Under the pieces are notes generated by a model, which was given only the letters and a program-made list of their open reading frames with translations, did not search any database and had not been told where the DNA came from. From NCBI RefSeq assembly GCF_000443995.1, contig NZ_AUMC01000006.1, positions 434,001 to 498,000 on the forward strand: a DNA stretch of 64,000 nt. Direction: 5' to 3'. The stretch is from Bacteriovorax sp. BAL6_X. GTDB lineage: Bacteria > Bdellovibrionota > Bacteriovoracia > Bacteriovoracales > Bacteriovoracaceae. The position numbers and the translations under genes are program-made. This document shows, piece by piece, positions 1 through 64,000 of this stretch. Position 1 is the first letter of the stretch, and each line of letters begins with the position of its first letter.

Positions 1-458
1 TTAGGTGGTTTTGGAAGAGAGTAAACAATTTGTTTTTGATCTTTTTCTTTGGCCTCAACTTTCTTATTGTCTTTTGTTGCAGTAGTTCTTTCAAATGTAT
101 TTTTTAAGTCATATGGCCTAGAGTGATTTAGATCATTTAAGAAGACTTGCGTTGAATTCTTCTTTTTATTTGCAGCATATTTTGAGCTTTTGCGTTTAGC
201 TTTCTTATTACTTGGCGCAACAGTTTCTTCACTATGTTCTCGTGCTACCGAAGATGGCGCTCTTTTACTAATCGTTGATGTCGTTGAGTTTAGTTTTGCT
301 TTAACCTTAGGCTTAACAAGTTCATATTCGATACCAACTTCTTTCGCTAAATAACTATAAGTATTAGACTTCGTTGCATTATTACCAACAAAGAAGACAT
401 AGCTAAAGCTAAATAATGTTGCCAGGAATAGTCCGACGTATAGTATTGATTTTTTCAA
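1..458 (-). CDS. Partial membrane-anchored Lys/Ser-rich protein (C-terminus beyond left edge)
   Basis: An open frame runs without a stop from a TTG codon at 458 to the left edge, giving at least 152 residues. A GAGGG Shine-Dalgarno lies about 4 bases before the TTG, which supports this non-ATG start. The product begins with two lysines and one hydrophobic stretch (about residues 4-24), which looks like an uncleaved signal anchor or signal peptide. The rest is polar, rich in Lys, Ser and Asn, and probably disordered, with no domain I recognise. It may be an inner-membrane tethered periplasmic or cell-division-type linker protein, but that is a guess. The reading frame and the start are seen directly. 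The function is unknown. Confidence 0.6.
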   Translation of the reverse strand, partial: MKKSILYVGLFLATLFSFSYVFFVGNNATKSNTYSYLAKEVGIEYELVKPKVKAKLNSTTSTISKRAPSSVAREHSEETVAPSNKKAKRKSSKYAANKKKNSTQVFLNDLNHSRPYDLKNTFERTTATKDNKKVEAKEKDQKQIVYSLPKPP

Positions 459-822
459 GATCCCTCACAGGTCATATTTTTTCACTTCGGGTAAAGAAAA
501 TTTATTCTTAAATATTTTCGACTTACCGCTGTATTTCTTTAGTATTTAAACATTTGACGTATAAATTACTAAATTCAGCTACTTATATCGGCTTTTCAGA
601 GATATTATTGAATTTGCTGGCAATTTTTTGTGGAGTTTTAAAAAAATGAAATGTAATTTCAGTATGTTACAAAGTTAGTTGGCTTAACTAAATATTTTTA
701 CATTCATTAATTTAATGGCTTTCTTAAGGATTTCTTGAGGTTTGTACTTAATATTTATTTAGCTAATTGAGAGGCCCAACTAAAAGTTAGGCCTATTATT
801 TTTTTAAAATTGATTGCTACGG
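459..822. other. Intergenic region, 364 bp, no gene seen
   Basis: AT-rich stretch between two minus-strand genes. No open frame with a ribosome site was found on either strand. It must carry the promoter of the left-edge gene. It also contains a short palindrome (GAAAT-GTA-ATTTC, 648-660) and the hairpin at 773-805 described separately. Confidence 0.5.
773..805. terminator. Hairpin downstream of the 106-aa gene, terminator-like
   Basis: GGCCCAACT (773-781) and AGTTAGGCC (785-793) pair over 9 positions with one weak pair and a 3-base loop. A T-rich run follows on the plus strand (794-805), but no U-run follows on the minus strand, which is the strand of the gene just upstream. It is a plausible transcription end, but its direction is uncertain. 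Confidence 0.4.
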
Positions 823-1143
823 TTATTCAGCGGCAAAGTGGCCAATGTAATCAATCGAACATGTATCTGGGTTAACAGCTACTGCAGCATTGAACCAACC
901 TGAGTGCTCTGAACCGATTGCCGAGTAGATAAGCTTGTCTTCATTGAATTGTGCTAGCTTATTTCCTCTATCATTTAGAAGCTCCGTACCTTCTGTTAGG
1001 TACATTAGGTATCTTACTTGAAGTGGACGATCCGCTCTAATTTTTCTTTCAAGTTTCTTGCTTACAATATTGTCACAAGCGATCACATTTGAATTAATTG
1101 CTAAAAATGAGATAAGTGATAAAAGTGTCATTACTAATTTCAT
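823..1143 (-). CDS. Small exported hypothetical protein
   Basis: 106-residue protein with a clear signal peptide: a Lys near the start, a hydrophobic core of about residues 4-18, and a likely cleavage site before the first Cys near residue 23. The mature part is polar and has a second Cys (in the DTCSID segment), so a single disulfide in the periplasm is possible. I recognise no family. It stands alone, with a hairpin 20-50 bp downstream and the divergence region to the Crp/Fnr gene on the other side. The signal peptide is seen directly, the periplasmic location is inferred, and the function is unknown. Confidence 0.7.
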   Translation of the reverse strand: MKLVMTLLSLISFLAINSNVIACDNIVSKKLERKIRADRPLQVRYLMYLTEGTELLNDRGNKLAQFNEDKLIYSAIGSEHSGWFNAAVAVNPDTCSIDYIGHFAAE

Positions 1144-1252
1144 AAGTTGGCCTTTGTGTGGGTTTTAGTTGGCCGCATCCTATCTAAGCAATGTTATATA
1201 GACAAGCTTGCGCTGCCTTAAATGTAAAAATTGCTATGAAATTAACAAGATC

Positions 1253-1867
1253 TTAATAATTCTCAATAGAGTATTTTAGAAGTTTTTGCTCGTCTATAAT
1301 TTCGATACTTCTGCCACTTTTAGTTATTAAACCTGCTAATTCTAGCTCCTTTAAGATTCTTGTAACACTCTCAAAAGTTGAAACTGCAAAATCTGCAACT
1401 TCTTTGCGAGTCCAATGATGTTCCGGGTGCTTAAGTTTTAAATAGACTAGTGCTTCTACAATTCTTGCCTTGGCCGATTTATCTGCCATTCTCGCAAGTC
1501 TTCTTTCTGCATTGCCTAGCTCCCTTGCAAGAATTTTCGTCATATTCTTAAGTAGATCTGGGCTTTGAAGACAAATTTTGTCACATTGTTTACGATCAAT
1601 AAGCATTAATTTTGATTTTGTGAGGCTAATTGAATTGGCGTGATAAGGTTCTTCTAAAAAGTATGAACGATGCCCGAAGATCTCTCCTGGGCCATAGACT
1701 CTTAAAAAGCTCTCTTTACCATTTTCGCTATTATAATAAAGTCCAATAATTCCCTCTTCAACAATATAGAGGAACTGAGGGGCTTCTAATTCTCTGTAAA
1801 TGGCCTGGCCTTTTTGGTACTGACGAAAAATAGGCCGTTCAATATTATTTAAGATTTCCTTTATCAT
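1253..1867 (-). CDS. Crp/Fnr-family transcriptional regulator
   Basis: 204 residues with the usual two-domain layout: a cyclic-nucleotide-binding-like beta-roll (about 10-120), a long dimer helix (about 120-145) and a winged helix-turn-helix (about 150-195). The pocket segment has GHRSYFLEEPYHANS where cAMP-binding members have a GE...R(T/S)A phosphate cassette, so cAMP binding is unlikely. There are no N-terminal cysteines like the iron-sulfur ligands of Fnr, only two mid-protein cysteines (CDKIC). The recognition helix reads FESVTR, keeping the E..(S/T)R pattern of Fnr. A perfect Fnr-type box sits 13 bp before its start codon (1880-1893), so autoregulation is likely. It is divergent from the YeeE/YedE pair and probably controls it. 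Confidence 0.9.
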   Translation of the reverse strand: MIKEILNNIERPIFRQYQKGQAIYRELEAPQFLYIVEEGIIGLYYNSENGKESFLRVYGPGEIFGHRSYFLEEPYHANSISLTKSKLMLIDRKQCDKICLQSPDLLKNMTKILARELGNAERRLARMADKSAKARIVEALVYLKLKHPEHHWTRKEVADFAVSTFESVTRILKELELAGLITKSGRSIEIIDEQKLLKYSIENY

Positions 1868-1879
1868 ATTTTTCCAAAT

Positions 1880-1893
1880 TTGATGGGCATCAA
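1880..1893. promoter_or_regulatory. Perfect Fnr-type operator (TTGAT-N4-ATCAA)
   Basis: TTGATGGGCATCAA is an exact dyad matching the Fnr consensus. It lies 13 bp upstream of the Crp/Fnr start codon and about 90-105 bp upstream of the first YeeE/YedE gene. This is a natural binding site for the neighbouring regulator, acting as repressor on its own gene and perhaps as activator on the divergent transport genes. The match is seen directly; the regulator assignment is inferred. Confidence 0.7.
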
Positions 1894-1984
1894 TGTTAGT
1901 TTATAATCATTATATATAATTAATTAAATTATGTAAGTCTTTGAACTATTGTAAAGGACTGATTTTCAACAAAAAGGTAAGTGT

Positions 1985-2392
1985 ATGACTAACTCTCTAT
2001 GGCCACTATTTGGCGGGATTTTAATCGGAACTTCTGCCGCTCTTTTACTCTATTTTAATGGGCGTGTTGCAGGGATTTCTGGAATACTTTTCAATTGTCA
2101 TAAGAAAAATGACGGTGGTCATTGGCGAATCTTTTTTATTCTTGGGCTTTTACTAGGTGGACTTGTGGTTAAATTGGTGGGGCCAAGTTTTTTAGATTAT
2201 TCTCTCAATCTTTCATATACTAAGGCCATCATTGCTGGCCTATTTGTCGGTGCAGGAACACATTTGGGTTCAGGTTGTACAAGTGGGCACGGTGTATGTG
2301 GACTTTCACGTTTCTCAATGCGATCGCTGGTTGCAACAATCACTTTTATGGCCGTAGCTATCGCTGTTGTCTCTTTAATGGGGTTATTATAA
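1985..2392 (+). CDS. YeeE/YedE family sulfur-compound transport protein, first half
   Basis: 135-residue integral membrane protein with about four hydrophobic segments and the YeeE/YedE (DUF395) signature GCTSGHGVCG at about residues 97-106. In that family the conserved Cys carries thiosulfate- or persulfide-type sulfur across the membrane. AAAAAGG lies upstream of the ATG. The stop overlaps the next ATG by one base (TAATG), so the two half-size proteins are translationally coupled and likely form one transporter. Such pairs beside a Crp/Fnr regulator are often linked to sulfide or thiosulfate handling; that role is inferred here. Confidence 0.85.
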   Translation: MTNSLWPLFGGILIGTSAALLLYFNGRVAGISGILFNCHKKNDGGHWRIFFILGLLLGGLVVKLVGPSFLDYSLNLSYTKAIIAGLFVGAGTHLGSGCTSGHGVCGLSRFSMRSLVATITFMAVAIAVVSLMGLL

Positions 2393-2808
2393 TGAAAAAG
2401 TTTACAAGTTTAATTTCAGGAATGATATTTGGCATTGGTTTAACTATTTCAGGGATGGTGAATCCAAAAAAAGTCATTGGTTTCCTAGATATCTTCTCTC
2501 TACAGGGAGGATGGGATGCATCTCTTGCCTTTGTAATGGGGGGGGCCGTTGTTATTGGTATTTTTGCCACTAAGTATATTACTAAGCGTGAAACTCCTAT
2601 TTTTGATGTCAAATTTCACTTACCAACTAAGATGAAGATCGATAAGAGACTAGTATCAGGTGCAGTTCTGTTTGGAGTTGGTTGGGGGATTGCAGGGATT
2701 TGTCCTGGACCGGCCATTGTAAATCTGATTAATATTTCTGCTCCAATAGTTATATTTGTAATTGCAATGTTTGCGGGCTCTCAAATCTCTAAGAAATTAG
2801 CTCCCTAA
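2392..2808 (+). CDS. YeeE/YedE-like (DUF6691 type) membrane protein, second half
   Basis: 138 residues starting at the ATG that overlaps the previous stop by one base; a longer upstream frame is only a shadow of the first gene. It has about four membrane segments, an N-terminal GMIFGIGLTISGMVNPKKV stretch and a GICPGPA motif near residue 103, both typical of the partner half of two-gene YeeE/YedE systems. The Cys in GICPGPA is the likely counterpart of the sulfur-carrying Cys in the first half. It is predicted to work with the preceding protein in the inner membrane to take up a small sulfur compound. Confidence 0.85.
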   Translation: MKKFTSLISGMIFGIGLTISGMVNPKKVIGFLDIFSLQGGWDASLAFVMGGAVVIGIFATKYITKRETPIFDVKFHLPTKMKIDKRLVSGAVLFGVGWGIAGICPGPAIVNLINISAPIVIFVIAMFAGSQISKKLAP

Positions 2809-2832
2809 TGGAGTCTTCTAAGATAATTCTTA

Positions 2833-2867
2833 TATGTGTCAACTAGTCTTATTGACTAGGGCACATA
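2833..2867. terminator. Long interrupted hairpin after the YeeE/YedE pair
   Basis: TATGTG (2833-2838) pairs with CACATA (2862-2867), and CTAGTC (2843-2848) pairs with GACTAG (2854-2859), around a TTATT loop with a small internal bulge. It lies between the transporter pair and the histidine kinase gene. No strong U-run follows, so it may be a weak terminator, an mRNA-stability element or, because it is near-palindromic, an operator for the kinase gene. Confidence 0.4.
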
Positions 2868-2886
2868 AAATTATTACTCTTATCTA

Positions 2887-4233
2887 ATGTATGAATATTT
2901 ACATCAATTTTCGCTTAATTTTTGGCTGGCATTTGGCTATATTCTGATTGCCCTTGGAGCTGCGACTTATTTAATCTCATTAGGTGTAACAAGTATTCAT
3001 CTTAATCGACTAAGCCAAAATGCTCAGTCTTCTCCTATTAAAACAGTTGTGATGTGCTTTTCTCAAGCAGCTGTTTGCTTAATTATTGTTACTAATTTCT
3101 TTTTTCCTCTATATTCGATTTACAAAGTACCTTTAACATTGGTGATGTTTATTTTCACCTATACTGCTAGATACTATTATTGGCATAACCTTTCAGAAGT
3201 ATTTAACGAGAATAAAACTTTGAGAGTTATCTATAATGCTATTGTATTGGGGGCCATTGGTTGTTGCCTCATTCATCTATTTTGGTTCTTTATGAAAGGG
3301 CCGGGACCTTGTTGTCTTGGGGAACAATTTGTTAAAAACCCTGCTTCAAATTATATCTTAAAGGTACAGATACCTTATCTAATGAATGATAGTTTTACTA
3401 CTTTTGTGAAGTTTTTTACAATTTCAGTATCGCTTGTCTATATTCGTTTTTTTATAGTCTCATTAAAATCTCGCGACTACCTCATGATACTTGGTCTCTT
3501 CCTCAGTGTTTTAAATATTTTCTATACGACGAGCTATCATGCCTTTGGATTTAAATATTGGATACCTCTCTACTTTGTAGTGGACTTATTAGAGTATACA
3601 AGGTTACAGCAATTGGAGGTATCTCATTTTGCGAAAAAACTTAAAGAGCAAAAGCAATCATATAATTCTATGATTCATGACTTATCGAATCCATTACAAT
3701 TTACAAACCTACGTTTACAAAGGCTTAAGCGAGAAGCCCCTTTAAGTGAATCCAAAGAAGTAAAGGCCATTTATGAAGGGACAAAAAGTGCTATCGATAT
3801 TTTAAATAATTATAAAAATCTAGGCTCGAATGACTCTTTGATTTCGGATGTTGTTGAAGAAGTAATTTCAATTTTTCCCGACGCTAATATTATCTATACA
3901 AGGCCATTTAAAGAGGTGAGTGTTAATAAGGGGATCATTAAAAACTCATTGCTGAACTTGATAAAGAATTCACACGAGGCACTACGAGAAGATCTAGAGT
4001 GGATTAAAATTATAATTAACAACGTTGAAGATCGTCTTGTTATTAAGATAATCGATAACGGCAAATTTGTTGATTTCAAATCCCCTGAGTTGGCCTTTGA
4101 GTTTGGTGCGTCTAGTAAAGGTGACAAGAGGGGAGTAGGCCTTTATTCAATCAAGAAAGAAATTGAAAACTTAAATGGTAAATTGAAATTAGATAATGAA
4201 GAATCTTTCACCTGTTTTACAATAGAGATTTAA
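2887..4233 (+). CDS. Membrane-bound sensor histidine kinase
   Basis: 448 residues. The first 245 or so hold about seven hydrophobic segments with a GPGPCC motif in a loop near residue 140. A short coiled coil leads into the kinase part: H-box MIHDLSNPLQ with the phospho-accepting His at about 264, N-box NSLLNLIKNSHEAL at about 352-365, a modest G1 box (DNGKFVD) and G2 GVGLYSI near 417. It ends without a receiver domain, and no response regulator lies nearby, so its partner is elsewhere. The membrane part is duplicated in the next gene, two bases downstream. No good ribosome site precedes the ATG, so the exact start is less certain. Confidence 0.85.
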   Translation: MYEYLHQFSLNFWLAFGYILIALGAATYLISLGVTSIHLNRLSQNAQSSPIKTVVMCFSQAAVCLIIVTNFFFPLYSIYKVPLTLVMFIFTYTARYYYWHNLSEVFNENKTLRVIYNAIVLGAIGCCLIHLFWFFMKGPGPCCLGEQFVKNPASNYILKVQIPYLMNDSFTTFVKFFTISVSLVYIRFFIVSLKSRDYLMILGLFLSVLNIFYTTSYHAFGFKYWIPLYFVVDLLEYTRLQQLEVSHFAKKLKEQKQSYNSMIHDLSNPLQFTNLRLQRLKREAPLSESKEVKAIYEGTKSAIDILNNYKNLGSNDSLISDVVEEVISIFPDANIIYTRPFKEVSVNKGIIKNSLLNLIKNSHEALREDLEWIKIIINNVEDRLVIKIIDNGKFVDFKSPELAFEFGASSKGDKRGVGLYSIKKEIENLNGKLKLDNEESFTCFTIEI

Positions 4234-4234
4234 A

Positions 4235-4972
4235 ATGATGTTTGAAATGAGCTTAAATCACAGTATTGTAAAATTAATTCCTGCTATTTATAGTATATTC
4301 ACTTTTATTATAGGGCTCAGTTTTCTTTTTCTAAGCTTAAGTACTTTACGTTTAAGACATATATATAAATCGTCTCTAAAGGTAGAGAGAATGCTTTTTT
4401 GTCAGGCCATTATTTGCTTTTTAGTTAGCTCTCTTATATTTGTTCCGTACTATTCAGATTATAAAGTTGGCGTCACTTTATTGGTCTTTCTCTTGCTTTT
4501 TTTGGCACGCTTTGAGTTATGGAAAATTTTAAGTAAGGTTTTAGAAGAGCATAAACTCCTTAGGATAATGTATAAAATTGTTGTCTACTTGGCGATATTC
4601 ATTTTTGGTATCCACTATATACTTTACTTAGTGGAGGGAAGTGGCTCGTGTTGTATAAGTGATGATGTCATCTCCAAAACAACTAATGAGTTAACTAAAC
4701 TAATCCTACCCTTTAATATGAGTAAGCTTTTAACTGCTTCTTATCAAATTGTTGCCTTTCTTAGTTTATTAATTTATATACGTTTTGCTTTTCTAGCATA
4801 TAAAAAGGTCGACAAATTTCTATTTGCCGGCCTAATGATTAATATCTTTTATTATTCGTATTTCTTCTTAAATTTTTTAGTCGTCCATAATTATTGGATA
4901 CCAATATTCTATCTTGCAGATTTCGTCATCTATTTGAGGTTGATGAGATTTACTCGAAAAAAGTTTGCTTAG
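4235..4972 (+). CDS. Kinase-less paralogue of the preceding sensor's membrane domain
   Basis: 245-residue protein of about seven membrane segments that aligns with the N-terminal half of the upstream histidine kinase: the shared pattern AR...W..LS.V..E.K.LR..Y is clear around residues 88-112, and a GSGSCC motif stands where the kinase has GPGPCC. It ends where the kinase would begin its coiled coil. The two genes are one base apart and so co-transcribed. It may pair with the kinase, compete with it for a ligand, or be a relic of duplication. Its stop overlaps the convergent lipoprotein gene by 4 bp. Function is inferred only from the paralogy. Confidence 0.8.
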   Translation: MMFEMSLNHSIVKLIPAIYSIFTFIIGLSFLFLSLSTLRLRHIYKSSLKVERMLFCQAIICFLVSSLIFVPYYSDYKVGVTLLVFLLLFLARFELWKILSKVLEEHKLLRIMYKIVVYLAIFIFGIHYILYLVEGSGSCCISDDVISKTTNELTKLILPFNMSKLLTASYQIVAFLSLLIYIRFAFLAYKKVDKFLFAGLMINIFYYSYFFLNFLVVHNYWIPIFYLADFVIYLRLMRFTRKKFA

Positions 4973-5409
4973 TCACACTTTCCAAGTTCAAAATTAATTG
5001 TACCGTAGCCATTAACACACGATGAACAATCCATTTTTGCCTTAACTTGATCTCCTGGAGCTATTCCAAAGTTAGCACCTCCCCCTGGGAAGCCAACAGG
5101 AGTACCCATTGGAGTGTCGTTTAAGACTACTTCAAAGGTTGCACCTGAGACGTCCCCTGACTTCATATCAACATATATATTTTCTATGCACCAGTATTGA
5201 GATGAATTAAAACCTTCGACATCAGTTGCATTTGTACCAACTTGATTTTGAATTCCGAAATACCAAGATAAAGTTGAATCAGCATTAAAAAATTCAAAAG
5301 AGATGACGGCCCTATTGTTATTTTCAAAAAGGTAGGCATTTCCATCTGCGTCAGTTTTAAAGCATGAAGATAATCCTAGTAGTGTTGTAATTAGTAGTAG
5401 CGCTCTCAT
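4969..5409 (-). CDS. Putative lipoprotein
   Basis: 146 residues with a lipoprotein signal (hydrophobic core then LSSC, lipidated Cys at about residue 16). The following Phe at +2 suggests outer-membrane sorting by the usual rule. The mature domain is short, beta-rich in look, with paired cysteines near the C-terminus (CSSC and a final Cys). Its ATG overlaps the stop of the FecR-barrel gene by one base, so it is made together with that outer-membrane protein and may be its periplasmic-face partner. No family is recognised. Confidence 0.75.
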   Translation of the reverse strand: MRALLLITTLLGLSSCFKTDADGNAYLFENNNRAVISFEFFNADSTLSWYFGIQNQVGTNATDVEGFNSSQYWCIENIYVDMKSGDVSGATFEVVLNDTPMGTPVGFPGGGANFGIAPGDQVKAKMDCSSCVNGYGTINFELGKCD

Positions 5410-7100
5410 TAAAACTCCATTTCATATAAGACGCTAAAGTCTTTATTTTTAACAATGATATCTTTTGCGATATATTCGCGGTGTAAGAAATTGAATAAGA
5501 CAGCAGTTGATTTAGATAGGTGTCTTCTTGCACCAAGTTCAAAGCCTTTTCCTGAGTAAATAGCAACATTAGGGTGACTAGAGTCAACAATATATGAGCG
5601 GTATCCCGTTAAGAAACTCCAATTGTCACTGTAATCATACTCAGCTCCAAATTTTATATAGGGTGCAAACTGCGTTCTTTGATCCATTACTGGAGTAAGG
5701 CTATTTTCAAATCGAGCTGTTAGAAACATTTCATTGTTTAAGAAAAAACCAGTAGTAACTCTAAAGCGGTTATTTAATCGGTAGTATGCTTGAACTCCTA
5801 ACTCAAAAGTTAAAATGTCGTCATCCATATCTTCTGCTTCAAGGTCTCCGCGGTCCATGAAGTAGGCATGAATACCAAGAATATACTCAAGGAATAATTG
5901 TTGATTTAAAACATGACGGTAGTGACCAATAAGATCGGCCCCAAGGCCGCCATAATTATCGGCATCGCTTCCATTGTTATTTTCCATATTGGCGTAGTTC
6001 ATTTGTTTAATACTTAATCCAGTTTTAAGTCCCCAGGAATTTTTCATCCCTGCTAGCCTAGCTGGTCCAGCGCTTGGCCCATGATCAACAACTTCATGGC
6101 CTTGAACTTCTTTGTATTCAATTTTCTCATTAAGTTTTTTTACAACTTCTTTCGTTTCTTCGTCTTGCTTTTTTGCGACAAATCCCTTCTTCTTATCAAG
6201 CTCTATTCCTTTAGCAGCAACAAATTGTCCCGTATTCTTATCGACACTACCAATGTTGAGTGTTTCATCTTGAATCGCAGGAATAAAGATAGCTGATTCA
6301 AGGTCGACGATAGCACCGTTTTTTGGAACTTCATCAGTATCGATATCATTTCCATAGAGCTTAGAGATTTCTTTCTTACTTAAATCTTTACTACTAGCAA
6401 GTTGAATATCGCTCCTTTTAACACTTTCAAGATTTTCGTTCTTATCAAGTGCAATTAACTGATTTGGATTTACTTTCTGTGGTGGGATTTCGTCGTATAG
6501 GTGAGCGTACGTTGTCGAGGCCGTACCTTTTTTTACGATTGTTACATCATCACGGTCGACATTATCTTTAACTGTTTTTTCTGGATCTATACTTTCGCTA
6601 TTGATCTTTTTAACAGCAACCTCACCCTCGAGTGTCACAACTGATGTGGCCTGATTTTCCTGACTTACCACCGTAACAAACTCTGTTCCACGTACACCTA
6701 AGGCCATGGTCTTTGTCTTTACATAAGCTTTGTTAAAGGCACTATGTCCTTTTGATTTTTTTGCTGGGACAATCTTTGAACGCATTTTCCCATTTAAAAC
6801 CTGAATAATACTTCCAGCTTTCTTTTCGATTTTCGTAAGTTCAATTTTTGAATTTGGCCCAACGACGATATAACTACCATCTTCTAGAATTTCGATCTTC
6901 ACAAAAGAGCGCAACCTCGTGACAATTGAAGTATTTTCTTTAAGAAGTTGACCTTTCTTTATCCAGCTTGCCTGCATGGCACCTGGAGGAAGCTGAGAAA
7001 CTTTTCCTCGAATGTTGACGACCTTAGCGAAGGCCGCAATTGCGTTTGCTTGAAAAAGGCTAAGTGGTATTAAAATGAGTGATAATTTAAGTAGATTCAT
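5409..7100 (-). CDS. FecR-domain protein with C-terminal outer-membrane beta-barrel
   Basis: About 563 residues. A signal peptide is followed by a FecR domain (about 25-150) containing VVGPNSKIEL and LGVRGTEF, the typical FecR core. A charged linker (about 160-330) includes the segment VDLESAIFIP and G-QFVAAKGIELDKKKGF, also present in the paralogue at 60143. The C-terminal 200 residues alternate in a barrel-like way and end in an aromatic-rich strand, MEF. FecR domains usually sense or bind at the periplasmic face; here the fusion to a barrel suggests an outer-membrane or surface-envelope role. An alternative ATG lies 12 bases upstream (7112); the internal ATG was preferred for the GGA about 11 bases before it, but both are possible. 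Confidence 0.8.
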   Translation of the reverse strand: MNLLKLSLILIPLSLFQANAIAAFAKVVNIRGKVSQLPPGAMQASWIKKGQLLKENTSIVTRLRSFVKIEILEDGSYIVVGPNSKIELTKIEKKAGSIIQVLNGKMRSKIVPAKKSKGHSAFNKAYVKTKTMALGVRGTEFVTVVSQENQATSVVTLEGEVAVKKINSESIDPEKTVKDNVDRDDVTIVKKGTASTTYAHLYDEIPPQKVNPNQLIALDKNENLESVKRSDIQLASSKDLSKKEISKLYGNDIDTDEVPKNGAIVDLESAIFIPAIQDETLNIGSVDKNTGQFVAAKGIELDKKKGFVAKKQDEETKEVVKKLNEKIEYKEVQGHEVVDHGPSAGPARLAGMKNSWGLKTGLSIKQMNYANMENNNGSDADNYGGLGADLIGHYRHVLNQQLFLEYILGIHAYFMDRGDLEAEDMDDDILTFELGVQAYYRLNNRFRVTTGFFLNNEMFLTARFENSLTPVMDQRTQFAPYIKFGAEYDYSDNWSFLTGYRSYIVDSSHPNVAIYSGKGFELGARRHLSKSTAVLFNFLHREYIAKDIIVKNKDFSVLYEMEF

Positions 7101-7168
7101 AAAAGTAAACATCCGTGTTTAATTAATTTACTTAATTATAAATAAAAAACAGGTGAATGTTTACTTTT
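7101..7168 (-). repeat. 12-bp inverted repeat around the FecR-barrel start
   Basis: AAAAGTAAACAT (7101-7112) and ATGTTTACTTTT (7157-7168) are exact inverted copies separated by 44 bases. One arm covers the alternative start codon and ribosome site region of the FecR-barrel gene. The arms are AT-rich, so chance is a real possibility. Confidence 0.35.
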
Positions 7169-7179
7169 TTTTACTTTCT

Positions 7180-7656
7180 TTAAACAGATTCAGATGCAGT
7201 CTGTAGATAATTTTGTAAACCAATTTTATCAATTAGTGAAAGTTGAGTTTCTAGCCAATCAATATGATCATTTTCAGTATCTGAAAGAAGCTCTAAAAGT
7301 ATATCTCTTGAGACATAGTCATTAACTGATTCACATATAGCAATTGCCTCTCGGAGTAATTTACTATTTTCAACTTCATATTGAAGTTCGTCTGATATTA
7401 ACTGCTTCACATCGCGACTTGGCTTATACGGAAGGCGAGTCCCTAGTTCTGGTAGCCCTTCTAGAAAAATAATTCTTTCAATTAGCTTTGTTGCATGGAT
7501 TGTTTCATCATCTTTTTCATGATCAATACGCTCAAAAAGCTTAGTTAGGCCCATATCTTGGAAAAGGCGTGAGTGAAGGAAGTAGAGATCGATGGCCGAT
7601 AGCTCTTGCGTTAGTAACTTATTAAAAATATTGATAACATCTTGATTTCCCTTCAT
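7180..7656 (-). CDS. bfr: Bacterioferritin (iron storage), haem ligand missing
   Basis: 158 residues, the standard length. The start at 7656 is fixed by AAAGGAG five bases upstream and by the conserved first residues MKG; the longer frame is not needed. The four-helix ferritin core keeps the di-iron ferroxidase residues: E18, E51, H54, E94 and the E-x-x-H pair at 128/131 (shifted by one residue relative to E. coli). At position 52 the usual haem-ligating Met is Thr, so this subunit probably does not bind haem between dimers. It would oxidise and store iron in the cytoplasm. It lies just upstream of the FecR-barrel gene on the same strand, separated by 79 bp. Confidence 0.92.
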   Translation of the reverse strand: MKGNQDVINIFNKLLTQELSAIDLYFLHSRLFQDMGLTKLFERIDHEKDDETIHATKLIERIIFLEGLPELGTRLPYKPSRDVKQLISDELQYEVENSKLLREAIAICESVNDYVSRDILLELLSDTENDHIDWLETQLSLIDKIGLQNYLQTASESV

Positions 7657-7786
7657 TTTTTCTCCTTTCATAAAGCATACATGAAAGGTGACTTTTTTTA
7701 AATACAATAATAGTTGATTAAGATGCTAAAGTTATTCTTAATAATATCCGATAAAAACACTACGTAATTTGGACGTAGGAGGAATT

Positions 7787-8020
7787 ATGAAAAAGTTAAT
7801 GGCCATGGCCGTATTAGGGCTAACGCTCGTTTCTTGTGGGTCATCCCCCCAGCGAGATATTGCCTCAGTTGATGGTGCTTGTTCACTGCAAAAGCATCCA
7901 GCAAAGAATCATTATCGTATCTTGATTAATGAGAAACCTCATAGCCAGTATTGGTATACAAAAGGTGATGCATTGAAAATTCAAGATTCATTCTCAAAAA
8001 AAGGAATGTGCGCTAACTAG
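7787..8020 (+). CDS. Small lipoprotein
   Basis: 77 residues starting at the ATG preceded by GGAGGAAT. A lipobox LVSC puts the lipidated Cys at about residue 16, followed by GSS. The mature part has two further cysteines (near the middle and close to the end), which could form a disulfide. No family is recognised. It is single, with a strong bidirectional terminator 30 bp downstream. The lipoprotein nature is clear; the role is unknown. Confidence 0.75.
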   Translation: MKKLMAMAVLGLTLVSCGSSPQRDIASVDGACSLQKHPAKNHYRILINEKPHSQYWYTKGDALKIQDSFSKKGMCAN

Positions 8021-8050
8021 AATAAATTATAATGGGAGAGAAATAAAAAA

Positions 8051-8076
8051 GGCCCGCGAATGCGGGCCTTCTTTTT
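8051..8076. terminator. Bidirectional intrinsic terminator
   Basis: GGCCCGC-GAAT-GCGGGCC forms a perfect 7-bp GC stem with a tetraloop. T-runs flank it on both strands (TTCTTTTT after it on plus, TTTTTTATTT on minus). It ends the small lipoprotein gene from one side and phnDCE from the other. Confidence 0.9.
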
Positions 8077-8092
8077 ATATAAACTAGTTATA

Positions 8093-9187
8093 CTATTTGA
8101 TAGCTTCTCTAATTTTAGAAGATAGCCAGTCCATTATCCATACAATCGCAGCAATTACGATTACTAGAAGACCAACTTCATTCCACTTTGCCAGACCTTG
8201 GTACTGCATTAGCATAGTACCAATACCACCTCCACCAACTAGACCAATAACTGTGGCCATACGAACGTTGATGTCCCAACGATAGATTGAGAAAGATAGG
8301 TATGGAAGAACGATTTGAGGAACAACACCAAACCAAATTACTTGGATAGGGTGAGCACCTGTTGCCATCATTGCTTCGATTGGTCCGTTTGAAACGTTTT
8401 CAATTTGCTCAGAGTATAGCTTTGATAGTGAAGATACTGAGTGAAGGCAAAGTGCCATCATACCTGCGAAAGGCCCGATTCCAACCCATACTGAGAAGAT
8501 AATCGCCCATACTAGTGGCTCAATTGAACGCGAAACGTTTAAGAAGAATCTTACGACAGAGTAAACTGTCATTGTAAGTCGAGACCCATTCATAAGGTTT
8601 CTTGCTGCAAAGAATGCTAGAACAAATGCAATTGGAAGTGCAACTGCTGTCGCAATAAATGCCATGTAGATCGTTTCAATTGCTGCAAAAAGAGCTTCTT
8701 CAAAAATTGCAAAGTTTGGTGTTAGAAGCGCTGAAAAAATTCTCTTTGCACCAGTCATTCCTGATTCAGAAAGGAACTCATAAATTGAAATTTGTGAAAC
8801 ATAAATACTAGCAATAAATGTTAGTACTACAGTTGCAATAAGAACGAATGAGAACGGCTCTTTCATAAATAGAGTATTCTCATCTCTTTTCATTATTCCT
8901 GTAAGGCCACGTCCAAGAGACATTTTAGTTGTGTAAAGAGCTGCTGCTACTACAAAACCTGCTCCAAGAGCAATAAGTGGCTGGTTCCAAGTAAAATCAG
9001 GGTAGCGTAGACCAAGAATTAGTCTCTCCCATACGATCTTCCATGAAACAAGAATCATGTATGACCAAAGAAGAAAATCAATTAAGAAAGAAAAGAAATT
9101 CATCTTAACTTTATATGATGTGTACTCTTCTCTTGGTTTTGGTAAGTTATTAACTTGCGTATCTGCCGTTTGAGTCGTCGTTGTCAT
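8093..9187 (-). CDS. phnE: Phosphonate-type ABC transporter permease PhnE
   Basis: 364-residue inner-membrane permease. The C-terminal 230 residues carry about five membrane segments and the binding-protein-dependent transport EAA loop (EAMMATGAHPIQVIWFGVVP), as in PhnE. It is longer than the usual 260-290 residues because of an N-terminal extension of about 100 residues with two or three extra hydrophobic segments. It lies 24 bp after phnC on the same strand and is the last gene of phnD-phnC-phnE. It would form the channel for uptake of phosphonate, phosphite or phosphate; the substrate cannot be read from the sequence. Confidence 0.9.
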   Translation of the reverse strand: MTTTTQTADTQVNNLPKPREEYTSYKVKMNFFSFLIDFLLWSYMILVSWKIVWERLILGLRYPDFTWNQPLIALGAGFVVAAALYTTKMSLGRGLTGIMKRDENTLFMKEPFSFVLIATVVLTFIASIYVSQISIYEFLSESGMTGAKRIFSALLTPNFAIFEEALFAAIETIYMAFIATAVALPIAFVLAFFAARNLMNGSRLTMTVYSVVRFFLNVSRSIEPLVWAIIFSVWVGIGPFAGMMALCLHSVSSLSKLYSEQIENVSNGPIEAMMATGAHPIQVIWFGVVPQIVLPYLSFSIYRWDINVRMATVIGLVGGGGIGTMLMQYQGLAKWNEVGLLVIVIAAIVWIMDWLSSKIREAIK

Positions 9188-9211
9188 TATTTAATCCTAT
9201 ATCCAAAAAAC

Positions 9212-9973
9212 TTAGTTAATTGTTACTTCTACAGCGTCTTCACCGTAGATTGTCTGGAACCATTCTTCGTTAATATCAAGTGGTTGACCTTCATAAATTA
9301 GCTTTCCACCTTTTAGAGCAACTACGCGTGAAGCGTATTCTCTAACAAGTGATAAGAAGTGAAGGTTACAGATAACAGTAACACCAAGTTCTTCGTTAAC
9401 TTTCTTAAGGTATTGCATTACTGAGTGAGAAGTTGCAGGGTCAAGTGACGCTACAGGCTCATCGGCAAGAAGTACCTTAGGGTTTTGCATAAGAGCGCGA
9501 GCAATAGCAACACGTTGCTGTTGACCACCTGAAAGGTTGTCCGCACGTACGTTTTCTTTACCTTCAAGACCAACGATTTTGATGTATTCCATTGCTTTTT
9601 TCTTATCTTCTTCAGAGTAGATACCAAGTACTGACTTGATAACACCTGTTCTTGCAAGTGTTCCAGAAAGAACGTTTGTCATAACAGTTCTTCTTGGGAT
9701 TAAGTTAAAGTGTTGGAAGATCATACCGATGTGTGAGCGAGCACTTCTCATTGCTGCACCCTTTAGTTTCGTGATGTCTTTTCCTTCGAAGATGATCTCA
9801 CCACTTGTTACATCGTGAAGGCGGTTCATACATCTAAGCATTGTCGACTTACCTGAACCAGACAGACCGATAATAACAAGGAACTCACCCTTGTTAACGT
9901 TAAAGCTAACGTTGTTTAGAGCGTGGCATCCGTTAGGATAAACTTTGTTAACATTTTTAACTTCTAGAATCAT
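9212..9973 (-). CDS. phnC: Phosphonate-type ABC transporter ATP-binding protein PhnC
   Basis: 253 residues. Walker A GLSGSGKST (about 36-44), Q-loop in FQHFNLIPRR, ABC signature LSGGQQQR (about 148-155), Walker B VLLADEP and the H-switch region (ICNLHF, with His after the Leu) are all present. It energises uptake through PhnE with solute delivered by PhnD. It sits in the middle of the phnDCE operon, 28 bp after phnD. No C-P lyase or phosphonatase gene lies in the window, so the operon serves uptake only, as far as can be seen here. Confidence 0.95.
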   Translation of the reverse strand: MILEVKNVNKVYPNGCHALNNVSFNVNKGEFLVIIGLSGSGKSTMLRCMNRLHDVTSGEIIFEGKDITKLKGAAMRSARSHIGMIFQHFNLIPRRTVMTNVLSGTLARTGVIKSVLGIYSEEDKKKAMEYIKIVGLEGKENVRADNLSGGQQQRVAIARALMQNPKVLLADEPVASLDPATSHSVMQYLKKVNEELGVTVICNLHFLSLVREYASRVVALKGGKLIYEGQPLDINEEWFQTIYGEDAVEVTIN

Positions 9974-10001
9974 TTCATTCTCTCTTTATTTTAAATAAAA
10001 C

Positions 10002-10919
10002 CTATTTCTTGTTTAGTTGTTCTTCAAGATTGATATTTAATGTTTTAATTACGTTTCTTAGTCCATCGTAATCTGCATCAGTTGTATCAACTAGGCCACC
10101 GACACTGTAAATATTTTCGAATACATCTTTACCTTCTGGAGTAGAGATATATTTCTTAACGGCCGCAATAAATTTTTCAGTTACTTCTGCAGGAAGCTCT
10201 TTTCTAAATACGAATGGGTCGTTTGGAATTTTTTCTGTGATTTGAACGATTTTTACTTTTTCTTCGACATCTGGGAATTGAGTTTTTACACGAGAGCGTG
10301 CATCACGGATCGTTCCGTCTGAAGATGGAGCAGAGTAGTAAGTTGCACCAGCATCTACTTGTCTTTGGTATACCATCGTTACAACGTTATCATGCTTAAT
10401 AGCAAAAGTTGTATTACCTGGTTTAACTTCATTTTCCATCATGATTTTAAGTGGAAACATATAACCTGATGTTGATGAAGGATCTGTGTAAGCGAACTTC
10501 TTTCCTTCTAGGTCTTTGATTGAGTTAATTCCGCTATCTACGTGAGCGATGATTTGCCCTTGGTAGTAGTCATGTCCATAACGAAGAACTTTTAGTTTAG
10601 CACTTGCTCCATACTTCTCATTTGCCATTAGGTAACCAAAAGAGTTCATAACTGCAATGTCAGCTCTTTTTGAACCAAATGATTCAACTACTGAAATGTA
10701 GTTTGTCGGGATACCTGTTTTGAAAAATAGGCCAGTCTCTTTTTCTAAGAATTTGATAAAGTGAACTGAGTTAGATGCAATTGTGTCTGCATCGACTGAA
10801 GGTGTGAAGTATAGTTTTACAGGATTGTCTTTACTTCCTAATTTCATATCTCTCTTACAAGAGATTCCTGTTGTTATTGCTAGTACTAAGCTCATTACCG
10901 CAACAATAGTGTGTTTCAT
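10002..10919 (-). CDS. phnD: Phosphonate/phosphite/phosphate-binding lipoprotein PhnD
   Basis: 305 residues from the ATG with GGAG about 8 bases upstream; the longer frame from 11003 has no ribosome site. Signal peptide with a lipobox ending GISC (Cys near residue 20), so it is likely a membrane-tethered solute-binding protein. The body matches the PhnD/TauA-like periplasmic-binding fold: VKLYFTPSVDADT near the start, SYGSxR-like VVESFGSKRADIAVMNS, and DPSSTSGYMFPL around the ligand site. It captures the substrate for PhnC-PhnE. A TTGACA box lies upstream at about 11027-11032 on the minus strand, but a matching -10 is not convincing. Confidence 0.92.
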   Translation of the reverse strand: MKHTIVAVMSLVLAITTGISCKRDMKLGSKDNPVKLYFTPSVDADTIASNSVHFIKFLEKETGLFFKTGIPTNYISVVESFGSKRADIAVMNSFGYLMANEKYGASAKLKVLRYGHDYYQGQIIAHVDSGINSIKDLEGKKFAYTDPSSTSGYMFPLKIMMENEVKPGNTTFAIKHDNVVTMVYQRQVDAGATYYSAPSSDGTIRDARSRVKTQFPDVEEKVKIVQITEKIPNDPFVFRKELPAEVTEKFIAAVKKYISTPEGKDVFENIYSVGGLVDTTDADYDGLRNVIKTLNINLEEQLNKK

Positions 10920-11057
10920 TGGTTGTTCTCCTCGTATATTGAACCCTAATATATATAGAAACCTAAAAAAATCTAACATTTTGAAATTACGCTCTTTTAG
11001 CATGAATAAGACAGTTTTTTAATGTCAACCTAATCACAATTATAATTATCTTTAAAA

Positions 11058-11073
11058 ACTGAATAATTTCAGT
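11058..11073. promoter_or_regulatory. Palindrome between phnD and the 86-aa gene
   Basis: ACTGAA-TAAT-TTCAGT is a perfect 16-bp palindrome in the 221-bp region between divergent genes. It could be an operator for either. It does not resemble a Pho box. The short AT-rich half-sites make this a low-weight call. Confidence 0.3.
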
Positions 11074-11140
11074 AATTTAGTAAAGGTAGTTTTTATAATA
11101 TTTAATCTTTGTTTAATTTGATCAAGGTTATAATTGAAGC

Positions 11141-11401
11141 ATGGCGTTAAATATCAAAAAACTCGAAATTCCTGTGCGTCCAACTGATCGATTAAGCTCA
11201 GATCAGACTCGCGTCAAAAGGTTACACAAGGGATGTGATGGCTCAAGAAATTTTGATGAGAGCGATAATGATAGCAAGCGTATGTCATTAATAAAAAGCT
11301 TCCTTGAAGAGCTGTATGAACGCAAATACTCTGTGAAAAAGAAACTCAAGGACAAGAAAGAAAAGGTAAATGAGGCCATTAGAAGATTAGATATTCTCTA
11401 G
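11141..11401 (+). CDS. Small charged hypothetical protein
   Basis: 86 residues, very rich in Lys, Arg and Asp, with a C-terminal helix of alternating charges (about 50-80) that could form a short coiled coil or bind nucleic acid. No signal peptide, membrane segment or known domain is seen. No strong ribosome site precedes the ATG (only AAGG-like purines around 11127). It ends 15 bp before the end of the convergent 484-residue gene. Length and codon use are compatible with a real gene, but support is modest. Confidence 0.55.
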   Translation: MALNIKKLEIPVRPTDRLSSDQTRVKRLHKGCDGSRNFDESDNDSKRMSLIKSFLEELYERKYSVKKKLKDKKEKVNEAIRRLDIL

Positions 11402-11415
11402 TTATTTCTGTGGCC

Positions 11416-12864
11416 CTATAATCCGGAGGTTGGACAAAAATCAAGATGGTTTGGCCTTAGTAAAGTTGTTTTCTTTAGGGCCTGGTGGGCCAATTTTCCA
11501 AGTTTTGATTCTGTAAAAATCACTCTTTTAAGTTCTCTGGGAGATTCTAATAAAATTATTTCTTCATTCATGAGAATCTGTAATCGTTGCATAAGTATTA
11601 ATGCTAGATCCTTATGGTAAGGATCAAGGCTTGGATAGAGCTTAATAAGATTTTGATGAATATACTGTTGAGTTTCCCTGTGCGACTCAAAGATATACTG
11701 ACAGGCCATAAATACTAGTTCAAGCTTGGCAATCAAAAATTTCTGGTTTCCCGATAATTTCTTAGCAAAGACAATGGCAAGTTGAAGCTGGTGATAACAT
11801 TCTTCAGAATTATTGCTATTAAAGGCCACTTGAGCATGATTTAGATAATTCTTTATTGTAAAAATCTCTTTTATGGACTTTGATATCCTTGGCCTTTTTG
11901 TCGTAACTGACTGTCTCGATTGAAAAAGCTCACTGTAGTGAATTTGCTTAACTTCAAAGTTTTTTGAATCGATAAGAGAAAGGTAGATATCATTTGAATC
12001 AATCGTTAGTGCTGAAACAGTAGTTGGCCAATGCTTCTTTTTATAAGTTTCGAGATGATATTTAAAGGCGTCTTTTATTTTTCGTGATTTAGCGTCGCGA
12101 ATATCTACTTCTTGGCCATCGATTGCGATGATTTTATAATTACCTAGAGAGTCTTTTATGTGAAACTCCCAATGAAAGACTAATTGCTGTCCTTTTAAAA
12201 ATTTCTCAACTTCATTAATATCATTGAAGCCAAGTAAGATAACAAGTGCAAGGAAGCTAGCACTCATTCCAAGATAGTTAATTTTAAGAGCATCTCTTTG
12301 AACTAATTGAACACTTAGGCCGGCCTCATTTACACCACCATAAGTTGCAAATGGAGACATGAGATTTTGAATCACGATTGCTTCAAGATTTTCTTGCGTT
12401 TTGAAATGTACAAATCTTAGCTTGTCGTTAAAAGTTTCTTGAATAGGTGTATTGATTAACTGAATAGGAGAGTTATCTTCAAGGTGATGATCCTTAATTC
12501 CATCAAAGATTGCACTTGGATTATTTAAGTACTCATGCATAAAACTTAAGTAAAGAGCGTCCTTAGGACTAATACCAAGGCCTCTGGCATAGCTGTTAAT
12601 TAGCTTATTGTATGAACTTTTATAGAGCTCTTGCGAATCTTCTTTTTCCTTTAAAAACGAACTTTGGTAGGCAAATACTTGACTGAAGAGCTTGTGGATG
12701 GCCCCTTTTAAGATATTTGGCCCAAAGTATGAACTTTCCTTCAGGTTGCTCCAGGCAAGATTTACGTCTTCCTTATCTAATGCGGCCAATTGATAAATTG
12801 ATTCCTCTAAGTTGTCGAAGAGTTCTATGTATAACGGAGAATTTTCTTTAAATGGAGCGCTCAT
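11416..12864 (-). CDS. Uncharacterised protein with resemblance to C45-type Ntn hydrolases
   Basis: 482 residues from the ATG at 12864; a TTG 36 bases upstream is the alternative. No signal peptide or membrane segment is evident. The central part (about 155-270) has GGVNEAGLSVQ, then a long Leu-rich helix and HWEFHIKDSLGNYKIIAIDG, an order reminiscent of the acyl-CoA:6-APA acyltransferase/C45 peptidase fold (GxNExGL). The expected N-terminal nucleophile Cys is not seen, so activity is doubtful. The C-terminal 150 residues look helical and repeat-like (TPR-like). The start codon overlaps the divergent gene's start by two bases. The family assignment is tentative. Confidence 0.6.
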   Translation of the reverse strand: MSAPFKENSPLYIELFDNLEESIYQLAALDKEDVNLAWSNLKESSYFGPNILKGAIHKLFSQVFAYQSSFLKEKEDSQELYKSSYNKLINSYARGLGISPKDALYLSFMHEYLNNPSAIFDGIKDHHLEDNSPIQLINTPIQETFNDKLRFVHFKTQENLEAIVIQNLMSPFATYGGVNEAGLSVQLVQRDALKINYLGMSASFLALVILLGFNDINEVEKFLKGQQLVFHWEFHIKDSLGNYKIIAIDGQEVDIRDAKSRKIKDAFKYHLETYKKKHWPTTVSALTIDSNDIYLSLIDSKNFEVKQIHYSELFQSRQSVTTKRPRISKSIKEIFTIKNYLNHAQVAFNSNNSEECYHQLQLAIVFAKKLSGNQKFLIAKLELVFMACQYIFESHRETQQYIHQNLIKLYPSLDPYHKDLALILMQRLQILMNEEIILLESPRELKRVIFTESKLGKLAHQALKKTTLLRPNHLDFCPTSGL

Positions 12865-13108
12865 GACTAATATTTTAAGTTCACTTGTTAATCCTAGCAA
12901 TCAAACTTTTATTGCCGTATGTGTTGCCTTATCAGGCTTAAGAGTGGCCATTGAGTTAACTCGATATTCACCAGCTAATTGGCCTATTTCAAAACAGTTT
13001 TCTAAAAATTTTGGTGAAGATTTCACACAAAGGTTTCACAAAGTTGGACTCTATATTTGTATTGGACAAATTATTCTGTGGGCGCCTGAGCTTCTATTTG
13101 CTTCTTAG
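12863..13108 (+). CDS. Small hydrophobic membrane protein
   Basis: 81 residues from the ATG with GGAG about 6 bases upstream (TGGAGCGCTCATG). Two hydrophobic stretches, at about 15-30 and near the C-terminus (about 60-80), suggest an inner-membrane protein. No family is recognised. Its start codon shares CAT/ATG bases with the start of the gene on the opposite strand, and its 3' end overlaps the convergent App1-type gene by 38 bp. Tightly constrained at both ends, it is nevertheless supported by the ribosome site. Confidence 0.6.
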   Translation: MTNILSSLVNPSNQTFIAVCVALSGLRVAIELTRYSPANWPISKQFSKNFGEDFTQRFHKVGLYICIGQIILWAPELLFAS

Positions 13109-14192
13109 AATCTTCATTAAGAAGGTTTCCGTCATATAACTCAATCTTTCCATGATAAGAATTAAATGGAGCACGAATATTAAGTTGTGACTCATTACCT
13201 TTCTTTCTTATGTAGATTTTTACTTCTTTATCAAGTCCGTGGTGTTTGACGTTATCTTTGATTTGGAAAATTTTATTTAAGAAGAGTCCGTTTTGACGGG
13301 CCGTAACCTTAAAGTCTTCTACGCGTTTTAGCTCATTCCATAGTTGTCTTGGTTCCACTCGTCCGGACATTAGTTCCGAAAATGTTAAATAGATTAGTGG
13401 ATCAGACTCAAAATTATCACCCATTAAAACAACTGAAGATGGAATATCTGTCATATTTACAATATCAAGGAGGTGGCCAAGTTTATAGATTCCTTGTGTC
13501 TTGATATCTTTTGGAGTTAAATCATTTTCTAAGATCGAAAGAATACGACGATAGTCTTTTAAAAAGATACCTGCCGTAAAAATCTCATTAGCGTAAAGCC
13601 AATCGCGAATTGCATCTTCATAAAAGTGTGGAGATGCAGATAGAATAAATGGGTGGTAGCCCATTTCAATATATGATTTTAAAAGCTTTACAGAATTGTC
13701 TAGTGTTGGATAGTTCTTAAGAGGACTCGTAAGAGAATCGTAGATTTCACTAGGCTTAGAGTACTTTGTTTCAACTAATGTTTTATCAAAGTCACAAATA
13801 ATGATCTTGCGATTATCCGTAATTTTTAATGGGATAAATGTCCCAAGGTGTAATTCAAGACCTGGGTATTTTGAAATCTCGTAGGCCTCAATCTTTGCTA
13901 AGCAATCTTTACAGTTTTTAGGAAGAGGAATTTTGGCAAGTAGGCCACCATATGAATCTGTTTCTAGGTTCTTTGTGAATAATTCCTTATTATTGTGATC
14001 AAGGGCCACTACTTTGATTTCGAATTCATAGGCCCTAAGTAACTTATATGCTTGAATAGGAAAACGTGCTTCAAATTTTTCAAAATCCTTATTCTTCGAA
14101 TACAGGTTTTCACTCATTGTGAAGTCTGCCTTGATATTAAGGTAGTTATTCGTTTGAATTGCTAAAAAATTTACGGCCTTGGCCCTTTTCAA
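13071..14192 (-). CDS. App1-type phosphatase domain protein (DUF2183, HAD fold)
   Basis: 373 residues. The central part carries HAD-superfamily signatures in App1 (phosphatidate phosphatase, DUF2183) order: IIICDFDKTL near residue 130, LSASPHFYEDAI near 185 and VVLMGDNFESDPLIY near 255. The two aspartates of DFDKT would be nucleophile and general acid. The N-terminal 120 residues look like a beta-sandwich. In yeast App1 hydrolyses phosphatidate; in bacteria the substrate is not known. There is no signal peptide, so it is likely cytoplasmic. It is a single gene, divergent from the MgtC-like gene with 55 bp between them. Confidence 0.85.
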   Translation of the reverse strand: MKRAKAVNFLAIQTNNYLNIKADFTMSENLYSKNKDFEKFEARFPIQAYKLLRAYEFEIKVVALDHNNKELFTKNLETDSYGGLLAKIPLPKNCKDCLAKIEAYEISKYPGLELHLGTFIPLKITDNRKIIICDFDKTLVETKYSKPSEIYDSLTSPLKNYPTLDNSVKLLKSYIEMGYHPFILSASPHFYEDAIRDWLYANEIFTAGIFLKDYRRILSILENDLTPKDIKTQGIYKLGHLLDIVNMTDIPSSVVLMGDNFESDPLIYLTFSELMSGRVEPRQLWNELKRVEDFKVTARQNGLFLNKIFQIKDNVKHHGLDKEVKIYIRKKGNESQLNIRAPFNSYHGKIELYDGNLLNEDSKKQIEAQAPTE

Positions 14193-14247
14193 CTTATAAT
14201 TCCTTGTTAAAATAGACTTTAGTTTATTTTATTCCACAAGAGGTTAT

Positions 14248-14955
14248 ATGTATATTGAATTCATTGGAGAGCAACCAGTTTATATTTCGATGGGCATCAA
14301 AGTTGTTAGCTCAATCTTTCTAGGTGGCTTTATTGGATATGACCGTGAGCAGAAGATGAAGTCTGCTGGAATAAAGACAAATATGCTCATCTGCCTTGGG
14401 GCAGCGACATATACTTCTCTTAGTGTTTTGACCATGAGTGAGCATATGGGGACTGTGGCCGACCCCAATAGAATGGCCGCACAAATTGTAAGTGGGATAG
14501 GTTTCTTAGGTGCGGGTGCTATCATTCAAGGCCGTGGTAATGTTGTTGGAATGACGACTGCTGCAACTGTTTGGGTCGTTGCTGCTATTGGGATGACTGT
14601 TGGTTTTGGCTACCCTGTCATTGCTGCTTTGATTACAGTTTCTCTCTTTGCCGTACTGCGCTTGATTAACCCTGTTTATCGTATGCTTGAGTCGGATAAG
14701 GCAAAGCAAAATTACTATATTGAAGTACTTTCAAATGGCCGAAACCGTGGCCATGTTAAAGAAATTCTTTACTCTAGAGTAGAGGATATTGAGATAGTAA
14801 GTGAAGAAGTTCTCGATGCAGTTTCGGATGAAAGACTCCTAACTCTTAATGTTCAGCTACACCCACGTTGGGTTGCACCAATTAAGCGTGAAATTAAGAC
14901 ACTAATTCGTGTAAATAAGGTTGAATTTCATCAAAGAGATCGCGATATTTTATAA
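14248..14955 (+). CDS. MgtC/SapB family membrane protein
   Basis: 235 residues. The N-terminal 145 residues hold four or five membrane segments with the MgtC hallmark: FIGYDREQK, then GIKTNMLICLGAA, then RMAAQIVSGIGFLGAGAII and GLTTAAT-like GMTTAATVWVVAAIGM. The C-terminal 90 residues form a small soluble domain of ACT-like look. MgtC proteins affect Mg homeostasis, F-type ATPase activity and survival in low Mg or acid; the precise role in this organism is inferred. A good AGAGG lies before the ATG. It ends 3 bp before the convergent coiled-coil gene. Confidence 0.92.
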   Translation: MYIEFIGEQPVYISMGIKVVSSIFLGGFIGYDREQKMKSAGIKTNMLICLGAATYTSLSVLTMSEHMGTVADPNRMAAQIVSGIGFLGAGAIIQGRGNVVGMTTAATVWVVAAIGMTVGFGYPVIAALITVSLFAVLRLINPVYRMLESDKAKQNYYIEVLSNGRNRGHVKEILYSRVEDIEIVSEEVLDAVSDERLLTLNVQLHPRWVAPIKREIKTLIRVNKVEFHQRDRDIL

Positions 14956-14958
14956 AAA

Positions 14959-16134
14959 TTATCTTTTTGCAATACGATAGGTAAGAGTCGAAGTTTGTTC
15001 ATCATAATTTCGACTTACCTTTCTTCCATCAAGAATTTCAGGGATATCAAATTGTTTCACAAGGCTTTCTGAACGTTTTGACTTAAATGTACTACCGTTT
15101 TCTTCAACTCTTTGATCAAACTTTCTGTTTTGTGTAACTGTAATACCACGTTCTTGAGCATTGATATGGATAGTTTCTTGTTCGTGCTTAGGCACTTCAA
15201 TTGAAAAATAATAATAGTTTTGATCACTCTTGATAGTAGGCTCTAACTTTGTAATATTATAGAAGCTATCTTGTCCTCTATCTTGAATCGTTTCCTTGGC
15301 CTTTGTATAGTAGTTCTTAAGAGTATTAAGCTCTTGATCTATTTTTGTTTTAAGTCTTCCCATAAGCCCTTGATGTTCTTTTTGAAGGGCCGCATACTTT
15401 TGCTCAAAAGCATCCTTTCTACTTTTAACTGTATCTTCATGGAATGCCTTTTGTGATTTAAGCTCATTTTGTTGGAAGGCATCTGTTTGTGTTAGCTTTT
15501 GATAATGATCACTCTTTAGCTTAGACACCTCTTTGCGTTGCTCTTTTTCAAGATCTTTCACAGTTGTTGAATTTTCTTTAGAGAGCTTTTGAACACGTTG
15601 ATCAAATTGCTTATTTATACGTTGAATAAAACCATCATTTCGAACTGAGATCTCATTTGCAAGGTTCTTAGCCTTTGCCGTCTCATCAATAATGAATTCT
15701 TCATTGTCATATTTTATCTTATTGGCCAGATCATTAACGGTATTAGTTGTGTCTTCAAGTTCATCGCGTCCTCTTTGATGAACATACTCTAATTGCTGTT
15801 GATAATTGTCTCTTATGGAGTCAATATTTGCATCAGCTTGAAGTTTGGCAAAATCCTCTTGCTTGGCAAATTGCTGGCCTGTTTTTTCAAGACTCTCTTT
15901 GATATCATTGAGTCTTGCCTCTTTATTATTGAGTGACTCGATTATAGCAACTTGATTCTGATCGCGTACTGAATCGAGTTTTTCTTCACCGATAACTCTT
16001 TGGTCATTTGCCATTTGATTATAATTTTTGCGGATTGACTCAATCTCTTGTTTCTTATCTTTAATAAGACGCTCGCGCTCATTTTTAAGCTTTAGATTCT
16101 GTTTCGCAAATTGGTTGCTATCTTCAATTCTCAT
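14959..16134 (-). CDS. Long coiled-coil protein with C-terminal alpha-crystallin-like domain
   Basis: 391 residues. Residues 1-300 are almost entirely heptad-like, rich in Glu, Lys, Gln and Asn, and predict a long helical coiled coil. The last 95 residues look like a small heat-shock (HSP20/alpha-crystallin) beta-sandwich: YYYFSIEVPKHEQETIHINAQ, a mid strand ITVTQNRKF and a closing TSTLTYRIAKR, with the usual alternation. No signal peptide. The ATG overlaps the stop of the preceding small gene (ATGA), so it is the third gene of a three-gene operon. Fusing a chaperone-like cap to a long rod suggests a structural or scaffold role; this is inference. Confidence 0.75.
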   Translation of the reverse strand: MRIEDSNQFAKQNLKLKNERERLIKDKKQEIESIRKNYNQMANDQRVIGEEKLDSVRDQNQVAIIESLNNKEARLNDIKESLEKTGQQFAKQEDFAKLQADANIDSIRDNYQQQLEYVHQRGRDELEDTTNTVNDLANKIKYDNEEFIIDETAKAKNLANEISVRNDGFIQRINKQFDQRVQKLSKENSTTVKDLEKEQRKEVSKLKSDHYQKLTQTDAFQQNELKSQKAFHEDTVKSRKDAFEQKYAALQKEHQGLMGRLKTKIDQELNTLKNYYTKAKETIQDRGQDSFYNITKLEPTIKSDQNYYYFSIEVPKHEQETIHINAQERGITVTQNRKFDQRVEENGSTFKSKRSESLVKQFDIPEILDGRKVSRNYDEQTSTLTYRIAKR

Positions 16135-16472
16135 AGAGCTGTATCAACTCCTTGCTCTAGCACTTGTGCTTCTTGTGGATTTGTCGTGTCCATGAGCTTT
16201 GCTAGGGGAGCATCACAAACTGGATCTCCTCCGGTGTGTCCCTTACACATCCAAGTGTTTAGGAGATTTACGCGAATAGAACGGTTTCCACCGTGGTATT
16301 TCACATAAGAATTTGGGTCTAATGTGGAGGTAATTACTACACTTGCTGGCCCTCTTGGATTTAGGCGTGAAGAAACCATGTATTGATAAACACGGTACTC
16401 AGCACTAGCGCTTACAGTGATTGCAATTGTTGCAACGGTGAAGAGTATTTTACTGAAGCTGTGGATTAGCAT
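16131..16472 (-). CDS. Small exported protein, operon middle gene
   Basis: 113 residues with a signal peptide (hydrophobic core about 8-22, cleavage after SASA). The mature part has two cysteines (WMCKGH and PVCDAP) that may be bonded, and a PASVVITSTLDPNSYVK stretch. It begins inside the upstream gene (23-bp overlap) with AAGGA about 11 bases before the ATG, and its stop overlaps the coiled-coil gene by 4 bp. No family is recognised. Its co-transcription with a cytoplasmic coiled-coil protein is notable because it is exported. Confidence 0.7.
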   Translation of the reverse strand: MLIHSFSKILFTVATIAITVSASAEYRVYQYMVSSRLNPRGPASVVITSTLDPNSYVKYHGGNRSIRVNLLNTWMCKGHTGGDPVCDAPLAKLMDTTNPQEAQVLEQGVDTAL

Positions 16473-16830
16473 CTAAAATCTTTCCTTCGACCATTTCAAC
16501 TAGGGCACGTGCCACGATGTATTGATCAATTTCTTCAAATGTTGAAAATAGTACACGTTGTTTTTCAAGATTGTTATGCGATGAGATTTTCTTGAGTAGA
16601 GACTTGGCCTTTAGGCGTTGTGCTTTAGTCATACGAACTTCTTCAAAATTACTTCCCATAGCAATGTCTTCAAATAATGGGAAATATCCATTTGCACCAA
16701 AGTCGATTAACCTTTTTATTGAATCATAACGTTTTAAAAATCCTAACTCGATCAACTCATTCCTCCTGAAATTCTCTAGAGATATTTTATAAATTTTAGG
16801 GCCCTTTTGGCAGACGGAATACATTTCCAT
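16450..16830 (-). CDS. Small hypothetical cytoplasmic protein, operon first gene
   Basis: 126 residues, no signal peptide or membrane segment, predicted mostly helical, mixed charge. It contains one early Cys. No domain is recognised. It is the first of three overlapping genes ending at 14959. No clear ribosome site precedes the ATG at 16830; an in-frame ATG two codons later is an alternative. Coding status rests mainly on the overlap with the signal-peptide gene and the length of the open frame. Confidence 0.6.
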   Translation of the reverse strand: MEMYSVCQKGPKIYKISLENFRRNELIELGFLKRYDSIKRLIDFGANGYFPLFEDIAMGSNFEEVRMTKAQRLKAKSLLKKISSHNNLEKQRVLFSTFEEIDQYIVARALVEMVEGKILDANPQLQ

Positions 16831-17006
16831 TGATGCTATACGTATTTTCGGCCTAAATTATGAACGCGTATCAGCAAGTCATTGTTATTTTAAGCCAAGT
16901 TGAGTGATTTGGTAGGATATGCTCACATTGAAATTAAGAAAATATAAAGATACAATTAAGAGAGCGCTAAGAAGGCGTTACTTTTTATGAACAAGGAATG
17001 TTTTTG

Positions 17007-17924
17007 ATGAATATCTTAACAGCTGCAACTCTTAGTATTTTATTTAATTTTTCAGCACTTGCCTTGGTGGATTATTCCCCGAAGTCTTCTGGTACAAATT
17101 CATATAATCCTGTTACGACGAAACCGAGTGCTCCTGTTAGAAGTGAGAGGGCCGTCTCTCGTGCGCAGGCACCAAGCTCTAGCTCTGATTTTTGGGCATT
17201 TCTTCCTGATTATTATGACTTCTCCCTAGGCTACGCTGCTAATAAATCTTTCTTTACTGATGAAAATATTAATTTTGTTAACTTCAATTTAAAGATGGGC
17301 TTTGCCCATGGGATCTTTCTGGATCTAGCTACGAGTGGTGCTCAGTCACTAGAAACTGCTGAGTTTGAACAGGCCAATTCTGGAGTAAAACTAGGTTTTA
17401 ATTGGCTCGAGGTTGGAAATGATTACAATAAACTTATTATTGATTCTTACTTAGGAATGAGATTTAAAGGAAAGAGTGAATTTGCAACACAAAGAAATGA
17501 TCGCATGCTAGGGATTACTACGGAAAAACGTTTTGGTGCGGCGGCTCTTGGTGTTGATTACGAAAGAATATTCGCTGACACTCTAGATACCGAAGAAGAG
17601 ATGGCCATTGGCGATATTTCTCATATCAAAGCAAATCTAGGGATTATGGTTTCTCACGAGATTCAATTTCTTCTAACGTATGGTGAAGTAAAGGTTGCTG
17701 CTAGTGATTTCTTTACTGCTAATTCTTTGCTTTCTGATTTAAAATATTCATACTTAATGCCACAAATGTTTCTTCGTATGTCACGTTCTATTCGTTTAAA
17801 TATGGGAGCAGGCTTTCAGGTAACTCGTCCTGACTCTTCTGTGTTAAATGAAACAGCAAAACTTTGGGACCTGCCAGTCTTATATGGTAATACGTTATTT
17901 GCAGGCCTTAATTTATCAATTTAA
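17007..17924 (+). CDS. Putative outer-membrane beta-barrel protein
   Basis: About 305 residues from the second ATG, which has AAGGA about 9 bases upstream; the ATG at 16998 overlaps that site. A signal peptide (about 1-20) is followed by a Ser/Pro-rich linker (about 25-60) and then a barrel-like region from SDFWAFLPDYYDFSLGY to the end, with alternating strands and a C-terminal aromatic/hydrophobic strand ending LNLSI. Most likely an outer-membrane protein of unknown function. The zinc-finger gene follows 16 bp later on the same strand. Confidence 0.75.
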   Translation: MNILTAATLSILFNFSALALVDYSPKSSGTNSYNPVTTKPSAPVRSERAVSRAQAPSSSSDFWAFLPDYYDFSLGYAANKSFFTDENINFVNFNLKMGFAHGIFLDLATSGAQSLETAEFEQANSGVKLGFNWLEVGNDYNKLIIDSYLGMRFKGKSEFATQRNDRMLGITTEKRFGAAALGVDYERIFADTLDTEEEMAIGDISHIKANLGIMVSHEIQFLLTYGEVKVAASDFFTANSLLSDLKYSYLMPQMFLRMSRSIRLNMGAGFQVTRPDSSVLNETAKLWDLPVLYGNTLFAGLNLSI

Positions 17925-17940
17925 AAAATAGGATACGTCA

Positions 17941-18810
17941 TTGTTAATTTCAGATAATATTTATTATTGTAAAAATTGTAAAAAAGTTGTTCCTTCAATT
18001 GAAGACTTACTCTTTGTTGAAGATGGATCAAACTTAAGCTTTTGTAGTGAAGCCTGTATTGAAAAGTTTTACTCACCACTTATAGACTACTTTGCTGGAA
18101 AGATTGAGAAGAAGAGAAAGGATCTCAATATTGTGGATGAGGCAGCTTTAGAGGCTTTAGAAAACCCAACTTTTGTTGATCGCGTTCTGCATAAGCCTGA
18201 TGAGATCTGGCGTTTAGAAAATGACTTAAAAGAAGAAATCTTTACATTCATTTCTAAAGTTAATCACAACGGTGAAGATATCCATTTAATGGCCTTGTGC
18301 TTTGTCTTCAATCACACTCCTTCTTTTGTCTTGGCCCTTACGGCAACTTCTAATGATTACTTTGTACAAGACTTTCAAGTCGGAGAGGAAGTTGAATCCC
18401 TAGAAGATTACCACCGTGAAATTGAAGATAATTCGATTTTAGACCCTGAAGACTTTGAGCTTATTGAACTTAAAAAATCTAAGCTTCTTGCTGAAATGAT
18501 GACTCATAGAAAAGAGTTTGATATTCCTTTCGAAGACTTTTCTCTTTATATGGATTACCTACGTCCGACGATAGAAACGTATGATGAGTTATATGAGTTT
18601 AAGGATGAAGATGGTGATGAGGCCTTTGCTTATTTTAAGGCCTTTGAGAAAAGTGGTGTAAGCTTTTTCTATATCGCTCTTTGTACTCGAATTGAAAAAG
18701 GTGAACAGAGCTTAATTGTTCCAATTATTTCTTTCCCTACAATTGATGGTGATCTGTCTAATTCATATAAGGCAGGCAAGCTCATTGATGGAAATAAGCT
18801 TGCCCATTAA
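17941..18810 (+). CDS. Treble-clef zinc-finger protein of unknown role
   Basis: 289 residues. It starts at a TTG preceded by AGGA. The N-terminus holds CKNC (about 10-13) and CSEAC (about 36-40), a spacing typical of TRASH/treble-clef zinc fingers. The rest is acidic, without a recognised domain, and lacks a signal peptide, so it is probably cytoplasmic and zinc-binding. It follows the barrel gene by 16 bp, making a two-gene unit. A small stem near its end (18775-18804) may aid termination. Confidence 0.7.
   Translation: MLISDNIYYCKNCKKVVPSIEDLLFVEDGSNLSFCSEACIEKFYSPLIDYFAGKIEKKRKDLNIVDEAALEALENPTFVDRVLHKPDEIWRLENDLKEEIFTFISKVNHNGEDIHLMALCFVFNHTPSFVLALTATSNDYFVQDFQVGEEVESLEDYHREIEDNSILDPEDFELIELKKSKLLAEMMTHRKEFDIPFEDFSLYMDYLRPTIETYDELYEFKDEDGDEAFAYFKAFEKSGVSFFYIALCTRIEKGEQSLIVPIISFPTIDGDLSNSYKAGKLIDGNKLAH
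18775..18804 (+). terminator. Weak hairpin at the end of the zinc-finger gene
   Basis: GGCAAGCT (18775-18782) and AGCTTGCC (18797-18804) pair perfectly over 8 bp around a 14-base loop inside the last codons. A T-rich stretch begins about 10 bases later. A possible transcription end, not a classical one. Confidence 0.35.
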
Positions 18811-18829
18811 TTAAATTATTTTTTAATTT

Positions 18830-19495
18830 TTAGAATGATTTGTAGAAATACTGACCTAGAGACTTAAAGGCATCACAGTAAGTACGGTCGTTATAAAGAT
18901 CAACATTAATTGAACACATAAAGTAAGCATCATAAGAGATTAGTTCACGGTTAAAAGGAGAAGGGAAATCATAAGTCTTTTCCTTCATGACCATTACACC
19001 ATTTATTCTAAAGCCCTGATAGCGCCCATAATCACGATTCTTACTTAAGTTAAACAAAGAGATCGTACCTGAGCTATCGATATACTTACATTGAGCAGAA
19101 CCTAGATAAATAGAATTTCCAGATGCTTGAGAAGTAGGGATGACACAAATTCTAGAATTTGAATCAGGGTTTTTAATTTGTACATAAACTTGAGTTTCGT
19201 TGGTACGAGACTGACAAATCGTATTTGGCCCTAAGTGCGAGTTTGAAGTATTTGAAAAACCTGTTTGGCCGTCTAGAGACCAGCTACAGTGAGCAATCGC
19301 ACTAGGAATATTTGCATTTGAGCCATTAGAAGTTGAACTTCCTGAGTCATCAATATCGATAACTGAACCACCCGAACCAGTTCCTACGTTAGAACTTTGG
19401 CCGGAGCCGTTTGTATCATAGATTGAGCGCGTCTCTCTTGGAGCGACACACGATGTAAGGGCCATAATTGCTGTGATAAAAATTAGTCTTTTCAT
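18830..19495 (-). CDS. Putative lipoprotein
   Basis: 221 residues. Lipobox ALTSC with the lipidated Cys near residue 16. A Gly/Ser-rich linker (about 25-62) follows, with a run GSGGSVIDIDDSGSS, then a compact domain of 150 residues with several cysteines (SNSxxxCQSR..., RICVIP, AQCKYID, FMCSIN, TYCDAF). The cysteine number suggests disulfide bonds in the periplasm. No family is recognised. Divergent from the 411-residue gene across a 97-bp region that holds an inverted repeat. Confidence 0.7.
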   Translation of the reverse strand: MKRLIFITAIMALTSCVAPRETRSIYDTNGSGQSSNVGTGSGGSVIDIDDSGSSTSNGSNANIPSAIAHCSWSLDGQTGFSNTSNSHLGPNTICQSRTNETQVYVQIKNPDSNSRICVIPTSQASGNSIYLGSAQCKYIDSSGTISLFNLSKNRDYGRYQGFRINGVMVMKEKTYDFPSPFNRELISYDAYFMCSINVDLYNDRTYCDAFKSLGQYFYKSF

Positions 19496-19520
19496 TCAAT
19501 TCTCCGAATTTATCACTTAA

Positions 19521-19585
19521 TTTATCGGTAATTTTGAAAAAATATTAACTTTTTCATGTAGTTTAATGGTCAGTTAACCGATAAA
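19521..19585. promoter_or_regulatory. Separated inverted repeat in the divergent region
   Basis: TTTATCGGT (19521-19529) and ACCGATAAA (19577-19585) are exact inverted copies with centres about 56 bp apart, one near each start codon of the divergent lipoprotein and 411-residue genes. Paired operator half-sites or a looping repressor site are possible. Confidence 0.35.
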
Positions 19586-19592
19586 TATCATA

Positions 19593-20828
19593 ATGAAGAA
19601 GTTAATCTTCCTAGTGACCATTTTTGTTCTCGTAATATCAAGTGTTTATCTTGTTATTACGATGCCATATCGATTTTATTATACCTTCCAAGATGAAGGG
19701 ATTCAATCGGACTACTTTATTGCCACTAATCGATATGGTTCGCTTTACAATGGGCTTTCTCCATATGAACAGTCTCGTGGTGTGACACCATTTTGGAAAA
19801 GTATCCATTTTCAAAATTTTCAATTTGATATTCCATTTGAGGATGTAAGGTTTAAAATTTTTCCAAGACCTAATATTTCTAAGATTCAGGCCCAACCTTA
19901 TTTTGATATTGTCGACTATAAGAATAGGCGAGTGTTAAGTGTAAATGACTTTGAGATTGAAAAGTTTAATGTCGCAATACCAATGGATCCTATCTTTAAC
20001 TTGCCTGTTATTACTCAGTTTATTAAGGCCTCAACGAATCAAGAAGTTTGGTTAGATATTTTAAATCTTAATATAAAGGTTAAAAAGCTCAGTCTGTTTA
20101 GCTACAAAGATATTAAGTATCTTCTAACAAATTATTCACCATCAAAATTAGGCTACTTTCTTTATATCTATAAGATGCGTGAGCAACTATTTGCTAAGGA
20201 TGCAACTAGAATTGTACAAAATGGGCCCTTCCATATTATGCAGTTCTTTGATGATGCCAATAATATTGGAGTTCTAAAAAATTACTTCTATGAGAAAGGA
20301 CGTATTTATCGTGTAACTATTCGTTATAGTAAGAATAACCCTGATCATAATGTTGTTCTTAATAAGCTCGTGAAAAACTTAAAACTCAATCTTTCTCGCG
20401 ATGAAGAGAGTTCCCTTGCTATGTATAATGAGTTTAGAAAGCTCAAATATGAAAAGAGGTTTGAGTATAAGGGGATGGCCTTACTTTATAGTGCCTGGTC
20501 TCATGAGCTTGAAAATGAAGCTTTCTATCGTGAAATGATTTACTACCTTGAAAAAGGTGATTATAAGACGGCGCAATTATTTAGCCTTTATGATTTTGCC
20601 AAAAGAAAGTTTGGTAAAACTTTTTCAAGTCGTGATGAAGTTTTAAAAGATGACCTTAAGGCAAAAATCGAAATAGAGACGAAGAAAGAAAGAAAGAAGC
20701 AGGAGAGAGATCTTGCTGACTATCAAATATCTGGAGAAGTTGACTTTAAAGATGACGATGCCAAGCTTGATTACATTCTAAAAAATATCGAAGTTAAAGA
20801 AGAAAAAGACGACTTAAGCGAATACTAA
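19593..20828 (+). CDS. Membrane-anchored hypothetical protein
   Basis: 411 residues. One hydrophobic segment (about 4-24) anchors or exports it. The body is beta/alpha mixed with many aromatic residues, without a family I recognise. The last 60 residues are strongly charged (Lys/Glu/Asp) and probably a helix or disordered tail. The start ATG lies 4 bp from an inverted-repeat arm. Its stop overlaps the convergent DOMON-like gene by 4 bp. Function is unknown. Confidence 0.65.
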   Translation: MKKLIFLVTIFVLVISSVYLVITMPYRFYYTFQDEGIQSDYFIATNRYGSLYNGLSPYEQSRGVTPFWKSIHFQNFQFDIPFEDVRFKIFPRPNISKIQAQPYFDIVDYKNRRVLSVNDFEIEKFNVAIPMDPIFNLPVITQFIKASTNQEVWLDILNLNIKVKKLSLFSYKDIKYLLTNYSPSKLGYFLYIYKMREQLFAKDATRIVQNGPFHIMQFFDDANNIGVLKNYFYEKGRIYRVTIRYSKNNPDHNVVLNKLVKNLKLNLSRDEESSLAMYNEFRKLKYEKRFEYKGMALLYSAWSHELENEAFYREMIYYLEKGDYKTAQLFSLYDFAKRKFGKTFSSRDEVLKDDLKAKIEIETKKERKKQERDLADYQISGEVDFKDDDAKLDYILKNIEVKEEKDDLSEY

Positions 20829-21370
20829 GGGATTAGATCTTCAAAACTATCTGGGTGATGAAAGTTTGGTGAAGTGTCTGGGTGCTTATTTGAATAGTAA
20901 TATGTTTTATCATCTTCACAAGATAAGACACATGTAGGGGATACGCGAAGATTTGAAAGGTCTTCAAAGTTATGGCCAAGTTTATTTAGTTCAAAACGAC
21001 AATGAAGAGTGAAGAGTTCATCTTCTGATTTAATGACAATATTATCAATATTAATATCTGAGTATTCTGTTAGCTCTGATCGATATGAATTAAAGATGAA
21101 ACAATTCCAGCTAGAGTCACTTCCAAAGTTAAATTCAAAATACTCACCATCAGTCTTATTAAGGATAAAAAATTCAAAACAAGTTTGTGTCCAAAGTCCA
21201 ATAACTCGATTCATTTTGCCATTGTCACGTTGTATATAAATAGGAGAGAGATCCCCTTTTAAACAAAAGTGAAAATTAACATGGCCGTCAATGACCTTGA
21301 TCTCGGCCGAAGCCTTTAGATCAAGATCATTTTCAGCAAATGGTATTAAGTTAAAGTATTTTGAAATCAT
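20825..21370 (-). CDS. DOMON-like domain protein
   Basis: 181 residues that fit the DOMON-like (carbohydrate-binding-fold) family: GLWTQTCFEFFILN near residue 78, then EYFEFNFGSDSSWNCFIFNSYR near 96, and SPTCVLSCEDDKTYYYSNKHPDTSPNFHHPDSF near the end, where HPD.PNFH is a hallmark. No signal peptide, so its place in the cell is unclear. It begins 10 bp after the slipin stop and belongs to the nfeD-ORF41-slipin-DOMON run. Binding partner unknown. Confidence 0.8.
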   Translation of the reverse strand: MISKYFNLIPFAENDLDLKASAEIKVIDGHVNFHFCLKGDLSPIYIQRDNGKMNRVIGLWTQTCFEFFILNKTDGEYFEFNFGSDSSWNCFIFNSYRSELTEYSDINIDNIVIKSEDELFTLHCRFELNKLGHNFEDLSNLRVSPTCVLSCEDDKTYYYSNKHPDTSPNFHHPDSFEDLIP

Positions 21371-21380
21371 AGTGATACTC

Positions 21381-22136
21381 TTAATTCCCCTTACCCATGA
21401 TATTTGTTAAGAAATCTACTGGTAGAGGGAAGAATGTTGTTGATTTACCTTCGCCACTTGAGATCTCTTTCATTGTATCAAGGTAACGTAGAGTAATAGC
21501 ATTAGGTGACTCGTTAAGTACCTTTGCTGCTTCTGCAAGTTTAAGGGCCGCATCAAATTCACCTTGTGCTGAAATAACTTTTGCACGCTTGTCTCTTTCA
21601 GCTTCAGCTTGTTTTGCCATCGCTCTTTGCATCTCAATTGGAAGGTCAATTGCTTTGACCTCTACTGTTGAAACCTTAATTCCCCACGGCTCAGTGTGTT
21701 CATCAAGAATTGTCTGCAGACGTGCATTAATTTGCTCACGCATTGATAGAATTTCATCAAGCTCGAATTGACCAATTACAGATCGTAGAGTTGTTTGGGC
21801 AATTTGACCTGTTGCTAGTAGATAGTTCTCTACCGCAATAACAGACTTCTCAGGGTCTTCTACTCTAAAGTAGACAACACCATTAACTTTAAGAGTCACG
21901 TTATCTTTTGAGATAATATCTTGCGAAGGAATATCCATCGTTACTGTTCTAAGATCAGCTTTTTGCATTTTTTCTAGGCCTGGGATAAGTAGAATTAGGC
22001 CAGGGCCTCTAACTGAAGTGAAGCGACCCAGAAAGAAGATAACACCACGTTCGTATTCTTTAAGAACTTTGACAGTGTTGAACAATAAAATTAGTAGTAG
22101 AATTATAAATGGTAAGTAAGGCGCGAAATTTATCAT
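21381..22136 (-). CDS. Slipin/stomatin SPFH-domain membrane protein
   Basis: 251 residues. One N-terminal hairpin-type membrane segment (about 3-23), then the SPFH domain: [50 protein letters not shown] and the [12 protein letters not shown] motif, ending in an oligomerisation helix. A strong GGAGG precedes the ATG. Slipins assemble in the membrane and are often partnered with NfeD proteases, as here; they are thought to organise membrane microdomains and guide proteolysis. The gene follows nfeD and a 41-residue ORF, with a structured leader at 22192-22292. Confidence 0.92.
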
Positions 22137-22191
22137 ATATCCTCCGTTGAATTGACAAAAACTTTACATTTAACTGACTCTTAAAAAAGCT

Positions 22192-22292
22192 GAGAGTTTA
22201 ATATTAATTTAAGAAAACTAAGGGGAGATTTTTAATAAACTCTCTCTCTTCCTTGTCAAAAATCAATCGTCCCTCAACGTCCCCTTAGTTTT
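22192..22292 (-). promoter_or_regulatory. Interleaved inverted repeats upstream of slipin (possible pseudoknot or switch)
   Basis: Two perfect repeats cross each other: a 13-bp pair (22214-22226 with 22280-22292, AAAACTAAGGGGA/TCCCCTTAGTTTT) and a 9-bp pair (22192-22200 with 22236-22244, GAGAGTTTA/TAAACTCTC). On the minus transcript the second pair ends before AGCTTTTTT, so it could act as a terminator-like hairpin, with the 13-bp pair crossing it. It lies between the 41-residue ORF and the slipin gene. Confidence 0.45.
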
Positions 22293-22312
22293 TTCTTCTT
22301 ATTTTCAATTAT

Positions 22313-22438
22313 TTAAAGCCAAAAAAACTTTTTAATTTCTCTTCTTGCCCAGTCGATATCGCTCTTTGTTGGAAGATCGTTTTGACACATAGAAAAAATT
22401 AAACTCATTAATTGACGAAAAGATTTTCTTTGACTCAT
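22313..22438 (-). CDS. 41-residue small protein in the nfeD operon
   Basis: Starts at an ATG 10 bp after the nfeD stop, with GAGG at a suitable distance (GAGGTATAAAATG). It ends in TAA at 22313-22315. The product is mixed: MSQRKSFRQL at the start, a hydrophobic part with one Cys (SMCQND) and a basic helix ending IKKFFWL. The ribosome site, spacing and same-strand position between nfeD and slipin support a real gene. No homologue is known to me. It might be a small regulator or subunit of the NfeD-slipin complex; this is inference. Confidence 0.55.
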   Translation of the reverse strand: MSQRKSFRQLMSLIFSMCQNDLPTKSDIDWARREIKKFFWL

Positions 22439-22447
22439 TTTATACCT

Positions 22448-23782
22448 CTATAGTTTTACTTGTAGTTTTAAGTTGTCTTTTTTGATGACCTGTACTTTAT
22501 CACCAACTTTTAGCTTTGACATATCGCCAGTGGCCGTAAGTTGCCACAATTCTCCATTGTAGCGAGAAAAGACTTTGTCGCCATCAATATCTGTAATTGT
22601 GATCTCTACACCAGTGTATGGATCCTCAGGTCCTGAAAATATTCTCTTTCTAGACTTGTAAAAAACATAAGCAATCAGACCAATAAAGGCGAGTATTGCA
22701 CCAATACTAGAAAAGAGAACAGTTGAAGAAATTTGTAGGTATGACTCCTCTGTTTGAAAAAGAAACATGGAGCCAAAAATTAAGCTGGCTATACCTGCGA
22801 TAGTCAGTAGACCGAAGCTTGTAATATATATTTCTAGAATAAAGAGAATAAATGCCGCAATAATAAGTAGGAAGGCCCCTGTATTAAGGGAGAGTACATT
22901 AAAAGATATGCCTGCAATTAAGATGGCCACGGCCCCAATGCTTCCAGCGATAAATCCTCCTGGCGCTTGAAACTCGACATAGATCAGGGCCGCTCCTATG
23001 AGGAAAAGAATATAGGCCATATCAGGAGAGGCAAAGAAGCTTAAAAGTTTTTGCCCCAGAGTTTTTTCAAATGTTGTGAGAACGTAGTTATCAGCGATCT
23101 TAACTTTAAAAGGCCTATGATGAGAAATGTATGTCTTATTATTAATTGTACTAATAAGACCGCCCTTGCCCTGAATTTTATCAACAATTCCGTTGTGGAC
23201 ATTTTCCTTTAAGGCCTCTGTCTCTGTATAACTCTTTGCTTCAGTTATCATTTTTGTGAAGACCTTTTCATTCTTTCCAGTCGCTGAAGCTTGAGACTTT
23301 ACGAGGGCAACAAGATCATTAACAATCTTATTTTTCATATCGCCTTCTTTGATATCTGAGGTTCCAGAAATTGGCGTGGCGGCACCGATACGCGTACCAT
23401 CTGCCATATAAAGAATAGGGATACTACTTGCAATGATGGCCCCTGCACTCGTGGCCGATGCTGAGCTCGGGCCAATCCAGCCAATGACTAAATTTTTGCT
23501 ATTAGCAATTAGGTGCATAATCTCTTTTGTGACACTAACCAGGCCTCCTGGTGTGTTTATCTTAATTAAGATGGCACTCTGACTTTGGCCTTCAATACTT
23601 TTAAATGCCATTTGAAGATAATTTAAAGTGGCCGGTGTGATGGCCTCTTCAATATTAACTGCAACGATAGAGTTGATATTAATCTCTTTAGTTTCTTTTG
23701 AGCTATCAGCTGCAACTGCGCTGAATGATGCTAAAAATAGGGTAAAGAGTGCTACAAAACTTGTAATGATACGCTTCTTCAT
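22448..23782 (-). CDS. nfeD: NfeD-type membrane-bound serine protease (ClpP-like)
   Basis: 444 residues from the ATG at 23782 with AGGT upstream. A signal peptide is followed by a ClpP-like protease domain (about 30-220): INTPGGLV, then GPSSASATSAGAIIASS holding the catalytic Ser region, and GAATPI. A membrane domain of about four segments (about 260-375) follows, and a C-terminal OB-like NfeD domain ends the protein. NfeD1b proteases cleave stomatin-like partners; here the slipin gene lies downstream. Divergent from guanine deaminase with 31 bp between start codons. Confidence 0.9.
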   Translation of the reverse strand: MKKRIITSFVALFTLFLASFSAVAADSSKETKEININSIVAVNIEEAITPATLNYLQMAFKSIEGQSQSAILIKINTPGGLVSVTKEIMHLIANSKNLVIGWIGPSSASATSAGAIIASSIPILYMADGTRIGAATPISGTSDIKEGDMKNKIVNDLVALVKSQASATGKNEKVFTKMITEAKSYTETEALKENVHNGIVDKIQGKGGLISTINNKTYISHHRPFKVKIADNYVLTTFEKTLGQKLLSFFASPDMAYILFLIGAALIYVEFQAPGGFIAGSIGAVAILIAGISFNVLSLNTGAFLLIIAAFILFILEIYITSFGLLTIAGIASLIFGSMFLFQTEESYLQISSTVLFSSIGAILAFIGLIAYVFYKSRKRIFSGPEDPYTGVEITITDIDGDKVFSRYNGELWQLTATGDMSKLKVGDKVQVIKKDNLKLQVKL

Positions 23783-23813
23783 ATATGTTGACCTGCTTAT
23801 TAAAGGAGATTTC

Positions 23814-25136
23814 ATGTCATCAAATAATATTACTTATAAAGTAATTATCGCTCATTTTTTCAATCCTATAAATGATAAAAAATGTGAATTTTTAGAAGAT
23901 TATGCAATTGTTGCAAAGCGCACAACAAGAGGTGATTACAAAATCATCGAACGTATGCCTAAAGCACAACTTTCAGCTTACTTATCACGTAAGAAGAATG
24001 TTGAGATAATTGATAAAAGTGGCCAATATGTAATTCCTGGCCTTTATGATACGCACTTTCACTGGGTGCAAGACGCTGTTTGTGAAATGCCAAAGGCAAA
24101 TCTGCTACATTGGTTAGAAAATTACACTTGGCCATATGAAGCTAATTTCAAAAAACTTGCTTTTGCACGTAAGAAGGCTAAAGAGTTTACGAATAAAATT
24201 GCAAATAACGGAACAATTGGTGGAGCTTGTTATGGCTCAATTCACACTCATTCTGTTTCTGAAGCACTTAAGAATTTTAAAGGTGATTATATTCTTGGTA
24301 ACGTGCAAATGACGATGAATTCCCCTGAGTATCTTACAATGGGTGTAGAGGAGACAATTGCACAAACAGAAGCATTAGCAAAAGAGTATAAAGATCAGTA
24401 TGCAGTAACTCCTCGTTTTGCCATTACAACGGACCCTGTGACAATGGCCGCAGGAGCAAAGACTGCAAAGAAGCATCGTTCTTTCATTCAAACCCACCTA
24501 AGTGAAACACAAAATGAAATCGATTTCGTTCTTAGTATTTATAAGGATATTAAAGGATTTGAAAAAGTTAAAACATACACAGAGATTTATGACAAAGTAG
24601 GGCTTTTAACTCCAAAAACAATTATGGGGCATGGGATTTATCTTTCACCAAAAGAATTAAAACTCTTAAGTGAAAAGCAAACGATGATTGCTCATTGCCC
24701 AACAAGTAATGCTCCAATTAAAGAACTGGGACTAGGTTCGGGGCTTTTTGACTATAAGAGAGCTAACCGTTTCAAAGTTCACTGGGCACTAGCAAGTGAT
24801 ATCGGTGGAGGGCCTTTCCTTTCAATGCTCGATGTAATTAATTCATTTGTTATACAAAATCATAAAAGAGGACATCGCGATACTTCTTATACTCAAGGAC
24901 TTTACCGAGCTTCACTTGCGGGTGCTACTTCGATGAAACTTGAGCAGGAGAGTGGTAATTTTGAGCTTGGTAAAAAGCTTCATTTTGTCAGTCTTGGAAG
25001 CAAAAAGATGAGCGCTAGCCTTACGACGGAAGAAAAACTTAAGAAGTTAATTAAGAGGCCTAACAAAGAGAGGGCCTTGTACACAGATTTAATTGAAGCG
25101 ACGTATTATAACGGTAATGTAATTTCAAATAGATAG
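23814..25136 (+). CDS. guaD: Guanine deaminase (amidohydrolase)
   Basis: 440 residues from the ATG with AAAGGAG 7 bases upstream; the longer frame runs into nfeD and is a shadow. Amidohydrolase metal ligands are in order: YDTHFHW (His-x-His, about 78-84), THLSET (His about 224), GHGIYL (His about 279) and ASDIGGG (Asp about 325). HCPTSN is typical of guanine deaminases. It converts guanine to xanthine in purine salvage or catabolism. Substrate choice versus other amidohydrolases is inferred from family resemblance. Confidence 0.85.
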   Translation: MSSNNITYKVIIAHFFNPINDKKCEFLEDYAIVAKRTTRGDYKIIERMPKAQLSAYLSRKKNVEIIDKSGQYVIPGLYDTHFHWVQDAVCEMPKANLLHWLENYTWPYEANFKKLAFARKKAKEFTNKIANNGTIGGACYGSIHTHSVSEALKNFKGDYILGNVQMTMNSPEYLTMGVEETIAQTEALAKEYKDQYAVTPRFAITTDPVTMAAGAKTAKKHRSFIQTHLSETQNEIDFVLSIYKDIKGFEKVKTYTEIYDKVGLLTPKTIMGHGIYLSPKELKLLSEKQTMIAHCPTSNAPIKELGLGSGLFDYKRANRFKVHWALASDIGGGPFLSMLDVINSFVIQNHKRGHRDTSYTQGLYRASLAGATSMKLEQESGNFELGKKLHFVSLGSKKMSASLTTEEKLKKLIKRPNKERALYTDLIEATYYNGNVISNR

Positions 25137-25309
25137 TGAGGCTAAATCGATCATATTGAACAATATCTGGTATCGACAATAAATTTACGGAAATATTGTA
25201 AAAACTTTTCTTACAAATCTGTTAATATGTTTACAAAAATATTTTATTGCTTTAGAATATATTAAGATACGAATCGTAAGTGCTTGAATATAATACTTAG
25301 GAGAAATAC
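25137..25309 (+). promoter_or_regulatory. Leader of the Xre-type gene with TTGTAA/TTACAA half-sites
   Basis: Upstream of the Xre gene three similar half-sites occur within about 50 bases: TTGTAA (25196-25201), TTACAA (25212-25217) and TTTACAA (25231-25237), embedded in AT-rich DNA. They could be operators for the downstream regulator or be a chance result of base composition. Confidence 0.3.
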
Positions 25310-25636
25310 ATGAGAAGTTTTAGTCACATCGCGAAGCTAATTAAAGAAAAGAGAACAGCACATCCAAAAGGATACTCTCAATCAGAATTATCACACCTTC
25401 TTGGTTATAAGAATGGTCAGTTCATCTCTAACGTTGAACGTGCTCTTTGCAATATCCCATTAAAGATGTTACGTAGAGTTTGTGAAATCTTAGACATTAA
25501 TGAAGCAGAATTAAAAGACGCTATCATTAAAGATCACGAAGAAACTTTAGATAATTATTTAAAGGATGGATCAGGTGTTGTTGGTGCAACAACTGGTGCA
25601 GAAGCTACGGCGACAACTTCGAATTTTGTTTACTAA
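25310..25636 (+). CDS. Xre-type helix-turn-helix regulator
   Basis: 108 residues with a strong AGGAG five to six bases before the ATG. The N-terminal 70 residues form an Xre/Cro helix-turn-helix: IAKLIKEKR, SQSELSHLLGYKNGQFISNVERAL, then LKMLRRVCEILDI. The C-terminal tail is acidic then Gly/Ala/Thr-rich and probably disordered. No signal or membrane segment. It is followed by a strong bidirectional terminator. Its targets are unknown; its own leader carries repeated half-sites. Confidence 0.85.
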   Translation: MRSFSHIAKLIKEKRTAHPKGYSQSELSHLLGYKNGQFISNVERALCNIPLKMLRRVCEILDINEAELKDAIIKDHEETLDNYLKDGSGVVGATTGAEATATTSNFVY

Positions 25637-25687
25637 TCTGATTACCTTTTCAAAGGTTGTTAGTTAGAAAATATTGATAAAAAGAAA

Positions 25688-25710
25688 GGGAGCGAAAGCT
25701 CCCTTTTTTT
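25688..25710. terminator. Bidirectional intrinsic terminator after the Xre gene
   Basis: GGGAGC-GAAA-GCTCCC gives a perfect 6-bp stem with a GAAA tetraloop and flanking T-runs on plus (TTTTTTT). A-rich sequence before it gives a U-run on the minus transcript too, ending the convergent basic protein gene. Confidence 0.9.
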
Positions 25711-25790
25711 ATTTTCAGGATGAACAGTATGTCGGCGAAAAGCAGGAGCCGAAGCCGACAGAGTTCTTCTTCAAATAGTAGTAAATTTAA

Positions 25791-26489
25791 TTATAAACCT
25801 TTATAGGCCTTATAGTCTTCTAAGGAACCAACTGACTCTTCAGTATCTTGTGCATAATCGGCTTCAATTTGTGTTTGAAGGTAGTGAGGGTCCTCGATTT
25901 GCTCTTCGCTTACTTCTGGTTCAACTTCTCCAACTGGCAGTTCATGATTAGATGAATAAGTTAGGTCCATCTTTAATGATTCAAATTTTTCTTCAAAAAG
26001 TTTTAAGTCTTCTTCTTTTAGTCGACTCTTAAAAGCTAGAAATGTTTTCTGAGTTTCAATAAAGTTTCGCTCTAGCTTATCTCTTTGTTTTTCACCAACG
26101 CGGTCAAAGTTATCAAAGTACTTGCGTCTGGCCATAATATGCTGCTCAAGTAAATTGAAGTATTTTACAATGATAAAGTCCTCTCCACTTAAATGTTGCG
26201 GGTTTGGACGGCGATTTTTATTTGGTCCACGGCGTCTACGATTGCGATTAGATGACTTACCTTGGGCCTTTTTATTTGGTTTAGATTGATTTGATTGAGG
26301 GCCCTTTGCACCAGGCCTGTTACTACCTTGTCCAGCTTGTTGACCTTGGCCCTTAGGGTTACCACTTGCATTTGCTGGGCGTTTGCGACGTCTACGATTG
26401 TTTGAACGACTTTTGTTACCACGGCCTTGTGGTTTGTCAGAAGACGACGATGTTGATGAATTAGAGGCGTTCTTGTTGCCTTGCTCCAT
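25791..26489 (-). CDS. Hypothetical protein with basic disordered N-terminus and acidic C-terminus
   Basis: 232 residues. Residues 1-100 are Asn/Ser/Gly/Gln/Arg-rich with clusters such as NNRRRRKRP and RNRRRRGP, likely disordered and nucleic-acid binding. A helical core (about 100-170) contains FIIVKYFNLLEQHIMARRKYF. The last 60 residues are strongly acidic (EVEPEVSEEQIEDP). The layout of a basic tail, a helical domain and an acidic tail suggests an RNA- or ribosome-associated factor, but no family is recognised. Divergent from mdh with a 152-bp gap. Confidence 0.7.
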   Translation of the reverse strand: MEQGNKNASNSSTSSSSDKPQGRGNKSRSNNRRRRKRPANASGNPKGQGQQAGQGSNRPGAKGPQSNQSKPNKKAQGKSSNRNRRRRGPNKNRRPNPQHLSGEDFIIVKYFNLLEQHIMARRKYFDNFDRVGEKQRDKLERNFIETQKTFLAFKSRLKEEDLKLFEEKFESLKMDLTYSSNHELPVGEVEPEVSEEQIEDPHYLQTQIEADYAQDTEESVGSLEDYKAYKGL

Positions 26490-26641
26490 TTGTAATCCCT
26501 TATTGATTATTCTTAATTACGTTTAAATTTAATTATAGCCCCTAATATTGCTAAGTAAAGCTACAACTTGTCTAACACCTATGATAAAATTGGCCAATTT
26601 CAATAGAAGAACTCTCTAATTTTTTCAAAAGGGGAAATTAC

Positions 26642-27625
26642 ATGACTAAAAGAGTTAAAGTTGCAGTTACGGGTGCAGCAGGACAAATTGGTTACGCGAT
26701 TCTTTTCAGAATTGCTTCAGGTCAAATGTTTGGACCAGATACAGAAGTTGAATTACAGCTTCTTGAACTACCTCAGGCACTAGGTGCACTTGAAGGTGTA
26801 AAAATGGAATTAGATGACTGTGCTTTTCCATTATTAAAAAATATTGTTTGTACAGATAAGATGGAAGTAGCATTTAAAGATGCTAACTGGATTCTTGCAA
26901 TTGGTGCTGTTCCAAGAAAAGACGGAATGGAAAGAGCTGACCTTCTAAAAGTTAACGGTGGAATTTTTGGTCCACTTGGTAAGGCAATGGCCGCTCACTC
27001 TGCGCCAGATTCAAAATTATTCGTAGTTGGTAACCCATGTAATACTAACTGTTATATCGCAATGGAAGCCTCTGGACTTGATAAGTCGCGTTTCTTTGCA
27101 ATGACAACTCTTGATGAGAAGAGAGCAAAAACTCAACTTGCTCAAAAAGCAGGTGTTGATGTAACTGAAGTAACTAATATGACAATCTGGGGGAATCACT
27201 CAGCTACTCAATATCCTGATTTCTACAATGCAAAGATCTCTGGTAAGTCTGCTGCAGAAGTTATCTCTGATGAAGAATACCTCCAAGGTGAATTCATCTC
27301 AACAGTTCAAAAAAGAGGTGCTGCAATTATTAAGGCACGTGGTGCTTCTTCTGCTGCTTCAGCTGCAAACGCTTGTGTTGCAGGTGTATACGCTCTTACT
27401 CATGATACTCCAGCAGGTGAGACATTCTCTATGTGTCTTGCTTCAAAAGGTGAGTATGGAGTGGATGAAGGTCTTATCTTCTCATTCCCTTGTCGTGTTG
27501 AAAACGGTGAGCTAAAGGTTGTTGAGGGGCAAGAGCACAATGCTTTTGGACAAGAGAAGTTTAATACAACTCTTGAAGAGCTTCGTACTGAAAGAAACAC
27601 TGTAAAAGAACTAGGTCTGGTATAG
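26642..27625 (+). CDS. mdh: Malate dehydrogenase (NAD-dependent)
   Basis: 327 residues. Rossmann motif GAAGQIG (about 11-17), substrate-binding arginines in [13 protein letters not shown] (about 91-103), LDEKRAKT with the Asp/Arg pair and the catalytic His in [11 protein letters not shown] (about 187). It interconverts malate and oxaloacetate in the TCA cycle. The DELxRAD-type loop and length fit the cytosolic/actinobacterial-type MDH of about 327-330 residues. AAAGGGG lies before the ATG. Codon use is smooth and GGCC is rare, as expected of a highly expressed gene. Confidence 0.97.
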
Positions 27626-27675
27626 GTACCACTCTAGATTCAAGTTACTAGCGCAATTTTTTTATTATGATAAAC

Positions 27676-27710
27676 CTCGAAGGGTGTTTTCTAATTAAAC
27701 ACCTTTCGAG
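27676..27710. terminator. Hairpin after mdh (convergent)
   Basis: CTCGAAGGGTGTTT (27676-27689) and AAACACCTTTCGAG (27697-27710) pair over 14 bp with one G-T wobble and a 7-base loop. No strong U-run follows. It separates mdh from the convergent cNMP-binding gene and likely ends both. Confidence 0.65.
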
Positions 27711-27761
27711 TAATTTCTAGATTATCTAAGTCACTTTTTGTGACGATGTACCTACTAAAGT

Positions 27762-28175
27762 TTATTTTATGAGTTCAAGAATTTCTCTTTGCTCTTCAAT
27801 ACTTAAAGGTTTAACAGTGTCGGCCTTCTTTCTTTTTATACCACTTTTTGCGATAACTTTATCGAGGTGGTGAATACGATCAACTACATTCTTTGTCATT
27901 TTAAAGAGCCAATCAGGTAGTTTTTCTTTTATCGTCTCACTATCTATTTCCATTAGTGTGACTTTGGTTTTGGCCATGACGTAGGCTGCTCGGTGAGTGC
28001 CTGTGAAGAATGCCATTTCGCCAATCATCTCTCCTGGACCAACTGTTGCAACTGGGCTCACTTTATTACCATCGACAACAAATACGAGAAGTTCTCCCTC
28101 TTCAACAAGGTAGATCATTTCAGACTGGTCTCCTTGTTTAATGATGATTGCATTTTCGTTATGAATAATTCTCAT
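27762..28175 (-). CDS. Cyclic-nucleotide-binding domain protein without DNA-binding domain
   Basis: 137 residues. A single cNMP-binding beta-roll (about 5-105): EGELLVFVV, then the phosphate-binding cassette GEMIGEMAFFTGTHRAAYV, with GE and R-A kept, so nucleotide binding is plausible. The last 30 residues are basic and helical. There is no helix-turn-helix or kinase part, so it probably acts by binding another protein or the membrane. It begins 8 bp after the SGNH-like gene stop, in the same operon. Confidence 0.85.
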   Translation of the reverse strand: MRIIHNENAIIIKQGDQSEMIYLVEEGELLVFVVDGNKVSPVATVGPGEMIGEMAFFTGTHRAAYVMAKTKVTLMEIDSETIKEKLPDWLFKMTKNVVDRIHHLDKVIAKSGIKRKKADTVKPLSIEEQREILELIK

Positions 28176-28183
28176 ATGGCCTC

Positions 28184-29329
28184 TTATTTTAGTTGGGTGA
28201 TTTGCTTAAGCTTAATAACGAGCTCACTGACAAGCTTAGGGTAATAGATAGATTGTGGGACTTTGTTAGATATAAATAAAGGGTTTCTTGTATAATTTTG
28301 TTTAAGAATTTCGTTAAAATTTACTATGTCGACATTCTGATGATTGGAGATTTTTTCAAGTTGTTTAACAAATAGTGGATGTGAGGACTTTACCTCACAT
28401 GCAAAGGCCACTTTTTGTAAGGCCTGATCATAGGCCTTTGTTATTTCACCTTGTTTTTCAAAAAACTCTTGTTTTAATTGGTGGAATTTCGTGTTGGCCA
28501 ATATATTTTTCTCTAGTGACTGAACAAGTACATGGGCCTCTTTAGTTTTAGACTCAGAAAGAAGTGTGTCGAGTTTTGTTAAGGCCTCTTCAAATTCTGG
28601 CCCATTTGTATCCTCGCAAATTCTAAGGTCATTTATCTCTATATTGATTGGTGGAATGACTGTTAGAATATTAACTCCTTGGGCCTTTAGAGTTCGAAGG
28701 AATTTTTCAAGACGAATTTCGTAAAGCAGAAGTTCTTTTTCCAAAATACTTCTGAAGCGTCTAGGTGTTAATTTATCAAACTCCATTGTCACAATTTCCG
28801 AGGTTAACTGTTTAAGATCTTCGTTTAAGAAGATCAAGCGTGACAGGTTTGGATGAAGTTTAATCAAACTTTGGATATATAGATTTTTAAAGAATTTAAA
28901 ATTCTGGTTATTGAGCTTTATGGCATTTTTGTTCTTTGGATATATATCCTCTTGTAGCTCTGAATATCCGGTAGCAAGAATAAGAATCTTTGGAACCTTA
29001 GTGAGCGCCGCCACTCTTTCAATAGTGCGATAAAGGGACTCGCCCTTAGAAGAAATATTGTAAATAGAAAGTGGTCGGGCCAACTTCTTTGAGAGCTGAG
29101 TTGTGATGTCATTGATATATGGGCCTATTGAGACACCCATTTCATCACCAACGATTAGTACATCTGCATTAGAGGCAACTTCATCTGGGCCAAAGGTTTC
29201 TGGTGCCATGACATATGGTGCCGGAGTTTCTCTTAGAGGGGCCTTGTGATAATGGTAACTTAGAAGTCCCAGAACGATGATAATGAACGAGCAGACCAAA
29301 TAAAATATAGTGTTAAATATTTTTTTCAT
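28184..29329 (-). CDS. SGNH-hydrolase-like membrane-anchored protein
   Basis: 381 residues with one N-terminal membrane segment (about 4-24), then a periplasmic domain: VLIVGDEMGVSIG near residue 60 resembles the GDS block of SGNH/AlgX-type hydrolases, with VPKILILATGYSE near 112. A Ser immediately after the GD is absent (Glu instead), so catalysis is uncertain. C-terminal helices are Leu- and Lys-rich. Co-transcribed with the cNMP-binding protein. It is rich in GGCC sites. The function is unknown; a cell-envelope polysaccharide modification role is one possibility. Confidence 0.6.
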   Translation of the reverse strand: MKKIFNTIFYLVCSFIIIVLGLLSYHYHKAPLRETPAPYVMAPETFGPDEVASNADVLIVGDEMGVSIGPYINDITTQLSKKLARPLSIYNISSKGESLYRTIERVAALTKVPKILILATGYSELQEDIYPKNKNAIKLNNQNFKFFKNLYIQSLIKLHPNLSRLIFLNEDLKQLTSEIVTMEFDKLTPRRFRSILEKELLLYEIRLEKFLRTLKAQGVNILTVIPPINIEINDLRICEDTNGPEFEEALTKLDTLLSESKTKEAHVLVQSLEKNILANTKFHQLKQEFFEKQGEITKAYDQALQKVAFACEVKSSHPLFVKQLEKISNHQNVDIVNFNEILKQNYTRNPLFISNKVPQSIYYPKLVSELVIKLKQITQLK

Positions 29330-29394
29330 AAAAACTAATCAAGATTTCCCTATGACTTTATTATATACGTAATTTCTGGTACATAGAAGACCTT

Positions 29395-30603
29395 ATGAAA
29401 GATGCAAAAAACACCAGATGGGTACCTGAGCTTTTAGCTCCGGCAGGTAGCCTAGAAAAATTGAAAGTGGCCATTAGTTACGGTGCCAATGCCGTATATC
29501 TTGGTGGCCAAAAATATGGACTTCGCCAAGCGGCCGATAATTTCACTATTGATGAAATACGTGAAGGAGTTGAGTTTGCTCATGAACGTGGTGCTCTCGT
29601 CTATGTCGTCTTAAATTCATTCTTTCACGATAAAGATTTTGATGGCCTATTGGATTTTATTAAAGAGCTTGATGATGTTGGAATTGATGCAGTTATTGTC
29701 TCAGATCCTGGAGTCATTAATTATATCGCCGAAAATACAAATCTAGAAATTCACCTTTCAACGCAGGCAAGTTGTCTCAATGTTGAAAGTGCAAAACTTT
29801 GGAAGAAGTTAGGTGTAACTCGTATCGTCCTAGGACGTGAGGTTGCAATTTCAGATGCTAAGAAAATCAAAGAAGAAGCAGGTGTCGAAATTGAGATGTT
29901 TGTTCATGGATCAATGTGTATGGCCTACTCTGGAAATTGCGTGATTTCCAACTATACTCAGGGACGTGACTCTAATCGCGGTGGATGTGCTCATAGCTGT
30001 CGCTTTGAATATAAAATTGATGATGGAAAGAAGGAGCTAAATAGCTATTTCATGAGTTCTAAGGACCTTGAAGGGATTAGACTACTTCAAGATTTTATTG
30101 ATGCCGGAATTGATTCTTTAAAAGTTGAGGGACGTATGAAGTCTCCAATGTATGCAGGAACAATCTCAATGGTCTACTCTCAGGCACTGGCCTATTATAA
30201 AGAACATGGAAACTTCTTAAGCGATGATCTACTTAAGTGGGAAGAAGAACTTACAAAAGTTACTCACCGTGCATACACTCAGGCATCTCTTGTAGAGGAG
30301 GCCAATGAGTCTTCGATCTATAATGATCGAGAACATGAGGATAAGACATATCGTGCTATTGGAAAGGTTGCACAAGTTGTTGATAATGAGTTTATTGTTG
30401 TTGATGTAAGAAGTGCATTTGAATTAGGGGAGTCCCTTGAAATTATGCCTTTTTCAAATGCTCACGTGGATGTAAAAATTGATCATATCTCTAATCTTGC
30501 TGGAGAGAGCTTTGAGCGAACACGTCCTGGAGCACTTTTTAAAATACCATACGTTGCAGGAGTTGAGGTGAATAACCTTGTTCGTGCAAAGGTTGTAAAT
30601 TAA
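29395..30603 (+). CDS. Peptidase U32 family protein, TrhP-like (tRNA hydroxylation)
   Basis: 402 residues. ELLAPAGSLEKLKVAISYGA at the start is the U32 hallmark; HGSMCMAYSGNC and GGCAHSCRFEY (about 177-205) carry the cysteines that bind a 4Fe-4S cluster in TrhP/UbiU-type proteins. The C-terminal 70 residues form the extra U32 domain (AIGKVAQVV...). E. coli TrhP helps make 5-hydroxyuridine at tRNA position 34 from prephenate; this is the best match in layout. The next gene overlaps by one base (TAATG), so the two work together. TrhP versus another U32 member is inferred. Confidence 0.85.
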   Translation: MKDAKNTRWVPELLAPAGSLEKLKVAISYGANAVYLGGQKYGLRQAADNFTIDEIREGVEFAHERGALVYVVLNSFFHDKDFDGLLDFIKELDDVGIDAVIVSDPGVINYIAENTNLEIHLSTQASCLNVESAKLWKKLGVTRIVLGREVAISDAKKIKEEAGVEIEMFVHGSMCMAYSGNCVISNYTQGRDSNRGGCAHSCRFEYKIDDGKKELNSYFMSSKDLEGIRLLQDFIDAGIDSLKVEGRMKSPMYAGTISMVYSQALAYYKEHGNFLSDDLLKWEEELTKVTHRAYTQASLVEEANESSIYNDREHEDKTYRAIGKVAQVVDNEFIVVDVRSAFELGESLEIMPFSNAHVDVKIDHISNLAGESFERTRPGALFKIPYVAGVEVNNLVRAKVVN

Positions 30604-31790
30604 TGAAGACGACAACTTATTTAAACAACCTTAATGACCTTCCTAATATTATTGCTAATAAATCATTAGTAAGTGAAGTCATTTTAGCAACTCGCTTATT
30701 TTCTCAAGTTGGAAAACTCTCTATTGAAGAGATGGTACATGCCGTTGAGCTATTGAAATCAGAAGCAATTTCCTACTCTTTAGAGTGGGATATTCTTATG
30801 ACAGAAACTCGATTTGCAATGTATAAACAACAATTTCAAAAATATGCAGACCTTGGTTTTAAGAGTATTCGTTTAAGAGATCCAGGGGCCATTAATTTTT
30901 GCTTAAATGAATATCCAGATCTAATGATCGATCTTCTTTTAGATACTGGTGGACACCATAACCTTAACTCTATTAAAGTTTGGAAGAAGCTTATTGGTGA
31001 TCGCCTAAGAAAGATTGTTCTCTCAATTGAACTTTCTAGTAGTGTGATTAAAGAGTTTTGCCAAGAGATTCACTCATGGGGAATTGAAACAGAATTGCTT
31101 GTCTTTGGAAGAATTTTACTTTTCTATACACCAAGAAATCTTGTGTCTCCTTTGTATTCTGATGAAAGCTTAGAAAATGATTATCTTGAAGTTAGTGGTT
31201 CAAGTGAAGAGTCTCCTCATAAAGGATTTCCGATTGTTGAAAATCAACACGGAACATTTATGTTTAATACAAAAGATCAATTTCTTTTAGAGTATATTGA
31301 TGAATTAAAAGATTGTGGTGTAAATGATCTAAGAGTTGATACACGCCATCTTGAAAATAATGAACTCTTAAATGATGTGGTTTCACTTATTAATTCTTTT
31401 GATAAGTTAAAGGCAAAAGAGATAAAAGATCAATTTGGTAACTCAACAACACGTGGTTTTTTTCATGTGAATAAATCAGATGTTCTATTTAAGAAGCTTA
31501 AGAATAAACGTACTCAGCGCCAAGATGAAGGCTTTCTAGGTGAAGTCGTCGATGTTGTGAAGAAGTCTCATATGGCCATTCTTATTAAGGGAATGCGTGG
31601 TAAGGAGTTTGCTCTTAAAGTTGGAGATGAGCTTCGCTTAAATACACCGGATGGAAAGATTAAGACAACGAAAGTTCATAAGATTACACATACGAATGGT
31701 CGCGAGTCGGACTATGCAAAGACAGGGGAGTTAGTGCTAATTCCACATGTTAGTGGTGTCAGTGTTAAGACTATGGCCTATAAGAATTAG
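30603..31790 (+). CDS. U32-like protein lacking the iron-sulfur cysteines
   Basis: 395 residues, same layout as the gene before it (TIM-barrel-like body and C-terminal domain starting GFLGEVVDVVKK). In the place of the cysteine motif it reads ELLVFGRILLFYTPRNLVSP, with no clustered cysteines. It is therefore unlikely to bind the cluster and may be a structural partner, similar to how some U32 proteins act as pairs (UbiU/UbiV, though those both keep clusters). Start overlaps the upstream stop by one base. Confidence 0.8.
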   Translation: MKTTTYLNNLNDLPNIIANKSLVSEVILATRLFSQVGKLSIEEMVHAVELLKSEAISYSLEWDILMTETRFAMYKQQFQKYADLGFKSIRLRDPGAINFCLNEYPDLMIDLLLDTGGHHNLNSIKVWKKLIGDRLRKIVLSIELSSSVIKEFCQEIHSWGIETELLVFGRILLFYTPRNLVSPLYSDESLENDYLEVSGSSEESPHKGFPIVENQHGTFMFNTKDQFLLEYIDELKDCGVNDLRVDTRHLENNELLNDVVSLINSFDKLKAKEIKDQFGNSTTRGFFHVNKSDVLFKKLKNKRTQRQDEGFLGEVVDVVKKSHMAILIKGMRGKEFALKVGDELRLNTPDGKIKTTKVHKITHTNGRESDYAKTGELVLIPHVSGVSVKTMAYKN

Positions 31791-32911
31791 CTGTATTCAA
31801 CTTTTACGAATTGTACCCATATTCCACCGTTATTGATTCGCTGTGATTTCTTTGCCTTAAATTTATTGTCGATTATAAAGGTCTCAGGCATTACAGCATA
31901 GGCACTCTTTGCTCCGATCTTTTGTGCTTTTGTATAGAAATCATTTACGAATTCATGAATATTTTTTTGCGTCTTTATTCTTTTTCCATATGGTAGGTTG
32001 CAGGCAATAACGACATTCTTCTCTGATACTTTTTCCATTTTAAAAAAGTCTTCATGAGTCACCTTAAGATCAAATTCCATAAGATTTTCTTTAATGGCCT
32101 TAATATTGGCTTGGTCTATATCATTGGCCATGGCCTTTCGCTGGATTTCATCATTTAAAATATTTACCTTTTGTGCTGGCCGTTTTCTAAAAAGGGGAAA
32201 GTTCTCAAAATTATAATTTCGCTTAGAGTTTACTTGATCTTGGTACAGATATTCGCTGATAATTGTTCCTGAACCGGCCATTGGATCAAACAGGGTAAAA
32301 TCTTCTTCTTCATTGTTGTTTATAAATCGGATAAGAGCTGCCCCTAGAGATTCTCGCATTGGTGCCTTGGCCGTGAAGAGCTTATGGCCTCTTTTATCAA
32401 GCCTTTCTCCTGAGCAGTCGACAGAGACTTGGCACATATCTTCGTCAAAGCGAATAAAGATTATTGGTGCGTGACTCCATGTAAGTTCGCTATATTTTGA
32501 CTTAAAGGGTTGTGCCTTCTGGTAATCAACAATGGCATCTCTTGCGGCCTTGATGATTTTCCGATCATCAAATAAGCGCGAGTTATGAGAGCTCACTTTA
32601 AATTCAAATTCTGTCGTTGGTATATAATCATTCCAATTTATCTTTGATAGTTTTTTGTAAAGCTTAGGAAGATCTCTTGCTTTAAACTCTTCTATTCTTA
32701 AAAGTGCCCTTGTTGGGATCTTTAAATATTTTATCAGTGTTAGAAGGGAAAAGAGATCTTGAGACTTAAGAAGTAGTCCACCATTCGTGTCACACTCTAT
32801 TGATTTAAAGAATTCGTAACGAGTTAGCTCTCTTAGCTCTTCTTTGGCGAACTCCTCAAGACCTGGAGTTACTGAAAGAAATAATTCGAAAGTTTTTGAA
32901 GTTTTTTGCAT
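31787..32911 (-). CDS. THUMP-domain RNA methyltransferase (RlmL/TrmN-like)
   Basis: 374 residues from the ATG at 32911; a GTG five codons upstream is the alternative and neither has a good ribosome site. An N-terminal THUMP domain (about 40-150) binds RNA; the Rossmann methyltransferase follows with motif I FDPMAGSGTI near residue 205 and CNLPYGKR, a variant of the N-x-P-[FY] catalytic motif for N-methylation of guanine or adenine, near 300. Probably an rRNA or tRNA N2-guanine methyltransferase. Overlaps the U32-like gene's stop by 4 bp on the opposite strand. Confidence 0.85.
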   Translation of the reverse strand: MQKTSKTFELFLSVTPGLEEFAKEELRELTRYEFFKSIECDTNGGLLLKSQDLFSLLTLIKYLKIPTRALLRIEEFKARDLPKLYKKLSKINWNDYIPTTEFEFKVSSHNSRLFDDRKIIKAARDAIVDYQKAQPFKSKYSELTWSHAPIIFIRFDEDMCQVSVDCSGERLDKRGHKLFTAKAPMRESLGAALIRFINNNEEEDFTLFDPMAGSGTIISEYLYQDQVNSKRNYNFENFPLFRKRPAQKVNILNDEIQRKAMANDIDQANIKAIKENLMEFDLKVTHEDFFKMEKVSEKNVVIACNLPYGKRIKTQKNIHEFVNDFYTKAQKIGAKSAYAVMPETFIIDNKFKAKKSQRINNGGIWVQFVKVEYS

Positions 32912-32965
32912 ATTATTTATATACACGATCTTGAGTTTATAACCAATTGATCATATATAAATGAT

Positions 32966-33670
32966 ATGGCTAAACAAAGTAAATACGGAACTCTCTATTT
33001 AATTGCAACTCCAATTGATGAGCAAAATCCTCTTGATACGACAGCTTTAAATTTATTAAAGTCTGGCATTGCTAGTCGAGAGCAAAGTCTCTTTTTGATC
33101 GAAGATTTGAAGCCTTGTCGAAGGCGTTGGATTCGTTTTGGACTTGATCGCGATATTATTGAAGACTTTATTCTCTTTAATGAACACACTCAAGTTGAGA
33201 TTGAAAATGAAATCATTTCAAAGATACAAAGTGGTAAGAACGCTTATCTCATGAGTGATGGAGGGCTTCCAGCATTTTGTGATCCTGGCCAAAAACTTGT
33301 TAAGAGATGTCATGAGCTAGGTGTTCGTGTGACTTGTACTCCTCATAGTAATTCGATCTCACTTGCAGTTGCCCTCTCAGGTATTGATTGTGCAAATTTC
33401 ACATTTGCTGGCTTTCCGCCTCGTAGGCCTGAGGAGCGTAAGGAGTTTTTGAAGAACTTGGCCAAGGTAAATATGCCTAAGGTTCTAATGGATACCCCTT
33501 ACCGCTTAACGAGACTTCTTGAAGAATCTGTTGAAGTCTTCGGAGATCGAATCGCATTTATCGGCATGGAACTTAATGGAGAAGATGAAGAGCTTAAATA
33601 TGGTAAGTTGTCGAAATTACTAAAAGAAGTTTCGGGGCTAAAGAAAGAGTTCATTCTTATTATTAAGTAA
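32966..33670 (+). CDS. RsmI-type tetrapyrrole-methylase-fold methyltransferase
   Basis: 234 residues. It has the tetrapyrrole methylase (SAM-binding) fold: LYLIATPI near the start, LMSDGGLPAFCDPG near residue 92 (RsmI has a similar SDAGTP block), GVRVTCTPHSNS and FTFAGFPPRR. RsmI methylates the ribose of C1402 in 16S rRNA. The motif order and length (RsmI ~ 280) fit a shorter relative; the C-terminal RsmI tail is missing. The exact substrate is therefore uncertain. Gap of 54 bp to the divergent THUMP gene. Confidence 0.75.
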   Translation: MAKQSKYGTLYLIATPIDEQNPLDTTALNLLKSGIASREQSLFLIEDLKPCRRRWIRFGLDRDIIEDFILFNEHTQVEIENEIISKIQSGKNAYLMSDGGLPAFCDPGQKLVKRCHELGVRVTCTPHSNSISLAVALSGIDCANFTFAGFPPRRPEERKEFLKNLAKVNMPKVLMDTPYRLTRLLEESVEVFGDRIAFIGMELNGEDEELKYGKLSKLLKEVSGLKKEFILIIK

Positions 33671-33774
33671 TTGTATAAGGGCCTAGCAAATCAGATAGAT
33701 TTTTCCAAAGCATAAATGGAATGTTGTTGCTTCGAATAAAATCTGCTAAATTGCCTAAATCATTAGGTATGTAC

Positions 33775-34812
33775 ATGAAAAGAGACAATTTAGAGGCCCA
33801 GGCCACGAGTGATCGTAAGCTTGAGCATATCAAATTAACGGATGCTGCTCAGACAGCACAAATCTTAGCTGATAAGCGCTTTTACTATGAGCCACTTTTT
33901 AGTGGTAATAGAGAAGTGCACGATCTCAGTCTTAACTTTGCTGGACATCAACTAGAATTACCTATTTGGGTATCATCAATGACTGGTGGAACAGGGGTTG
34001 CTGCAAAGATTAATGAAAATCTTGCACGGGCCTGCGCTGACTTTGGCATTGGAATGGGACTAGGCTCATGTCGAAAACTTCTTTCTAAGGAAGGTCGTAG
34101 TCAATACTTCAGCGACTTTGATATTTCTAAGTATACAGGTAAATCTCCATTTTATGCCAATCTTGGTGTGGCCCAATTAGAAGAGCTGATTGAAGATGGT
34201 GAACTTTATCGCGCCAAAGAGGTTGTTGAGCTACTTGGTGCTAATGGCCTAATTATTCACATAAATCCGGCCCAAGAATGGTTTCAACCTGAAGGTGACA
34301 TAATTAAACGCTCTCCGCTAGAGATTATTACGATCTGTTTAGAAGAGTTTGATTTTCCAATTATCGTCAAAGAAGTAGGACAGGGGATGGGGCCAAAATC
34401 ATTGGCCGCACTTATGCAATTGGAGCTGGCCGCAATAGAATTTGCTGCCTTTGGTGGAACTAATTTTTCTAAACTCGAATTTATTAGAAATTCCAATGAT
34501 TTATCTATTCATGAACCTCTGTGTCATGTTGGCCATACTGCCCTCGAAATGGTAAATATGAGCAATCAGATTATCGATCAATTAGGAGAGCAGGTAAGGT
34601 GTAAGAACTTTATTATCTCGGGTGGTATTAAATCATATATTGATGGTTTCTACCTATGTAGTCTCTCAAAAGGAAATGCCATCTTTGGTATGGCCAGTGA
34701 GTTCTTAAAAACAGCAATGGTTGATTATGAAAGTGTAAGTCGACAGATTACACAAATAAAAGCAGGTCTAGCATTTGCTAATTCATACCTTAGTGTAAGG
34801 AGTGAAAATTGA
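33775..34812 (+). CDS. fni: Type 2 isopentenyl-diphosphate delta-isomerase (FMN-dependent)
   Basis: 345 residues from the ATG MKRDNLEAQ; the longer frame from 33721 has no family support. IDI-2 motifs are in order: SSMTGGT near residue 71, KEVGQGM near 202, GGTNFSKLEF near 227 and SGGIKSYIDGF near 283, in agreement with FMN and substrate binding. It interconverts IPP and DMAPP. It opens the mevalonate operon: the next gene's TTG start overlaps its TGA stop. Confidence 0.95.
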   Translation: MKRDNLEAQATSDRKLEHIKLTDAAQTAQILADKRFYYEPLFSGNREVHDLSLNFAGHQLELPIWVSSMTGGTGVAAKINENLARACADFGIGMGLGSCRKLLSKEGRSQYFSDFDISKYTGKSPFYANLGVAQLEELIEDGELYRAKEVVELLGANGLIIHINPAQEWFQPEGDIIKRSPLEIITICLEEFDFPIIVKEVGQGMGPKSLAALMQLELAAIEFAAFGGTNFSKLEFIRNSNDLSIHEPLCHVGHTALEMVNMSNQIIDQLGEQVRCKNFIISGGIKSYIDGFYLCSLSKGNAIFGMASEFLKTAMVDYESVSRQITQIKAGLAFANSYLSVRSEN

Positions 34813-36089
34813 AATTGATTCAAGGTTTTTCAAAACTAACAAAAGAGCAGAAAGTAGACTTTATCTCAAAGAATCTTGAGAATGGTTCAAAAGAACAGAT
34901 CCTCTCTTTCTGGCATCAAGATCAAAAATTACAAAATACATTTGATGAATTCTCTGAGAATACCATCTCAAACTTCTTCTTACCTTATGGTGTGGTACCT
35001 AATTTTGTTATAAATCAAAAAGTCTATAACGTACCAATGGTTATTGAGGAAAGCTCTGTTGTTGCGGCACTATCAAAGGCCGCAAAGTTTTGGAGCTCGC
35101 GTGGTGGTTTTAAGGCCGAGATTATTGGTAGTGAGAAAATTGGTCAAGTGCACTTTGTTTACGAAGGTGACAAGGCCCAGCTTAAAGAGTTCTTTAATAA
35201 TGGAAGAATCGACATTCTAAACTCTCTTACTCCATTAACAATTAATATGGATAAAAGAGGTGGTGGGATTCGTTCGATCGAGTTAGTAGATCTAACAGAT
35301 AAGGAAGAAAACTACTATCAAATCAAGATGGCATTTGAAACTTGTGATGCAATGGGGGCCAACTTCATTAATTCAGTTTTAGAAGCTGTTGGGAAGTATT
35401 TAGAAAAAAGTCTAGGGGAGCATGTACAAGTTATTATGTGTATCCTTTCTAATTATACGCCTAATTGTAAGGCCCGTGCATGGGTTGAGTGTTCAATTGA
35501 AGACTTAAATGAAAAAAGTCTTGGAATGGATGCAAAAACTTTTGCACAAAAATTTGCTCGTGCAGTTCGCATTGCTCACATTGATCCACACCGTGCAACT
35601 ACTCACAACAAAGGTATCTTTAATGGTATCGATGGTGTTGTTATCGCGACAGGAAATGATTTTAGGGCCGTAGAGGCCTGTGGCCATACTTATGCTGCAA
35701 GAGACGGACAATATCGCTCTTTAACTAATTGTAAAATTGAAGGTGATAAGTTCTTATTTGAAATTGAAATTCCGCTAGCACTGGGAACTGTTGGTGGTTT
35801 AACAAAGCTGCATCCATTAGCGAAGATGTCACTTGATATTTTAGAGCGGCCAAGTGCTAACGAGTTAATGATGATTACAGCAAGTGTAGGTCTTGCTCAA
35901 AATTTTGCGGCCTTAAAGAGTTTAGTGACAAGCGGTATTCAAAAAGGTCATATGAAGATGCACCTGATGAATATTTTGGGACAGCTTGAAGCAAGTGATG
36001 AAGAGAAAGAAAAAATTGCAGACTACTTTACGGACAAGGTTGTTTCGTTCAGTGCAGTTAGAGAACAACTAGAGAGTTTAAGAAACTAA
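34809..36089 (+). CDS. mvaA: Hydroxymethylglutaryl-CoA reductase, class II (mevalonate synthesis)
   Basis: 426 residues, close to the ~428 of class II enzymes. The TTG start is fixed by AAGGAG 6 bases upstream (34797-34802) and by the family length. Motifs: PMVIEESSVVAA (catalytic Glu region, about 75-87), DAMGANFINSV (cofactor site, about 183-193), HNKGIFNGIDG, TGNDFRAVEACGH and the C-terminal GHMKMH with the catalytic His. Makes mevalonate from HMG-CoA with NAD(P)H. It overlaps fni by 3-4 bp and the next gene begins 3 bp after its stop. Confidence 0.97.
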   Translation: MKLIQGFSKLTKEQKVDFISKNLENGSKEQILSFWHQDQKLQNTFDEFSENTISNFFLPYGVVPNFVINQKVYNVPMVIEESSVVAALSKAAKFWSSRGGFKAEIIGSEKIGQVHFVYEGDKAQLKEFFNNGRIDILNSLTPLTINMDKRGGGIRSIELVDLTDKEENYYQIKMAFETCDAMGANFINSVLEAVGKYLEKSLGEHVQVIMCILSNYTPNCKARAWVECSIEDLNEKSLGMDAKTFAQKFARAVRIAHIDPHRATTHNKGIFNGIDGVVIATGNDFRAVEACGHTYAARDGQYRSLTNCKIEGDKFLFEIEIPLALGTVGGLTKLHPLAKMSLDILERPSANELMMITASVGLAQNFAALKSLVTSGIQKGHMKMHLMNILGQLEASDEEKEKIADYFTDKVVSFSAVREQLESLRN

Positions 36090-36092
36090 ATT

Positions 36093-37124
36093 ATGAACAC
36101 AACACACACAAGCAACACAATTTTAAAATATTTGGAAGGTGAACAATTTCTTGAACTTCCAAAGAACGGCCAACTATACTTTGGTCATGGAAAGCTACTT
36201 TTATCTGGAGAGTATTTTGTTTTAGACGGTGCTCAGGCACTTGGTCTACCAACGACTGTTGGACAGTCTCTTCGCGTTCAATACTCAGCTTCTTTTGACC
36301 CAAAATTATATTGGAAATCATATGATCCTGCAGGGAACCTATGGTTTGAAGTGATCTTTGAATTCTGGCACTTCAATATCTTAAATGACAACCCAACCAA
36401 GGAGATGATGGTTCTGCAACAGATGCTTAGACAAGCTCGAAAGCAGAATAAGCACTTCTTAAGAGATGGAGTTGATGTACATGTTGTTACTCAACTTGGA
36501 TTTCCTCTTGAGTGGGGCCTAGGTTCATCTTCAACTTTAATTCATAATATTGCTGACTGGGCGATGGTGTCACCATTTGAGCTTGCATTTAACACTCTTG
36601 GCGGCTCTGGTTATGATATTGCTTGTGCGCAAAGTGATGATCCACTTATCTATCAAAAAAGTGGTGATGGGCCAAAGTGGTCACCGGTTGAATTCAATCC
36701 ATCTTTTAAAAATAATCTATACTTTATTTACTTAGGTCATAAGAAAAACTCGCGTGATGCTATTGAGTACTATAATCAATTGCGTCCGCATTCGCCGGAG
36801 ATCATCAATACGATCAGTGAGTTATCTAATCAGATTGCTTCTGCTAAGACGCAGGAAGAATTTAACTTTTTAATCCGTGCCCATGAAGAAATTATCGGTA
36901 AACAACTTAAGCTTAAACCTATTAAACAAGAGGCCTTTAGCGACTTTGATGGAGAAATTAAGTCTCTTGGTGCGTGGGGCGGTGACTTCATTCTTGCTTC
37001 AACTATGAATAATAGAAGGTACGTTTCTAATTACTTCGAGGAAAAAGGCCTAAAGGTCATCATTCCTTACCGTGATTTAATTGTCGATAATGAACCAAAA
37101 GTTGAAGCTAATAATGTCCACTAA
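36093..37124 (+). CDS. GYDIA-type GHMP kinase, candidate phosphomevalonate kinase
   Basis: 343 residues. GHMP motifs: FGHGKLLLSGEYFVLDGA near the start, WGLGSSSTLIHNIADWA (phosphate loop, about 138-154) and GGSGYDIACAQSDDPL, the GYDIA signature of a family found beside mevalonate genes in Bacteroidetes. The pathway needs mevalonate kinase and phosphomevalonate kinase; a separate GHMP kinase (38199) better fits mevalonate kinase, leaving this one for the second phosphorylation. That assignment is inference. It lies between mvaA and mvaD; mvaD starts 11 bp inside its end. Confidence 0.85.
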   Translation: MNTTHTSNTILKYLEGEQFLELPKNGQLYFGHGKLLLSGEYFVLDGAQALGLPTTVGQSLRVQYSASFDPKLYWKSYDPAGNLWFEVIFEFWHFNILNDNPTKEMMVLQQMLRQARKQNKHFLRDGVDVHVVTQLGFPLEWGLGSSSTLIHNIADWAMVSPFELAFNTLGGSGYDIACAQSDDPLIYQKSGDGPKWSPVEFNPSFKNNLYFIYLGHKKNSRDAIEYYNQLRPHSPEIINTISELSNQIASAKTQEEFNFLIRAHEEIIGKQLKLKPIKQEAFSDFDGEIKSLGAWGGDFILASTMNNRRYVSNYFEEKGLKVIIPYRDLIVDNEPKVEANNVH

Positions 37125-38199
37125 TTTTAAGTTAATGAATTATAAAATAAATAAATTAAACGACGGTCACTCTTTTAAAGTAAAGAGTCCTTCTAATATT
37201 GCGTTGATTAAGTACTGGGGAAAGTATGGAGAGCAGCTACCTTCAAATCCTTCTCTTAGTATTACTCTTGATAATGCCCATACTTTGACTACTTATAAGA
37301 TTTCAAAATCGGATAAGTTTGAATTAAATTTTAAGTTTGAATCAATGAGTAATGAGAAGTTCCAGGCACGAGTTGAAAAGTTTTTTAACCGAGCAGTTGA
37401 GTTCTTCCCATTTATCAATGAATGTCGAATTGAAATGGATTCAATGAATTCATTTCCTCATTCTTCTGGAATTGCTTCCTCTGCAGCGTCGATGTCAAAC
37501 TTTGCTAGTGCACTTTGTGAGATTGAAAAGGTTGTTACTGAAGAAGACCACGATGAAGAATACTACCAAAAGAAGGCCTCTTTTATGGCCCGTCTAGGTT
37601 CAGGTAGTGCATCTCGTTCTCTTTTTCCAAAAATGTCGATCTGGGGTAAGTCCGTTCAGGGAAGCTCTCAAGAATATGCTATAGGTTTAGATAGTTATGA
37701 TAAGTCATTTGAAGGAATTTGTGACTCTATTGCTATTGTAAGCGCTAGTGAGAAGGCGGTAAGCTCTAGTGCTGGCCATGCTCTGATGAATACACATCCA
37801 TTCGCAAAAACTCGTTTTTTAAATGCTTGTAATAATTTTAACTCACTTTGCTTTGCCTTGAGTCGTGGTGACTTTAAGTCCTTTGCTGAAATTGTTGAGG
37901 CCGAGGCCTTGGAATTACACGGCCTAATGATGAACTCGAAACCGTCATTTATTCTGATGGAACCAAATACATTAGCAATTATCGCTAAGATTAGAGATTT
38001 TAGAGGACAAACTGGTGCAAAGATTTGTTTCACTCTTGATGCTGGGCCAAATGTACATATACTTTACTTAAAAGAAGATGAGGCCAAAGTTCGCCAATTT
38101 ATTGAAGAGGAAGTAAGAGGCCTTTGTCATAATAATGTTGTTATCCATGATCACATGGGCAATGGCATTGAAGTGGAATACTTAAGTCGAGATTCATAA
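37114..38199 (+). CDS. mvaD: Diphosphomevalonate decarboxylase
   Basis: 361 residues. Signatures SPSNIALIKYWGKYGEQLPSNPS (residues about 25-47 contain the NIALIKYWGK block), SGIASSAASMSNFA (phosphate loop) and GSGSASRS with the catalytic neighbourhood, as in MvaD. It makes isopentenyl diphosphate from diphosphomevalonate using ATP. The start overlaps the upstream gene by 11 bp; the ATG two codons later is also possible. The next gene starts at the base of its stop (TAATG), which shows tight operon coupling. Confidence 0.95.
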   Translation: MSTNFKLMNYKINKLNDGHSFKVKSPSNIALIKYWGKYGEQLPSNPSLSITLDNAHTLTTYKISKSDKFELNFKFESMSNEKFQARVEKFFNRAVEFFPFINECRIEMDSMNSFPHSSGIASSAASMSNFASALCEIEKVVTEEDHDEEYYQKKASFMARLGSGSASRSLFPKMSIWGKSVQGSSQEYAIGLDSYDKSFEGICDSIAIVSASEKAVSSSAGHALMNTHPFAKTRFLNACNNFNSLCFALSRGDFKSFAEIVEAEALELHGLMMNSKPSFILMEPNTLAIIAKIRDFRGQTGAKICFTLDAGPNVHILYLKEDEAKVRQFIEEEVRGLCHNNVVIHDHMGNGIEVEYLSRDS

Positions 38200-39101
38200 T
38201 GGAAAGTGTTGGCAGTTTTAGCGCAAAAATTCTTCTCTTTGGTGAGTACTCAATCATTCGCTCGTCAAAAGCGTTAGCGATGCCTTATTCGCTTTTTGAT
38301 GGGAAACTAAACTTTCCTGAAAAGCAAAACACAGGAGTTGATTCTGAGTTATCTGCATTTTCACAGTACCTAAAGAAACAAAATGAGAAGGGAAATCTAA
38401 GTTTTAACTTTGATCATCAATCATTTTCTTTTGATATCTCAAGTGGCATTAGATTTAAGTCAACAATTCCACAAGGCTATGGGGTAGGGAGTTCCGGCGC
38501 ATTATGCGCTGCTGTTTTTGACCGCTATGCTCGTATTAGCGATGAACAAAAAAATGATATAGCATTTTTAAAAGATTGCTTTAAAGAAATGGAATCCCAC
38601 TTTCATGGATCTTCATCGGGCGTTGATCCACTAATTAGTTATTTAAATGTACCACTTCTAATTGATAGCAAGAAGCAACTGACTGAAGTTGTTTTAAAAA
38701 ATGACTCTAAAGGTCCTGGGCTATTTCTTTTAAATACTGGCCGTGCCCGAAGAACAGAACCACTTGTAAACTTATTTATGGAAAAGTGTTCCTCTAAAGA
38801 CTTCGCATATCTTTGTGATCGTGTTTTAACGCCAATATCTGATGAGTGTATAAAACATTATATTAATGATGATCGTGAAAAGCTTTGGAAGGAGTTTAAA
38901 GAGTTATCTTCTTTTCAATTTGAACATTTTAATCCGATGATTCCTGCACTTTACCGAGACCTTTGGACAGAAGGCCTTGAGTCGAATGATTTCTATTTAA
39001 AATTATGTGGTGCCGGTGGTGGTGGGTTTCTTCTCGGACTCGCACGCGATATCTCAAAGTTACCACCACAGCTTTCTAGTTTCGAAATTAGACCTGTTTA
39101 G
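38199..39101 (+). CDS. mvk: Mevalonate kinase (GHMP kinase)
   Basis: 300 residues. KILLFGEYSII near residue 10, QGYGVGSSGALCAAVFDRYA (phosphate loop, about 90-109), HGSSSGVDPLISY (about 130-142) and LCGAGGGGFLLG (about 268-279) follow GHMP and mevalonate kinase order. It phosphorylates mevalonate at the 5 position. Last gene of the operon; its stop overlaps the convergent crotonase-like gene by 4 bp. The GEY rather than GEH block leaves a small chance that it and the GYDIA kinase have exchanged roles. Confidence 0.85.
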   Translation: MESVGSFSAKILLFGEYSIIRSSKALAMPYSLFDGKLNFPEKQNTGVDSELSAFSQYLKKQNEKGNLSFNFDHQSFSFDISSGIRFKSTIPQGYGVGSSGALCAAVFDRYARISDEQKNDIAFLKDCFKEMESHFHGSSSGVDPLISYLNVPLLIDSKKQLTEVVLKNDSKGPGLFLLNTGRARRTEPLVNLFMEKCSSKDFAYLCDRVLTPISDECIKHYINDDREKLWKEFKELSSFQFEHFNPMIPALYRDLWTEGLESNDFYLKLCGAGGGGFLLGLARDISKLPPQLSSFEIRPV

Positions 39102-39913
39102 ATCGCCTCTGCAACAGTAGGCGTTTGTTTTAAAACACGTGCAAAGTCGCGTGGATTAATGAAGTCCTTTTCATTTGCATAGTTTTTAAAGTCACCTGTG
39201 GCCAATGTTGAGTTAGCAAAAGTTATTTCCTCTAAAAGTTCATCTTCCATTGCTTTTATAAGGGCGTTATTAAATGATCTCTTCGTTTGAATTCTTGCTG
39301 TAGGAGACTGCTTTGAGATACGAGTCACAATATCTTCTAGTTCATTTTCGCTATAAAGTATTTTACCAATTAGGCCTGCACCTATAAGAGCATCGGCACC
39401 TACACTTTGAGAAGATAATAGGTATTGCATAAGCTTTGCACTATTTGCTTTTTCATTAGTAAGAGTATTCATTCCGGCCATTGGTGTGATCCCCTTATCG
39501 AGTTGATTAAAAGTCACACTAAAAGAAGGAGCACAGTAGCGAATATCTCCACCCATTGCTAATTCAAGACTAAATGGACAAGCAGATTTCTGAAATGACC
39601 AAAGGATCGTCTGTGGTAACAACAGTTGTCCCCAACTAAGCCTTGCTAGTTGCTGTAGGGTATTACCAAGGTTTACTTCATCGAAAAACCTAAGTTCTTC
39701 TTTTTTGAATAATTCAATATCATCACTAGCAAATTTAAAAACTACAGAATGAATTTCAATTTTATTAGTTAACCAGTCAAAGAAGTGTTCAAGTTCATTT
39801 AAGTACGTTGAAGTATTGAAAAACTGTTCATCGTTGGCGATAACAACGTTACATGTACGAGTTTGTCTAGATAGTGAAATATTGAGTGTATTGTACTTAA
39901 AGAAATTACTCAT
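39098..39913 (-). CDS. Crotonase-fold protein, probably non-standard activity
   Basis: 271 residues with the enoyl-CoA hydratase/isomerase fold: SLELAMGGDIRYCAPSFSVTFNQLDKGITP contains the oxyanion Gly-Gly and the FxxxxxxxGI block. Where hydratases have a catalytic Glu (FxxPE), this protein has FNQLDKGI, so typical hydration chemistry is unlikely. The first 90 residues lack the usual CoA-binding start block. Convergent with mevalonate kinase. Substrate unknown. Confidence 0.75.
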   Translation of the reverse strand: MSNFFKYNTLNISLSRQTRTCNVVIANDEQFFNTSTYLNELEHFFDWLTNKIEIHSVVFKFASDDIELFKKEELRFFDEVNLGNTLQQLARLSWGQLLLPQTILWSFQKSACPFSLELAMGGDIRYCAPSFSVTFNQLDKGITPMAGMNTLTNEKANSAKLMQYLLSSQSVGADALIGAGLIGKILYSENELEDIVTRISKQSPTARIQTKRSFNNALIKAMEDELLEEITFANSTLATGDFKNYANEKDFINPRDFARVLKQTPTVAEAI

Positions 39914-40039
39914 TGATACCTTCCCTGGTCTTTAAAAAACTGCTATCCGATACAGTTTCTAGTTACTAAATGTAAACTCTCAGATCGATCCGTGATCTGT
40001 TAATAAAATTATTTCAATTTTGCTTTGGGTCTGTCAAAT

Positions 40040-41764
40040 CTAAGAAGCTTTTTTTCTCATTAAATTTTCCACAAAAATACTTTCAGTGTTCTTATAAGAA
40101 ATGGACTTATCACATGAATTTAATGTGTTAAGGATATATTCCTGTAGTTGAGTGCTTTGGTTGCTATTTACAATTCTTTTTGTATCCCTCGTTCTGAGGT
40201 TAAGTTGGAGTACCTGTTCATTTACCTCAGACTTTAAAAGGGCCTTAATAATTATTGCATGTAGGGTACTATTATTGAAGTCCCAGTTAGCTGCTTCTAA
40301 ATCATTTATTGATTCTTGTGAGAGTTTCTTTATGCTCATATCGCGTTTCGTGCACTCATACTTAATATAGTGTTTTGCGATTTCAACAATTTCCGCTCGA
40401 CGAAGTCGAAGAGGTGGAATATTAAGTTTTACCGTTGTAATGAGATTGTAGAGGTCTGTTAAAATGATGTCATTCTTTTCAAGTGCTTTTAGATCGTTAG
40501 TAGCAATAGTTACAATTCTTATTTTTAGCGACCTAATAATATTGTAAAAAGTTGTTTGTTCATCGTAACTTAGCATCTCAAGGTTTCTAACGATGAAATC
40601 TTTTATTCCCTTATTTGTCAGCTCGCTTATTTGTTCAAGCTTTTTATGATTGGCAACTTCATTATCATTAAAATCAATAACATTTTCATTATTATCGCCA
40701 CAAATGTAGTGTGCATACGCAGTTTTTCCAAGGCCTACTTCTCCGTGGATATAGAGATTCTCCCTAGTGTTCTTAATAGTATTTAGTGTGTTAATTATCG
40801 ATTGGCCGGTTTGCGACTTATCACTGAAAATGAAGTGGTCTGGAAGTTTATTTTCTACCTTTTCACTACTTATAGTATGCTTTTTACCCGCATAAAAATA
40901 AGAGATTAGACTAGCAATAATCTTTATGTTTTCAATCATCGTAAAATTAAATTTACCACCTGAAACACTATTGGACATACAGATAATACCAATACTTTCT
41001 CCATTATGATTAACGATAGGAGACATTAAAATATTTTTAATATCGACATCCACACCTGTTGCTTTTTTTTCATAAAAACTTTTGTTAATGATAACTTTAT
41101 TGAAATAGGCTTCTTTTAGAATACTGTGAAAGCTATGATCCCTCGGTGTAATGTCACTATTTGTTCTTTCAATTTCAAACTCACCTGTTTTGGCATCAAA
41201 GAGAAAGATATGGTAGTTTTCACATCGAAAAATACTAGGAAGCTCATTTAAAATATCGATAATCTTACCACTATATGTCTTTTGAATTAAGCTTTGAAAA
41301 AGTGAAAATAATTCAACCCCATCATCACGATTGATCTTTATTTTATTTTGGCAGATTTGAAAGAGCTTATCTTTAAGCTTGGTAGTTCGGTAATGTGATA
41401 AAAAATCTTTCAAAAAGTATTTTAAAACTGTTGTTTGAGAATTTGGCTCAATTGAAATTCCATAAATAGTCTTTGTCACATCCTCACAGTAGATGAATGA
41501 TCGGATGATTATTCCTGTTAGCTCAAAATCCCAGTTATTAAATAGCCTTTTGGTTGCTATCTTGATTTTTACTTTCTCGCCAATTGAATACTTTTGAGAA
41601 CAAATGAAGTTTAGTCCCGATAGATTTATTGAGTCAATACGAACATTATTATGCTTGATATTTTCTCGCTCTACTGTGATAACTTCAGCATTTACTTTAT
41701 CTTCCTCTTGAATTGGGAAGCGATATGATTTGAAAAATTTATAATTTTGAATATTAAATTTCAA
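40040..41764 (-). CDS. PilZ-GAF-AAA+ protein (sigma54-activator-like without GAFTGA)
   Basis: 574 residues. An N-terminal PilZ-like domain (about 5-125, with INLSGLNF), a GAF-like middle (about 155-300) and an AAA+ module with Walker A GEVGLGKT (about 340-347). The C-terminal part has NIPPLRLRRAEIVEIA, a hallmark of the NtrC-type sensor region, then a helical tail. The Walker B place (DFIVRNLEML) lacks the usual Asp-Glu, and no GAFTGA loop is present, so it is unlikely to activate sigma54 polymerase. Divergent from a paralogue with 113 bp between start codons. No receiver domain. Confidence 0.8.
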   Translation of the reverse strand: MKFNIQNYKFFKSYRFPIQEEDKVNAEVITVERENIKHNNVRIDSINLSGLNFICSQKYSIGEKVKIKIATKRLFNNWDFELTGIIIRSFIYCEDVTKTIYGISIEPNSQTTVLKYFLKDFLSHYRTTKLKDKLFQICQNKIKINRDDGVELFSLFQSLIQKTYSGKIIDILNELPSIFRCENYHIFLFDAKTGEFEIERTNSDITPRDHSFHSILKEAYFNKVIINKSFYEKKATGVDVDIKNILMSPIVNHNGESIGIICMSNSVSGGKFNFTMIENIKIIASLISYFYAGKKHTISSEKVENKLPDHFIFSDKSQTGQSIINTLNTIKNTRENLYIHGEVGLGKTAYAHYICGDNNENVIDFNDNEVANHKKLEQISELTNKGIKDFIVRNLEMLSYDEQTTFYNIIRSLKIRIVTIATNDLKALEKNDIILTDLYNLITTVKLNIPPLRLRRAEIVEIAKHYIKYECTKRDMSIKKLSQESINDLEAANWDFNNSTLHAIIIKALLKSEVNEQVLQLNLRTRDTKRIVNSNQSTQLQEYILNTLNSCDKSISYKNTESIFVENLMRKKAS

Positions 41765-41877
41765 TGATTCCTCAATTATAGGTTCAATTTCAGATATCTC
41801 CTTATCGACGATTTCTTTAGAATTTTTATATCTCTCTAAGTTAAAGTTAGTAATTTTACTAGACGATAAATATTCAT

Positions 41878-43797
41878 ATGAAGAAACTTAGAAATTATCG
41901 TATTAAACTAAAAGAGTCAGATAATATAGAGTGTATTCTCTATGAAATGATTGGAGACTCAACTTCAAACTCATTTAATGTGGCCGTGGACAATATATCA
42001 ACAACGGGTATCGGTGTCCTTATTGGAGAATATGTAGATAGTCAGATTTTTAAGATTGAAATCAAGTTTAAAAAAATACGACTGTTTCAAACAGTTAAGT
42101 TAAGACGATATCGCCCTAATTTTAACAATGTAGGTGATCATTACCTAGGCCTTGAGTTTATTGACTACGAGGTCGAAAGTATTATGAATTTGATGACAGA
42201 ACTTGTTTCTTCAATGGGCAAAAGACGACTTCGAAACCTTATGTATGATATGGTTTTAAATGAGGCCGTGGCAGGCAATTATGATTCTGATAATACATTT
42301 GATAAAGATATCGATGATAATGTTTCTGTCTCAATGATTCTCGATTTATTTCACATCTTTAAAAATTATCGCAATAAAGTTGAACTGATAAAGTTATTCA
42401 TTATAGAGGTCCAAAGAATTGTAAAGGCAAGAGACGCTAGGGCCTTTATTGTAGGGCATGATGAGCACACTTTCAGTGAGTTTGATTTTCAAACTAACCA
42501 GCTTAAAGAAATTGAGTACCCGATTGTTGGAATACTTGAGGAGCTGTACAACAATCCTCGTGGGATAAAGTCTAAATTCTCCCAATCTTTATCAAGTGAT
42601 GAATTCTTTAATATGTACGAAGTTGTTAATAATACGACAATCTCTACATATATGATGTGTCCAATTTTTGATCATAATGAAAATATCTTTGGGATATTAA
42701 ACTTTTCAAATAAAGAAAAGAATGAACTCTTTAGTGATAATGATCTAAAACAGGCGATGTTTTTAGCACGAGTTATTGGCCTTCTCTATTTTTATAAGAG
42801 TGATGAGATCGAAGAGTATGAAGAATATAATATTGACTACGATAATGAGTACGAAGATGATGTCGCTTTAGATACTTCTATGGGAATAAGTGTTTTTGCT
42901 AAAGGAGCACAATCGTTCTTAGAACAATATAGCGCGCCTAATGAAAAAGGGCCTGTTTATATTTATGGTGGTGAGGGAAGTGGTAAGTACTATCTTTGTG
43001 AGAAAATTGCTCGTCAGTCTAATACTGCCAACACTCATCTCGAGGTAGTTAATTGCTATGCTAAAATGTCAAAGAAGGATATTGACGATATCGTTGATAA
43101 GATTAGAGACCGTGTCATTAATGGCCATGTCATTTTTAAGGGCCTTGACAAGCTTTCAACAAGTGTCGCTAGTCATATTATTGATACAGTTGATAAGAGA
43201 GAGTCATTTAGAATCCTATTTACTGGTACCGTTTATTTGAGTGATTTAACGATACCAAGTTTTAAAACCATCTCACTTGTCGAGAGAAAAGAAGATATTC
43301 TATTCTTTGCGAATTACTTTATCTCACAATATAGTCTAAAGAATCATACCACTAAAAAACGTCTTTCTCACCGTGTTCAAAAAATGCTCCTTGAATATGA
43401 CTGGCCTGGTAATATTTCAGAGCTCAAGGCCTGTATTGCAAGGCTAATGATATTTAACAAAGGCAGTGGAAACTTAACGATTAGAACAAGTGAAATTACT
43501 CCTTTATTTGAAAAGGATATACAGCCACAAATATCGATTGAGGCCAATGATTTAAAAATCAATGCCTTCGATGAACACGACTTGAATGAACAGGAATGTG
43601 CAGACCTTTATCTTTACTTCTTTGTGGCCAAGCAGTTAAAGGAAGGAGCTGTTGGGCTTAAGTCTGTGGCAAAGAGTACTTTAATTGATTATGAGGATAT
43701 GGTAGTTCGGCTTAAAAGTGGAAGTAAGGTTGTAAAGCGCTTATTTAATGAAACTGTTGAAAGAGTGGAGCTGTATATTTCCGATAATGTGGCCTAG
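41878..43797 (+). CDS. PilZ-GAF-AAA+ paralogue with degenerate Walker motifs
   Basis: 639 residues. PilZ domain (about 5-120, DNISTTGIGV and YLGLEFIDYE), GAF-like part (about 170-300), a very acidic linker (about 320-345, many Glu/Asp/Tyr), then AAA+ (about 355-540) with GGEGSGKYY in place of Walker A (Lys kept, following Thr/Ser lost) and GHVIFKGLDKLS in place of Walker B. WPGNISELKA (about 506-515) is the usual C-terminal AAA/NtrC block. No GAFTGA. The C-terminal 70 residues differ from a helix-turn-helix. Likely a c-di-GMP- or ligand-controlled partner of the divergent paralogue. Confidence 0.8.
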   Translation: MKKLRNYRIKLKESDNIECILYEMIGDSTSNSFNVAVDNISTTGIGVLIGEYVDSQIFKIEIKFKKIRLFQTVKLRRYRPNFNNVGDHYLGLEFIDYEVESIMNLMTELVSSMGKRRLRNLMYDMVLNEAVAGNYDSDNTFDKDIDDNVSVSMILDLFHIFKNYRNKVELIKLFIIEVQRIVKARDARAFIVGHDEHTFSEFDFQTNQLKEIEYPIVGILEELYNNPRGIKSKFSQSLSSDEFFNMYEVVNNTTISTYMMCPIFDHNENIFGILNFSNKEKNELFSDNDLKQAMFLARVIGLLYFYKSDEIEEYEEYNIDYDNEYEDDVALDTSMGISVFAKGAQSFLEQYSAPNEKGPVYIYGGEGSGKYYLCEKIARQSNTANTHLEVVNCYAKMSKKDIDDIVDKIRDRVINGHVIFKGLDKLSTSVASHIIDTVDKRESFRILFTGTVYLSDLTIPSFKTISLVERKEDILFFANYFISQYSLKNHTTKKRLSHRVQKMLLEYDWPGNISELKACIARLMIFNKGSGNLTIRTSEITPLFEKDIQPQISIEANDLKINAFDEHDLNEQECADLYLYFFVAKQLKEGAVGLKSVAKSTLIDYEDMVVRLKSGSKVVKRLFNETVERVELYISDNVA

Positions 43798-43813
43798 GTT
43801 TTCGCTAGGCCAC
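43789..43813. terminator. Bidirectional hairpin between the PilZ gene and trxB
   Basis: GTGGCCTAG (43789-43797) and CTAGGCCAC (43805-43813) form a perfect 9-bp stem with a 7-base loop. The first arm covers the last codons and stop of the PilZ gene. It separates convergent genes, so it probably ends both transcripts, although U-runs are poor. Confidence 0.65.
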
Positions 43814-43829
43814 CGTATGATATTCACTA

Positions 43830-44759
43830 TTATTCGTTTTCTTCTAAAAATCTTTCAGCTCTGATTGCTGCTTGACAGCCTGAACCTGCCGCAGAAATTG
43901 CCTGACGGTAGTATGAGTCTTGAACGTCACCACAAGCAAATATACCAGCAACACTTGTGTCTGGATGTCTTCCTTCAGTAATAATAAAACCATGATCATC
44001 AAGGTCTACTTTACCTTTTAGGAAGTCCGTATTTGGCTTATGTCCGATCCCCATAAATAGGCCATCAGTTTTTCTCTCAGATACTTCACCAGTTTTTAAA
44101 TTTTCAACTTTAATTGAAGTTACACCAGTTTCATCTGCGATGATTTCTGTTACAGCGCTATCCCATACAAATTCGATTTTTTCGTTATTGAAAGCACGCT
44201 CTTGCATTGGCTTAGAAGCACGAAGCTCATCTCTTCTGTGGACAACATAGACTTTAGAAGCAAATTTAGTTAGGAAAGTTGCTTCTTCCATCGCAGTATC
44301 TCCACCACCAACTACGTGAACAACACGGTCGCGGTAAAAGAATCCATCACAAGTTGCACAAGCACTAACACCTTTTCCAATTAGTTCCTTCTCATTTGGT
44401 AGGCCAAGATATTTGGCCGAAGCACCAGTTGCAAGGATAACGGCATCAGCAGTGTAAGTTTTATCTTCATCTACTGTAAGGGTAAATGGTCTCTTTGAGG
44501 TATCTAAGTCAGTGACGAAACCACTCAGGTATTGTGTTCCAAATCTCTGAGTTTGTTTTTTCATATTGGCCATAAGCTCTGGCCCCATGATTCCCTCTGG
44601 GAATCCTGGAAAGTTATCAACATCAGTTGTTGTCGTTAGTTGCCCACCTGGCTCATGCCCTTCAATGACAAGAGGTTCAAGGTTTGCACGTGATGCATAT
44701 AGGGCCGCTGTGTAACCAGCAGGACCTGATCCAATAATAATGACTTTGTGGTGTGCCAT
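43830..44759 (-). CDS. trxB: Thioredoxin-disulfide reductase
   Basis: 309 residues. FAD motif GSGPAGYTAALYA (about 10-22), redox-active ACATCDG with Cys134 and Cys137, NADPH motif GGGDTAMEEA (about 154-163) and FACGDV near the end. It reduces thioredoxin with NADPH. CGGAG lies before the ATG. The 61-residue gene upstream (44784-44969) is on the same strand with a 24-bp gap and is probably co-transcribed. Confidence 0.97.
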   Translation of the reverse strand: MAHHKVIIIGSGPAGYTAALYASRANLEPLVIEGHEPGGQLTTTTDVDNFPGFPEGIMGPELMANMKKQTQRFGTQYLSGFVTDLDTSKRPFTLTVDEDKTYTADAVILATGASAKYLGLPNEKELIGKGVSACATCDGFFYRDRVVHVVGGGDTAMEEATFLTKFASKVYVVHRRDELRASKPMQERAFNNEKIEFVWDSAVTEIIADETGVTSIKVENLKTGEVSERKTDGLFMGIGHKPNTDFLKGKVDLDDHGFIITEGRHPDTSVAGIFACGDVQDSYYRQAISAAGSGCQAAIRAERFLEENE

Positions 44760-44783
44760 TCAAAAACTCCGTTTTTCTAAATG

Positions 44784-44969
44784 TTATTCAATCCCTAATT
44801 CTTTCTTAATTTCCTCAGGACGATCATCTTCCTCAGGGTTCATGTCGTAGTATGCGTTTACGCTTACTAGGTCATCAGGATTAGTCGCTTTCTTAGTTGT
44901 TTTGTAAACTTCGCCAGTCATTTGGCATTCGTATCGAAAAATTTGAATATTCTTCTTTCTTTTGGCCAT
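44784..44969 (-). CDS. Small conserved hypothetical protein upstream of trxB
   Basis: 61 residues with CGGAGG at a good distance before the ATG. Basic N-terminus (MAKRKKN), one Cys (ECQMTG), then an acidic C-terminus (PEEDDRPEEIKKELG). The RYECQMTGEVYKTT segment resembles small single-Cys zinc-ribbon-like pieces but has no full motif. No signal peptide. Probably cytoplasmic and co-transcribed with trxB. Confidence 0.7.
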   Translation of the reverse strand: MAKRKKNIQIFRYECQMTGEVYKTTKKATNPDDLVSVNAYYDMNPEEDDRPEEIKKELGIE

Positions 44970-45071
44970 ATTTTCCTCCGTTCACTCGTGGTGCACCGTG
45001 GCATAATTTTGTAAAAATATACATACCTTACCATATTGTTTCAAATACTTCCATTCGTTATAATTAAATAT

Positions 45072-46634
45072 ATGGATAAATATAAACAATTCGTAATGAT
45101 ACTTTTGCTAAATTTATTGATGGCAAATACCTATGCAATGATGCAGGCAAAAGTTGTGGCCCTTTCCCAGTCTGGACGCACAATTAAGCTGTCTGTCGGA
45201 AAGCTTACAGGACTTAAAACTGGTGATGTGGCAGACGTATCGATGCGTATTGGCGACTATCAAAAACCGAAATATCTCTATCTTGGAAGCATCGAGCTTC
45301 TAAAGGTATCAGATCGAGAATCTTACTGGTACTTCAAGGATATTTCTGGAGATAAGCTAAACCGTTCTAATTTTACTCCTGATACAACAATTGCGTTACA
45401 AATTCGATCTCAAACCGCAAGTGGCCGATATAAGAAAAAAACTGTCTATGAAATTAAGGCCTATGAGTCAAAGAAAACAAAGTTTAATAATCAACACGCT
45501 ATAGATGGTGAAGTTCCAACAGATCTTGTACAGGATAAAGAGACTCCAAGTGATAAGAATTATGATTCAAGTATTGAAGAGTCAACAATTTATAAGGTCA
45601 CAAAGAAAACTCAGTTAAAAGATGGTGACGAGATTATAGTTAAAGATGGTAGGCTACGTTATAAGTATGTCGATTCTCAACTAGGGCCTGTTGATACAAC
45701 AAAGCTTACGGCCGAAGAGTTTGATGCTCAAATGGCACGCCAAAATCAAGATCAATTAAGTAAGATCTCTGCGGCACAAGATGGTTACAAGGAAATGCTC
45801 TATAGTGGACGACCTGACCTAACCGGCGCTAATTCAAATCTTTCAATTCCAAATGCAATGGAAGAGAGCCTAGCAAGAGAAAGGGCCAAGAATCGTGTGA
45901 CAAAATCAGCAAAAGCAGTTCTCGATAAAGAAGGGCCACTATGGTCTGCTGATATGGATAGTGAACAACTTAGTCGCTACTTAAAGTCATCTGGTATTGC
46001 TCGTGAAAAATTTAGAAGAGAAAATGTTCTTTCAATTGAAAGTGGTAATGAAATTCAATTAAGCTTTATTTCAAACCTTATGCCTAATTACACTGAAAAT
46101 GATAGTAATCACCAAAACCTCGGTTATGGCCTGGCCGCTTCTTATGAATTCCATCTTATTAGAGCACATGACTCTCTTAGGAAGTGGAGTGTAGACTTTG
46201 GTCTCGACGTTTCAAACCTAAATGTAGATCTTGGTGGTATCAATGGCCGTATGACTTATATGAACTTTGGCGCACATGTTAATTACTATTTCTATAATGC
46301 TCCATATGTTCGAAATAAACTTCTTGCCTTTGTAGGTCTTGGTATGAAGCGCGGTACTGGGGAGACGACTTCTGCTGCTTTTTCTAATTATAGTTATGAC
46401 TATGAATCAGTTGCCTTACCTTCGATTACTCTTGGAATTAAAACGAGAATCTCTACATTTCGAGACTATGAAAAAGGTAATATGTTTGGCTACGGTATAG
46501 GAGCGAAGTTAAACTACGAGCTACTAAGTTTGTCTCCTATAAGTGAAGTTAATGCAACGGACGCAAATAATTTTACACTTAATCAAACAGTTAATAATTT
46601 AAAATTTATCGCTAGTTTAAGTATATTTTTTTAA
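45072..46634 (+). CDS. Exported protein with N-terminal small domain and C-terminal beta-barrel
   Basis: 520 residues from the ATG MDKYKQ; the longer frame has no signal. Signal peptide (about 5-22), then a small beta domain (about 25-110, KVVALSQSGRTIKLSVGKLTGLKTGD) resembling the first domain of the next gene, a charged linker (about 120-320) and a barrel-like C-terminal 200 residues ending LKFIASLSIFF, with a terminal Phe typical of outer-membrane proteins. Followed by a similar gene after 9 bp. Confidence 0.75.
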   Translation: MDKYKQFVMILLLNLLMANTYAMMQAKVVALSQSGRTIKLSVGKLTGLKTGDVADVSMRIGDYQKPKYLYLGSIELLKVSDRESYWYFKDISGDKLNRSNFTPDTTIALQIRSQTASGRYKKKTVYEIKAYESKKTKFNNQHAIDGEVPTDLVQDKETPSDKNYDSSIEESTIYKVTKKTQLKDGDEIIVKDGRLRYKYVDSQLGPVDTTKLTAEEFDAQMARQNQDQLSKISAAQDGYKEMLYSGRPDLTGANSNLSIPNAMEESLARERAKNRVTKSAKAVLDKEGPLWSADMDSEQLSRYLKSSGIAREKFRRENVLSIESGNEIQLSFISNLMPNYTENDSNHQNLGYGLAASYEFHLIRAHDSLRKWSVDFGLDVSNLNVDLGGINGRMTYMNFGAHVNYYFYNAPYVRNKLLAFVGLGMKRGTGETTSAAFSNYSYDYESVALPSITLGIKTRISTFRDYEKGNMFGYGIGAKLNYELLSLSPISEVNATDANNFTLNQTVNNLKFIASLSIFF

Positions 46635-46643
46635 GGATATGAT

Positions 46644-47777
46644 ATGACAGGACGTTTACTAAAAATTCTAACTTTCTCATTAATTACTCTATTGAGCACT
46701 AGTACATTGGCACTGGATATTGATGAGAAGTTAACTTTCAGAATTCTTCAGACTTCCACTTCGAAGAAAACGATTCTTATGAATCGAGGCCTAGAAGATG
46801 GGCTTGTTATTGGGGATCACGCAAAGTTCTTTATTACGACAGGTGTTTTTGCAAGAGCAGTGTGTATAAAGGCCACTCCTTCACGTTCCGTATGGAGTAT
46901 TTATCGAATTGTAAAACCTAGTGAGATACAACGTGATAAAGTTGCAAACTTAAAGATCTCCTCTCCGGTGAAACTAACTAATGATCGATCGAAGTCTCTA
47001 CAAGCAACATACCCTAGTGGAAAACAGATGGGGGAGCCTGTTGATATCAATCGATCATCTCCACAGCAAAGAAGTGCATACGCTCAATCTCAAGGTTCAA
47101 GTCGCTACGATAAAAACTATGAAGAGCAGAGCGAGCTGGAGGCCATAAAAACCACTTCATTTTCAAGTAACCAGACAATGTCTAGGCCAACACCAAGTAA
47201 AATTCTGGATAAGAATATGGCCTTTAATGTTTCGGCAGGTCTTAATATGCTTAGCGGAACATATGACAATGTTGGTGTAAGTACTGATGCTGAGCTAAGT
47301 TCACTTGGTTTTGCAGGTGAATTCGAATTATTCTTTCCAAAGTCTCAAAGTTTTCTACAAAAATTTTCACTTAAAGCAAGTGTTGGTTACTACTCTGGTA
47401 GCAACGGTATCTCTGAATCAACTTCATCTTCTATTGATTTTGGTGGGGCCGTCAATTTTCATATTTTCAATCCTCTTGCAACAAATCGCTTTATTCCTTA
47501 TGTTGAGTTTGGATTTGGATTATCGATGACTTCATTAAATGAAATCCCTGAGACTGCTGGCTCTTCAACAACTGAAAGCCTTTCTGGTTCAGGAACTTAT
47601 ATGAATTTTGGTGGTGGAATCAAATATACACTTGATTCAGGGTTTGGTTTCTATGCAAAGGGTGACTACTTCAGTAGTTCATCAACTTTTAGTATTGAGA
47701 CCGGTGGCTCGACAGTTGAAAACACGATCTCTCTAAGTGGGTTTAGAGCGATTGGTGGAGCCTATTTACGCTTTTAA
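46644..47777 (+). CDS. Exported short-domain-plus-barrel protein, paralogous partner
   Basis: 377 residues with AAGGATATGAT before the ATG. Signal peptide (cleaved near LSTSTLA), a small domain (about 25-110, KKTILMNRGLEDGLVIGDHAK, like GKLTGLKTGD in the upstream protein), a Ser/Gln-rich linker and a C-terminal barrel (about 195-377) with MNFGGG and closing RAIGGAYLRF. Same layout as the preceding gene, so the pair arose by duplication or works as a unit in the outer membrane. No family known. Confidence 0.75.
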   Translation: MTGRLLKILTFSLITLLSTSTLALDIDEKLTFRILQTSTSKKTILMNRGLEDGLVIGDHAKFFITTGVFARAVCIKATPSRSVWSIYRIVKPSEIQRDKVANLKISSPVKLTNDRSKSLQATYPSGKQMGEPVDINRSSPQQRSAYAQSQGSSRYDKNYEEQSELEAIKTTSFSSNQTMSRPTPSKILDKNMAFNVSAGLNMLSGTYDNVGVSTDAELSSLGFAGEFELFFPKSQSFLQKFSLKASVGYYSGSNGISESTSSSIDFGGAVNFHIFNPLATNRFIPYVEFGFGLSMTSLNEIPETAGSSTTESLSGSGTYMNFGGGIKYTLDSGFGFYAKGDYFSSSSTFSIETGGSTVENTISLSGFRAIGGAYLRF

Positions 47778-47785
47778 TTGTTCAT

Positions 47786-47817
47786 AACAGACGCTATGTA
47801 ATCTAGTAGCGTCTGTT
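47786..47817. terminator. 11-bp hairpin between convergent genes
   Basis: AACAGACGCTA (47786-47796) and TAGCGTCTGTT (47807-47817) form a perfect 11-bp stem with a 10-base loop. It overlaps the last codons and stop of glpD. It is a likely transcription end for both convergent genes, with weak U-runs. Confidence 0.7.
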
Positions 47818-49116
47818 AAAATCTTCTTCACATCGTACAAATTCATACTTTCTAACTTCAGCTTCTTGTTTCGCTGTAAATCCTTTTTGCTTAAAAGGAT
47901 TGTAGCGCATTTTAAAGCGAAATTCTGCCAGAGTCTTATCTTGGATATATGGTTTCTTATGCTTATGCACAATTACTTTAGCTACATCCTGGGCCATCGT
48001 TCTAAAGGTTGTGTATTTTCCTCCAATTAGAACGTGGCAATTTTTCAAAGGCTGAAAGTATTTGTGAACTCGAGCAGTCTTGCCTAGTGCGGCCGTGGAG
48101 TCGTCTTTTACTAGGGGACGAATTCCTGCAAAACTTGAGATTATATCACTTTCTTCAATTTTGGCCTTTGGGAAGTATTGATTTAAGTTGGCGAGTAAAT
48201 ACTCGATCTCTTCTTGTGTTGGTTTTAAATCAAAATAGTCTTCTTCTACTTTTGCTTCTGTTGTACCAACTAGAATTTTATCGGCCTGTGGAATGACAAA
48301 GATAACGCGGCCATCGTTTGGTGTTAGAAGAATTGCACTCTTAATTTTTAAGCGCTCTTTTGAGATCCAAATATGACTACCACGTGATGGTAATAGTTGT
48401 GGATGCCAGCGGATTTGTTTGGCTTTTGCGAGTACTTTATCTGTAAAAGGACCTGTCGCAAAAATGATGTCATTACAGTAGACTTCTTTTTTTATCCCTT
48501 CTATTTCATCATTTAGAACAACCCTAATTCTTCCATCTGTTTGGAATTCATAATCCTCTAGGGCCACATGATTTAGTGCATGACATTTAGGATTAAAGGC
48601 AGCGTCTCTTAGGACTTCAATGGTTAATCGTCCATCGTGCACAACTGCATCATGATAAACACCGCTTCCTTTTAAATCATCTTCTTTTAAATCTGCATTT
48701 GTTTCAATTGTTTCGATTTTACTCTTCATTTCATAAGGAGAGTTTTGAAAACTTGAAAGTAGGTCATACAAGAAAAGGCCAATTCTAATCATCCATTTTG
48801 GGCGAATTGAATCAGAGTAGATCGGTAGATAGAACTTCTCTTCAAAGCATAGATGAGGAGCAAGTCTTAACCATAGGTTCTTCTCATGCAAGGCCTCCCA
48901 TACTAAGGGAAAATCAAAGTTTTCAAGGTAGCGGATTCCTCCGTGAAGCATCTTTGAACTTTTAGAGCTTGTTTGAGAGGCGAAATCCTTCTTGTCTACA
49001 AGAAGGGTATCAATATCATGTAGACTTAGGTCTCGGAAAACTCCGGCCCCTACAATGCCACCTCCAATAATAATGGTGCTATAAAAATCTTTTGTATCGC
49101 TTAAATTGCTAATCAT
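47803..49116 (-). CDS. glpD: FAD-dependent glycerol-3-phosphate dehydrogenase
   Basis: 437 residues, shorter than the ~500 of E. coli GlpD because the C-terminal helical domain is nearly absent. FAD motif IIIGGGIVGAGVFRDLSLH (about 15-33), SSKMLHGGIRYLENFDF (substrate and FAD loop), and a C-terminal FRTMAQDVAKVI block. It oxidises glycerol 3-phosphate to dihydroxyacetone phosphate at the inner membrane. It begins 13 bp after the acidic YbjQ-like gene, the last of a run led by M23 and secA. A hairpin covers its final codons. Confidence 0.9.
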   Translation of the reverse strand: MISNLSDTKDFYSTIIIGGGIVGAGVFRDLSLHDIDTLLVDKKDFASQTSSKSSKMLHGGIRYLENFDFPLVWEALHEKNLWLRLAPHLCFEEKFYLPIYSDSIRPKWMIRIGLFLYDLLSSFQNSPYEMKSKIETIETNADLKEDDLKGSGVYHDAVVHDGRLTIEVLRDAAFNPKCHALNHVALEDYEFQTDGRIRVVLNDEIEGIKKEVYCNDIIFATGPFTDKVLAKAKQIRWHPQLLPSRGSHIWISKERLKIKSAILLTPNDGRVIFVIPQADKILVGTTEAKVEEDYFDLKPTQEEIEYLLANLNQYFPKAKIEESDIISSFAGIRPLVKDDSTAALGKTARVHKYFQPLKNCHVLIGGKYTTFRTMAQDVAKVIVHKHKKPYIQDKTLAEFRFKMRYNPFKQKGFTAKQEAEVRKYEFVRCEEDFNRRY

Positions 49117-49129
49117 AATTGTCTATTTT

Positions 49130-50473
49130 CTATGCCTTGTTTTCTTCTAAAACGACATAGTCCCCATGGGCCATGATAATAATATCATTAGACGCTGAGT
49201 CTCTATTGTGATGATTTACTGTAAAATGGATTGAAATAATAGCATTGGCACCTTTTTTAAAAGCACTCTCTTTAATTAGATCAGAGAAGTATTCAATTAG
49301 GTTAATTGATTTAATATCATTAAATTCGTTACCATCAATGACTTCATTTATTTGCATCGGTCCCAAGCTGTGAGTGATCAGGTAGCCTGGGATAAAGTGT
49401 GAAGAGCTAAGTAGAATATCTTCTTGATTAAAGTCTTTATCATTTCTAATAAAGTGTTTTGTTTTATTTTGATTAATTGAACGAGGCCCTGTTAACCCTC
49501 TTTGATCATTGTGGTCATAATTAGGGCTAGCATGTATTTCATGCGCTAGTCCCAGCTTGATCACGCGACAATAGCGACGTAATTTACCTGCTAAGTAAAT
49601 CGCACTGAATTCACCTATTTGAGCAATTAGTAGCTGTCCATTTTCAAGGCTTGTGCGATATAGATCTTCATTATCACCTAAGATTCCATGTTCATTTAAA
49701 ATGGCGAGAATGCTTTCATCGTATTCACCTGGGACAATTCCTTGCATAAGGATAGAAAAAGGAGGGTTCCCACCAATTGCAACTTTTCCGTATGTTGAGT
49801 TGGCCGCAAAGTCTCTGACTTCTGCAAAGTCTTGGGCAGCTTTCTCTACTGGTATTACGGTTTCAGGTGTGGCCGTAAGGGGAGTTTCTACTTGCTCATA
49901 TGCTTGTATTTCTGGTGCAGAGAACTCTTCTTGCTGAGGAAGTTCTTCATCAAAGGTGTTTTTGTCTTCTTCTGTTTCAGTTTCTTCTTCGAAAGGAGAT
50001 AGTGCGATTTCAGCTTCTTCGTTTTCTTGGTCCTCTATTTGGTCCTCTATTTGGTCATCTTTTGCATATTCGACATTTTCGTCTTGATTGTTGTCGAAGT
50101 CGTCTTCAAAGTTATTTTCGAAGTTGCTTTCAAAGTCTTCGTTGAAGTCTGTTTGATCTTCTTCTTGATCGTGTTCGTCGTCGGGACCTGACTCATCAAA
50201 GGCGTATTCGGCTTCGTCATATGAGTCGTCTTCATTATTGTCATTATAAAATTCTTCTTCTGACTCATAAGTGTCGTCATCCGAATTTTCTTCTGAGTTA
50301 TTTGAATATTCAAATGGCGCTAACTCGATTTCAGCTTCGTCTTCTTCATTAGAGTCCTCACTGGACTCATCGAGATCAGCAAGCAGCTTGTCGAGCTCAT
50401 CATCACCTTGATGAAGAAACTCGGACAAGTCCTCAATACGTGTTAAATCGTTCTTGTTATCGCCATCTGACAT
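49130..50473 (-). CDS. Acidic protein with C-terminal YbjQ-like (DUF74) domain
   Basis: 447 residues. Residues 1-205 are extremely acidic (long Glu/Asp/Asn runs) and surely disordered. The C-terminal part (about 340-447) resembles YbjQ: SSSHFIPGYLITHSLGP, KKGANAIISIHF and VVLEENKA, as in the YbjQ/DUF74 family, a small pentameric fold. A middle region (about 215-320) with GKVAIGGNPPFSILMQGIVPGEY is unassigned. No signal peptide. It lies between secA (5 bp) and glpD (13 bp). Role unknown; the acidic tail may bind a basic partner. Confidence 0.75.
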   Translation of the reverse strand: MSDGDNKNDLTRIEDLSEFLHQGDDELDKLLADLDESSEDSNEEDEAEIELAPFEYSNNSEENSDDDTYESEEEFYNDNNEDDSYDEAEYAFDESGPDDEHDQEEDQTDFNEDFESNFENNFEDDFDNNQDENVEYAKDDQIEDQIEDQENEEAEIALSPFEEETETEEDKNTFDEELPQQEEFSAPEIQAYEQVETPLTATPETVIPVEKAAQDFAEVRDFAANSTYGKVAIGGNPPFSILMQGIVPGEYDESILAILNEHGILGDNEDLYRTSLENGQLLIAQIGEFSAIYLAGKLRRYCRVIKLGLAHEIHASPNYDHNDQRGLTGPRSINQNKTKHFIRNDKDFNQEDILLSSSHFIPGYLITHSLGPMQINEVIDGNEFNDIKSINLIEYFSDLIKESAFKKGANAIISIHFTVNHHNRDSASNDIIIMAHGDYVVLEENKA

Positions 50474-50478
50474 ATTAG

Positions 50479-53037
50479 TTATGATCCATGACAGTGTTTA
50501 AACTTCTTTCCTGAACCACATGGACAGGCGTCATTACGCCCTACCTTTACTTGTCCGCGCGAGCGAGGTGATTGTGCTGGCTCATCACGTCCTTCTTCTT
50601 CTGCAATTCTTTTAGCTTTTAGAAGTTCAAGTTGTCTTTGTAGTTCTTCTTCCTGTTGGCGTCTTAGTTCTTCAATCTCTTCTTGAGTATAAAGGCGAAC
50701 TGTAAACATATTACGAACAACACTTGCTTTTACATCAATACGCATCTGTTCGAATAGGTTGAAAGCTTCTCGCTTATACTCTGTAAGAGGGTCTTTTTGT
50801 GCATAGGCCTTTAGATTGATCCCTTCTTTTAGGTGATCCATATTTCTTAAGTGATCTTTCCAGTGCTGGTCAAAAGTAGAAAGTAAAATTTCTCTTAGAG
50901 CAAGAGTAACTTGTCTTTCATCGTAACCAGCAAGCTTTGTTTCAAGGATTTCTTTTGCTCTTTCTTCAAAGTACTTACTTACATTTCCTTCGAATTTCTC
51001 AGAACATTCAACTGCATTTACTTCATAATCTGTGTTGAAAGTTGCACAGAATCCTGATTTCATATCTTCCCAAGGAAGGTCCTCAAGAGGAACTTTCTTT
51101 TGTGGACGATATGTTTCATGAAGGCTATCTGCAACATCCTCTGTCATCTCTTTAACAAATCCCAGGTTGTCTTCATCCGAAAGAATATCGCGACGGATGC
51201 GGTAGATAACGCGACGTTGTTCGTTCATAACATTATCAAAGTCAAGAAGGTGCTTTCTGATTTCAAAGTTATGTGTTTCAACTTTCTTTTGAGCTTTAGC
51301 GATGGCATTAGTAATCATCTTGTGCTCAATTGGCTCATCTTCTTCCATTCCAAGAGTGTTCATCACTTTAGCGATACGATCACTCCCAAAAATTCTCATT
51401 AAATCATCTTCTAGAGAAAGGAAGAATTTTGAACGTCCAGGATCTCCTTGACGTCCTGAACGACCACGTAACTGGTTGTCAATACGACGAGACTCATGTC
51501 TTTCAGTACAAAGAATATATAAACCACCAAGGGCCTTTACTTCATCGTTAATTTTAATGTCGGTACCACGACCGGCCATATTTGTTGCAATTGTGACAGA
51601 TCCTTTTCGGCCTGCATTTTCAATAATACCGGCCTCTTTTCCGTGCTGCTTGGCATTTAGAACATTATGTTCAATTCCTGCCTTTTCAAGCTCTTGTGAA
51701 AGTAAGTTAGAAGAGTCAACTGTAATTGTCCCAACTAGAACCGGCTGGCCTTTCTCATTTAGCTCTCTCAGTAGATTGATAATGGCCTTGTACTTGGCCT
51801 TCTTATTTTTGTAAATAACATCAGCTTCATCAATACGTGCAATCGGAAGGTTTGTTGGAATGACAATTACATCAAGCTCATAGATCTTCTTAAATTCTTC
51901 CGCTTCTGTATCTGCTGTACCTGTCATACCTGCAAGGTTTGAATACATTTTAAAGTAGTTTTGGAATGTAATTGAAGCAAGGGTTTGGTTTTCCTGCTTT
52001 ATCTCAACACCTTCTTTTGCTTCGATGGCCTGGTGTAGTCCATCTGACCAACGAGAACCTGTTTTAAGACGTCCTGTAAATTCATCAACGATAATTACTT
52101 CACCGTCTTTAATTATATAGTTGGCGTCTCTTTTAAATAAGTGATGAGCACGAAGTGCTTGGTTTAGGTGGTGAAGTAGAGCAGAGTTTTCGATATCATA
52201 AAGATTATCAACCTTCATAAGCTCTTGTACTTTTAAAATCCCTTCTTCCGTAAATACGGCCGACATTGATTTTTCATCAATTGTGAAGTGCTTTTCAACT
52301 GTTAGTTGAGGGATAACTTTATTTGCAACTCCGTATAGAGTTGAGTCACCCTCACTCGGGCCTGAGATTAGTAGGGGAGTTCTGGCCTCATCAATTAGAA
52401 TTGAGTCAACCTCATCCACGATACAGTAGTGAAAATCTCTTTGAACATATTCCTCTAAAGAGAATTTCATATTATCTCTTAGGTAGTCGAAAGCAAATTC
52501 GTTATTTGTTCCGTATGTGATATCTGAAGCATATGCCTTTTGGCGATCTTCATCTTCCATATCTGCAATAATACAACCTGTAGTTAGGCCTAACCAATTA
52601 TAAAGAACACCCATTTCTTTAGCATCACGACTTGCTAGATAGTCGTTAACTGTTACTAGGTGGGCACCTTTTCCTTCAAGTGCTTTTAGGTATAGAGGCA
52701 GAGTTGCTGTAAGAGTCTTACCTTCCCCTGTTTTCATCTCCGCAATAATTCCTTTGTAAAGAACAATACCACCAATGATTTGTACATCATATGGACGCAT
52801 ACCAAGGACACGCTTAGCGGCTTCTCTTACAGTTGCAAATGCTTCAGGTAAAAGTTGGTCTAGAGTCGATCCTTCACTTAGGCGTAGTTTAAACTTAGAT
52901 GTCTGGGCCTTAAGCTCGTCATCACTAAGTTTTTCCATTTGTGCTTCAAGTGAATTAATTTCATTAACGATTGGCATGAGCTTCTTGATATCGCGATCGT
53001 GTTTCGTGCCAAAAAAAGACTTAAGCGGATTAAACAT
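50479..53037 (-). CDS. secA: Protein translocase ATPase SecA
   Basis: 852 residues with the full SecA order: MKTGEGKTLTATLPLYL (Walker A, about 101-110), VDEVDSILIDEARTPLLISG (about 205-224), NMAGRGTDIK, QLRGRSGRQGD in the second helicase lobe, and a C-terminal zinc motif CPCGSGKKFKHCHG. It drives post-translational export through SecYEG. Strong AGGAG before the ATG. It follows the M23 gene by 15 bp and is followed by the acidic YbjQ-like gene. Confidence 0.98.
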   Translation of the reverse strand: MFNPLKSFFGTKHDRDIKKLMPIVNEINSLEAQMEKLSDDELKAQTSKFKLRLSEGSTLDQLLPEAFATVREAAKRVLGMRPYDVQIIGGIVLYKGIIAEMKTGEGKTLTATLPLYLKALEGKGAHLVTVNDYLASRDAKEMGVLYNWLGLTTGCIIADMEDEDRQKAYASDITYGTNNEFAFDYLRDNMKFSLEEYVQRDFHYCIVDEVDSILIDEARTPLLISGPSEGDSTLYGVANKVIPQLTVEKHFTIDEKSMSAVFTEEGILKVQELMKVDNLYDIENSALLHHLNQALRAHHLFKRDANYIIKDGEVIIVDEFTGRLKTGSRWSDGLHQAIEAKEGVEIKQENQTLASITFQNYFKMYSNLAGMTGTADTEAEEFKKIYELDVIVIPTNLPIARIDEADVIYKNKKAKYKAIINLLRELNEKGQPVLVGTITVDSSNLLSQELEKAGIEHNVLNAKQHGKEAGIIENAGRKGSVTIATNMAGRGTDIKINDEVKALGGLYILCTERHESRRIDNQLRGRSGRQGDPGRSKFFLSLEDDLMRIFGSDRIAKVMNTLGMEEDEPIEHKMITNAIAKAQKKVETHNFEIRKHLLDFDNVMNEQRRVIYRIRRDILSDEDNLGFVKEMTEDVADSLHETYRPQKKVPLEDLPWEDMKSGFCATFNTDYEVNAVECSEKFEGNVSKYFEERAKEILETKLAGYDERQVTLALREILLSTFDQHWKDHLRNMDHLKEGINLKAYAQKDPLTEYKREAFNLFEQMRIDVKASVVRNMFTVRLYTQEEIEELRRQQEEELQRQLELLKAKRIAEEEGRDEPAQSPRSRGQVKVGRNDACPCGSGKKFKHCHGS

Positions 53038-53052
53038 TTAAATTTCTCCTAA

Positions 53053-54177
53053 TTAATCCAGTACATAATAAAGTGGATCCACCGGTGTTCCATTAATGCG
53101 AATTTCGTAGTGCAAATGGGGGCCTGTGGATAAACCGGAGTTACCAACTTTTGCAATTGGCTGCCCCCGTTTGACCTTTTGGCCTTTTACAACGATGTTT
53201 TCTGAATTATGTCCGTAAACTGTAGTTATACCGTATCCATGATCTATTTCAACGTGGTTTCCAAAACCGTAATTTTTCTTTGATGTTTTAACGATACCGT
53301 CTGCAGGTGCAAGAATAACGGTACCAATAGGTGCTCCAACATCTAGGCCTTCATGCATTTTTACTCGTTTTGAATAGTGACTCATACGAGGCCCGTAGTA
53401 AGAAGTAATCCAACCACGTGCTGGCAAAAGCGTCGGTGTTGATCTTAAAAAAGATTCGCGATCAAGTAGGAATTGATCGAGCTCATTTACACGAATCTCT
53501 AAATCACCTGAAATCTTGCGTAGTATTGAATACCGATAATCAAAAAACGCAAAGTTTTCAGCTAACTTAAAACTTTGTTTAATTAAGCTACTCCATTCTT
53601 TTGTAAAGCTATAACCAGAAGTTAAACCAAAGTTTGTTGCGATCTTTCGCTCGTAAAGATCATTAATGTCACTAAATTCCTCAACATTTTTAAGATCAAT
53701 TAGCTCAGATTTAACTTTATTCATTAACTCCTGGTCTCGTTGGGGGATGAGAACAGACTGAGGATTACGAGAAGGGTCTGAAGGGGCCGAGTGACTATGG
53801 CCGTGATCGCCTTCTTGGGCCTCGTTATCACCAGAGTTTTGCATCACAGGTTTTGTTAGATCAAAATCTTTAAAACCAGAGATTACTCTCAACTTACTTT
53901 CAATTTTTTGAATACGTTCAATATCATCTGTTAATGTATTGAGTTTCATATTAAAGAGTTGAATTTGCTCTTTAAGTTGACGGTTCTCAATGCTTAGGTG
54001 ACGGTTTTCGTAAACTTGTTTAAGAATTTTAATATAGTCAAAAGTAAGAATACCTATAACTGCTACAATGATAACGATGAAAAATAGAACTGAGTTAAAG
54101 ATCACTCGTGGAATGCGAAATGACTTAACTCCCTTCTCCTTTTCAGGAATTACCATAATTGTGTAAAAACGACTCAA
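53053..54177 (-). CDS. M23 peptidase (LytM domain) membrane protein
   Basis: 374 residues. One membrane segment (about 28-50), a coiled coil (about 58-100), then an M23/LytM domain (about 245-374): metal ligands in HEGLDVGAP (His-x3-Asp), GHNSENIV and HLHYEI, with PIAKVGNSGLSTGPHLHY at the core. It cleaves or regulates cleavage of peptidoglycan cross-links in the periplasm; coiled-coil LytM proteins often activate amidases. Located just upstream of secA on the same strand. Confidence 0.92.
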   Translation of the reverse strand: MSRFYTIMVIPEKEKGVKSFRIPRVIFNSVLFFIVIIVAVIGILTFDYIKILKQVYENRHLSIENRQLKEQIQLFNMKLNTLTDDIERIQKIESKLRVISGFKDFDLTKPVMQNSGDNEAQEGDHGHSHSAPSDPSRNPQSVLIPQRDQELMNKVKSELIDLKNVEEFSDINDLYERKIATNFGLTSGYSFTKEWSSLIKQSFKLAENFAFFDYRYSILRKISGDLEIRVNELDQFLLDRESFLRSTPTLLPARGWITSYYGPRMSHYSKRVKMHEGLDVGAPIGTVILAPADGIVKTSKKNYGFGNHVEIDHGYGITTVYGHNSENIVVKGQKVKRGQPIAKVGNSGLSTGPHLHYEIRINGTPVDPLYYVLD

Positions 54178-54301
54178 AATTACTTCCTTGAATTTTCAAT
54201 AATTTCTGATGTTTATTGTAGGTTTCTTGATAACAGTTTGCAAGACATTAATCGATGACACGATGAGACGTATTATCGGTCTGATTAGGAAGAGTTTAAG
54301 A

Positions 54302-55051
54302 TTAATTAACTACAGCTAAAATTACAGATATATTGTCTTGTCCACCGTGCTCATTGGCCTGCCTAACAAGAGTTTGCGCACAGTCGTGAATGAGTTGATG
54401 ACTTAGTTCGTCGTTCTTTTTTATCATATCATTAATGATAAACAGGATATCTTCGTCGCTTAGCTTTCCATGAAGTCCATCTGAGCAAAGAAGAAAGATA
54501 TCTCCCTTAGTTGGTTTGTAATCATAAATATCGACTTCGATTCCTGACTCAAACCCGACTGTTCGAGACAGGTAATTCTTATTTGGATCATTAGCGGCTT
54601 GTTGGCGAGTATAGATTCCAAAATTAATTTTCTCTTGGATGACAGAATGGTCTTTTGTTAATTGAAAAATTTGTCCTTGAGTGATGACGTAAGCACGTGA
54701 GTCTCCAACATTTGCAATACTTGCTTTATCTTGGCCAAATAGAATTCCAACAACTGTTGTTCCCATTCCTTTTAGGGATGGTTCTTCATCAGCATATTTT
54801 TTAATTTTTTCGTTAGCATAATGAACAGAATCTTTAAGGACCGAAGATTTATCAGTGTCAGATGATTTGAGTTCTTTCACTTTTTCTGCAACGTATTTGA
54901 TGGCCATCGTTGAGGCCAGTTCGCCGCCTGAGTGTCCTCCCATGCCATCTGCCACGACATAGAGTTTACTTGAATTTCCAACATAAATTGAATCTTGGTT
55001 GGTCTCTCTTTTGCGTCCAATATCTGATACGCCGGCACAAATAATTTCCAT
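54302..55051 (-). CDS. PP2C-type protein serine/threonine phosphatase
   Basis: 249 residues from the ATG with AAGG upstream; a GTG two codons earlier is an alternative. PP2C motifs in order: NQDS (about 18-21), VADGMGGHSGGELAST (about 33-48), GMGTTVVG (about 88-95), ANVGDSRAYV, LLCSDGLHG and GGQDNISVI, with the metal-binding aspartates. Dephosphorylates protein Ser/Thr. The only recognised kinase nearby is PrkA, encoded divergently (265 bp between starts), so a phosphatase-kinase link is possible but unproven. Confidence 0.92.
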   Translation of the reverse strand: MEIICAGVSDIGRKRETNQDSIYVGNSSKLYVVADGMGGHSGGELASTMAIKYVAEKVKELKSSDTDKSSVLKDSVHYANEKIKKYADEEPSLKGMGTTVVGILFGQDKASIANVGDSRAYVITQGQIFQLTKDHSVIQEKINFGIYTRQQAANDPNKNYLSRTVGFESGIEVDIYDYKPTKGDIFLLCSDGLHGKLSDEDILFIINDMIKKNDELSHQLIHDCAQTLVRQANEHGGQDNISVILAVVN

Positions 55052-55236
55052 ATTCACCCTTGTAATCCCTCAACAATGCTAAATCTGTAATTCCTATATT
55101 TTCAATTGGATACAGATTTTAGTCAAATGCTTTTGTTGGACTTTAATTTTGCCAATTATTTGCCTAGTCATCTTGCTCATTACTTGATCGTTTTACGGTG
55201 TCAAAAAGTCACTACATATTTTTTTTATAGTTACCT

Positions 55237-55298
55237 TTGCTTCTACTTAGTTTTTCACGTTATAATATATTTAGGAATTTAGCTTGCATCGAATGCAA
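55237..55298 (+). promoter_or_regulatory. Candidate promoter and palindrome upstream of prkA
   Basis: TTGCTT (55237-55242) and TATAAT (55261-55266) are spaced by 18 bases, a plausible sigma70 -35/-10 pair. Downstream, TTGCAT-CGA-ATGCAA (55284-55298) is a perfect 15-base palindrome in the expected leader, before the GGAG ribosome site. The palindrome could be an operator or leader hairpin. Confidence 0.5.
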
Positions 55299-55316
55299 CT
55301 CATGGATGGAGAAGAT

Positions 55317-57371
55317 ATGACTAAAATGAATATGAAAGACTTTATGAGTGAGAACTACAAAGTTGAAGACTTTGCTCACTTACACTGGACGGGGAGCTTT
55401 CAAGATTATGTAGATCTTGTAGCTGAAGACCCTAGAATCGGACGCAATTCATTCCAAAGAATTTTCGATATGATTATGACTTTTGGAACGAGTACTTATC
55501 TAGAATATAAAAAAGAAATCACTCGCTATCACTTTTTTGATGATCCAATTGGCAATGGTAAAGATGCTGTTTTCGGAATTGATGTACACCTAATGAAACT
55601 AGTTAACTTCTTTAAGGCGGCGGCCCTTGGCTACGGAACTGAGAAAAGGGTCCTATTACTTCACGGGCCTGTAGGTTCTGCAAAATCGTCAATTGCAAGA
55701 AATCTCAAAAAAGGTTTAGAATATTATTCACGTACAGATGAAGGTGCTCTTTACACTTTTGAATGGTACGACGAAGAAGAGTCTGACATTCTTGGTGGAC
55801 AAAAAGTTTTTCCATCTCCAATGCACGAAGATCCATTAAAGCTAATTCCTCACGAAGTAAGAAAAGAATTCTTAGAAAATATGAATAAAGGTAACAAGGA
55901 CCACAAGATTAAAATTCGTGGTGAAGTTTGTCCTGCTGACCGTTATATTCTTAATGAATATATGATTAAGTATGATGGTGACTTCATGAAGGTTATGGAA
56001 AACCATATCCGAGTTAAAAGACTAGTTCTTTCAGAAAAAGATCGTCTAGGTATTGGTACTTTCCAACCTAAAGATGAAAAGAACCAAGACTCAACTGAGT
56101 TAACTGGTGATATCAACTACAGAAAGATCGCTCAGTATGGTTCAGACTCAGATCCTCGTGCATTTAACTTTGACGGTGAGTTTAATATCGCTAACCGTGG
56201 TATTATCGAATTTATTGAAATGTTAAAGCTTGATGTTGCTTTCTTATATGATTTACTTGGTGCTTCTCAAGAGCAATCAATTAAGCCAAAGAAATTTGCT
56301 CAAACTGATATTGATCTTGTTATTCTTGGTCACACAAATGAGCCAGAATTTAGAAAGCTACAAAATAACGAATTTATGGAAGCACTTCGTGACCGTACAG
56401 TAAAAATTGATGTTCCTTATATTACTCGTCTTGATAATGAAGTAAGAATCTATCAGCGTGACTTTAACGCTGAAAAGATTCCTCATGTTCACATCGCTCC
56501 ACACACTCTTGATATGGCAGCTATGTGGGCAGTATTAACAAGAATGGAAGAGCCAAAGAAAGCAGACCTTACTCTTGTTCAAAAGCTTAAGCTATATAAC
56601 GGTAAAACACTTACTGGTTATAATGAAGATAACGTAAAAGAACTTCGTAAAGAAGCTGTTAGGGAAGGTCTTGAAGGGATCTCTCCTCGTTATATTCAAG
56701 ACAAAATTTCAAATGCACTTGTTAAGTATGGGCATACTGGTTCACTTAATCCATTTATGGTTTTCAATGAGCTAGAGTCTGGACTTAAACACTCAATGGC
56801 AAATAACCCGGAAGCAGTAGATAAGTATCGTGAGATGCTAGCAATTGTTCGCCAAGAGTATACTGATATCGTTAAAAATGATGTTCAAAAGGCGATTTCT
56901 CTTGATGAGACTGCAATTGAAACTCTATGTGCAAATTACATTGATAACGTTAAGGCCTACACTCAAAAAGAAAAGGTTCGTAACAAGTACACAGGTAAGC
57001 TTGAAGAAGCAGATGAGCGTTTCATGAGAAGCATTGAAGAGAAGATCGACATTGCAGAATCACGCAAGGATGACTTTAGACGTGAGATTATGAACTATAT
57101 TGGCGCTCTTGCAATCGAAGGTAAACAATTTGATTACAAGATGAATGAAAGACTACACCGTGCGCTTGAACTTAAGCTTTTTGAAGATCAAAAAGATGCG
57201 ATTAAGCTTACAACAATCATCTCAAATGTTGTTGATAAAGAAACACAAGAGAAGATTGATGTTATTAAGTCTCGTCTAATTAAGAATTATGGTTACTGTG
57301 AAATTTCAGCAACTGATGCCCTTAATTATGTCGCTAGTATTTTTGCAAAAGGAGACAGTGCTAAGTCTTAG
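55317..57371 (+). CDS. prkA: PrkA serine protein kinase/AAA protein
   Basis: 684 residues from the ATG with GGAG 5 bases upstream; the earlier ATG lies in the leader palindrome. N-terminal AAA-like domain: [21 protein letters not shown] (Walker [10 protein letters not shown], about 119-127), [13 protein letters not shown], and the PrkA-family C-terminal helical domain. It phosphorylates proteins or acts as an AAA protease-like factor; in E. coli YeaG acts in nitrogen and low-nutrient responses. First gene of the prkA-yeaH-spoVR operon. GGCC appears only three times in 2055 bp. Its stop codon lies in the loop of a hairpin (57358-57381). Confidence 0.95.
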
Positions 57372-57395
57372 GACTTAGCACCTCCACAACTGGAG
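57358..57395 (+). promoter_or_regulatory. Intercistronic hairpins at the prkA stop and yeaH ribosome site
   Basis: GTGCTAAGTC (57358-57367) and GACTTAGCAC (57372-57381) form a perfect 10-bp stem with tetraloop TTAG, in which TAG is the prkA stop codon. Directly after it, CTCC (57382-57385) can pair with GGAG (57392-57395), the yeaH ribosome site. No U-run follows, so it is more likely an mRNA-stability or translation-control element than a terminator. Confidence 0.6.
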
Positions 57396-57400
57396 AGTTA

Positions 57401-58522
57401 ATGGATCACCCGATTAAAAGAGACCACGCACGTTTTCGTAAAATTATTAAAGGAAAGGTGCGTGATAATCTAAGAAAGTATATTGCTGGCGGTGAGATGC
57501 CTATTCCAAAAGGCAATGGGCAATTTAAAGTTCCAATGCCTTCTATTAATACTCCTCAGTTTCGTTTTGGCGATAAAAGTCAAGGTGGTACAGGGCAAGG
57601 TGATGGCCAACCAGGTGACCCAGTCGATGGACAAGGGGAACCAGGGGAAGGTCAAGGGGAGCCCGGGGAGGCAGGAGAGCAGGAAGGTGATAAGGCCCTT
57701 GATGTTGAAATGAGTCTTGACGAGCTTGCTTCGATTCTTGGCAATGAACTTGCTTTACCTAAGATTGAACCTAAGGGTAAGAAGAATATGCAATCAACTG
57801 TGGATCGCTACACTAGTATCGGTACTGTTGGTCCAGATTCTCTAAAGCATTATAAGAGATCTTTTAAAGAGGCGCTAAAGCGCCAAATCGCGATGGGAAC
57901 TTATGATCCAAAGAATCCTGTGGTTGTTCCAATTAAAAGTGATATGCGATACCGTTCGAGTGATTCAAAGATTGAATTTGAAAATTCTGCGGTTGTTATC
58001 TATATGATGGACGTATCAGGCTCAATGGGTGATGAGCAAAAAGAAATTGTTCGTACAGAATCTTTTTGGATTAATCTATGGCTTAAGTCTCAGTATAAAG
58101 ACATTGAAATTCGTTATATTATCCACGATGCTACAGCAAAAGAAGTTGATGAAGAGACATTCTTTAGAACTCGTGAAAGTGGCGGAACTCTCATTTCATC
58201 GGCACTCAAGCTTTGCAAGGATATGATTGCAAGTGACTATAACTCTGACGAATGGAATATTTACCCTTTCCATTTTTCTGATGGAGATAATTGGTCGGCC
58301 GAAGACACAAAGGTTTGTCTTGATATTTTAAAGAATTCAATTATTCCAAATTCAAATGCATTCTTCTATGGGCAAGTTGAGTCTCGCTATGGATCGGGGC
58401 AATTTTATAAAGATCTTGCCAAAGAGTTCGGTGAAAAGCATGAGGATGTAATTTTAAGTAAAATTAAAAATAAAGAAGCAATCTTAGATTCAATAAAAGA
58501 TTTTCTAGGAAAAGGTAAGTAA
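57401..58522 (+). CDS. yeaH: YeaH/YhbH (DUF444) von Willebrand-type protein
   Basis: 373 residues. N-terminal [18 protein letters not shown] and a Gly/Gln/Pro/Glu-rich linker (about 60-95) typical of the family, then a vWA-like domain: [10 protein letters not shown] (MIDAS, about 203-212) and [10 protein letters not shown]. It acts with PrkA and SpoVR in a stress-adaptation operon; biochemistry is not settled. It starts 29 bp after prkA, with its ribosome site in a small hairpin. Confidence 0.95.
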
Positions 58523-58525
58523 GGC

Positions 58526-60028
58526 GTGACTCCAGTAATAAGTAGTATGGAAAGGACAAAACCACTAAGTGGTGAACTTGCAAGATTAAGAGATGAAGTG
58601 CACAGCTATGCTGTTGAATACGGTCTCGATTTCTATCCTGTTGTTTTCGAAGTTTGTGACTATGATACAGTTTGTATTCTTGCTGCAAATGGAGGATTTC
58701 CTTCTCGCTATCCTCATTGGAGATTCGGGCTAGAATATGATCGTCTTGCTAAAGGTAATAAATACGGTTTTCAAAAAATATACGAACTTGTGATTAACAC
58801 TGATCCTTGTTATGCCTACCTTCTAAGCTCTAATCGTTATGTCGATCAGAAGCTAGTTATGGCACATGTTTATGGCCACGCTGATTTCTTTAAAAATAAT
58901 GCATGGTTTAGAGGAACAGATCGTCGCATGATGGATGTTATGGCCAATCATGGGACAAAAGTACGTCGCTATATGGATAAATACGGTCAAGACCGTGTGG
59001 AAGAGTTTATTGATACAGTTCTTTCTTTTGAAAACTTACTAGATGTAAATGTACTTTTCCAAAGTGAAGAAAAACAGAAGACATCGGCCGACGAGGATTT
59101 TGAATTTAAAGATGATCGTTCACAAGTTCTACGCTCTTTTATGAACTCAAAGATGGGACGTGCTGGACTTGAAGAAGGTAAGAGCGAAGTTAAAAAGACG
59201 CCTCTTGAACTACTTGATGAAGAGATTCGTGGCACACGTGATATTATGAAATTTCTTATTGATCACGCTCCAATTGAAGACTGGCAAGCAGATATCATAG
59301 GCATACTAAGAGAAGAAGCGTATTACTTTCTACCTCAAAGAATGACTAAGATTATGAATGAGGGCTGGGCCTCTTATTGGCACTCTAAAATTCTTACAAA
59401 AAAGGCCTTGAATAGTTCAGAGATTATTGATTTTGCAGATATTCATTCTGGTGTTATGGCCATGAGTAAGCAAAATATTAACCCATATAAAATCGGTATT
59501 GAGCTGATGCGCGATATCGAGTACCGTTGGGATACTGGAAAATTTGGTAAAGAATACCAAGACTGTACCGATCTTTACAAGAAAGAAAATTGGCATATCG
59601 AAACGAATAAAGGACGCGAAAAGATTTTTGAAGTAAGGCGTACTCATAATGATATTACTTTTATCGATGAGTTCTTTACTGAAGAATTTTGTAATCGCAT
59701 GCAGCTTTTTACTTATAAGTATAACTCGCGCACTGGCCGAAATGAGATCGAGACACGTGACTTTAAAGAAATTAAAGCAAAGCTTTTAAATCAACTAACG
59801 AATTTTGGTTCTCCAATAATTGAAGTCGAATCAGCTAATCATAAAAACCGTGGAGAGCTACTACTTCGCCATGTTCACCAAGGTGTCGACTTAGATTTAA
59901 CACAGGCCCAAGATACGATGGCAAATATCTATAAAATCTGGAAAAGACCTGTTTCAATTACTACTGTTGTAGAAGATAACTCTATTGTTTATCAATTTGA
60001 TGGTGTTGAATTTAAAGAAGATAAGTAG
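58526..60028 (+). CDS. spoVR: SpoVR family protein
   Basis: 500 residues from a GTG three bases after yeaH; an ATG seven codons later (58547) is an alternative and neither has a strong ribosome site. Family blocks: FYPVVFEVCDYDTVCILAANGGFPSRYPHW (first 70 residues contain NGGFPSRYPHW), YAYLLSSNRYVDQKLVMAHVYGHADFFKNN, and MNEGWASYWHSKI. In Bacillus SpoVR affects spore cortex; in non-spore-formers the prkA-yeaH-spoVR trio serves stress and nutrient response. Third gene of that operon. Confidence 0.93.
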   Translation: MTPVISSMERTKPLSGELARLRDEVHSYAVEYGLDFYPVVFEVCDYDTVCILAANGGFPSRYPHWRFGLEYDRLAKGNKYGFQKIYELVINTDPCYAYLLSSNRYVDQKLVMAHVYGHADFFKNNAWFRGTDRRMMDVMANHGTKVRRYMDKYGQDRVEEFIDTVLSFENLLDVNVLFQSEEKQKTSADEDFEFKDDRSQVLRSFMNSKMGRAGLEEGKSEVKKTPLELLDEEIRGTRDIMKFLIDHAPIEDWQADIIGILREEAYYFLPQRMTKIMNEGWASYWHSKILTKKALNSSEIIDFADIHSGVMAMSKQNINPYKIGIELMRDIEYRWDTGKFGKEYQDCTDLYKKENWHIETNKGREKIFEVRRTHNDITFIDEFFTEEFCNRMQLFTYKYNSRTGRNEIETRDFKEIKAKLLNQLTNFGSPIIEVESANHKNRGELLLRHVHQGVDLDLTQAQDTMANIYKIWKRPVSITTVVEDNSIVYQFDGVEFKEDK

Positions 60029-60142
60029 TCGCTTTATTAATTAGTTGTCTGTATTGCTTGTTGACCTAAAAATAGTTTCAAGTAAAATTGAAGTAACTTT
60101 CAATATTAGAAATTTAGAATTTATGTCAATATAGGAATATTC

Positions 60143-61969
60143 ATGCTTTTAAAAAGTACTTTCATTGTTTTATCACTTTTTGTCTCAATTCAAACATTAG
60201 CTGTAATAAAGCTCAATTCTGGCCGTGGTGATATTTCATTGATTAGTAAAAATCAATCACGTCAAATTGATGCGACTAAAATATCTAGTGATATAAGTCT
60301 TTCACAAGATACTCTTATCATTACTGAAGATAATTCTTATGCTCGACTTTCAAATGAACGTGGAGATTTATTCGTCATTGGCCCAAATTCGAAGGTAACT
60401 ATTGAGCTTATAAATGCATCTGAAGGTGACTTTATCTCACTTCATGCAGGGATTATAAGAATTAAAGCTAAGAAACAAAGAAAGGTTAGGGGACAGCGTT
60501 TTGATCGTATTTTTGTAAGAACAAATAGTGCTCTTGTTGGCCTTGAAGACACTGACTCTCTTGTTCTCTACAATATCTATAATAACGTAACTGGAACACT
60601 GACTTTTACTGGTAGAGCAAATATGAAGCGAATCAATCGCTCTCATAAATTTAGTGCGGGGGAAAGACTTGTTTTTAGAAGAAGCCTTAAAGAGCAAAAA
60701 ATAAAGTTTAAGTTTCGTGCTAATAATGAAATTAAAAATTTTAGTAAAGAAATTAATGAAGTTCTATTTGGTCAAAATTTAAAAGACGTGGCAACCGTTG
60801 AACGTGGCCAGTATAGTGCTACATTTCACGACTCAAGGCCTGTTTCTATGCCTGTTAAGTTAAACCCACTACAGTTAACAAAGCTCTATCCAAATAATCG
60901 CTTAGATATGACTGTCTACTCTGAAGATACTGATGGTGAGGAAATAAATTTATCTCCATATCCACTCTCTGGTAATCTTTTTATACCTGCTCAACAGCAA
61001 AGCTCATATCGTGGTCAGTACTCAAACTCACAAAAAAGGTATGCGCCAAAGGCCGGTGGTTTGGTTGATCTTGCGTCTGGTATTTATATTCCACCTGAAA
61101 AGAATGCGACATTTAATGAAAAATATCGTGTCTATGAAGCACGCGACATAGGGCGTATTAACAGCTCTAATGGAACTTTTATTGCTCCAAAAAATCTTAC
61201 ACTCGATCCAAACCGTGGATTCCTTGTTGTTAATAATACTCATGAGTCTATCCAAAAACAAATTGAATTAAATGATCTTTTAAAATCTAACTTACTACTT
61301 GCAAGTTATAAAAATGTTAGTGGAAAGAAAATGACTACGGCCGAAAGATTTTCTTCAAATATTGTGGGACTTTCTCTAGTTAATCAGGGCCATACATTTG
61401 GATATGATAGTGGTGACTATGAATTAGGAAAGAGAGGGATTGAAGTTAGCTTGGCCCTTATGGGAAACGGAAGCTTTCGCCCATTTGTTAAATTTAGATT
61501 ACTAAATGAAAACTTTGCTAGTTCAAGTCTATCAAATAATATTGAACGCTTCTATCAAATGAATCTTGGTCTTGATTATCAATTTGGAGAGATATTCTAT
61601 GTTAGTGGACAACTTTCTATTGATGAAGAACCTATTGTTTTAAATGCTACTTCAAGTATTGTTAGTGCAACACTTACTAACTTTATTGGAGAGTTCGGGG
61701 TAAAGCTTTTCAACCTTAAGAAAATTGACTTCTTTGCTCGAGCTGGTGCTAAGTATAGTTTGGCTAATGCTGATGATGGCTTTGATATTGAAAGCGGTAT
61801 GGGCTTATATTTTGGTGGAAAGCTTGATTATTGGCTTAATCGTTATAGTTTCATCTTTGCAGAATTAGACTATTTGTCACACTCTTTCTCAATTTCTGGG
61901 GCAGGTAATGACAGCGATGTTGATATGAGTGGTACGATGATAAACTTTGGCTATCGCTATTCTTTCTAA
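60143..61969 (+). CDS. FecR-domain plus beta-barrel protein, paralogue of the one at 5409
   Basis: 608 residues. Signal peptide, FecR domain (about 20-175) with VIGPNSKVTIEL, a linker with GGLVDLASGIYIPP and SNGTFIAPKNLTLDPNRGFLVV, both matching the 5409-7100 protein, then a barrel-like C-terminus ending in NFGYRYSF (terminal Phe). Where FecR domains normally have LGVRGTE, this one reads VGLEDTDS, so the usual turn is altered. Outer-membrane location is inferred from the barrel and the signal. Convergent with the TPR-like gene, 5 bp between stops. Confidence 0.8.
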   Translation: MLLKSTFIVLSLFVSIQTLAVIKLNSGRGDISLISKNQSRQIDATKISSDISLSQDTLIITEDNSYARLSNERGDLFVIGPNSKVTIELINASEGDFISLHAGIIRIKAKKQRKVRGQRFDRIFVRTNSALVGLEDTDSLVLYNIYNNVTGTLTFTGRANMKRINRSHKFSAGERLVFRRSLKEQKIKFKFRANNEIKNFSKEINEVLFGQNLKDVATVERGQYSATFHDSRPVSMPVKLNPLQLTKLYPNNRLDMTVYSEDTDGEEINLSPYPLSGNLFIPAQQQSSYRGQYSNSQKRYAPKAGGLVDLASGIYIPPEKNATFNEKYRVYEARDIGRINSSNGTFIAPKNLTLDPNRGFLVVNNTHESIQKQIELNDLLKSNLLLASYKNVSGKKMTTAERFSSNIVGLSLVNQGHTFGYDSGDYELGKRGIEVSLALMGNGSFRPFVKFRLLNENFASSSLSNNIERFYQMNLGLDYQFGEIFYVSGQLSIDEEPIVLNATSSIVSATLTNFIGEFGVKLFNLKKIDFFARAGAKYSLANADDGFDIESGMGLYFGGKLDYWLNRYSFIFAELDYLSHSFSISGAGNDSDVDMSGTMINFGYRYSF

Positions 61970-61974
61970 TGAGT

Positions 61975-63405
61975 TCAGTGCCCAAGGTTTGGGTACTGTG
62001 CTAAATCTAGCTCATAAATATCTTTTTGATAAATAAGCACTGGTTCATCATATTTCTTTTGTTCAGGTGCTGAAATCATAGATTCAAGTCGGTCTTGTAT
62101 GATTTTAGATTCCATTTTTTGATCTTTTCGAATTACATCAGTTGTAAAATTATTCCATAGTTTTGATTGCATATGTAGCCAGCAACTAATGATATTCTTA
62201 TTGAGGCATGACTTATCACTAAGCTGAATCCATTTTTGATCATTATTTAATAATTTTAAGTAGGTGCTAAGAATCGCGGCCTCATATGGAAGACGCTTAT
62301 TATAGCGTATATCAAGATTGTTCATTAGGTAAACGGCTTCTTTAAACTTGCCTTCTTTGATAAGAATATTAATTCTTAATAGTTCTTTTTCACGAGAAAG
62401 TGATTCTGATAGTGGAATTTTTGAAAGCGCAATTCGTGCATTCTTAAAATTTCCACTAAGCCATGCTGTTGCCAGTATGAGCTTATTATTAACTATTGAC
62501 TCAGGCTTTTGAATTAAATTTGATATATAGTGTGAATAGGCCGTTTTGATATCATCTTTATGTATCTCCATATGCCCTTTAATTTTATTAGTATTTGTAT
62601 TATCAATCGATTGGGCAAGCTTTAAAGCTTGATCGTATTTACCATCATTATAAAGATTAACAGCAACCAGTGTTCTAAGCATTGGATCTGCATAGAAATC
62701 AACTGGTATTGTTCCATAGTATTTTAAAACTCTTTTGTGTTCTTTAAAAAAGATACCGTATCGAAGGACTGTTTTTATAATATCTAGATTATTGCTTGCC
62801 ATTAGGTCTCTGATTTTTGTTGATTTAACATGGCCTTTAAGGCGTTTTTCTAAGACTAGATCTAACCAAGTATTGTCCTGATAAGGATTCTTATTGTGGA
62901 TTCTTGTAATACAATTTCTAAAGATTTCTTCAATCTTCTCATTCATTTCTTTTGGCATGGAAAGAGCACTTACCATTCTCGTTGTACAGTTTTGATAAAA
63001 CCAAGAAGCGTTATCCTGCAAGGATGCCAGTGTCTCACGTGTCTCTTTTGCCCGTGCATCGGAAAAGTATGCAAGTACCAGAAAGCGGTTAATTAGAAGT
63101 TGTTTCTTATAACTATTTGTTTTGGCCGAAAGTTTTTCAAGAACAAGTATGGCATCATTTGAATGGCCATCGATTAAAAGTGATTTAGCAACTCTTAATT
63201 GGTCAAGAAAGTCCTTGCGATCATCTAGTTGAAGGCCTTCATTAAAGTATGCCGCCTCTATTTCGTGATAGATATTATAGGGTGGGTCAAGTTCACGCTT
63301 TGCCTGTCTTGAAATAATATGTGCATTGGATTGCGCACGAATGACTTCACTTAATAGCGATAAGCTTATAAGAATGAGAATGGCCTTAAGTGAAATTAGT
63401 TTCAT
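61975..63405 (-). CDS. Exported TPR-like repeat protein
   Basis: 476 residues. Signal peptide (about 6-22). The body is mostly helical with repeated LVLAYFSDA/NLYNDGKYDQALKLAQ/LIKEGKFKEAVYLMN patterns that fit tetratricopeptide-like repeats, suggesting a protein-binding scaffold in the periplasm. Several cysteines (QNCTTR, RNCITR, KSCLNKN, SCWLHM) are unusual for TPR proteins and may be bonded. No catalytic motif. The start is the ATG before the signal. Confidence 0.7.
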   Translation of the reverse strand: MKLISLKAILILISLSLLSEVIRAQSNAHIISRQAKRELDPPYNIYHEIEAAYFNEGLQLDDRKDFLDQLRVAKSLLIDGHSNDAILVLEKLSAKTNSYKKQLLINRFLVLAYFSDARAKETRETLASLQDNASWFYQNCTTRMVSALSMPKEMNEKIEEIFRNCITRIHNKNPYQDNTWLDLVLEKRLKGHVKSTKIRDLMASNNLDIIKTVLRYGIFFKEHKRVLKYYGTIPVDFYADPMLRTLVAVNLYNDGKYDQALKLAQSIDNTNTNKIKGHMEIHKDDIKTAYSHYISNLIQKPESIVNNKLILATAWLSGNFKNARIALSKIPLSESLSREKELLRINILIKEGKFKEAVYLMNNLDIRYNKRLPYEAAILSTYLKLLNNDQKWIQLSDKSCLNKNIISCWLHMQSKLWNNFTTDVIRKDQKMESKIIQDRLESMISAPEQKKYDEPVLIYQKDIYELDLAQYPNLGH

Positions 63406-63485
63406 ATATAAATTCTTTTAAATTTCCCATTAAACCTTTCGGGAATAATTCCGATAACTTAAGGGAAAGTTTAAATGGATTTTAC

Positions 63486-64000
63486 ATGGATGTTTTTGCA
63501 AAATTCTTAAAGTATGTACGTTTGTTATTCTGCCCGATGTTGGCGGTTATATCGCTACAGGTACTATCTGCGGATTCTCTTGTTCTTAATAAGCAAGGGG
63601 ATATGATATTTGATAATCTAGGTAAATCAATTGAGCAATCACGTGTTAAAAACTCTAAAGAAAATTTTGATCTTTTAAATAATTACCGAAAATTCTATCT
63701 TGAAGATGAGAAACTTGATTATTTCTGTCGAGAAAATAGTGCAAAACTGTACTTTAATAATGGACTAGAAAGAGACGAGTTTTATCGTACAATTATGGCC
63801 ACTCTTCAATATAAAATGATGAATTATTCGATGCACGCCATCGCAACCTACGCCAAGAAGCTACAGTTTGATGGTGAGCAATATGACAATCTTGTTAACT
63901 CTCTGGTTTCAAAATGTTCACAAAATATTACATTGATGGGACATCGCCTAATTAGGTACCATTTTCAAAATTATTTCAAAGAGCAAGGAGAGATCTTTCT
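63486..64000 (+). CDS. Partial exported protein (C-terminus beyond right edge)
   Basis: An open frame from the ATG at 63486 to the window edge, 171 codons with no stop. The start has a hydrophobic stretch (about residues 8-28, RLLFCPMLAVISLQVLSA) consistent with a signal peptide or anchor. The rest is helical and charged, with KLYFNNGLERDEFYRT and later SLVSKCSQNITLMGH. No family recognised. It is divergent from the TPR-like gene with 80 bp between starts, so the two may share a control region. Ribosome site is weak. Confidence 0.6.
   Translation, partial: MDVFAKFLKYVRLLFCPMLAVISLQVLSADSLVLNKQGDMIFDNLGKSIEQSRVKNSKENFDLLNNYRKFYLEDEKLDYFCRENSAKLYFNNGLERDEFYRTIMATLQYKMMNYSMHAIATYAKKLQFDGEQYDNLVNSLVSKCSQNITLMGHRLIRYHFQNYFKEQGEIF

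Follow-up and report, generated by a model that had tools for sequence, protein, structure and literature searches.

VpsR and FleQ are c-di-GMP-responsive NtrC-type regulators that are able to act without sigma54. Three related proteins of Bacteriovoracaceae are compared with them here: M and P, encoded on the minus and plus strands, respectively, of a 64-kb stretch of Bacteriovorax sp. BAL6_X DNA (the window), and S, a third homologue with the domain order PilZ-GAF-AAA+-Fis found in nearly every genome of the family. S, M, and P resemble VpsR and FleQ in the NtrC-type AAA+ fold (VIA Z about 19 for the M model), in their likely independence of sigma54, and in a putative link to cyclic dinucleotides. 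However, they would sense through N-terminal PilZ and GAF domains, not through a receiver; their L1 loop is deleted outright; they carry a degron-like C-terminal tail; and the DNA-binding domain is lost in M and eroded in P. S shares the order GAF-AAA+-Fis with sigma54 enhancer-binding proteins (bEBPs) of the NifA/NorR class, which have GAF input, but has neither GAFTGA nor arginine fingers and has an extra PilZ domain. Neither a PilZ-GAF-AAA+-Fis regulator nor the M-P pair was found described in the literature searched.

In ClpXP substrates such as CdnL, ssrA-tagged proteins, and MuA (C-terminal AA or KKAI), as in S, M, and P, a small nonpolar C-terminus follows a variable linker. Unlike in those substrates, the tail of S, M, and P, a putative degron, is a conserved feature of an entire family of signalling regulators. 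In Bdellovibrio, the sigma factor reported for the attack phase is FliA, with the motif TTAAG-N16-CCGATA, and the parts proposed for attack-phase exit include FliA, c-di-GMP, and c-di-GMP-riboswitch RNA (PMC3627812). The sigma28-type promoters described below (TAAAG-N15-GCCGATAA) are like those of this attack-phase regulon, which RNA sequencing established in Bdellovibrio bacteriovorus, whereas membership in Bacteriovoracaceae is read from sequence. S is found across the whole predator family.

M and P had been predicted to be two large paralogues facing away from each other, and the ORF coordinates (Table 1) and the homology bear this out: the divergent ORFs are real and mutually homologous. 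Both align with S over the full length (hhalign E-values of 4e-83 for M and 1e-80 for P). In the tree, M forms a single clade (100/99) and P nearly one clade, with S standing apart. A search for the same divergent arrangement in relatives, suggested along with the original prediction, finds the pair in 17 of the family's 129 genomes, spread over 5 of 48 genera. Wherever either gene is present, both are present and divergent (17/17), which fits a shared M-P complex. The neighbour order mevalonate genes-ECH-M-P-trxB is kept in several genera. From these comparisons, M and P are derived paralogues of S and an old co-inherited pair.

Table 1. Positions in the window of the genes M and P, their domains and motifs, and their predicted promoters.
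Feature	Position	Strand	Basis
Gene M, starting at TTG: degenerate PilZ-GAF-AAA+ protein of 574 aa, no HTH	40040..41764	-	ORF, Pfam AAA+, hhalign to S, orthologues in 17 genomes
M C-terminal tail RKKAS, degron-like	40043..40057	-	tails across the family
M AAA+ domain with lid, degenerate, residues ~316-518; GAFTGA loop missing; Walker B R-N	40211..40819	-	Pfam, Foldseek/VIA, motif table
M Walker A GEVGLGKT	40721..40744	-	motif table
M GAF-like domain, residues ~145-295	40880..41332	-	hhalign to S GAF
M PilZ-like domain, residues ~20-123; xxNLxG in place of DxSxxG	41396..41707	-	hhalign columns to S PilZ, motif table, predicted strands
Sigma28 (FliA)-type promoter of M (predicted): TAAAA-N14-GTCGATAA	41802..41828	-	conservation in 16 intergenic regions
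Sigma28 (FliA)-type promoter of P (predicted): TAAAG-N15-GACGATAA, 1 mismatch	41842..41869	+	site and shuffle comparison
Gene P: 639-aa degenerate PilZ-GAF-AAA+ protein, Fis-like HTH eroded	41878..43797	+	ORF, Pfam, hhalign to S, orthologues
P PilZ-like domain, residues ~5-112; motifs RxxR and NxSxxG retained	41890..42213	+	hhalign to S, motif table
P GAF-like domain, residues ~150-305	42325..42792	+	hhalign to S; Foldseek hits to GAF domains of PDE2A and adenylyl cyclase
P AAA+ domain with lid, degenerate, residues ~355-530; GAFTGA missing; Walker B K-G	42940..43467	+	Pfam, Foldseek, motif table
P Walker A GGEGSGK	42967..42987	+	motif table
P remnant of Fis-type HTH	43591..43746	+	charge comparison across orthologues
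P C-terminal tail SDNVA, degron-like	43780..43794	+	tails across the family

Each of the four domains of S lies above its Pfam cut-off: PilZ (27.4 bits versus a cut-off of 22.5), GAF (E 2e-13), AAA+, and HTH_8. Over its GAF and AAA+ domains, S is also hit by the NorR and NifA models of NCBIfam, at scores well short of their equivalog cut-offs. PilZ, GAF, and AAA+ domains had been predicted in both M and P. The AAA+ domain is found directly by Pfam (Sigma54_activ_2, 3e-15, in M; AAA_lid_14, 3e-16, in P), whereas nothing above the Pfam threshold is found for PilZ or GAF in M or P alone; these two domains are assigned because both proteins are homologous to S. In the Foldseek/VIA comparison, the M model gives Z about 20 with FlrC, LuxO, NtrC4, and VpsR and about 19 with FleQ, the VIA rows spanning the AAA+ part alone. 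No receiver domain is found in M or P, as had been predicted. The predicted lack of an output domain holds for M, which has no HTH according to Pfam and the alignment to S, but not for P, where a mostly acidic remnant of the Fis HTH is left. The remnant is not recognized by Pfam, and its mean net charge is −1.9 over the P orthologues versus +4.6 for the HTH in S. The BAL6_X copy should be noted, since its remnant keeps a net charge of +3, which makes the loss of DNA binding less clear for this P than for its orthologues.

Among the features of bEBPs, S, M, and P have the NtrC-type AAA+ fold (supported by Pfam, Foldseek, and VIA) and lack GAFTGA, the arginine fingers, and, with few exceptions, the Walker B DE; the DNA-binding HTH is missing from M and eroded in P. 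The absence of GAFTGA predicted for M and P extends to every aligned S, M, and P protein, in all of which the L1 loop is deleted. Arg is absent from both arginine-finger positions in S, P, and M. The Walker B Asp is retained in 2 of 35 S, 0 of 17 P, and 2 of 16 M proteins, and the acidic pair is lost from both BAL6_X proteins, as predicted (R-N in M, K-G in P). Since the same losses are already present in S, those of GAFTGA and the arginine fingers, and most of those of the Walker B Asp, are placed by the alignments as ancestral and are not peculiar to the M-P pair. In the M-P intergenic region, the best matches to sigma54 −24/−12 sites miss 3–5 positions. The earlier suggestion that the pair does not drive sigma54 polymerase is borne out by the motif losses, from which we predict that this activity is almost certainly absent from M and P.

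Sigma28 (FliA)-type promoters upstream of S, M, and P are well supported by comparison with shuffled sequences. Over the 16 intergenic regions, FliA-site mismatches total 33 on the P side (78 ± 3 in shuffles) and 44 on the M side (81 ± 3), and upstream of S their mean is 2.3 versus 4.8 ± 0.1 in shuffles. The pattern occurs 17 times genome-wide versus once for the reversed-pattern control, and the FliA gene is present in the genome. The predicted P promoter is one of two such sites within the window. In BAL6_X, it lies merely 8 bases from the ATG, which would imply a nearly leaderless mRNA and counts against the model proposed below.

Nearly all S, M, and P proteins end in the small nonpolar C-terminus, often with Lys before it. 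An AA or VA ending is found in 74 of 78 S proteins versus 3 of 722 background proteins (ORFs from 80 loci), and in none of the neighbours of S (0/62 CdaA and 0/59 CdaR). A pattern scan, used as a second background, gives 38 matches versus 16 in the reversed-pattern control. The relative entropy of the S tail is 3.8 bits at −1 and 3.3 at −2, reaching ~0.5 by −9, and all four Ala codons are in use, so selection acts on the protein. Three of the 16 M orthologues end in a residue other than Ala, Ser, or Gly. Conserved degron-like tails on S, M, and P are well supported by these comparisons. Similar tails are found in BAL6_X on one CheW-like and one MCP-like protein and on an ATPase of the CpaF/TadA type. 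FliA sites 5′ of the other tail-bearing proteins clearly beat the shuffles in only one case of seven, which means that there is no general link between such tails and FliA promoters.

We lean modestly towards a model in which S, M, and P are FliA-driven, sigma54-independent, ligand-gated attack-phase regulators that are cleared proteolytically, with M and P acting as non-DNA-binding partners, whether of S or of each other. The FliA promoters would cause the three proteins to be made with the motile attack-phase programme, a timing suggested by the role of FliA in Bdellovibrio. S would reach its DNA targets via the Fis HTH and sense ligands via PilZ (probably c-di-GMP) and GAF, and its AAA+ domain would be a platform for oligomerization and nucleotide binding that works without sigma54, like VpsR. 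Because M has lost the HTH and that of P is eroded, both may be non-DNA-binding partners, forming hetero-oligomers with each other and/or S and tuning S by ligand. At the end of the attack phase, ClpXP or a similar protease would recognize the C-terminal tag and remove S, M, and P. A more specific proposal, a dedicated Bacteriovoracaceae switch in which the cyclic-dinucleotide-sensing, sigma54-independent S, joined in some genera by the non-DNA-binding M and P, is turned on by FliA in the attack phase and erased through the shared degron upon prey entry, is tentative and somewhat doubtful; if it is true, the predatory life cycle is timed not by a sigma factor alone but also by proteolysis. The predicted sigma28 promoter, the PilZ sensor, and the degron-like tail are combined in the single S gene. 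The family also appears to be a clear case of stepwise loss of sigma54 function, of the loop and catalysis and then of DNA binding, with the control signals kept.

The original prediction had tentatively divided the pair into an ATP binder (M) and a pseudo-ATPase (P) within a ligand-controlled hetero-oligomer, reading the missing Thr/Ser after the Walker A Lys of P as erosion. The BAL6_X residues (GKT in M, GKY in P) and the obligate pairing agree with such a division. However, 4 of the 6 activator-like proteins encoded by this genome, canonical activators included, have GKE, so the missing Thr/Ser is not erosion, and GKT is not diagnostic in an NtrC-type Walker A. Among the 16 M orthologues, GKT is confined to 2, others having GKE, GKN, GKA, or KKH; Walker A is wholly lost in 3 of the 16, and its Lys/Arg is retained in 17/17 P orthologues. 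If anything, P seems to retain more motifs than M, and the division is highly improbable. It is also very unlikely that M and P are duplicated copies of S in decay, without a selected function. Very fast divergence (identities to the window copies of 24–32% for M orthologues and 19–28% for P orthologues), the loss of the HTH and catalytic motifs, and the absence of the pair from 112 of the 129 genomes point that way, but the frames are open, the divergent promoters, tails, and neighbours are conserved over several genera, and M and P are never apart.

As for the ligand, [DN]xSxxG of the PilZ domain is invariant in S, retained in 17/17 P, and broken in 16/16 M orthologues, where the Ser is replaced by Asn in every case. 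S retains only one Arg of RxxxR, P has RxxR, and M is without the motif; because of this incompleteness in S and P, the affinity for c-di-GMP is uncertain. c-di-GMP is probably the ligand of the PilZ domain of S. The incomplete RxxxR would also suit c-di-AMP or another ligand for S, M, and P, as would the c-di-AMP synthase operon: cdaA, usually with cdaR, lies 3′ of S on the same strand at ~61 of 79 named loci (Pfam DAC 5e-43 and YbbR 1e-14). We regard this alternative as unlikely, since [DN]xSxxG is kept in S and P, cdaA is absent from beside S in the BAL6_X genome, and gene adjacency alone is no proof of ligand identity. The tail can likewise be read as a docking or localization peptide, for instance for a PDZ-like or polar partner, since the CheW-like, MCP-like, and CpaF/TadA-type proteins with like tails are usually stable and localized. 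This is a serious reading but a rather unlikely one. C-terminal AA is an experimentally established ClpXP degron elsewhere (PMC11034885), and RRKKAI of MuA is another (PMC8138137). The preferred reading of the tail as a degron, through which S, M, and P may undergo tail-dependent proteolysis, also agrees with the BAL6_X genome, in which ClpX is present and the tmRNA tag ends in MAA.

The divergent paralogues M and P (see table) are separated by 113 bases in a 3.2 Mb genome of a predatory Bdellovibrionota lineage (Bacteriovorax/Halobacteriovorax). ORF calling places both genes exactly where the original prediction did, and its description of them as PilZ-GAF-AAA+ proteins is mostly right, but its central mechanistic claim is not, as described later. 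With M and P alone, Pfam detects nothing beyond the NtrC-type AAA+ part. The AlphaFold models of the single proteins, built from shallow alignments (mean pLDDT 72.6 each; pTM 0.39 for M and 0.38 for P), match the NtrC-type AAA+ domains of FlrC, LuxO, NtrC4, VpsR, and FleQ (VIA Z 19–20 for M), and the P model additionally matches GAF structures.

Coordinates of the features in the window and of the own-genome copy of S
Feature	Position	Strand	Description
M	40040-41764	-	ORF, 574 aa, TTG start
P	41878-43797	+	ORF, 639 aa
Sigma28-type site of P	41842-41869	+	at most one mismatch; one of only two such sites in the 64-kb window
Other one-mismatch sigma28-type site	7727-7754	+	ahead of an 83-aa putative lipoprotein ORF
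Mevalonate-pathway cluster	33721-39101	+	IPP isomerase, HMG-CoA reductase, GHMP kinases, diphosphomevalonate decarboxylase-like (annotated by eye)
S, own copy	G000:C8:162663-164606 (= L071:4664-6607)	-	KKVA tail, FliA-type promoter

The PilZ and GAF domains of M and P are certain because of a third protein, S, which was first met in searches of relatives' genomes with M and P as queries. S is a single paralogue of ~650 aa encoded by almost all genomes of the Bacteriovoracaceae, and exceeds the curated Pfam cut-offs for PilZ (4.5e-6), GAF (2e-13), Sigma54_activat (3e-21), the AAA+ lid, and the Fis-type HTH_8 (1e-8). M and P align with it over nearly their full lengths (hhalign, 4e-83 and 1e-80, respectively). 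S is well conserved (44–70% identity to the own copy), while M and P diverge fast (24–32% and 19–28%). In the maximum-likelihood tree, M is monophyletic (100/99), P nearly so, and both lie outside S, though the branching order of the three is unsure owing to long branches. In a phylum-wide profile search, full-length S was confined to the family, and only the AAA+ and HTH part was matched elsewhere. S is a family-wide PilZ-GAF-AAA+-Fis regulator, and M and P derive from it. At about 61 of the 79 named loci (L091–L170; e.g., L091:6001-7926 and downstream), cdaA, usually followed by cdaR, lies 3' of S on the same strand. These genes constitute the c-di-AMP synthase operon, and the ligand of S may therefore be other than c-di-GMP. 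The operon is absent next to S in the own genome.

In profile searches of 129 family genomes, M and P always co-occurred: 17 genomes, from 5 of 48 genera, have both, and no genome has only one. The two genes are adjacent and divergent in every case, with a spacing of 80–170 bases where both starts were available; M is truncated by a contig end in one genome. Several genera share the order of mevalonate-pathway genes, an enoyl-CoA-hydratase-like gene, M, P, and thioredoxin reductase, and M-P is an inherited pair rather than a local accident. Mevalonate-pathway clusters are uncommon in Gram-negative bacteria.

The motif losses should be noted. In the alignment, the GAFTGA loop is deleted and Arg is gone from both finger positions in S, M, and P alike, and the Walker B Asp is retained in only 2/35 S, 0/17 P, and 2/16 M. 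Since S carries the same losses, the loss of sigma54 function is common to S and the pair; the erosion originally predicted is real but not special to M and P. The proposal of one ATP binder plus one pseudo-ATPase is not upheld. The Walker A Lys is retained in 13/16 M, in 15/17 P (the remaining two have Arg), and in all 35 S. The lost Thr/Ser after this Lys, from which the pseudo-ATPase had been argued, carries no weight because canonical activators of the same genome have Glu there (GKE). Walker A is wholly gone in the shortened M orthologues (~495 aa) of one genus (L088:4542-6017, L251:3299-4795, and L252:3681-5171). The PilZ signature [DN]xSxxG is invariant in S and retained in 17/17 P, and its Ser is replaced by Asn in 16/16 M. 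The HTH of S has a mean net charge of +4.6 versus −1.9 for the aligned P segment (+3 in the own-genome P), and M ends upstream of it. The losses thus form three layers: the sigma54 loop and catalysis in all, DNA binding (eroded in P, gone in M), and the PilZ signature and sometimes Walker A in M.

The M-P intergenic region contains back-to-back predicted sites for sigma28 (FliA). For the pattern TAAAG-N14-16-GCCGATAA, the best matches per side in 16 genomes sum to 33 (P) and 44 (M) mismatches, versus 78 ± 3 and 81 ± 3 in shuffled sequences (minimum 68 and 73). Three generic consensus patterns, sigma28 among them, were applied, and the excess is far beyond the effect of such a choice; the consensus scan found no sigma54 site in these regions. 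In most genomes, a sigma28-type site lies ~30–40 bases upstream of the S start (mean mismatches, 2.3 versus 4.8 ± 0.1). The own genome encodes FliA (277 bits), and the strict pattern matches it at 17 places, the reversed pattern at one. In Bdellovibrio bacteriovorus, the sigma28 motif occurs at 92 of 140 attack-phase promoters (PMC3627812).

The C-termini of S, M, and P are also alike (KKAA, KKVA, EKVAA, KKVS, and KKAS). An AA or VA end is found in 74/78 S of named genomes versus 3/722 unrelated proteins from the same loci, and in none of the neighboring CdaA (0/62) and CdaR (0/59). The last residue is Ala, Ser, or Gly in 17/17 P and 13/16 M (counted by eye). In S, the two final positions carry 3.8 and 3.3 bits of relative entropy; the value is 2.3 at −4 (Lys) and has dropped to ~0.5 by −9. 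A variable linker of 19–70 residues separates the HTH of S from the tail. Each of the four Ala codons occurs, as does each of the three stop codons, and the constraint therefore acts on the protein. ClpXP is known to recognize C-terminal Ala-Ala as a degron, and in Caulobacter its change to Asp-Asp stabilizes CdnL (PMC11034885); the MuA signal is RRKKAI (PMC8138137). The own genome encodes ClpX, and its tmRNA tag ends in MAA. By analogy, the tail may be a degron.

The biology around M-P is richer than originally predicted. S would be a sigma54-independent regulator produced with the attack-phase program, sensing a ligand via PilZ and GAF, oligomerizing via AAA+, contacting DNA via the HTH, and tagged for proteolysis. 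M and P would be partners that retain the sensing and oligomerizing parts, the promoter, and the tail, with the DNA-binding part gone in M and hardly kept in P; their most likely role is modulation of S or of one another. Several independent sequence signals underlie the expression and tail parts of this model; the partner role, the ligand, and proteolysis are inferred. VpsR/FleQ-like regulators are a known kind, of which S, M, and P are a variant; no description of their tail and promoter logic was found in the literature searched.

Similar tails occur elsewhere in the own genome. Proteins at nine loci (L257, L260, L261, L264, L267, L270, L277, L280, and L281) end in [KE][KE][AV]A, including, as judged by eye, CheW-like, methyl-accepting chemotaxis, CpaF/TadA-type ATPase, and cyclic-nucleotide-binding-like proteins. 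The coding pattern for this tail occurs 38 times, versus 16 for a reversed-pattern control. Two more PilZ proteins (L003 and L004) end in -KAA and -NAA.
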